Part shown: one piece after another, positions 1 to 32,563 of the stretch
Layout of the letters: the number at the start of each line of letters is the position of its first letter
How positions within the stretch are numbered: position 1 is the first letter of the stretch
Assembly: GCF_000188195.1 (NCBI RefSeq)
Contig: NZ_GL831043.1
Location: 7,537-40,099, forward strand
DNA: 32,563 bases
Reading direction: 5' to 3'
DNA from: Succinatimonas hippei YIT 12066
GTDB lineage: Bacteria; Pseudomonadota; Gammaproteobacteria; Enterobacterales; Succinivibrionaceae
Program-made: the position numbers and the translations under genes
Notes under the pieces: generated by a model
Database searches by the model: none
Told to the model about the DNA's origin: nothing
The model's input: the letters and a program-made list of their open reading frames with translations, nothing else

Positions 1-11
1 CGGGGTTTTAG

Positions 12-494
12 CCGCTGATCTTTTTTGATAAAGACGACACTATTTTTCTTGTGATTGCCGATCATGAAAGTAGAGTAAGAGGAAACGGATCATTTCCTTT
101 AAGTGAATTTTCAATACCGGCTCTTATCCTAGGTCCTAACATTAAAGCATACCAAGACGAACGCGTCGTAAGTCAAATCGATATGGCTCCTACTTTACTT
201 TCGTTATCGGGAATTTCCGGTGAATTTCCTTTAATAGGACAAAATCTTAACCAAGAACGCATCAAAGAACGCGCCTTGATGCAGTTTAATCAAATCTTCG
301 GCTATCTTAAACACGGAAAATTCGTAACTTTGGAGCCGCAAGGCAAAGCCGCTTTTTTTAATGTCGGAAAGCATAATTCTTTGGTTGAAACAAAAGAAGA
401 CAAACAGTTGCTCAAAAAAGCCGTAGCGCTTGAAAACTTAGGTCCGCTTATCTATTCACAAGGATATATGCTTGATTCCTGCATTAATCCTTAA
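12..494 (+). CDS. LTA synthase/sulfatase-family membrane enzyme, C-terminal fragment (5' end missing)
   Basis: This is the C-terminal part of a phosphoglycerol- or phosphoethanolamine-transferase-like protein of the alkaline phosphatase/sulfatase superfamily (LTA synthase, MdoB type). The visible signs are the segment DTIFLVIADHESRVRG, which carries the family's metal-binding Asp-His pair, then IPALILGP and QIDMAPTLLSLSGI, typical of the sulfatase-fold C-terminus. Such enzymes work on the periplasmic side of the inner membrane. The frame is closed by TAG at 9-11, just upstream of conserved sequence. The GTG at 51 lies inside the conserved Asp-His region and cannot be the real start. Either the window begins at a junction or assembly edge, or the gene is broken here. 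The exact substrate cannot be told from this piece. Confidence 0.65.
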   Translation, partial: PLIFFDKDDTIFLVIADHESRVRGNGSFPLSEFSIPALILGPNIKAYQDERVVSQIDMAPTLLSLSGISGEFPLIGQNLNQERIKERALMQFNQIFGYLKHGKFVTLEPQGKAAFFNVGKHNSLVETKEDKQLLKKAVALENLGPLIYSQGYMLDSCINP

Positions 495-502
495 GTTATT
501 GA

Positions 503-527
503 TTTTGCCTCTGACAAGGAGGCAAAA
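503..527. repeat. Hairpin-forming inverted repeat after the first gene
   Basis: A perfect 9-bp inverted repeat (TTTTGCCTC, 7-nt loop, GAGGCAAAA) sits 8 bp after the stop codon of the first gene. The position suggests a terminator. On the + strand the 3' side is followed by A-rich sequence (AATTAAC) rather than a T tract, so it would be a weak intrinsic terminator or an mRNA 3'-end stabiliser. Confidence 0.5.
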
Positions 528-611
528 ATTAACTTAGCATTATTCTTTAAAAAATTTTCTTTTGCTGTAAGATCAAATATCAAATCTTTCAAAAAAGAGA
601 ATCTACCGTCA

Positions 612-1580
612 ATGATAAAAGAAACCTGCATCAGTGCCGGCAAACGCGTTTTGCAAGACGAAGCTGCTGCGCTTTTAGCTTTAGTTCCAACCATCGGAGA
701 TAATTTCGAAAAGGCTTGCCGTTTACTTTTAAGCTGTAAAGGAAAAGTTATTTTAACCGGAGTAGGCAAATCAGGACATATCGCAACCAAAATAGCATCT
801 ACATTAGCAAGCACGGGGACCCCGGCCTTTTTTGTGCAGGCAGGTGAAGCAGCTCACGGCGACCTAGGAATGATAGGTAATGATGATGTGGTGATCGCTA
901 TTTCAAACTCAGGCGAAGGGTCAGAGCTAAAAATCATGATTCCGATTTTAAAGCGCCGCGGTATTCCCCTTATAGCTATTACTGGGGAGATAAATTCTTC
1001 TTTAGGAAAAGAAGCTGATATCACTTTATCGGCACACGTAGAAAAAGAAGCTTGTCCGTTAAATTTAGCTCCCACATCAAGTTCTACGGCCGAACTTGCC
1101 TTAGGCGACGCTCTTGCCATTGCGCTACTTGAAGCCCGCGGTTTTACCGAGCAGGACTTTGCTCTATCCCATCCGGGCGGAGCTTTGGGCAGACGCTTAT
1201 TAGTCCGCTGCAAAGACTTAATGCACACCGGATCCGCTATGCCCAAAGTCAAAGACGATATTTCAATTAAAGACGCTTTATTTGAAATGTCTAAAAAATC
1301 TCAGGGAATCGTTACCATAGTAGATAAAGACGGAAAACTTGCCGGAGTTTATACCGACGGTGATTTACGCCGTACCTTAAATAAAGGTGTTGATCTTAAC
1401 GAATGTATCAGCTTAGTGATGACGCGTAAATGTACTACAATAAAAGCTGAAACTTTAGCCGCTAAAGCCGTGGTTTTAATGCAGAGTAAAAAAATCACCG
1501 CCATGGTTGTGGTTGATGAAAACAACAAACCTATTGGAACCTTTAATATTCAAGATTTACTACGCGCAGGTATCGTATGA
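612..1580 (+). CDS. kdsD: Arabinose 5-phosphate isomerase
   Basis: It converts D-ribulose 5-phosphate to D-arabinose 5-phosphate, the first step of Kdo synthesis for the LPS inner core, in the cytosol. The 322-residue protein has the family layout: an N-terminal SIS sugar-isomerase domain (GVGKSGHIATKIASTLASTG from about residue 50, AHGDLGMIG near 81, and LSHPGGALGRRLL before the linker), then two CBS repeats (about 205-322). Length is close to the E. coli enzyme (328). It opens the kdsD-kdsC-lptC-lptA-lptB operon and overlaps kdsC by 4 nt (ATGA). A possible weak promoter is TTTAAA at 546-551, a 16-nt spacer and TAAGAT at 568-573. The usual upstream yrbG transporter is not present; a sulfatase-family gene takes its place. 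Confidence 0.95.
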   Translation: MIKETCISAGKRVLQDEAAALLALVPTIGDNFEKACRLLLSCKGKVILTGVGKSGHIATKIASTLASTGTPAFFVQAGEAAHGDLGMIGNDDVVIAISNSGEGSELKIMIPILKRRGIPLIAITGEINSSLGKEADITLSAHVEKEACPLNLAPTSSSTAELALGDALAIALLEARGFTEQDFALSHPGGALGRRLLVRCKDLMHTGSAMPKVKDDISIKDALFEMSKKSQGIVTIVDKDGKLAGVYTDGDLRRTLNKGVDLNECISLVMTRKCTTIKAETLAAKAVVLMQSKKITAMVVVDENNKPIGTFNIQDLLRAGIV

Positions 1581-2131
1581 TGGAAAAAATTGACACTTGC
1601 TACGGCCCGATTGACGCAGCCATTTTTGAAAAACTCAAAAATATCGAACTCATCATTTTTGATGTAGACGGAACTTTGACCGACGCCGGCGTTTATCTTG
1701 ATGCCAAAGATGGTGAGTATAAAAAATTCAACACTAAAGATGGTCTTGGTATCATGAACCTTCTTAAATCTGGACTAAAGGCAGCCGTCATTACCGGCAG
1801 AACTTCACCGCTTACGGTCCGCCGCATGAAGGAAGTTCATATTGATTACATTTTGCAAGGGCAGTTGGACAAGGGACCGGCTCTTGATAAATTGTGTAAT
1901 GATTTCAATCTGACACCGGATAAAATTGCCGTAATCGGTGACGATCTTAACGATTTGCCGTTATTTCAAAGAGTAGGATTCTCCGCCTGTCCTAAAGATG
2001 CGCATTCTTATATACAGAAAATCGCATCCATAGTTCTGCATCGCGACGGCGGACACGGAGCAGGTCGCGAGCTTTGCGATCTGTTAATGATGGCTCACGG
2101 TTTACTTAACACTGACGGCGGTCCGAAATAA
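1577..2131 (+). CDS. kdsC: 3-deoxy-D-manno-octulosonate 8-phosphate phosphatase
   Basis: This HAD-superfamily phosphatase removes phosphate from Kdo-8-phosphate to give Kdo for LPS core assembly. The 184-residue protein is a bare HAD core with no cap domain, as expected for the tetrameric KdsC family. Motif I is FDVDGTLTD with nucleophile Asp29 and Asp31, motif II is VITGR near 71-75, and motif III/IV is GDDLNDLP at about 121-128. Its ATG overlaps the kdsD stop and its TAA overlaps the lptC ATG by one base, so the three genes are translationally coupled. The reading frame starts with two adjacent Met codons (1577 and 1580); either could serve. Confidence 0.95.
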   Translation: MMEKIDTCYGPIDAAIFEKLKNIELIIFDVDGTLTDAGVYLDAKDGEYKKFNTKDGLGIMNLLKSGLKAAVITGRTSPLTVRRMKEVHIDYILQGQLDKGPALDKLCNDFNLTPDKIAVIGDDLNDLPLFQRVGFSACPKDAHSYIQKIASIVLHRDGGHGAGRELCDLLMMAHGLLNTDGGPK

Positions 2132-2694
2132 TGAGTGTAACTTCACGTTCACTGATTTTATCTTTTATCCTTATAGGATGTGCTTTCATCCTATATAGGA
2201 TATCTTCTAACATTGATAAACCTTCAAATAATGACATTCTTAACGAATATCCTACGTTTACTGCAGTAAATTTCGATGCAGACAGCTTTGATAAAGAAGG
2301 TCTTTTAACTTATTCATTTAAAGCAGATGACGTCATTTACTATAAAAAACAAGATTTACTTAATTTTTCAAATCCCTTAGGCATCTATTACGATCACCAA
2401 AAAACCGGTGTAGAGCCATGGCAAATTACTGCAAATGACGGTTCCATGATTTTAAACAAAGAAGTGGAGCTTGACGGTAATGTAGTAGTTGTTCCGCTTT
2501 TTACCGACGCGCCCATAACTGAATTTACCACGGGCTTCATGCATTTTGATATGATTAAAAACGTGATTACGGCACCGGGGAAAGTCAATATTAAAGGCAC
2601 GAACTTTACCAATACCGGAAGCAACTTAGTAGGAAACCTTACTACCAAAGAATGCACTATCTCTGGAGATCCTCATGCGCACTACATCCCTTAA
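2131..2694 (+). CDS. lptC: LPS export system protein LptC
   Basis: LptC is the bitopic inner-membrane part of the Lpt bridge. It receives LPS from LptB2FG and passes it to LptA. The 187-residue product has one N-terminal membrane segment (about residues 6-24, ILSFILIGCAFILYRI) and then a periplasmic beta-jellyroll-type region with alternating hydrophobic strands. Family assignment rests on size, topology and its place between kdsC and lptA, since LptC is poorly conserved in sequence. The segment LLTYSFKADDVIYYKKQDLL resembles the LptC 'G-x-x-x-Y-x-l-x-A...y' core. Its 3' end overlaps lptA by 20 nt. Confidence 0.88.
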   Translation: MSVTSRSLILSFILIGCAFILYRISSNIDKPSNNDILNEYPTFTAVNFDADSFDKEGLLTYSFKADDVIYYKKQDLLNFSNPLGIYYDHQKTGVEPWQITANDGSMILNKEVELDGNVVVVPLFTDAPITEFTTGFMHFDMIKNVITAPGKVNIKGTNFTNTGSNLVGNLTTKECTISGDPHAHYIP

Positions 2695-3196
2695 ACTGTC
2701 AGTAGCCGCCTTTTTACTGTTTAGCCCCGTCTATACGGCTTTAGCTCTTGAAAGTGACTACAGTAAGCCTGTCAACGTTCTTTCTGTTGAACAATTTGCC
2801 GATCTTAAAGCCAATAAAGTCATTTTCAGCGGCAATGTGGTAGCCACTCAAGGAACTATGAAAATCACGGCAGATAAAGTTGAAATCACCCGTGACGACG
2901 AAGGCAAACTTAAAATGGTAACGGCTTACGGATCTCCTACCACTTTTGAGCAAATGATGGAAAACGGTAAACCTATTCACTCACGAAGCGCTACCATTAA
3001 TTATGAGCCCAATAAGAACCTGATCGTTCTAACCGGCAAAGCAACCGTCTGGCAAGGCGAATCCCGCATGGTAGGCGAGCGTATTGAATATAACGTCAAA
3101 ACACAAACAATGCGTGCAAACAATAAAACCAAGAGCCAGGGCGGGCGCGTATCCAGTACTTTCATTCCGTCAGATTTCCAGCAGCAGAAGAAATAG
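2675..3196 (+). CDS. lptA: LPS transport periplasmic protein LptA
   Basis: LptA forms the periplasmic beta-jellyroll bridge that carries LPS from LptC to LptD. The 173-residue protein starts with a clear signal peptide (RTTSLKLSVAAFLLFSPVYTALA, probable cleavage after Ala24). The OstA-like fold follows: VIFSGNVVATQGTMKITADKVEI, then ATINYEPNKNLIVLTGKATVWQ and MVGERIEYNVKTQTM, a pattern typical of LptA. The tail is rich in Lys, Gln and Ser, as usual. The start is supported by GGAG (in ctggagatcctcATG) at good spacing inside lptC. lptB follows after 3 nt. Confidence 0.93.
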   Translation: MRTTSLKLSVAAFLLFSPVYTALALESDYSKPVNVLSVEQFADLKANKVIFSGNVVATQGTMKITADKVEITRDDEGKLKMVTAYGSPTTFEQMMENGKPIHSRSATINYEPNKNLIVLTGKATVWQGESRMVGERIEYNVKTQTMRANNKTKSQGGRVSSTFIPSDFQQQKK

Positions 3197-3199
3197 TTT

Positions 3200-3925
3200 A
3201 TGTACGAGTTAAAAGCTTCACATTTACGAAAAACTTATAAAAAACGCGTCGTTGTCAATGACGTAAGCATCTCGGTACAAAGCGGTTCTATCGTAGGTCT
3301 GCTCGGACCTAACGGAGCCGGTAAAACCACTTCCTTTTATATGATTGTAGGTATTATCACTACAGAAAAAGGGTCGGTTACTTTAAATAATGTTGATATA
3401 ACGGACATGCCGATGCATCTTCGCGCTCGCGCAGGCCTTGGTTATCTGCCTCAGGAAAACTCCATTTTCAGAAAACTCACCGTGCAGGAAAACATTATGG
3501 GAGTTTTGGAGTTAATTAAAGGCTTAAGCCCCGGGGAAAGACAGCAAAGAGCCGACGAACTCATGGAAGAGCTTAGTATCTCAAGTCTGCGCAATAACGT
3601 AGGTATGAGTCTTTCAGGAGGAGAAAGACGACGCGTCGAGATCGCCCGCGCTTTAGCTGCCAATCCTAAGTTTATTTTGCTTGATGAACCGTTTGCCGGT
3701 GTTGACCCGATTTCCGTATCTGAAATTAAAAGCATTATCACTCATTTAAAAGAACGCGGTATCGGAATTCTTATTACCGATCACAACGTCCGTGAAACTT
3801 TGGATGTCTGCGAAAAAGCTTACATAGTAAGCTCGGGTGAAATCATAGCCAAAGGTACGGCAGACGAGATCCTTGCCAACGAAAAAGTAAAAAACGTATA
3901 TCTTGGAGAGAGTTTTACTCTCTAA
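3200..3925 (+). CDS. lptB: LPS export ABC transporter ATP-binding protein LptB
   Basis: LptB is the cytoplasmic ATPase that powers LPS extraction by LptFG and transport along LptC-LptA. The 241-residue protein is a complete ABC nucleotide-binding domain: Walker A GPNGAGKT (36-43), Q-loop near PQEN (84-87), signature LSGGE (138-142), Walker [14 protein letters not shown] with Asp162 and Glu163, and switch His195. The length equals that of E. coli LptB (241). It is the last gene of the kds-lpt operon, with a good terminator 8 bp after its stop. In E. coli the next gene is rpoN; here it is not. Confidence 0.97.
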
Positions 3926-3933
3926 TTCTTTAT

Positions 3934-3966
3934 AGCGGTTTTAACTTGCAATTAAGACCGCTTTTC
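3934..3966 (+). terminator. Rho-independent terminator of the kds-lpt operon
   Basis: AGCGGTTTTAA, a 7-nt loop (CTTGCAA) and TTAAGACCGCT form an 11-bp stem with one G-U pair, followed directly by TTTT. It lies 8 bp after the lptB stop. The 234-bp lptB-hpf gap that follows holds no gene. Confidence 0.85.
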
Positions 3967-4040
3967 TACCTTAAAGTCCTCTAAAATCAAGTCTAAGATT
4001 TTCCAAAAACGTGCTCTATCTTGCAAAAATCAATTTGCAA

Positions 4041-4069
4041 TTGACTAATTTTGATCATCTGTTTATTAA
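4041..4069 (+). promoter_or_regulatory. Candidate sigma-70 promoter of hpf
   Basis: TTGACT at 4041-4046 is separated by 17 nt from TATTAA at 4064-4069. Another possible -10 is TATTAT at 4086-4091, with a poor -35. The start of transcription would leave a leader of roughly 60-85 nt before the hpf ATG. It fits the gap after the lptB terminator, but the -10 boxes are only partial matches. Confidence 0.35.
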
Positions 4070-4159
4070 TTTTTTGTAAAAGCTCTATTATAAAAGTGTG
4101 AACATAATAAAGTGTTCATATAGTTATCCAACACCAAGATTGGATTAAGGAAGATAAAT

Positions 4160-4447
4160 ATGCAAATAAACATCCAAGGCGTCGGAATTAAGATTACTGA
4201 AGCTTTAAATGATTTTGTTATCGACAAATTCAAAAAGCTGGAGCGTAAAGCAGATTTAATTAACAGCATAACTGTGACTTTGGCTGTTAATAAACTTGAT
4301 CAAATAGCCAAAGCAGATATCGCCGTAAACGGCGGAAATATTCATGCAGAAGCTACTGATGAAAGCATGTACTCGGCAGTTGATGCATTAATTGATAAAG
4401 TTGACAGACAGATTGTTAAATATAAAGAAAAAGTTAAAAACGACTAA
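4160..4447 (+). CDS. hpf: Ribosome hibernation promoting factor (short HPF)
   Basis: HPF binds the 30S subunit at the A and P sites and promotes 100S ribosome dimers in resting cells. The 95-residue product has the size of E. coli HPF (95) and starts MQINIQGVGIKITEALNDFV, a direct match to the family N-terminus. A basic patch (FKKLERKADLI) and the region GGNIHAEATDESMYSAVDALIDKVDRQI follow the same beta-alpha-beta-beta-beta-alpha order. There is no C-terminal extension, so it is the short form. AAGGAAG lies about 9 nt before the ATG. It has its own terminator at 4457-4485 and precedes ptsN. Confidence 0.95.
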   Translation: MQINIQGVGIKITEALNDFVIDKFKKLERKADLINSITVTLAVNKLDQIAKADIAVNGGNIHAEATDESMYSAVDALIDKVDRQIVKYKEKVKND

Positions 4448-4456
4448 TTAATTCAC

Positions 4457-4485
4457 GGCCCTGCAGATGCGGGGCTTTATTTTTC
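4457..4485 (+). terminator. Terminator after hpf
   Basis: GCCCTGC (4458-4464), loop AGAT, GCGGGGC (4469-4475) form a 7-bp GC-rich stem with one G-U pair, followed by TTTATTTTT. It lies 10 bp after the hpf stop. Confidence 0.8.
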
Positions 4486-4536
4486 CCGCCGTAGCACTAT
4501 ACAATGAAGCAAAAATTTTAATTAACGTAAATAATT

Positions 4537-5037
4537 ATGTTGGACTCTTTTGAATATCTTCCCGATACTTTGATTTTATCGCCTTTAAGCTGCTTTAGTA
4601 AAAAGCGTTTGTTTGAAGATGTGGCGGATCAGGCTGCGTTCATTATTAAAACGCATACCGTTGATATCAATATGCTGTTAAACGATCGGGAAAAGTGCGG
4701 ATCCACGGCTTTGGATAACGGAGTTGCCATTCCTCATATTCAAATGCGTAAAATTGAAAAGACTTTCGGAATTCTGAGTATTCTGCAAAACAAAGTCTTC
4801 TTTAATGACATCGATACCGATTTAGAAGATGCCGATATAGTTTATACCTTCTTTTTCAGTCAGAAAGACGATCCTAAAGAGGCCGAAATCTTTTTAAAAA
4901 ATCTTTGCGAAATTTTTGAAAATAAAGAATTGTGTGTTTCATTACGTAGAGCAAAAAATGAACCGGATACAATTTATGCTTTATTAAAAAAGATTGATCA
5001 GCAATTAGGAAAGCTTCTGCAGCACACTCAAGATTAA
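4537..5037 (+). CDS. ptsN: Nitrogen PTS EIIA component PtsN
   Basis: PtsN (EIIA-Ntr) is a phosphoryl acceptor of the nitrogen PTS and controls potassium transport and other targets in enterobacteria. The 166-residue PTS EIIA type-2 domain carries the active-site block STALDNGVAIPHIQM with phosphorylatable His67. Length is close to E. coli PtsN (163). The C-terminal half is more divergent than usual, with Asp/Glu-rich segments. The gene sits between hpf and rapZ as in E. coli, but neither rpoN nor npr is nearby, so its phosphoryl donor must be encoded elsewhere or be lost. A poor promoter-like TACAAT at 4500-4505 precedes it. The gap to rapZ is 11 nt. Confidence 0.9.
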   Translation: MLDSFEYLPDTLILSPLSCFSKKRLFEDVADQAAFIIKTHTVDINMLLNDREKCGSTALDNGVAIPHIQMRKIEKTFGILSILQNKVFFNDIDTDLEDADIVYTFFFSQKDDPKEAEIFLKNLCEIFENKELCVSLRRAKNEPDTIYALLKKIDQQLGKLLQHTQD

Positions 5038-5048
5038 AAGGATTTTTT

Positions 5049-5942
5049 ATGACGGGAAATATCGATATTGATCTTGTAATCATTTCAGGCCGTTCCGGAT
5101 CGGGAAAAACCGTTGCTTTAAGGGTTCTTGAAGATTTAGGCTATTACTGCATTGACAATTTACCGGTTATATTTCTTCCTGAACTCGTTGCCGTAGCTAA
5201 AAACCGTTATCCTAAACTTGCAGTTTCCATTGATATCCGCAACATGCCCGACAATATCCAAAGTTTTGAGGATATGTATAAAACACTTCGGGAAAATAAA
5301 AAAATAAAAACTACCCTTATTTATGTCGATGCGGAAGAGTCCGTTTTAATAAAGCGTTACAGTGAAACAAGACGACTGCACCCGCTGTCAAAACGTAAAT
5401 TATCTCTTGATGAAGCAATCGTACTTGAGGGATCAATACTTGAAGATATCGCGTCACTTGCAGATTTGCGCATTGACACTTCATCACTTTCAATACACGA
5501 TCTTGCGGCACAAATCACTACTTTAATCAACGGACATCCTGAAAAGAAGCTGGTCATAGTATTTGAATCTTTCGGATTTAAAAACGGAATTGCAAAAGAC
5601 GCGGATTTCATTTTTGATGCAAGATTCTTGCCCAATCCTTTTTGGGATCCTTCATTGCGCAGTAAAACCGGGCTTGATATAGAGGTAGTCAAATTTTTTG
5701 ATAAATACCCGCAAGTTAATCTTTATATAAATCAAATTGATGAAATGTTAACCGGCTGGCTTGGCGACATTGAAAAAAGCAACAGAAGTTACTTAACTGT
5801 AGCCATCGGCTGCACGGGCGGCTGTCATCGCAGCGTATTTATCGCCCAATCTTTATACGAGCGATTTGAAAAACGCGGATTATTAACTAAAGTCCGTCAC
5901 AGATCGCTTGAAGCACTAAAAGCCGACGGTAAAAAAAGTTAG
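5049..5942 (+). CDS. rapZ: RNase adapter protein RapZ
   Basis: In enterobacteria RapZ binds the sRNA GlmZ and presents it to RNase E, tuning GlmS and so amino-sugar supply for the cell wall and LPS. The 297-residue protein (E. coli 284) has an N-terminal P-loop (GRSGSGKT, residues 14-21), the RapZ signature LGYYCIDNLP just after it, and the C-terminal block TVAIGCTGGCHRSVFIAQSL. Its basic tail (KVRHRSLEALKADGKKS) matches the RNA-binding end. AAGG precedes the ATG at good spacing. In E. coli npr follows with overlap; here the next 294 bp hold no gene, so the conserved rapZ-npr pair is broken. Confidence 0.95.
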   Translation: MTGNIDIDLVIISGRSGSGKTVALRVLEDLGYYCIDNLPVIFLPELVAVAKNRYPKLAVSIDIRNMPDNIQSFEDMYKTLRENKKIKTTLIYVDAEESVLIKRYSETRRLHPLSKRKLSLDEAIVLEGSILEDIASLADLRIDTSSLSIHDLAAQITTLINGHPEKKLVIVFESFGFKNGIAKDADFIFDARFLPNPFWDPSLRSKTGLDIEVVKFFDKYPQVNLYINQIDEMLTGWLGDIEKSNRSYLTVAIGCTGGCHRSVFIAQSLYERFEKRGLLTKVRHRSLEALKADGKKS

Positions 5943-6236
5943 TTATCTTACATACAAGATGGCCGAAAATTTTATATATTAACTTCATAAAAGATAGTTT
6001 TTTATCATAAGAATTAGCAAAAACAGCTATTATTCTTACATACCAGTTTTACCGAACGACAACATCAACTAACATACTAGTATTACAAGTTACAAACAGC
6101 ATTCTAATCAGAAATTAGATCTATATTACAATTTTTTGTTATTTTAAAAAAATTACGAAAACAATCACATTTTCTATGTAAAATTACATCCAGCAAATTA
6201 TTTTTTTTACATCAACCAACATTATCAGGAATTATC
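5943..6236 (+). promoter_or_regulatory. AT-rich regulatory gap upstream of the idonate dehydrogenase gene, with repeated TTACA
   Basis: No gene is visible here. The motif TTACA occurs seven times on the + strand (5948, 6036, 6083, 6090, 6126, 6184, 6207), twice within the 9-mer CTTACATAC (5947 and 6035). The copy at 6184 is part of the palindrome TGTAAAATTACA (6177-6188), 48 bp before the start codon. A further inverted repeat TCTAAT-N5-ATTAGA is at 6103-6119. No convincing -35/-10 pair was found. The repeats may be operator half-sites, but this is inference. Confidence 0.35.
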
Positions 6237-7277
6237 ATGAAAGCTTGTGTCTTACATAAAAAGGGTGATATTCGTTACGAAGATATTCCGGCTCCGGAAA
6301 TCAAAGATCCGCATGAGGTCAAAGTTAAGATGCTCGCTGCCGGTATTTGCGGCTCCGATCAGCACTACTATACCGAAGGCGGCATCGGTACCGCTATCGT
6401 AGTTCGTGAGCCTATCGTTATCGGTCATGAAGGCTGCGGTATTGTTGAAGAAGTCGGATCTGCTGTCACCGGAATTAAAGCAGGCGATATGGTCGTAATG
6501 CGCCCTGCCCGTCCTTGCTTCCACTGCTACTATTGCGAACATCACATGTATACCTACTGTGAAAATATGCAGCACTTAGGCTCTGCAGCATTATTCCCTC
6601 ACACCCAGGGTCTGTTTGCCGAGGAAATCGTCGTTCACGAAGTACAGTGCCGTGTTGTTAAGAACATGAAACCGGAAGTCGGTGCTTTTGCCGAGCCTTT
6701 GGGTATCGCTTACAACGGCGTACATAAAGCCGGAGATATCATGGGCAAGAATCTGTTGGTTATGGGCGCAGGTCCTATCGGATGCTTATGCGCTGCAGCA
6801 GCTAAAGCTTGCGGTGCCGATCGTGTAACCGTAGTTGATATCCGCTCCAAGCCTTTGGAAATTGCTCTTGAGATGGGCGCTGATTGTGTCTGCAACTCAA
6901 AAGAAAATCCTGAGCAGATCGAGAAATGGTGCGAACATAAAGGTGCTTTCGATACCGTTATCGAAGCTACCGGCAACGGATTTGCCGCTGTCCAGGCTAT
7001 GAAGATGCTTCGTCCTGAAGGCGTATTCTCTCAGGTCGGCATGTACGGCTTAGGTCACGAGCCTAAGGATTTAGGCGCCTTCACCACTAAGGGTATCAAG
7101 TGGAACTCCGTCTTCCGTTTCTATGACGAGTTCGGCCCGTGCGTCAACGCTTTGGAGCGCGGCTTAGTCAATCCGCTTCCGTTGCTGTCAGCATCCTTCC
7201 CGGCATCTGAGATCAACGAAGCAATGCAGGCAGCATTGTCTCCTGAGACCGCAAAAGTTCAGATCCGTTTTGATTAA
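6237..7277 (+). CDS. idnD: Zinc-dependent alcohol dehydrogenase, L-idonate 5-dehydrogenase-like
   Basis: This is a medium-chain zinc dehydrogenase, probably oxidising L-idonate to 5-keto-D-gluconate. The 346 residues (E. coli IdnD 343) include the catalytic zinc ligands Cys38 (GICGSD) and His64-Glu65 (GHE), the structural zinc set Cys94, Cys97, Cys100 and Cys108, and the Rossmann motif GAGPIG (177-182). IdnD-like stretches include GSAALFPHTQG and VNPLPLLSASFP near the C-terminus, which is why idonate is favoured over sorbitol or threonine. AGGA precedes the ATG by about 7 nt. The gene is flanked by a regulatory-looking gap and a terminator, so it appears monocistronic; no other idonate or gluconate gene is in the window. 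Its codon use is more C/G-ending than its neighbours, suggesting high expression or a different origin. The exact substrate is not proven. Confidence 0.82.
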   Translation: MKACVLHKKGDIRYEDIPAPEIKDPHEVKVKMLAAGICGSDQHYYTEGGIGTAIVVREPIVIGHEGCGIVEEVGSAVTGIKAGDMVVMRPARPCFHCYYCEHHMYTYCENMQHLGSAALFPHTQGLFAEEIVVHEVQCRVVKNMKPEVGAFAEPLGIAYNGVHKAGDIMGKNLLVMGAGPIGCLCAAAAKACGADRVTVVDIRSKPLEIALEMGADCVCNSKENPEQIEKWCEHKGAFDTVIEATGNGFAAVQAMKMLRPEGVFSQVGMYGLGHEPKDLGAFTTKGIKWNSVFRFYDEFGPCVNALERGLVNPLPLLSASFPASEINEAMQAALSPETAKVQIRFD

Positions 7278-7303
7278 TCAATTGATTTAATGCTTTAAAT
7301 AAT

Positions 7304-7334
7304 AAAAGGCAGCGTTCACGTTAAGCTGCCTTTT
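7304..7334. terminator. Bidirectional terminator between idnD and rpoH
   Basis: AAAAGGCAGC (7304-7313), an 11-nt loop and GCTGCCTTTT (7325-7334) form a perfect 10-bp stem. T tracts follow on both strands (TTTTTTAT on +, TTTTATT on -). It serves idnD and rpoH, which converge here. Confidence 0.88.
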
Positions 7335-7366
7335 TTATAACAGTAAAACATATAGATTACAAATAA

Positions 7367-8254
7367 TTACACGTCAATAATATTTTTATCGGCAAGAATA
7401 TTGCTTTTTATCTTCTTTAACGCTTGATTCTCAATTTGTCTTACACGCTCAATTGAGACATTAAGTTTTTCAGAAAGCTCCTGCAACGTGGCCTTATTTT
7501 CATCAAGCCAGCGTCTTTGAACAATATATCGTGATCTTTCATCTAAAGAATCAAGAGCTTTTCTTAGCGATGACAGCTCATAATTCTCATAATCTATATT
7601 TTCAAAAGTATTAGCAAAGTTTGAATTTTCATCTTCAAGATAAGCACTGGGAGAAAAACTTGATCCTTTATCCGAATCATCGTCACTGTCTGCATCAAAG
7701 CCAATATCCTGTCCGGCAAGGCGTGTCTCCATTTCTGCAACGTCATCTGCACTTACGCCTAAATCGTCTGCTACCTTATTGCGCTCTGAATCTGAAAACC
7801 AACCTAAGCGCTGTTTATTTTGCCTTAATTTAAAAAAGAGCTTACGCTGAGCTTTGGTGGTGGCTACTTTAACCACGCGCCAATTTTTTATAACGTAATC
7901 ATGAATCTCAGCTTTAATCCAATGCACGGCAAAAGCCGCAAGGCGTCCGCCGACATCAGGATCAAAATGCTTCACGGCTTTCATCAAACCGATATTGCCT
8001 TCCTGAATCAAATCGGAAATCGGCAAACCGTAGCCTAAATAGCCCCTGGCAATACTGACAACAAGACGCAAATGTGACAAAACGAGTTTTCTTGCCGCGT
8101 CTAAATCTCCATAGTCACGCAAACGTTTAGCAAGAGTCCTTTCATCTTCCTCTTCAAGCATTGGGAATTTATTGATAGCTTTAACATAAGCATCTATATT
8201 TCCCACCGGAGCAGGGAGATTGCTTGGGTTAAGTTCTTCTTTGTCTTTTGTCAT
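7367..8254 (-). CDS. rpoH: RNA polymerase heat-shock sigma factor sigma-32
   Basis: RpoH directs RNA polymerase to heat-shock promoters. The 295-residue protein (E. coli 284) contains region 2 (LVVSIARGYLGYGLPISDLI, DLIQEGNIGLMKAV, then HWIKAEIHDYVIKNWR), the diagnostic RpoH box QRKLFFKLR (136-144), an acidic stretch like that of E. coli RpoH (SDDDSDKGSS near 194-203), and region 4.2 (TLQELSEKLNVSIERVRQIE). In E. coli it follows ftsY-ftsE-ftsX. Here the gene upstream on the same strand is cydC, 68 bp away, and ftsEX are missing. The gap contains AT-rich promoter-like sequence and an 8-bp palindrome (CGCCGGCG, 8271-8278) in what would be the mRNA leader. Confidence 0.97.
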   Translation of the reverse strand: MTKDKEELNPSNLPAPVGNIDAYVKAINKFPMLEEEDERTLAKRLRDYGDLDAARKLVLSHLRLVVSIARGYLGYGLPISDLIQEGNIGLMKAVKHFDPDVGGRLAAFAVHWIKAEIHDYVIKNWRVVKVATTKAQRKLFFKLRQNKQRLGWFSDSERNKVADDLGVSADDVAEMETRLAGQDIGFDADSDDDSDKGSSFSPSAYLEDENSNFANTFENIDYENYELSSLRKALDSLDERSRYIVQRRWLDENKATLQELSEKLNVSIERVRQIENQALKKIKSNILADKNIIDV

Positions 8255-8322
8255 ATAATCTTAATGAAACGCCGGCGCTTTTATAATTTAGCATTTTGTG
8301 ATCTGTGCTTAAAATTGTATTC

Positions 8323-9963
8323 CTAAATACGTATTATTTCATCACAAAAATTTAATCCTGTACTTTTATGGCTGATTAAAATCACCCCTTTTCTTGAACA
8401 TAAAATACGCTTTAAAATTCTCTGCCCTTGACGGATATCCAGACCTTCGCCCGGTTCATCTAAAATCAAGAAATCGCAATTACGACACAAAGCTCTTGCT
8501 AAAACCAAACGACGGGACTGACCGCCTGAAACCGAGATCCCGTTATTACCTAAAAACTGATTAAGGCCTAAAGGTAAGCTTTTTACAAAATCAGTAAGCT
8601 CCACTTCATCCAACAATTTAAAAATCGTTTTTTCATCTATTTCTGGATTTACTTCCTTAAACAAATCCAAGATTGTACCGGAAAAGAAATCATTACTCTG
8701 CGGTGCAACACTAAAACATTTACGTATACTGCTTTCGGAAAAACTCTTTAAATCTTTTCCGTTTAATAAAATTATTCCGTCATAATCCTTAAGCAAAGAT
8801 GTCATTAAATAAACAAGTGTTGTTTTTCCGCTGCCCACTTCTGCACACAAAGCATAATTTTTACAATTAACAAAGGATGCAGAAAAATGATTGATGATTA
8901 ACGGCATCTCTTTACTATAAGAAAAACAAACATTCTTAAAAGTAATTCTTTTCAAGTTTTCATCAAATTCTTGTCCTTGTTCATTTTGATTTTTAGGTAA
9001 ATTAATCAGTGCATTAATTTCATTAAAAGCATGTCTTACTTCGGCAAATTTCGTAAAACTCAAAGCTAAAGGAAAAACCGCCTCAAACATGGAAAAAGAA
9101 ATGATCCCCAAAAGAACATAACAGGCACCGTTTACTTTCCCTTCTGCATAATAAGGAGCGATAAGATATAAAGATAAGATCAAAGCAACAGCAGACGCTA
9201 AATAAGTAATGCTTAAAAGCATATCTTCAACTAAGGTAAATACCGCCCTTACTTTACAGATCCTTTTATTTAACATTAATAAATCAGCTTTTAATTTTTT
9301 ATCTGCATGATTTAAGATTAAATCCGTTAATCCCTCTCCTACTTTTACCGCACCGTCATTTAATGCGCTTAAATCAGCAGACAAAGAAAGTGTCTTATCG
9401 CGCAAAAAATAAGTAAATAACCAGGGGATCAACACAGCACATATAAAAATTAAGCAAAATAAATAAAATGCTAAAAGACAATCAAAAATACCGATAAAAA
9501 CTATCGCTGCAGTACAAATAATAAGTGCAAGTAATTTAGGCAAAGCATCTTTTAAAAAAGCATATTCAAGACGCATGGTATTTTCCCTAAAACGTCTTTC
9601 ACAGTCGGATTTTTTTAAATTTAAAGCTTCCTTAAAATTAATCTGCAAAATTCGCTCAAACAAGTATGACCTTAATGCCGCAATTATTTTAAAAGTAGCG
9701 TTATGTGTTACTAAGCGCTCTAAATATCTAAAAGCGGTACGGCTTAAAGCAAACATTCTTATAAGCGCTGAAGGAATAAAAATATTGATTAAAATTCCGG
9801 AAGCACCGGCAATTCCCATAGCACTTAAAAACCATGCAGCACTTCCCATAAGTGCAATAGAGGACAGAGCTGCGGCAACCGATATCAGCACACCTAAGAT
9901 GACTGCCTTTATTTCAAAGGATAAAAGCTTTTTTAAGGTAAGTTTATCTTCCGTCAATTGCAA
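8323..9963 (-). CDS. cydC: Heterodimeric thiol exporter, ATP-binding/permease subunit CydC
   Basis: With CydD this forms the ABC exporter (glutathione/cysteine export and heme handling in E. coli) needed for assembly of cytochrome bd. The 546-residue protein has an N-terminal six-helix membrane domain, with the CydC-like stretch RYLERLVTHNATFKIIAALR, and a C-terminal ATPase: Walker A EVGSGKTT, signature VSGGQSRR and Walker B FLILDEPGEGLD. It overlaps cydD by 20 nt. The start is a TTG: 9963 opens the frame, but GAGGTG in cydD is better spaced (8 nt) for the in-frame TTG at 9957, giving 544 residues. It is the last gene of the cydABXDC operon and is followed by rpoH without a clear terminator. 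Confidence 0.92.
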   Translation of the reverse strand: MQLTEDKLTLKKLLSFEIKAVILGVLISVAAALSSIALMGSAAWFLSAMGIAGASGILINIFIPSALIRMFALSRTAFRYLERLVTHNATFKIIAALRSYLFERILQINFKEALNLKKSDCERRFRENTMRLEYAFLKDALPKLLALIICTAAIVFIGIFDCLLAFYLFCLIFICAVLIPWLFTYFLRDKTLSLSADLSALNDGAVKVGEGLTDLILNHADKKLKADLLMLNKRICKVRAVFTLVEDMLLSITYLASAVALILSLYLIAPYYAEGKVNGACYVLLGIISFSMFEAVFPLALSFTKFAEVRHAFNEINALINLPKNQNEQGQEFDENLKRITFKNVCFSYSKEMPLIINHFSASFVNCKNYALCAEVGSGKTTLVYLMTSLLKDYDGIILLNGKDLKSFSESSIRKCFSVAPQSNDFFSGTILDLFKEVNPEIDEKTIFKLLDEVELTDFVKSLPLGLNQFLGNNGISVSGGQSRRLVLARALCRNCDFLILDEPGEGLDIRQGQRILKRILCSRKGVILISHKSTGLNFCDEIIRI

Positions 9964-11569
9964 TCACCTCATCTGCATACTTGATAAGATTAGTCCGATG
10001 TGCTGCAATTACTACAGTCTTATTAGGGAAATTATTAAAAAAGCCGTCTAAAACCTTAAGCTCCAACTCTTCATCAAGACTTGACGTCGGCTCATCAAAA
10101 AGAAAAATATCCTTATCCGTTAACAATGCCCTTATAAGTGAAATTATGCGAGCCTGTCCGCCTGATACTCTCTTGCCGTCATCACCTAAAATATAACAAA
10201 AGCCGCCCGGAAAATTATTAATAAAATCTTTTATATTAAGCTTAACTAATACGTCTATTACCCGCTCATGAGTAATATCGCTTCTCCCCATACTAAAATT
10301 ATCAAAAAGCGTTCCATAAAAAAGTTTAGGCTGCTGCGGGATATACGCTATATGATTTACAAGATCTTTAGTATCAAAAGTGTCATAACTTACATCATTA
10401 ATGAAAATGCTGCCGTCCTGAGGCTTTAAAAATCCGCACAACGCCCTAAGGACTGAACTTTTACCGGATCCTGATGCACCGATTAATGCCGTTGTCTTAC
10501 CTGCTTTTATTTTTAAATTTAAATTATTGACTCCGACTCTACCGTCAAGATACACAAGCGTAACCTTATTGAGAGAAAAAGAAAAAGGAGCTTGCGTCAC
10601 ATTTAAAAGTAACGGCTTATTACTGTTTTTTTCTAAAGAATTATTTTCATCAAACCAATAAGCAAGCTGTTTTGCCGCTGCCAAAGCATTTATTTTTATA
10701 TGATAACTTTGGCCTAAATTACGCAGCGGTAAAAAATACTCGGGAGCACATAAAAGCACAAAAAGAGCATATCTGTAATCAAATCCTTTTTCATATACGG
10801 AAAAACCTAATGTAATAGCACAAAATGCTATACCGACAGTACAAAAGAACTCTAAAGCCAAAGCAGAAAGAAAAGCTACTTTTAAGATATTCAGCGTCTC
10901 AAGACGCCAACGCCTGGTCATAAATTTAATATTTTTAACTTCTTTTTTTTCAAGATTAAATAGCTTTAAAATATTAATTTGACTTACCGCTTCTTGAAAA
11001 CGCTGATTTAATCTTGATATCTGTGCCCATTGTCTGTCATTTAATTTCTGCGTTCCTTTGCCAATAAAAATCATAAAAAGCGGAATAAGAGGAGTAATTA
11101 TCAGCAAAATTCCGGCAGAAACAGGACTTACGGATAATATAGCCCCCCATAAAATAGCCGGAATGATTATCGCTGCCCTTAATGAAAGCAGATAACCCGT
11201 AAAATAAGGAACAATATCTGAGACTGCATTTATAACCGACGTATTTAAAGAAGATTTTAATTGCACGCTCAAAGGGTTTTCATTAAAAATTCTTACAATT
11301 AAATCCCTTCTTACAGCTTCTTCTATCCTATAGTGAAGTTTGCTTTTTAAAGCGCAAAGAAGAGTTTTTATAATAAAACGCGCCGCAACAACTGCAAGAG
11401 CAATAGATAACAAATAACAAAGCTTTACATAATCAAAAGAAAACAGATAGTTACCGACGGCATTGGCAATAAGAGCATAAAAAGCAGCGCATAAAAGAGC
11501 ATCCAGTGCAATTAAAGCACTTTGGATCAAAAGCTCTTTTTTTACCTGCGCCGCATAGCTTTTTAACAA
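9944..11569 (-). CDS. cydD: Heterodimeric thiol exporter, ATP-binding/permease subunit CydD
   Basis: This is the partner of CydC in the exporter required for bd oxidase maturation in the inner membrane. The 541-residue protein has an N-terminal transmembrane domain with the CydD-like sequence LLCAPEYFLPLRNLGQSYH, and a C-terminal ATPase: Walker A GASGSGKSS, signature VSGGQARI and Walker B IFLFDEPTSSLD. It is somewhat shorter than E. coli CydD (588). The reading frame begins with TTG at 11569, 11 nt after the cydX stop; the only nearby ATG is out of frame. Co-transcription with cydAB and cydX is implied by the spacing. Confidence 0.92.
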   Translation of the reverse strand: MLKSYAAQVKKELLIQSALIALDALLCAAFYALIANAVGNYLFSFDYVKLCYLLSIALAVVAARFIIKTLLCALKSKLHYRIEEAVRRDLIVRIFNENPLSVQLKSSLNTSVINAVSDIVPYFTGYLLSLRAAIIIPAILWGAILSVSPVSAGILLIITPLIPLFMIFIGKGTQKLNDRQWAQISRLNQRFQEAVSQINILKLFNLEKKEVKNIKFMTRRWRLETLNILKVAFLSALALEFFCTVGIAFCAITLGFSVYEKGFDYRYALFVLLCAPEYFLPLRNLGQSYHIKINALAAAKQLAYWFDENNSLEKNSNKPLLLNVTQAPFSFSLNKVTLVYLDGRVGVNNLNLKIKAGKTTALIGASGSGKSSVLRALCGFLKPQDGSIFINDVSYDTFDTKDLVNHIAYIPQQPKLFYGTLFDNFSMGRSDITHERVIDVLVKLNIKDFINNFPGGFCYILGDDGKRVSGGQARIISLIRALLTDKDIFLFDEPTSSLDEELELKVLDGFFNNFPNKTVVIAAHRTNLIKYADEVIAIDGR

Positions 11570-11580
11570 AGCCTTTTCCC

Positions 11581-11682
11581 TTATCGTGTTCTGAACCTTT
11601 CAACAAGATCTACATAATAAGTGACCGCACAGGTAAAACCGATTGCACCGATTAAACCGAAAAACCAATATAAGTAAATCAT
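11581..11682 (-). CDS. cydX: Cytochrome bd accessory subunit CydX (33 residues)
   Basis: This very short gene lies between cydB and cydD. It encodes 33 residues starting MIYLYWFFGLIGAIGFTCAV and ending in a charged tail (VDLVERFRTR), i.e. one membrane helix with a small polar C-terminus. That matches the CydX/YbgT family (E. coli CydX, 37 residues, starts with an aromatic-rich WYFAWILG helix), which binds CydA and stabilises the bd-I oxidase. A strong Shine-Dalgarno (AAGGAG) lies 6 nt before the ATG, 9 nt after the cydB stop. The stop is 11 nt before cydD. Position, size, topology and ribosome site all agree; sequence identity is necessarily low. Confidence 0.85.
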   Translation of the reverse strand: MIYLYWFFGLIGAIGFTCAVTYYVDLVERFRTR

Positions 11683-11691
11683 TTCTGCTCC

Positions 11692-12831
11692 TTAATGATC
11701 TTCCTTTACAGTATCAACCGAGGCTTTTCCCCACATGCGATAATAAGCCCAAATCGTATATGCAAGCGCTAAGGGAACAAACACAATCACGGCATATAAC
11801 ATAACCTGTAAAGTAAAATGCGATGATGTGGCATCCCAAATAGTTAATGATGAATTTACATCTTTGCTTGACGGCAAAATAAAAGGAAACAGCGCAGCAC
11901 CTGCCGTAATGATCGTAAAAGCTATCCCTACACTTGAAGCTATGATTCCCTTCACTGCGTTTCCTTTAAAAGCAAAGATCCCGGCAAACAACATGCCAAA
12001 TCCTGCAAGAGCCGGAACTACAACGGTTACCGGATAGTTTACATAATGCAAAAACAGCCCGTGTTCAACCACACTTACGGATTTTCCGGTAATAGTATTA
12101 AAAGCTCCCGAAGGCGCTAGCGAATTTAAAACATAACCGTTAAAGTTATAAGACCAAAGTCCTGCGACAACAAAAAGAACAACAGTCAACAGCGCACTTA
12201 TTACAGCAATTTTTCGGGCACGAAGGCTTATAGACTCGTCAACTCTTAACATGATCCACATGCATCCGTGAGTAATAAGCATCAAAACGCTTATCACTCC
12301 GCACAAAAGAGCAAAAGGATTTAATAAAGGCAAAAGAGCGCTTAAAAAATATCCGTCATAATGCCAACGCATGTTCTCATCAGCATAAAAGGGCAATCCC
12401 TGCAGCAGATTTCCGAAAGCCACACCAAAAATCAGCATCGGAATCAAACTTCCGACACTCAATGCTATATCCCAACGTTTTTTCCAGATTTCAGTTTCGC
12501 CGTGATTACGATAATCAAATGCAAGAGGTCTTAACCAGATAGCAAACAAAACCAAAAGCATTGCCCAGTACAATCCGGAAAAAGATGCGGCATACACTTC
12601 AGGCCATGCGGCAAAAATCGCTCCGCCTGCCGTAATCAGCCAAACCTGATTGCCGTCCCAATGAGGAACAATCGTGCTTATAAGAACCTTCCGCTCAGCA
12701 CTGTTTTTACCTACAGGAAAAAGCAGTGCAGAAACAGCCATATCCATTCCGTTAGTCAAAGCAAAACCTATAAGCAATACTCCGATTAAAATCCACCAAA
12801 TAACCTGCAGCGTAGTGTAATCGAACAACAT
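11692..12831 (-). CDS. cydB: Cytochrome bd ubiquinol oxidase subunit II
   Basis: CydB is the structural partner of CydA in the bd-type quinol oxidase, which reduces O2 to water with high affinity. With the start at 12831 the protein is 379 residues, the same length as E. coli CydB, and opens MLFDYTTLQVIWWILIGVL, like the family. The open frame extends 45 nt upstream to 12876, but that would run into cydA. GGAGG, 9 nt before 12831, and the one-base gap after the cydA stop both favour 12831. Typical stretches are GMDMAVSALLFPVGKN and PHWDGNQVWLITAGGAIFAAWP. Many membrane helices are visible. cydX follows after 9 nt. Confidence 0.96.
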   Translation of the reverse strand: MLFDYTTLQVIWWILIGVLLIGFALTNGMDMAVSALLFPVGKNSAERKVLISTIVPHWDGNQVWLITAGGAIFAAWPEVYAASFSGLYWAMLLVLFAIWLRPLAFDYRNHGETEIWKKRWDIALSVGSLIPMLIFGVAFGNLLQGLPFYADENMRWHYDGYFLSALLPLLNPFALLCGVISVLMLITHGCMWIMLRVDESISLRARKIAVISALLTVVLFVVAGLWSYNFNGYVLNSLAPSGAFNTITGKSVSVVEHGLFLHYVNYPVTVVVPALAGFGMLFAGIFAFKGNAVKGIIASSVGIAFTIITAGAALFPFILPSSKDVNSSLTIWDATSSHFTLQVMLYAVIVFVPLALAYTIWAYYRMWGKASVDTVKEDH

Positions 12832-12832
12832 T

Positions 12833-14389
12833 TTATTTTCCTCCCGCAAAAGCACTTTCAAGTGCGGAGGTTTCAAGCGGACCTTTCTTTATTGCCTTAA
12901 TCATTAAATACATTTCGATGATTAAAAACACGGTATAAATTGCGATAAAGCAAATAAGAGATAAGGCTACATCAACAACTGATAATGATGAAGTGGCCAT
13001 AAACGTCGGCAAAATTCCTTGAATAGCCCACGGCTGACGCCCCAATTCCGCCAAGATCCAACCGAACTCACATGCAAGAAACGGTACCGGTATTGCCCAC
13101 AATAAACATTTAAGGAAAAGTGTGCGGTTCTCCAAATCCCGCTTATACCATAAAAAGAAAGCAGTACCCAAGACCAGGATCCCCGCAACGCCTAACAGGC
13201 CTAACATTAAACGAAATGAGAAATAGGAAATCCATACTGAAGGAACACTGTTCCTTGCTGCAGTCTTAATTTCAGCCTCTGTGGGGTTTAAAGGATCAGC
13301 TGCATGTTCAACTAAAAGCAAACCGTAACCTAAATCATTTTCATGCTGTTTAAAGGCTTCATAAACTGACGGATCGTTATTTCCCTGACGCAATTTAGTT
13401 AATAACTGATGGGCTATAGCTCCGTTTTTAATTCTTTCTTCGTTTTGCGCCACAATATCGCGTAAACCTATCACTTCCTTATCAAGAGAATGGGTCGCAA
13501 TTATTCCTAACAGCCAAGGAACTTTAATCGCAAAAGTATTTTCCATTTTTTCTTCATTAGGTATGGCAAATACCGACCACGATGCCGGAGCTTCCTGCGT
13601 TTCATACTCTGCTTCCATCGCCGCAAGTTTGGCAGGTTGATGATTGGTAACACCAACTGCCGACAAATCTCCAGTCAATGCAGAACCTGCCATGGCACAA
13701 AATCCGAACGCCAAAGCTACCGTCATCGATCTTTTGGCAAAATCGATATGGCGCTTTTTAAGCAGCATGAATGCACTTACACCGATAACAAACATCGAAG
13801 CCGTCACATATCCTGCACATACGGTATGAGCAAACTTTACCTGTGCTACCGGAGAAAATACCAAACCGAAGAAATCAACCATTTCCATGCGCATCTTTTC
13901 AGGCGAAAAAACAGCAAACTCCGGATACTGCATCCAACCGTTGGCAATCAAAATCCACATCGCGGAAAGATTTGATCCTAAAGCGGTTAAAAAAGTAATT
14001 GCCAAATGTGCTTTCTTTGAAAAACGGTTCCATCCGGTAAAAAATAAACCGATAAAGGTAGATTCAAGGAAAAATGCCAAAAGCCCTTCAATAGCAAGCG
14101 GCGCTCCGAAAATATCTCCGACATAATGGGAATAATTAGACCAATTAGTACCGAATTCAAACTCTAAGGTAATTCCGGTAGCAACACCTATGGCAAAATT
14201 AATGCCGAAAAGCTTTCCCCAAAACTTGGTCATATCACGGTATAAAACGTCACCGGTTCTGACATACATCAGTTCCATGATGAAAATAAGCCAAGAAATG
14301 CCTAAAGTTAAAGGAACGAATATAAAATGATACAAAGAAGTAGCGGCAAACTGCCAACGGGAAAGCTCAACCATTGCCTGACTTATCAT
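12833..14389 (-). CDS. cydA: Cytochrome bd ubiquinol oxidase subunit I
   Basis: CydA carries the hemes (b558, b595, d) and the quinol site of bd oxidase in the inner membrane. The 518-residue protein keeps the heme ligands: His21 in LYHFIFVPLTLG, His in QVKFAHTVCAGYV, the Met in SFRLMLGLLG, and the acidic pair region EFEFGTNWSNYSHYVGDIFG then GLLAFFLEST. GRQPWAIQGILPT is present. The Q-loop is of the long type (about residues 255-385), as in E. coli. It heads the cydABXDC operon. AGGAGAAAGTCA precedes the ATG. A candidate promoter lies at 14421-14449, divergent from exbB within a 93-bp gap. Confidence 0.97.
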   Translation of the reverse strand: MISQAMVELSRWQFAATSLYHFIFVPLTLGISWLIFIMELMYVRTGDVLYRDMTKFWGKLFGINFAIGVATGITLEFEFGTNWSNYSHYVGDIFGAPLAIEGLLAFFLESTFIGLFFTGWNRFSKKAHLAITFLTALGSNLSAMWILIANGWMQYPEFAVFSPEKMRMEMVDFFGLVFSPVAQVKFAHTVCAGYVTASMFVIGVSAFMLLKKRHIDFAKRSMTVALAFGFCAMAGSALTGDLSAVGVTNHQPAKLAAMEAEYETQEAPASWSVFAIPNEEKMENTFAIKVPWLLGIIATHSLDKEVIGLRDIVAQNEERIKNGAIAHQLLTKLRQGNNDPSVYEAFKQHENDLGYGLLLVEHAADPLNPTEAEIKTAARNSVPSVWISYFSFRLMLGLLGVAGILVLGTAFFLWYKRDLENRTLFLKCLLWAIPVPFLACEFGWILAELGRQPWAIQGILPTFMATSSLSVVDVALSLICFIAIYTVFLIIEMYLMIKAIKKGPLETSALESAFAGGK

Positions 14390-14420
14390 TGACTTTCTCC
14401 TATTTATCTATTTTTAAAGA

Positions 14421-14449
14421 ATGTTACTCTATGTAAGGTATTTTGTTAA
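14421..14449 (-). promoter_or_regulatory. Candidate sigma-70 promoter of the cyd operon
   Basis: On the - strand TTAACA (14444-14449), a 17-nt spacer and TAACAT (14421-14426) resemble -35 and -10 boxes. The implied leader before cydA is about 25 nt. GTTAAC and GTAAC repeats in the region faintly recall ArcA-type half-sites, but no clear ArcA or FNR box is present. exbB must also be expressed from this same short gap or from within cydA. Confidence 0.42.
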
Positions 14450-14482
14450 CCTTTGCGACAAAGTAAGGTGAGTTATTTCAAA

Positions 14483-15001
14483 ATGTTTGATTTATACGAA
14501 AAAATCGGTTATTGCGGCGTCGCATTATTGATTTTAGGCTTTGCGGCTGTATTTACCGTAATCCGCGGTACGGTTTTAAGCGTAATGCTAAAAAAACAAG
14601 CCGTTAATCGCAGCGGAATTATAAAGGAAATCTCCCTTTTGGTACTTAAAAACTCCGGTGCCGATGATAATTCTTATATAAATTCTTTAATGCAAACCAA
14701 AATGAAAGGACTATTTAGCTCTTTATATTTTTTAAAGCTGTGCGCTGCAGTTGGTCCGCTTCTTGGATTACTCGGTACGGTTCTCGGCATGATTGAAGTA
14801 TTTTCAACCCTTGCTGACAACAGCACTCACAATTCCGCACTGCTTGCAAGCGGGATCTGGCAGGCTTTAATCACCACGGTAATGGGACTTACTCTTGCTA
14901 TTCCCGCTCTTATGGTTCATTACTATATTCTCACTAATTTAAGGTACATAAAAACAACCATTACCTTACTATCAAGGCAAACTGAAAATGCAGGATTTTG
15001 A
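14483..15001 (+). CDS. exbB: ExbB/TolQ-family proton channel protein
   Basis: ExbB, with ExbD, uses the proton gradient to energise TonB. The frame is open from a TTG at 14453, but the better start is ATG 14483, with AAGGTGAG 10 nt upstream, giving 172 residues. Three membrane helices fit the MotA/TolQ/ExbB fold: about 9-28, about 83-105 (AAVGPLLGLLGTVLGMIEVF, the family signature) and about 122-147 (WQALITTVMGLTLAIPALMVHYYI). It is a short ExbB with no extended N-terminal periplasmic part. The next gene, exbD, overlaps it by 14 nt, and tonB follows, so the identity as ExbB rather than TolQ is supported by context and by the neighbouring receptor. Confidence 0.88.
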   Translation: MFDLYEKIGYCGVALLILGFAAVFTVIRGTVLSVMLKKQAVNRSGIIKEISLLVLKNSGADDNSYINSLMQTKMKGLFSSLYFLKLCAAVGPLLGLLGTVLGMIEVFSTLADNSTHNSALLASGIWQALITTVMGLTLAIPALMVHYYILTNLRYIKTTITLLSRQTENAGF

Positions 15002-15380
15002 TGACGATGATTTACATGTGGATTTAACATCACTTATTGATGTTATTTTCATGCTGGTTATTTTTTTTATTATGACTATGAGTTTTACTCTGCCGGAAAT
15101 TGAACTTAATGTTCCAACTTCCACAACAGCTGAAGAAAATGATGCGGCATCAAATAGTTTTTCAGTAAAAATTGATTCAACGGGTGCATTTTTCATAGAT
15201 CAAAAAAAATTAACCATAGATGAGTTACAAAAAGTCATAGAACAAGAAAAACCGCAAAGCATAACTTTATATTTGGATCCAGATTCTCCAGCCCAAAGTT
15301 TTATCGACGTGTCTGATTTAGCACGCACCTATACTTCAGGAAAGCTTTTAGTAAAAGCATTGAAAAGAGATGCAAAATAA
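14988..15380 (+). CDS. exbD: ExbD/TolR-family biopolymer transport protein
   Basis: ExbD pairs with ExbB to couple proton flow to TonB. The 130-residue protein has a short acidic cytoplasmic N-terminus (MQDFDDDDLHVDLTSLID), one membrane helix (about 18-36) containing the conserved protonatable Asp18 at its start (SLIDVIFMLVIFFI), and a periplasmic domain of about 90 residues. That is the standard ExbD layout. Its start overlaps exbB, and its TAA overlaps the tonB ATG by one base, showing translational coupling across all three genes. Confidence 0.9.
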   Translation: MQDFDDDDLHVDLTSLIDVIFMLVIFFIMTMSFTLPEIELNVPTSTTAEENDAASNSFSVKIDSTGAFFIDQKKLTIDELQKVIEQEKPQSITLYLDPDSPAQSFIDVSDLARTYTSGKLLVKALKRDAK

Positions 15381-16138
15381 TGGATAAGACAGATTTATTA
15401 AGCAGAACTTGTGCCTACATAGGTCTGCTTTTCTCTCTTATTGTTTTTTATTTTGTACTGCCTTATTTTTATTCACCTAAAAAAATATCTGCTGAATATA
15501 CGGAAATAACTTTTACTTTACAAAAAGAAGCACCGTTAATTAAACAAGACTCCGCCAAAGCATCTGACATTATTGCATCTGCTGCGGTTGAAAATTATGA
15601 AAACAAAATTGAAATAAAAGAAAAAGAAGTATTAAATACTTCTCAACAGGTTATAAAACAATCTGAAAAAACACCAGACGCTCTGCCAGAATTACCCAAT
15701 AAATCTAAACCTGTTACTGCTAAAAATAAAACAGCAAAAGCTACAAGCTCTCAAAGCTCACCTAAAAAAAACTTACCTAGAGGTAATCAAAATAAAAGAT
15801 TAAACTCCACAGCTACTATTACAAAAAACAGTGCATCAAGACAGGCTTTGCCTGATTTAAAACAGCAGCAAAACCAATTTGCCAATCTTATTTACAGCAG
15901 ACTGCAGGCATCTCTTACTTACCCTAAACTTGCTATAAGACGTAATCTTGAAGGAACTGCAGTAATTTCATTTTCCATAAAACAGGGAAAAATTGCTTCT
16001 TATAAAATCAGTAAATCAAGCGGACACAAGATCCTCGATGAGGCTGCATTAAAGCTTGCCGCTAAAATTGCAAGTCTGTCAGCACGCCATCCTCTTGATT
16101 TTAATCTTAACGTACCGCTTAAATATGAGCTGCATTAA
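15380..16138 (+). CDS. tonB: TonB energy transducer protein
   Basis: TonB spans the periplasm and pulls on outer-membrane receptors using energy from ExbBD. The 252-residue protein has one N-terminal membrane anchor (about 12-30), a long Lys/Ser/Gln-rich linker (about 31-170) and a C-terminal TonB domain (about 175-252; LTYPKLAIRRNLEGTAVISF, then SSGHKILDEAALKLAAKI). The linker has few prolines and lacks the Pro-Lys/Glu-Pro repeats of enteric TonB. The end of the gene overlaps the end of the convergent receptor gene by 4 bp, with no terminator between them. Confidence 0.88.
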   Translation: MDKTDLLSRTCAYIGLLFSLIVFYFVLPYFYSPKKISAEYTEITFTLQKEAPLIKQDSAKASDIIASAAVENYENKIEIKEKEVLNTSQQVIKQSEKTPDALPELPNKSKPVTAKNKTAKATSSQSSPKKNLPRGNQNKRLNSTATITKNSASRQALPDLKQQQNQFANLIYSRLQASLTYPKLAIRRNLEGTAVISFSIKQGKIASYKISKSSGHKILDEAALKLAAKIASLSARHPLDFNLNVPLKYELH

Positions 16139-18153
16139 AAAGACGCGCTTACGCCCGCCATAATAAAACGTCCCGGTTCATGGATAAGACTTGATGTTTG
16201 ATAGTTTTTATCCAGAATATTTGCCAATGCACCGTAAATTCGGTATTCTTCATTATCACCGAATAAGTATTCAGCTCCTAAATTTAAAGTAGTCCAGCCG
16301 CCGTACTCATCATCTGCAAAATAACTTATGCCACCAGCGTTATCCTGCTTTACCCGCGAGGCAAAACGTGCATAAAAATCCAAAGTTAAGTATCCGTAAT
16401 TACACTCAGGATAATATTTTATTCCGGTACGACCTTTTACAGCAGGAATACCTGTATTATAGGTTTCAATACTTCCGGTATCGTATTTTCTTTTAATAAA
16501 TGAAATATCCAAATACGGTTCGAAACTGTCAAAATTAAGTTGTAACGACCAATCAGCTCCATAAGTTTTTGCCGAAGCAATATTGTTATAAGTAAACGTT
16601 CTAAACGGTATGTTCATACCAGGAAAAAGATCGTCTCTTTCAACTGTTTCGATATAGTCATCAGCGTCAGAATAAAATACCGTAAAATCAGAAGTTATTA
16701 GATCTCCTTCATATTTAAAACCGATCTCATAGTTATCGGAAGTTTCAGGCTTTAAACTAGGATTACCGACTTGCAGTTCACCGGTAAACGTATAAAGATA
16801 CATTTCCTGTATATTAGGAACACGATATCCCTGCGACCAATTTAATCTCCATGAGACATTTGCTAAAGGCTTATACACAAGTCCTGCACTTAATACCGCC
16901 TTTTCATTTACCTCATCGGCAAAGCCGTGAATCTTAATACCATTAATGAAAGAAGAACCTGCTTCGGTATCAACCTTGTTATATCTTACAGCCGTGTTAA
17001 GCGTAAATTTTTCATTAAATTTGGTTGATAAAAGCACATACAAGCCGTGGGTGATTTGAGAAAAATCACGATCATGAAGATTGATGTTTTTTGTTCCCAG
17101 TCCAACAAAGCTATTTGATTTTAATTGAGAGCGTTCACCATCATAACCTGTGATTAATGAAAAATATTTACCTAACGTAAATTGAGCCTGAAGATTAGCC
17201 CCATAGCTGTCTTCTTCATTTAAAACAGACACAAAAGGTCCTTGTCTTGTTACCGAAGAATTAAATTCCTTATCATTTTGCTGCATGAAAACAGACGCTT
17301 TTAATGAAGAAACATAATCATTAAGCTCAGTAAGCTCAAAGCCTAGTGAGTGCTTGACGCGGCGCCATTTGGGAATATGTGCTCTAAACTCAGCGTACCC
17401 TGGAATACCGGTAGAACTTGCCGTATGTGCATCAACATCAAAATATTCAGATTTGTACTCAAACTTTAAATCATCAGTTGCCTGCCAGGCAAGATAAGCA
17501 TTTACTCCCTTATTTCTATAAGATGTGTTATCAATCTTTTCTCTATCTGAAATATATAAATCTTGGGCGTCAGTATTAACAAGACCTAATGCATAACTGA
17601 AATTTTCAATTGTTCCTGATAAATTTAAATACTCGGAAAAAGCATTATCAGAGCCGTTATACAGCAAACCGACCTGGGTGCTAAGTTTATCTTCAGACGG
17701 CTTTTTGGTAATAACGTTAACGGCTCCGCCCATAGCGTCAGATCCGTACAATACGGCTGCAGGTCCTTTTACTACTTCAATTTGATCGATGAAAAAAGGA
17801 TTAATTAAAAGCGGAGCTCCTGATTTTGTTTTTTGATCGGTTATTCTTTGCCCGTCTACCATTACAAGAGTTCTATATGCACTTTCTCCGCGTATTGATA
17901 CTCTTTTTAATCCTGGAGTTCCGTCATTTACCAACAAAACAGAAGGAGCATCCTGTAAAGCATCGGCAACAGTGTCAGCTCCCTGAAGTAAAACCTCATC
18001 TTGACTTACAACACTGATGCTTTCATTTGCATCAATAATATTTTGCTTGTCACGATTAGCACTAATTACAATAGTATCGGCTGTAATTATTTCATCAGCT
18101 GCAACAGGTAGTACTTCTACAATTAAAGCAATAACAACAAAACGCTTTATCAT
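16135..18153 (-). CDS. TonB-dependent outer-membrane receptor, iron/heme type
   Basis: This is a 22-strand beta-barrel receptor that imports a ligand across the outer membrane with TonB. With the start at ATG 18153 (in frame from TTG 18174 and ATG 18171) the protein is 672 residues, starting with a signal peptide (MIKRFVVIALIVEVLPVAA). A TonB-box-like DTIVISA follows, then the plug domain with VSIRGESAYRTLVMVDG and VVKGPAAVLYGSDAMGGAVNV. The barrel holds WSQGYRVPNIQEMYLY and GNPSLKPETSDNYEIGF, which resemble the FRAP and NPNL boxes of heme/hemoglobin receptors. The His expected between those boxes in heme receptors is not seen, so a siderophore or other ligand is possible. It ends with the aromatic-rich beta-strand FIMAGVSASF. 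It lies 59 bp downstream of ftsY and is convergent with tonB. Confidence 0.85.
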   Translation of the reverse strand: MIKRFVVIALIVEVLPVAADEIITADTIVISANRDKQNIIDANESISVVSQDEVLLQGADTVADALQDAPSVLLVNDGTPGLKRVSIRGESAYRTLVMVDGQRITDQKTKSGAPLLINPFFIDQIEVVKGPAAVLYGSDAMGGAVNVITKKPSEDKLSTQVGLLYNGSDNAFSEYLNLSGTIENFSYALGLVNTDAQDLYISDREKIDNTSYRNKGVNAYLAWQATDDLKFEYKSEYFDVDAHTASSTGIPGYAEFRAHIPKWRRVKHSLGFELTELNDYVSSLKASVFMQQNDKEFNSSVTRQGPFVSVLNEEDSYGANLQAQFTLGKYFSLITGYDGERSQLKSNSFVGLGTKNINLHDRDFSQITHGLYVLLSTKFNEKFTLNTAVRYNKVDTEAGSSFINGIKIHGFADEVNEKAVLSAGLVYKPLANVSWRLNWSQGYRVPNIQEMYLYTFTGELQVGNPSLKPETSDNYEIGFKYEGDLITSDFTVFYSDADDYIETVERDDLFPGMNIPFRTFTYNNIASAKTYGADWSLQLNFDSFEPYLDISFIKRKYDTGSIETYNTGIPAVKGRTGIKYYPECNYGYLTLDFYARFASRVKQDNAGGISYFADDEYGGWTTLNLGAEYLFGDNEEYRIYGALANILDKNYQTSSLIHEPGRFIMAGVSASF

Positions 18154-18179
18154 TATTTTTAATCCAATCATCAAAATTA

Positions 18180-18201
18180 CGGCGCCTTATTTAAGACGCC
18201 G
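18180..18201 (-). terminator. Candidate terminator between ftsY and the receptor gene
   Basis: On the - strand CGGCGTCTT, a 4-nt loop and AAGGCGCCG form a 9-bp stem with one G-U pair. It lies 11 bp after the ftsY stop and is followed by TAATTTTG, a poor T tract. It may only partly stop ftsY transcription before the receptor gene. Confidence 0.55.
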
Positions 18202-18212
18202 ACAGACAAAGA

Positions 18213-19730
18213 TCACTCTTCATCTTTAAATAAAGCGTCTACAAAAATATCTGCTTTAAAGGGTCTTAAATCTTCGGCTTTTTCACCGATGCCTACGTAA
18301 CGAATCGGAAGCTTGAATTTATCGGCTAAAGTGAAAATCACACCGCCTTTTGCCGTTCCGTCAAGCTTGGTAAGGCAAATACCGGTAATAGGAACTGCTT
18401 TGCCGAATAAAGTTGCCTGTGAAACTGCATTCTGACCGGTTGTAGCATCTAACACCAATAACACTTCATGCGGTACTTCTTCATCAATTTTCTTCATTAC
18501 GCGCACAATTTTTTTCAGCTCTTCCATAAGATTGTCTTTATTTTGCAATCTTCCTGCAGTATCACAAATAAGCACGTCAGTATTTCTGGCTTTAGCTGCA
18601 TTTACTGCATCAAAAAGAACTGAGGCACTATCCGATCCTGTTGCTTGAGCAATAACCGGAACATTGGCTCTGTTTCCCCATTCTTTTAACTGTTCAACAG
18701 CTGCGGCACGGAAAGTATCACCTGCTGCAAGCATGACTTTCAGTCCTAAATCCTGATATTTTCTTGCCAGCTTACCTATAGTTGTAGTTTTTCCGGCACC
18801 GTTAACTCCTACCATCAAAATCACAAAAGGTTTCTTACCTGTAACTTCAAGCGGGATTTCACACGGCTTTAAAATATTTTTCAAAATATCTTTTAAATTC
18901 TTCTTAAGTAAAACCGCATCATGCAATTCACGCAGCTTTGACTCTTCGCGCAGTTTTTCAATCACAAAATTGGTTGTTTCTACCCCCAAATCTGCCGTGA
19001 GCAAAGCTGTTTCAAGCTCTTCATAAAGATCTTCATCAATTTTTCGTCCCTTCATGAAAGAACTTAACCCCATCGATATATTCTCACGGGTACGTTTTAA
19101 TCTTTCAAAAAAAGACAGCTTTTCGCTTTTTTCACTTATTACTTTGTTTTCTTCAGCAGGCTTTTGCTCTGTTTTTTCTTCTGCAGCATTTTGTTCATCA
19201 TTTTTGATCTCTGATTCTTTACTTGCAACTTCATTTACAGTCTCAATATTGGTTTCTTCTTGTAAAAAATCTTCTTTTTTAGCCTCATCCTGCAATTCAT
19301 CTGTCGAAATTTTATCTTCTTTTATCTCTTCTTTATCTTTTACATCTTTTTTTTCTTCAGACTCTTTATCATCAGCTTTAAAACTTTCGTCATCAGCTAT
19401 GATTTGTTTTTCGGCCTCAAGTTCCTGATATATGACAAAAGAGCTTTCAGCACGAGTATTCTCTTTTTTTATATCTTTATCAATTTCCTGCTTTAAGTCT
19501 TTTTCACTTACCGTATCATCAAAAAATTCTGCAGCAGCAGCTCCTGCGCCGACATTTTCTAAAGCTGAAACCGCCTCTTCATGCTGTTCTTTCTGTAGTT
19601 TTTGTTTTTCTTCATCACTGTCTGATTCAGAAACTTCTTCAGTATTTTCCTTAATTTCAGCAACTTTATTTTCAACAGAATCTTCTTGTTTTATATCTTT
19701 CTTTTTCTTAAAAAACGAAAAAAATGCCAT
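18213..19730 (-). CDS. ftsY: Signal recognition particle receptor FtsY
   Basis: FtsY docks ribosome-SRP complexes at the inner membrane for co-translational insertion. The start at 19730 (505 residues) is preferred because GGTGG lies 7 nt upstream; ATG 19736 would leave one base of spacing. The protein has a Lys-rich N-terminus (FFSFFKKKK), a long Glu/Lys-rich acidic A domain (about 15-205), then the N and G domains: G1 GVNGAGKTT (about 308-316), DTFRAAAVEQL, DTAGRLQNK and TKLDGTAKGG. Length is near E. coli FtsY (497). As in E. coli it diverges from rsmD. Downstream, however, ftsE-ftsX are absent and a TonB receptor follows. Confidence 0.96.
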   Translation of the reverse strand: MAFFSFFKKKKDIKQEDSVENKVAEIKENTEEVSESDSDEEKQKLQKEQHEEAVSALENVGAGAAAAEFFDDTVSEKDLKQEIDKDIKKENTRAESSFVIYQELEAEKQIIADDESFKADDKESEEKKDVKDKEEIKEDKISTDELQDEAKKEDFLQEETNIETVNEVASKESEIKNDEQNAAEEKTEQKPAEENKVISEKSEKLSFFERLKRTRENISMGLSSFMKGRKIDEDLYEELETALLTADLGVETTNFVIEKLREESKLRELHDAVLLKKNLKDILKNILKPCEIPLEVTGKKPFVILMVGVNGAGKTTTIGKLARKYQDLGLKVMLAAGDTFRAAAVEQLKEWGNRANVPVIAQATGSDSASVLFDAVNAAKARNTDVLICDTAGRLQNKDNLMEELKKIVRVMKKIDEEVPHEVLLVLDATTGQNAVSQATLFGKAVPITGICLTKLDGTAKGGVIFTLADKFKLPIRYVGIGEKAEDLRPFKADIFVDALFKDEE

Positions 19731-19837
19731 ATTCATACCACCGCAAATAAAACTATTTTTATAAAAAAACAGGTTAAAATAGCTAAATTACTGCGATTTT
19801 AGCATTTAGAAATCAAAAATAGGTAAAAAGCGAAAAA

Positions 19838-20416
19838 ATGTCTTTATCTTCCCATCAAATACGTATTATCGGCGGCATATATAAAGGTAAGAAACTTGAC
19901 GTATTGGATCTTGAAGGATTAAGGCCTACTCCTGACAGAATACGCGAAACGATTTTTAATTTATTAAGCGATAAGGTTCAAGCTGCTAATGTTTTAGATC
20001 TGTTTGCAGGATCAGGAGCATTAGGTATCGAGGCTCTGTCACGCGGCGCAAAATCAGTTACCTTAATTGAAAAAGATTATGACAATTATTTAAGCCTTAA
20101 AGACACAATTAACACTTTAAACTCAAAAAACATTCAAGTATTAAATCTTGATGCTTTAAATTTTTTAAACAAAACTGATAATAAGTTTGATTTGATTTTT
20201 TTAGATCCGCCTTATAAAAGCGATTTATTGAATAAAGCTATGGAGCTTATCAATGAGCGAAACTTGTTAAATAAAAATGCTGTTTTATATGTTGAATACA
20301 GTTCAGGTAATATTAAAAGCTTTGTTGGTTTTGAGTGCTTTAGCGAACAGCAAAACGGACAGGTAAAATTTGCTTTATACAAAAAGAGTTCTTTTTTAGA
20401 AGAATTATTCAGTTAA
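19838..20416 (+). CDS. rsmD: 16S rRNA (guanine966-N2)-methyltransferase
   Basis: RsmD methylates G966 in helix 31 of 16S rRNA using S-adenosylmethionine. The 192-residue protein shows the N-terminal IIGGIYKGKKLDVL and LRPTPDRIRETIFNLL typical of RsmD, the SAM-binding motif DLFAGSGALG (54-63), IEALSRGA, and the catalytic DPPY (123-126). It is divergent from ftsY across 107 bp and faces the atp operon across a shared terminator. Confidence 0.94.
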   Translation: MSLSSHQIRIIGGIYKGKKLDVLDLEGLRPTPDRIRETIFNLLSDKVQAANVLDLFAGSGALGIEALSRGAKSVTLIEKDYDNYLSLKDTINTLNSKNIQVLNLDALNFLNKTDNKFDLIFLDPPYKSDLLNKAMELINERNLLNKNAVLYVEYSSGNIKSFVGFECFSEQQNGQVKFALYKKSSFLEELFS

Positions 20417-20419
20417 AAA

Positions 20420-20437
20420 TCGCGCCATAAGGCGCGA
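20420..20437. terminator. Shared terminator of rsmD and the atp operon
   Basis: TCGCGCC, loop ATAA and GGCGCGA form a perfect 7-bp GC-rich stem in the 26-bp gap between rsmD and atpC. On the - strand it is followed by TTTTTAA, a good T tract for the atp operon. On the + strand it is followed only by CTTTATC, a weaker end for rsmD. Confidence 0.82.
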
Positions 20438-20442
20438 CTTTA

Positions 20443-20871
20443 TCATTTACGGCGAGTACTGCGAGATAACTCAATAACTTTAAGCTGAGCCATTGCTTCA
20501 GCAAGCTGAGCAAAAGCTTTATTATAGTCTTTATCTCCGCTTTGATGCTTGATAGCTTCCTGAGCTTCACGCATAGCTTCTTTAGCTTTAGCTTCATCAA
20601 TATCATCAGCTCTTAAAGCTGTATCAGCAAGTACGGTAACGCTGTCAGGCTGAACCTCAAGCAACCCTCCTGCTAAATAAAACTGATCTTCCTTACCTTC
20701 AGCAGTAGTAAGTAAAACCATACCGGCTTTAATAGTTGTCAAAAGCGGGGCATGACCGTGACGAATGCCCATTTCACCTTCAGAACCGGTAATACGCATC
20801 GTTCTTACACGGCCTGAATACAAACTTCCGACAGCACTGACAACATCAAGATGGAAAGTAATATTTTCCAT
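20443..20871 (-). CDS. atpC: ATP synthase F1 epsilon subunit
   Basis: Epsilon is part of the central stalk and inhibits ATP hydrolysis. The 142-residue protein (E. coli 139) has the N-terminal beta-sandwich ([57 protein letters not shown]) and a C-terminal helical hairpin of about 50 residues ([17 protein letters not shown] onward). GGAGG lies close before the ATG. It is the last gene of the atp operon, 15 nt after atpD. Confidence 0.96.
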
Positions 20872-20886
20872 TCAAACCTCCGCCGA

Positions 20887-22329
<1,443 letters not shown>

Positions 22330-23193
22330 TTAAACCGCCGCAGCTCCGGAAACGATGTCATTAAGTTCCATCGTAATTCCTGCCTGACGCGCTTTGTTGT
22401 AATCAAGCTGTAAATCATTAACTAATGAATCGGCGTTGTCAGTTGCAGCTTTCATTGCCACCATACGGGCCGCCTGCTCTGATGCTAAATTTTCAAGCAC
22501 AGCCTGATAAACCATCTGTTGAACATAACGATCTAAAACCACTTTTAAAATTTCAGCAGGATTAGGTTCGTAAATATAGTCCCAGTGGTGCTTTGCAACT
22601 TCAGCATCTTCTGTCTTCGGCAGCGGCAGCAATTGATTAACGGTCGGCAGCTGAACCATGGTGTTTTTAAAACCGTTAAACGCAACATAAACTGCATCTA
22701 CTTCACCGTTAAGGTAAGCACTGGTCATAACTTTAATCGCGCCTACCAATTTTTCCGGTTTAGGATCATCACCGAAACCGCTGTGCTGAGCGATAACGTC
22801 AACTCCGAATCTAACGAAGAACGAACTTGCTTTAGTTCCGAGAAGAACAGCTTTAACTCCGATATTTTTGCTTTCCTTTTCCTTCATATCAGAAAGAACT
22901 TTACGGAAAAGATTAATATTCAGGCCACCGCACAAACCGCGATCCGTAGAAACAATAATATAGCCGACATTTTTAACAGGACGCTCTTCAAGATACGGAT
23001 GGTGGAACTCCGTAGAACTTACTGCCACATGTCCGATAAGATTAAACAAGCCGATTGAATAAGGACGCGAAGAAGACATTTTATCTTGTGCGCGTCTCAT
23101 TTTCGAGGCTGCAACCATTTGCATAGCGCTAGTTATCTTCTGTGTACTTTTTACAGAAGCTATCTTAGTGCGTATTTCCTTTGCTCCGGCCAT
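22330..23193 (-). CDS. atpG: ATP synthase F1 gamma subunit
   Basis: Gamma forms the rotating central shaft. The 287-residue product (E. coli 287) starts with the conserved [21 protein letters not shown] and [14 protein letters not shown], has [11 protein letters not shown] in the middle, and ends [20 protein letters not shown] then [22 protein letters not shown], all diagnostic. It lies 9 nt after atpA and 24 nt before atpD in the same operon. Confidence 0.98.
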
Positions 23194-23202
23194 TTAGAGC
23201 TC

Positions 23203-24744
23203 CTAGTAAGTCTGAGTTGATTTGAAATCAGTAATCAAATCAGTCAAACTCTTTACTATTTCATCGTTATAATCTGGCTTTGCGTCAATTGACTTTAATA
23301 AATCGGCATATTTACCGCGAGCAAAATTCAAAAGCGCATCCTCGAAAGCTGAAATTTTATTAATTGCAACATCCTCAAGGAATCCTCGCTCTGCCGCGAA
23401 AATAACCAAAGCCTGTTCGGCGACGGTTAAAGAAGCATACTGACGCTGTTTCATCAACTCTGTAACTTTCTTACCGTGGTCAAGCTGCTTACGGGTTGCT
23501 TCATCAAGATCTGATGAAAACTGAGCAAATGCCGCAAGTTCACGATACTGAGCCAAAGCAGTACGAATACCGCCTGATAGCTTTTTCATAATCTTAGTCT
23601 GAGCAGCACCGCCGACACGAGATACTGAAATACCAGGATCAACAGCAGGACGAACACCTGAGTTAAACAAACTTGATGTCAAGAAAATCTGACCGTCGGT
23701 AATTGAAATAACGTTAGTAGGAATGAACGCTGAAACGTCACCTGCTTGAGTTTCAATAATCGGCAACGCAGTAAGCGAACCGGTTTTACCGGTGATTTTA
23801 CCGCCTGATAATTTTTCAAGATATTCGGCATTAACGCGACAAGCACGCTCAAGCAAACGTGAATGCAGATAGAAAACGTCACCGGGATATGCTTCACGCC
23901 CAGGCGGACGACGAAGTAACAATGATATCTGACGATAAGCTACAGCGTGCTTAGACAAATCATCGTAAACAACTAAAGCATCCTCACCCTGATCTAGGAA
24001 ATACTCACCCATTGCGCATCCGGCATAAGGGGCGATGTACTGTAAAGCTGCAGTGTCGGAAGCTGATGCTGAAACTACAATAGTGTTATCAAGAGCACCG
24101 TGTTCTTCAAGTTTTCTTACAACTGAAGCGATAGTTGAAGCTTTCTGACCGATGGCGACATAAATACAGCGAACACCGTAATTTTTCTGATTAATGATAG
24201 TATCAACGGCTAAAGCTGTTTTACCTACCTGACGGTCACCGATAATAAGCTCACGCTGACCGCGTCCGATAGGAATCATTGAGTCAACAGCCTTATAACC
24301 GGTTTGAATCGGCTGGGATACGCTTTGACGAGCAATAACTCCAGGAGCAATCTTTTCAACCGGATAAAAATCATCGCTAACAATCGGACCTTTACCGTCG
24401 ATTGGTTCACCTAAGGTATTTACAACACGACCTAATAAACCTTTACCTACCGGAACGGAGAGAATTCGACCGGTTCCGCGTACTTTCATACCTTCTGAAA
24501 GGTGAGTATAAGGTCCTAAAACAATAGCGCCAACAGAATCGCGCTCTAAGTTTAAAGCCAATCCGTACAAATCATCGCCAAACTGCAGCATTTCACCTTG
24601 CATGACGTTGGCAAGACCGTGGATACGAACAATACCGTCACTAACGGAAATGATAGTACCCTCATCGCAGGATTGGGTAACAACCTTAAACTGCTCAATC
24701 CTTTGTTTAATAAGATCAGCAATTTCAGTTGAGTTTAATTGCAT
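23203..24744 (-). CDS. atpA: ATP synthase F1 alpha subunit
   Basis: Alpha holds the non-catalytic nucleotide sites of F1. The 513 residues match the E. coli length. The P-loop is GDRQVGKT (169-176, same numbering as E. coli). Other marks are [15 protein letters not shown]-like [16 protein letters not shown] at about 36-51, [20 protein letters not shown] and [20 protein letters not shown]. The N-terminal [16 protein letters not shown] is the segment that binds delta. It starts 14 nt after the proper end of atpH. Confidence 0.98.
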
Positions 24745-24758
24745 TTTGTTCCCCTTCG

Positions 24759-25290
24759 TTATTTGAGTGCTGAAGCCATACCTTTTAAGTATGATTTCAC
24801 GCTAGCATCAATAACCTCATCGCCTATTTTTAAAACGGCTCCGCCCATGATGCTCGGGTCAATAATTAGTTTTTAAAATTACGGAACAGCCGTATTTATC
24901 CGTTACTTTTTGCTTTATGGCATTAAGTGAAGCCTCGTCAAGTTCACGTGCTGAAACAACGGAAATTTCCATAACTTTTTCATGCATCTCGCGAAGTTTG
25001 ACAAATTCACTGTAAATTTCAGGAATTACGTCAAAACGAAACTTCTCACCAAGAGCCTTAACGAAATTTTGACCGTACTCATCAAGAAGATCTTTTAAAA
25101 CCTCAAGAAGGCGCTCTGAAGCAACGCTTGAAGATGAAGCATTCTTTAAGGAACTTAAAAAATCAGCATCCGAGCAAGCCACAGACATGGCATATAACAT
25201 TTGCTGCCATTTATCTAAAGCTTGTTGCTTTAAAGCCACTTCAAAAGCCGCTTGTGCATAAGGCCTTGCGACAGTTAGGTTTTCAGCCAA
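24759..25290 (-). pseudogene. atpH: ATP synthase F1 delta subunit, frameshifted near its 3' end
   Basis: Delta joins F1 to the peripheral stalk. From the TTG start at 25290 (GAGGT 7 nt upstream; MAENLTVARPYAQAAFEVAL, as in the family) the frame runs to a TGA at 24859-24861, giving only 143 residues. The rest of the protein is intact in the next frame: LIIDPSIMGGAVLKIGDEVI and onward to a TAA at 24759-24761. Removing one base from the A run at 24870-24874 (- strand AAAAA after TTTT) joins the two pieces into 176 residues, like E. coli (177). So the sequence carries a single extra base. Since delta is needed for the complex, a sequencing or assembly error is most likely; a real mutation or a recoding event is possible. 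Confidence 0.9.
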
Positions 25291-25305
25291 TGTGATTACC
25301 TCAAT

Positions 25306-25776
25306 TTATAAAGATTCTAAAATCTTTTGAACTAAAACTTTATCAGTCTTAGCATCAACCTTTTGACTCAAAATCTTCTCGGCACCGGCAATCGCTAAAT
25401 CAGCAACTTCAGAGCGCAGCTCTTCTTTTACTTTATCCTTTTGAGCTTCAATTTCATTTTTAGCATTTTCAAGGATGCGACGTTTTTCCTCGGTGGCTTC
25501 CTCAACAGCTTTATCTAAAATCGCAGAACGCTGTTTGTTAGCTTCATCGATGATTCTCTGAGCTTCAGCTTTTGCCTCACGAATAGTATCGGCAGCATTG
25601 CTCTTAGCCAGTTCCAAACTCTTTTGTGCTTTTTCAGCAGAGGCAAGACCATCGGCTATTTGTTTTTGTCTCTTCTCAAGAGCGCTCATAAGCGGCGGCC
25701 ACACCCATTTCATGCATGCAGCGACAAAGATAACAAAAGCAACGGCTTGACCTAAAAATGTAGCATTAATTTCCAA
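25306..25776 (-). CDS. atpF: ATP synthase Fo b subunit
   Basis: Subunit b forms the peripheral stalk dimer. The 156 residues equal the E. coli length and begin [20 protein letters not shown], with a membrane helix (about 8-26) followed by [25 protein letters not shown] and a long coiled coil rich in Ala, Glu and Lys. The C-terminus ([15 protein letters not shown]) binds delta. The start codon is TTG at 25776; its position agrees exactly with the family start, and GGGAG lies about 8 nt upstream. Confidence 0.96.
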
Positions 25777-25809
25777 GGTGGAAAGCTCCCTGCTGTTTTA
25801 AAGACCAAG

Positions 25810-26055
<246 letters not shown>

Positions 26056-26066
26056 TTAAATAAAAG

Positions 26067-27342
<1,276 letters not shown>

Positions 27343-27765
27343 CTAAATCCAGATCGCAAAAAAACGTTTTATATAGCAAAAAATCGCACTAAAAATTAAA
27401 GAAATAAAAAAGACTAAACCGTCAATTTCTAAAAACTTAAAACACAAACAGACAAGAACTATAAAAAATAAGTATTTAAAAAATAAAGATTTTATAGAAT
27501 CATAAATCACAAGACCTGCAGATAATTGAGAATCTTTTCTCTTATACCCTAAAGCAAAATAAACAAAAGTAGGAAATAAAAAAACTGTGCTTCCGGCAAC
27601 GGATGAAATGAAAAAAATTGATATTTTTTTATCAACTACATAAGAAACAAAGCACCAAAATAGTGCTTGAATAACAATTATTAATAGATAAAAAAGAGCC
27701 TCGTTCTTTAAAAAATGATAAAAACTTGGACTCTTTTTTACTTTGCTGTTATTAGAAATTAACAA
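27343..27765 (-). CDS. atpI: ATP synthase assembly/accessory protein AtpI
   Basis: AtpI is a small four-helix membrane protein that helps c-ring assembly or magnesium supply in some bacteria. The 140-residue product has four hydrophobic segments (about 26-45, 49-72, 92-111, 115-133). SSVAGSTVFLFPTFVYFALGYK and the later DSIKSLFFKYLFFIVLVCLC align with the AtpI pattern of E. coli. It starts with TTG at 27765, 2 nt after the parB stop, and lacks an in-frame ATG nearby. Sequence conservation is low; the assignment rests on topology and on its place before atpB. Confidence 0.78.
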   Translation of the reverse strand: MLISNNSKVKKSPSFYHFLKNEALFYLLIIVIQALFWCFVSYVVDKKISIFFISSVAGSTVFLFPTFVYFALGYKRKDSQLSAGLVIYDSIKSLFFKYLFFIVLVCLCFKFLEIDGLVFFISLIFSAIFCYIKRFFAIWI

Positions 27766-27767
27766 AA

Positions 27768-28673
27768 CTAAACACCAAAAAGCTTAATTATTGCCTCGAG
27801 CTGTTCTTTGCTTTTATAAGATAAAACCACTTTTCCTTTTTCATTACTTTGCGGAGTAAATTTTACTAAAGCACCATGCAAACTTGAATTTAAAGCTTTT
27901 TCCCAATCCTTATACATTGCACTTTTTTCAAACTTAGCTTTTGATGATCCTAAATCCTTATCAGACTCATCTTTAAGCTCTTTTATAAAAGCTTCCGTTT
28001 GTCTTACGTTTAATCCTTTCGATACCACTATTTTGGCAGCTTTTTCCTGAAGTTCACTATCAAGACTCAAAATGGCTTTTGCATGTCCCATTTCAATACT
28101 GCCGTCAAGCAGAAACTTTTTTACATTTTCATTTAACTGATTCAGACGCAAAATGTTAGTAACGCTGCTTCTTGATTTGCCTAAAGTTTTAGCAAGATCC
28201 TCTTGCGTTAATGAACATTCTTTCATCATCTGCAGCAAAGCCGAAGCTTGCTCCAATGGATTTAAATCTTTTCTTTGAATGTTCTCAATTAACGCTATCG
28301 CATAAGCATTTTTTTCAAGAACGTCACGAACCAGACAAGGAACTTCAGAAAGACCGGCAATTTTTGCAGCCCGGTAACGTCTTTCTCCACAGATTATTTC
28401 ATACTTGCCGTCATCTTTGGATTTAACCAGTAACGGCTCTAAAAGACCGTGCTCCTTTATTGATAAAGCAAGTTCATTTAAAGCTTCACTATCAAAATTC
28501 TGACGCGGCTGATAAGGCGACGGAATTAAACAATCAAGCTTTAAATTCAACACAGTATTTTTAAGTTCAGTCTTAAACTCACGCTGCTGTGATAATAAAA
28601 TATTTTCTTCACGTTGTGCGCGGGCTTTACTTTCGCTAAGTAACGCGTTTAAACCTCTGCCTAAACCTGCCAC
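27768..28673 (-). CDS. parB: Chromosome partitioning protein ParB
   Basis: ParB binds parS sites and spreads as a CTP-dependent clamp to organise the origin region. The 301-residue protein starts with the typical GLGRGLNALLS and has the CTP-binding boxes GERRYRAA (96-103) and ENIQR (130-134), a helix-turn-helix (LTQEDLAKTLGKSRSSVTNI, about 154-173) and a C-terminal dimer domain. The start is GTG. It lies 14 nt after parA. No parS palindrome (TGTTTCACGTGAAACA) was seen in the window. Confidence 0.96.
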   Translation of the reverse strand: MAGLGRGLNALLSESKARAQREENILLSQQREFKTELKNTVLNLKLDCLIPSPYQPRQNFDSEALNELALSIKEHGLLEPLLVKSKDDGKYEIICGERRYRAAKIAGLSEVPCLVRDVLEKNAYAIALIENIQRKDLNPLEQASALLQMMKECSLTQEDLAKTLGKSRSSVTNILRLNQLNENVKKFLLDGSIEMGHAKAILSLDSELQEKAAKIVVSKGLNVRQTEAFIKELKDESDKDLGSSKAKFEKSAMYKDWEKALNSSLHGALVKFTPQSNEKGKVVLSYKSKEQLEAIIKLFGV

Positions 28674-28687
28674 TTCAAAATTCCTCT

Positions 28688-29455
28688 TTATTTTCCGTCT
28701 TTTTGCAACATCTCATGAGCTAATGCCATATAAGCCTTTGATCCCATCGATGATTTATCGTAATACATTGCAGGCTTTCCAAAACTTGGAGCTTCTGCAA
28801 GTCTTACATTTCGCGGAATAATAGTTTCATAAACTAAAGTATCAAAATTACGCTTTAACTCATCCGAAACATCGCTTGACAAACGATTACGATTATCAAA
28901 CATTGTACGTAAAATTCCCTCTATTTTAAGTTTGGGATTTACTGCATGAGCTAATTGATCGACAGTGTCGATAAGCAAAGTCAAACCTTCAAGAGCAAAA
29001 TACTCACACTGCAGCGGCACCAGAATACTGTCGGCTGCGCACATGGCATTAACGGTAAGTAAATTAAGAGAAGGCGGACAATCGATAAAAATATAATCGT
29101 AATTATCTTTTATATCATTTAAAGCATTTTTTAATCTGAATTCTCTTGCCAAATAATCAAGAAGCTTTACTTCTGCGGCAGTTAAATCCTCATTGGCAGG
29201 AATTAAATGAAAGGCACCGTTAGTCTCTTCAATAAGACAATCACGAATATCCATTCCGTCTATTAAAACTTGGCAAATTGTCTTTTTAAGTTCAAATTTA
29301 TTAATTCCTGACGCCATTGTGGCATTTCCTTGCGGATCAGAATCAATCACTAAGACTCTTTTCTGTAATGAAGCAAGGGATGCAGCCAAATTAACACATG
29401 TAGTTGTCTTTCCGACACCGCCTTTTTGATTAGCGATGGCTATGATTTTTGACAT
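28688..29455 (-). CDS. parA: Chromosome partitioning ATPase ParA (Soj)
   Basis: ParA is the Walker-type ATPase that moves ParB-parS complexes. The 255-residue protein has the deviant Walker A KGGVGKTT (residues 11-18), IDSDPQGNA and the Walker B FIDCPPSLNLLTVNA. The short N-terminus with no helix-turn-helix marks it as the chromosomal type. It sits in the standard rsmG-parA-parB order near the replication origin. Confidence 0.97.
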   Translation of the reverse strand: MSKIIAIANQKGGVGKTTTCVNLAASLASLQKRVLVIDSDPQGNATMASGINKFELKKTICQVLIDGMDIRDCLIEETNGAFHLIPANEDLTAAEVKLLDYLAREFRLKNALNDIKDNYDYIFIDCPPSLNLLTVNAMCAADSILVPLQCEYFALEGLTLLIDTVDQLAHAVNPKLKIEGILRTMFDNRNRLSSDVSDELKRNFDTLVYETIIPRNVRLAEAPSFGKPAMYYDKSSMGSKAYMALAHEMLQKDGK

Positions 29456-29465
29456 AATTAAATCC

Positions 29466-30128
29466 TTATTCTGCTTTCTCTATAAAAACAGCTTTGCGTT
29501 CTGCATTTAAAGTCGGGACATTTAATTCTTCAATTTTCTTTATTTTAACAAAGAGCGGGATTTCTTTTATCTCACTATCTTCAAGATTTGCCTTCATTGC
29601 AATAAATATCCCTTTATCATCAAGAAGGTGTATGCACCATTCAACCATACGACCCAACGGAGCAAAAGCTCTGCTGACTATACAGTCAAAAGGAACAAGA
29701 GGCTTTATATTTTCACAGCGATCATTAATTAACGTGACATTTTCAAGCTTAAGCTGAACTGAAGCACTTTTAACAAACGATAATTTTTTAGCCACAGAAT
29801 CAATTAAAGTAAAATGTTTGTCAGGATTTAGTATGGCCAACACCAATCCCGGGAAACCGGCTCCGGTACCGACATCAGCAATATTTTTTCCGGTCAAAAG
29901 CGGTGAAATGACAGCACTGTCTAAAATATGAAGCACTACCATATCATCAGGATCTTTTATTGATGTTAAATTTAGTGCTTTATTCCATTTACATAGCAAA
30001 ATTACCAGTTCTGCAAGTTTTTGTACTTTTTCGTCATCAAAAACAACCGCAGTCTTAAACAAAAGTTCCTTTATTTTTTTACAAAGATAATCAGCCTGAG
30101 GTAAAGCTGTATGTTTATTAAAACTCAT
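29466..30128 (-). CDS. rsmG: 16S rRNA (guanine527-N7)-methyltransferase
   Basis: RsmG methylates G527 of 16S rRNA; its loss gives low-level streptomycin resistance in several species. The 220-residue protein has the family core LCKWNKALNLTSIKDPDDMV, the SAM site ADVGTGAGFPGLVLAI (84-99) and SRAFAPL. It follows mnmG after 9 nt and precedes parA by 10 nt, a gene order common in bacteria. Confidence 0.96.
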   Translation of the reverse strand: MSFNKHTALPQADYLCKKIKELLFKTAVVFDDEKVQKLAELVILLCKWNKALNLTSIKDPDDMVVLHILDSAVISPLLTGKNIADVGTGAGFPGLVLAILNPDKHFTLIDSVAKKLSFVKSASVQLKLENVTLINDRCENIKPLVPFDCIVSRAFAPLGRMVEWCIHLLDDKGIFIAMKANLEDSEIKEIPLFVKIKKIEELNVPTLNAERKAVFIEKAE

Positions 30129-30137
30129 GCCGTGCCT

Positions 30138-32039
30138 TTAATTTTTACCGATTAAATTTAATTTCTTAAGATGAACCATCAAAATTGAAATTGCCGCAGG
30201 AGTTACACCTGAAATACGTGAAGCCATACCTAAAGTTTCAGGCTTGTACTCATTAAGTTTTTGAGCAACTTCGTTTGATAAAGCACTGATATTCTTATAA
30301 TCAAAATTCAGCGGAAGTAAAGTTTTCTCGTTCTGCTCACGCTTTTTGATTTCTTCCATTTCATGCTCTAAATAGCCTTGATAGCGGATCTGGATTTCTA
30401 CCTGTTCGCGAGCCTGCTCTGTTGAAACTATAGGATCAAGCTTACATGCTTTAAGCAGATTATCAAGATTTGCCTCCGGACGACGCAAAATTTCCTCTAA
30501 TTTCTGTTCTTTTGACAAAGGAGTCTTTAAAACTTTAGAAAGCTCTTTTGCTTCTTCTGATGAAGGTTTTATCAAGGTGGATTTTAATCGTGTTTTTTCT
30601 TTTTCAATTTCATTAACTTTCTTTTCAAAAGCACTGTAGCGTTCACCGTCTATGAGACCTAAATCATAAGCTACAGGAGTTAAACGCAAATCAGCATTAT
30701 CTTCACGGAGCATCAAACGATATTCGGCTCGAGACGTGAACATGCGATAAGGCTCTTTTGTACCTAAGGTACAAAGATCATCCATCATCACACCGATATA
30801 AGCTTGATTGCGTGACGGGAACCAAGGCTTCTTCCCTTTAATGAATAAAGCAGCGTTTATTCCCGCTAAAAGTCCTTGCGCAGCGGCTTCCTCGTATCCT
30901 GTAGTACCGTTAATCTGTCCTGCAAGAAACAGTCCTTTTATTTTTTTAGACTGCATAGATACGGATAATTCGCGAGGATCATAAAAATCATATTCAATTG
31001 CATACCCCGGTCTTGCGATAACGGCATTTTCCAATCCTTCAATTGAATGTATGAACTTTTCCTGAATATCATAAGGCAATGAAGTAGATATTCCGTTAGG
31101 ATAAACTAAAGGTGAGGTTAATCCTTCAGGTTCAATAAAGATTTGATGTGAAGTACGATTAGGATAACGTACGACTTTATCTTCGATTGACGGACAGTAA
31201 CGCGGTCCTACGCTATGAATAACCCCTGAATAAAGAGGACTTCTATCAAGTCCAGAACGAATGATTTCGTGAGTTACTTCATTAGTTCTTGTTATATAAC
31301 AAGGAACTTGGGTAGGATGTACATCTGCTTCATCCATAAATGAAAAAACAGGCTGTGGATATTCAGGATCCTGTTTTTGCATTTTCGAATAATCGATAGA
31401 TGAAGAAACGATGCGTGCAGGTGTTCCGGTTTTTAATCTTCCTACTTTAAGACCTAACTCTTTTAAATTTTCAGCAAGACCTATAGACGCAGGATCTCCG
31501 GCTCTTCCTCCCTGATAGTGATTTAAACCGATATGAATTAAGCCGTTTAAAAAAGTACCTGAGCAAATAACAACGGCATTTGCTCTAAATTGGATCCCAG
31601 CAGCAGTATCAACACCGCTTAATGTTTCACCGTCAAAAATAAGTTTCGTACAAGGCTGTTGAAAGATTGTTAAATTCGGATAATCAGTAAGAGTTTTTCT
31701 TATAACTTCTTTGTATAAATGACGATCTGTTTGAGCACGTGTTGCTCTTACTGCAGGTCCTTTTGATGAATTTAAAGTACGAAATTGTATTCCTGCACGA
31801 TCGATTGCTTTAGGACAGATACCGCCCATCGCATCAATTTCACGTAAAAGATGTCCTTTACCGATTCCGCCAAAAGCCGGATTACAGGACATTTCACCGA
31901 TAGTCTCAATATTGTGAGTTAAAAGTAGGGTTTTACATCCCATTCTTGCAGAAGCACCGGCTGCTTCAATCCCCGCATGTCCGGCACCAACAACAATTAC
32001 ATCAAATATTCTTTGTTCTGAAATATAAGTGCTATCCAT
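30138..32039 (-). CDS. mnmG: tRNA 5-carboxymethylaminomethyluridine synthesis enzyme MnmG (GidA)
   Basis: With MnmE, MnmG installs the cmnm5 modification at U34 of several tRNAs. The 633-residue protein (E. coli 629) has the FAD-binding [17 protein letters not shown] (from residue 18), the conserved [14 protein letters not shown] (51-64), [32 protein letters not shown] and the C-terminal helical domain ([20 protein letters not shown]). It heads the mnmG-rsmG-parA-parB-atpI set and is transcribed away from the putative origin region at the right edge. Confidence 0.97.
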
Positions 32040-32113
32040 AATAATTATTTAATAAATTAATCTTTTTATATATTTCTTTATTATTTTTGTTATTAGTAAA
32101 CGAAAATTTGTGG

Positions 32114-32144
32114 GATCTTAAAAAATTTCTTTTATTTTAAGATC
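32114..32144. repeat. Perfect 10-bp inverted repeat with GATC ends
   Basis: GATCTTAAAA and TTTTAAGATC flank an 11-nt AT-only (one C) spacer. It lies 75 bp beyond the mnmG start. It could be part of a DNA unwinding element, or a transcription-related hairpin; the base composition makes its stem weak in RNA. Confidence 0.6.
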
Positions 32145-32545
32145 TTACTTAAGATTAAATCTTTGGAAAAATCGTTTTAGGTCTTATCTTTTTGTGTTGA
32201 AAAAAGCCTGTTTTTCAACAGTATAGTTTTTATAGTGATTTTACCAAATATTTTTATTAAAGATTTTTGGAAAGAAAGCAACAGACTTACCAACAATCCG
32301 ACAGCGTATTTTAAGCTATTTGCTATATTTTTCTTAAAAAGCAGAATAAAAAAGCTCAAGAGAATATTAGGAAGGAAAAAGTTAATTTTTCTAAATTTCT
32401 TAAACAAGAGCTGAAATTAAGAATTAGTTGTTATCGTCAGAGTAGAGTTTTTTGTTTCAAATTTACTGCATTCTCATATAACGTTAACCAAGTTAGTGAA
32501 ACTTATTGATGCCTGCAGATTAGTAGGATAACTACTTTTAGTACA

Positions 32546-32563
32546 GTTGACATCCTCACCGGA
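32546..32563 (-). mobile_element. Possible right end of an IS200/IS605 (TnpB/IS1341-type) element, cut by the window edge
   Basis: The last bases, GTTGACATCCTCACCGGA, look like the terminal sequence of IS1341-type elements as I remember them (reverse strand TCCGGTGAGGATGTCAAC, which ends the element after a CCGG-type hairpin). If so the element lies beyond the edge and its tnpB would be read on the - strand. The hairpin partner is outside the window, so this cannot be confirmed here. Confidence 0.35.

Follow-up and report, generated by a model that had tools for sequence, protein, structure and literature searches.

A single-base frame break in atpH of Succinatimonas hippei YIT 12066 is absent from the family and order relatives compared and is most likely a fault of the draft consensus

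In Succinatimonas hippei YIT 12066, atpH, the gene for the delta subunit of the F1Fo ATP synthase, is split by a one-base shift that puts its last ~33 codons into another frame of the minus strand. The split occurs in this genome and in none of the relatives compared, and the reading on both sides of it is intact. We consider it most likely, at slightly better than even probability, a consensus or assembly error in a draft of 141 contigs, the share given to this reading relative to a fresh indel being a matter of judgement. The cause is very probably ordinary: a single consensus error, a strain variant, or a recent loss-of-function indel. On this evidence no programmed feature is present at atpH, and the extra base itself does stand in the record.

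The window (the whole stretch of 32,563 nucleotides that was analysed) holds a complete atp operon in the order probable atpI, atpB, atpE, atpF, atpH, atpA, atpG, atpD, atpC. Apart from atpH, all of these genes are open, as a preliminary description of this DNA had stated. The features of the region are as follows.

25810..27765, minus strand: atpE, atpB, and probably atpI, intact (open reading frame list)
25306..25776, minus strand: atpF (b subunit), intact (open reading frame list; assigned from operon order and sequence)
24859..25290, minus strand: 5' part of atpH in frame 0, 143 amino acids, TTG start, TGA end, matching PF00213 positions 1-138 (E 2e-27)
24859..24875, minus strand: frameshift box, between the final +1-frame stop (TAA 24875-24873) and the frame-0 TGA, containing the A5 run 24874-24870
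24759..24872, minus strand: 3' part of atpH in the +1 frame, LIIDPSIMGGAVLKIGDEV...ALK to TAA 24761-24759, matching PF00213 positions 140-172 (E 3e-9)
23203..24744, minus strand: atpA (alpha subunit), intact, with its own Shine-Dalgarno-like AAGGGG
20443..23193, minus strand: atpG, atpD, and atpC, intact (open reading frame list)

The TTG start at 25290, with GAGG directly upstream, opens a frame that covers the N-terminal domain of delta and the beginning of the C-terminal domain and closes with ...SVILKTNY*; its TGA at 24861-24859 leaves the gene without one uninterrupted frame. In a Pfam profile search, both pieces scored above the family cut-off for PF00213 (OSCP/delta, 172 positions) and matched consecutive parts of the profile in two frames. 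Joining them gives (25290-24759+1) minus 1 = 531 nt, or 176 codons plus a stop. The preliminary description had the frame from 25290 stopping at 24859, some 33 delta codons continuing intact in the next frame to the TAA at 24759, and a joined protein of 176 residues, all of which proved correct. When aligned with 30 of the family and order relatives, the joined delta displayed 29-58% identity to full-length proteins and no gap at the junction; because of this gapless alignment, the split is not a product of chance. A profile search of the genome returned one atpH copy only, ruling out a second intact atpH elsewhere in S. hippei. No independent copy of the site was found in a scan of viral contigs. 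A scan of genome contigs with the delta protein recovered remote relatives only. The gene thus shares with the known F1Fo delta subunit (PF00213, OSCP) the consecutive profile parts, the position between atpF and atpA, and the joined length, and differs by its one-base interruption ~33 codons before the end.

To place the split among relatives, atpH was compared across genomes of the same family and order, all from genera other than Succinatimonas. Within the family, with the window's genome excluded and 7 further genomes without an atpH match left out, one uninterrupted frame spanned the profile in 48 of 49 matching genomes, and in the remaining 1 the gene was cut by a contig end. The same was true of 24/24 further genomes of the order. 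The preliminary description had proposed looking at atpH in relatives, and across family and order a split was seen in 0 of 72 other full-length genes, with no conserved frame break or site among them. Compared with family relatives, the N part showed an identity of 0.49, in the usual range (relatives, 0.48-0.58), and the C part fell slightly below their range (0.62 versus 0.66-0.76). By this measure, the downstream piece bears no visible sign of long decay.

The position of the shift can be bounded from both sides. Since the +1 frame is closed by the TAA at 24875-24873, the switch can lie no further upstream than 24872 and no further downstream than the TGA at 24861. I or V precedes a conserved Asp in 28 of 31 aligned rows, at the position where the +1 frame reads ATT; the shift therefore lies upstream of 24863. 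The frame change is confined to the box AAAAACTAATTATTGA (24874-24859), and the A5 run is its simplest place. The AAAAA at 24870-24874 and TTTT at 24875-24878 of the preliminary description have the right coordinates, and its account of the split by an extra base in the A run fits this simplest site. We propose that the split is a singleton, an unprogrammed one-base difference in an atpH that is normal in other respects, most likely in this run.

The preliminary description had offered three causes, namely sequencing error, fresh mutation, and +1 recoding. The list stands, but the relatives remove most of the weight from the last, and recoding of atpH appears unlikely on the comparative evidence from family and order. 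Here, a programmed or tolerated +1 shift in AAAAACTAATTATTGAC, made by the ribosome or by RNA polymerase reading the A run, would yield full-length delta, which we regard as very improbable. Both halves of atpH are conserved, a +1 slip at an AAA_A codon would allow perfect re-pairing, and the stop lies in TAT TGA C, with GAC for Asp next, a context superficially like the CTT TGA C of RF2. Against this, the split is absent from every family and order relative compared, and the box displayed no stimulator, slip-prone P-site codon, long homopolymer, or notable downstream structure. While atpH shares with the programmed frameshift of RF2 (prfB) a +1 step adjoining TGA C, it has no AGGGGG-type stimulator, no CUU_U slip site, and no conservation. 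The S. hippei prfB gene with its upstream region (L076, G000:C38:18377-19399, minus strand), a positive control on another contig, carries the canonical RF2 +1 signal AGGGGGTATCTTTGAC, whereas the atpH box has no such Shine-Dalgarno-type element.

An RF2-like shift at TAT_TGA_C was rejected: a stimulator is missing, TAT re-pairs poorly with ATT, and the product would carry Tyr before the conserved Asp where 28/31 rows have I or V. A -1 shift at T_TTA_AAA was rejected as well, as it leads to AAC TAA, an immediate stop. Transcriptional slippage has been linked to runs longer than seven A or eight T, with combinations of shorter homopolymers also allowed (PMC3711429); at the box, the A run is only 5 long, shorter than the at least 8 bases cited, and is joined to a T4 run. 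RNA downstream of the box was no more structured than shuffles (z -0.2). A narrower version, in which +1 recoding near the 3' end of atpH, confined to the genus and lacking a stimulator, would set the amount of full-length delta and hence ATP synthase coupling, is more doubtful still. Least credible of all is a delta assembled in two pieces, in which re-initiation at ATG 24848 would supply a 28-aa C-terminal peptide to accompany the 143-aa part. That ATG is in frame, lies 10 nt past the TGA, and has a weak GAG upstream; however, it has no proper ribosome-binding site, the break would fall inside the fold of the C-terminal domain, and such an arrangement is seen in no relative.

To gauge the accuracy of the assembly (2.31 Mb in 141 contigs, 98% complete, 0.1% contamination), a sample of ~533 kb of the S. 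hippei genome was surveyed, ~452 kb of it coding DNA scanned for homopolymers. This coding DNA held ~3,371 runs of at least 5 bases without a flood of breaks; therefore, homopolymer errors are not common. Among 127 genes comparable with ~800 kb of one relative (G019), atpH was the sole frameshift in S. hippei, an observation that makes the assembly look accurate and speaks against a consensus error. The reverse test returned 1 apparent frameshift in the relative, near the 5' end of a gene at L117:14587-15704 (plus strand) whose homologue is the open reading frame at L056:13964. The 127 genes and the homopolymer count gave no support to a globally error-prone assembly. The survey argues against an error-prone platform and is compatible with one base called wrongly, with a population of mixed sequence, or with an indel of recent date.

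A reference-free detector of frameshifts based on codon usage flagged 142 junctions in the sample, atpH included, nearly all of them ordinary close or overlapping genes. A start-codon filter, which misses some real cases by design and dropped atpH itself through a chance start codon nearby, reduced these to 16, of which 2, besides atpH, look truly frameshifted. One is an amidohydrolase gene at L061:8850-10024 (plus strand; G000:C50, ~48850-50024) with an apparent frameshift near its 3' end, whose two parts cover successive stretches of PF01979, although the match of the second is weak (E 0.018). The other is a RhuM-family gene at L059:11755-12485 (minus strand; G000:C35, ~51755-52485) with an apparent 5' frameshift, in which the RhuM profile is matched by the downstream part only. 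An AAA-ATPase-like/PDDEXK_9 gene (PF09820, PF08011) at L044:72-784 (plus strand) seems to carry an internal deletion and a frameshift. In L060 and L061, stops that fell within matches were rejected as frameshifts, as they are natural gene ends.

The main rival to a consensus error is a real indel, acquired not long ago by the sequenced strain or by a fraction of the population, that cuts delta short at 143 residues and impairs or abolishes F1-Fo coupling; the cell would then live by fermentation, or the variant would be transient. We hold this quite possible, at somewhat below even probability. The few frameshifts elsewhere in the sample suggest an accurate sequence, the two apparently frameshifted non-core genes (amidohydrolase and RhuM) are as expected with real low-level gene loss, and the still conserved 3' part of atpH would make the event young. 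The break also lies near the 3' end, and the authors of the GeneTack survey take frameshifts so placed to lean towards real indels (PMC3711429). On the other side, atpH is a core gene present in one copy, all its partner subunits are intact, and no compared relative has lost atpH by frameshift. Frameshifts found in one genome only were classed in that survey as indels or sequencing errors (PMC3711429). Like those "singletons," the atpH split is a single base in a single genome, near the 3' end and at a short homopolymer, and differs only in affecting a core gene.

In favor of a consensus error are the sole copy of atpH in a complete and otherwise intact operon, the single full-length frame in every other assessable member of family and order, the conservation of both halves with a gapless join, and identities to relatives that give no hint of long decay. 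At their C-terminal ends, b and delta/OSCP contact each other, and assembly of b2 with the rest requires delta (PMC6131620); a broken atpH would be costly, because the residues lost belong to the C-terminal part of delta that interacts with b. We infer that the assembly, rather than the cell, is at fault.

Should the break be real, the truncated delta would retain its N-terminal domain and lose the end of its C-terminal domain. As delta links b and alpha at their C-termini (PMC5214741), a loss of coupling would be expected. Recoding, if true, would give a universal enzyme a new regulated step. The split bears mainly on annotation: pipelines will call atpH a pseudogene or miss its C-terminus, and the ATP synthase could be wrongly scored as broken in metabolic reconstructions. 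With a consensus error, the delta of the real organism would be of ordinary full length and would connect the b2 stalk with the F1 head.
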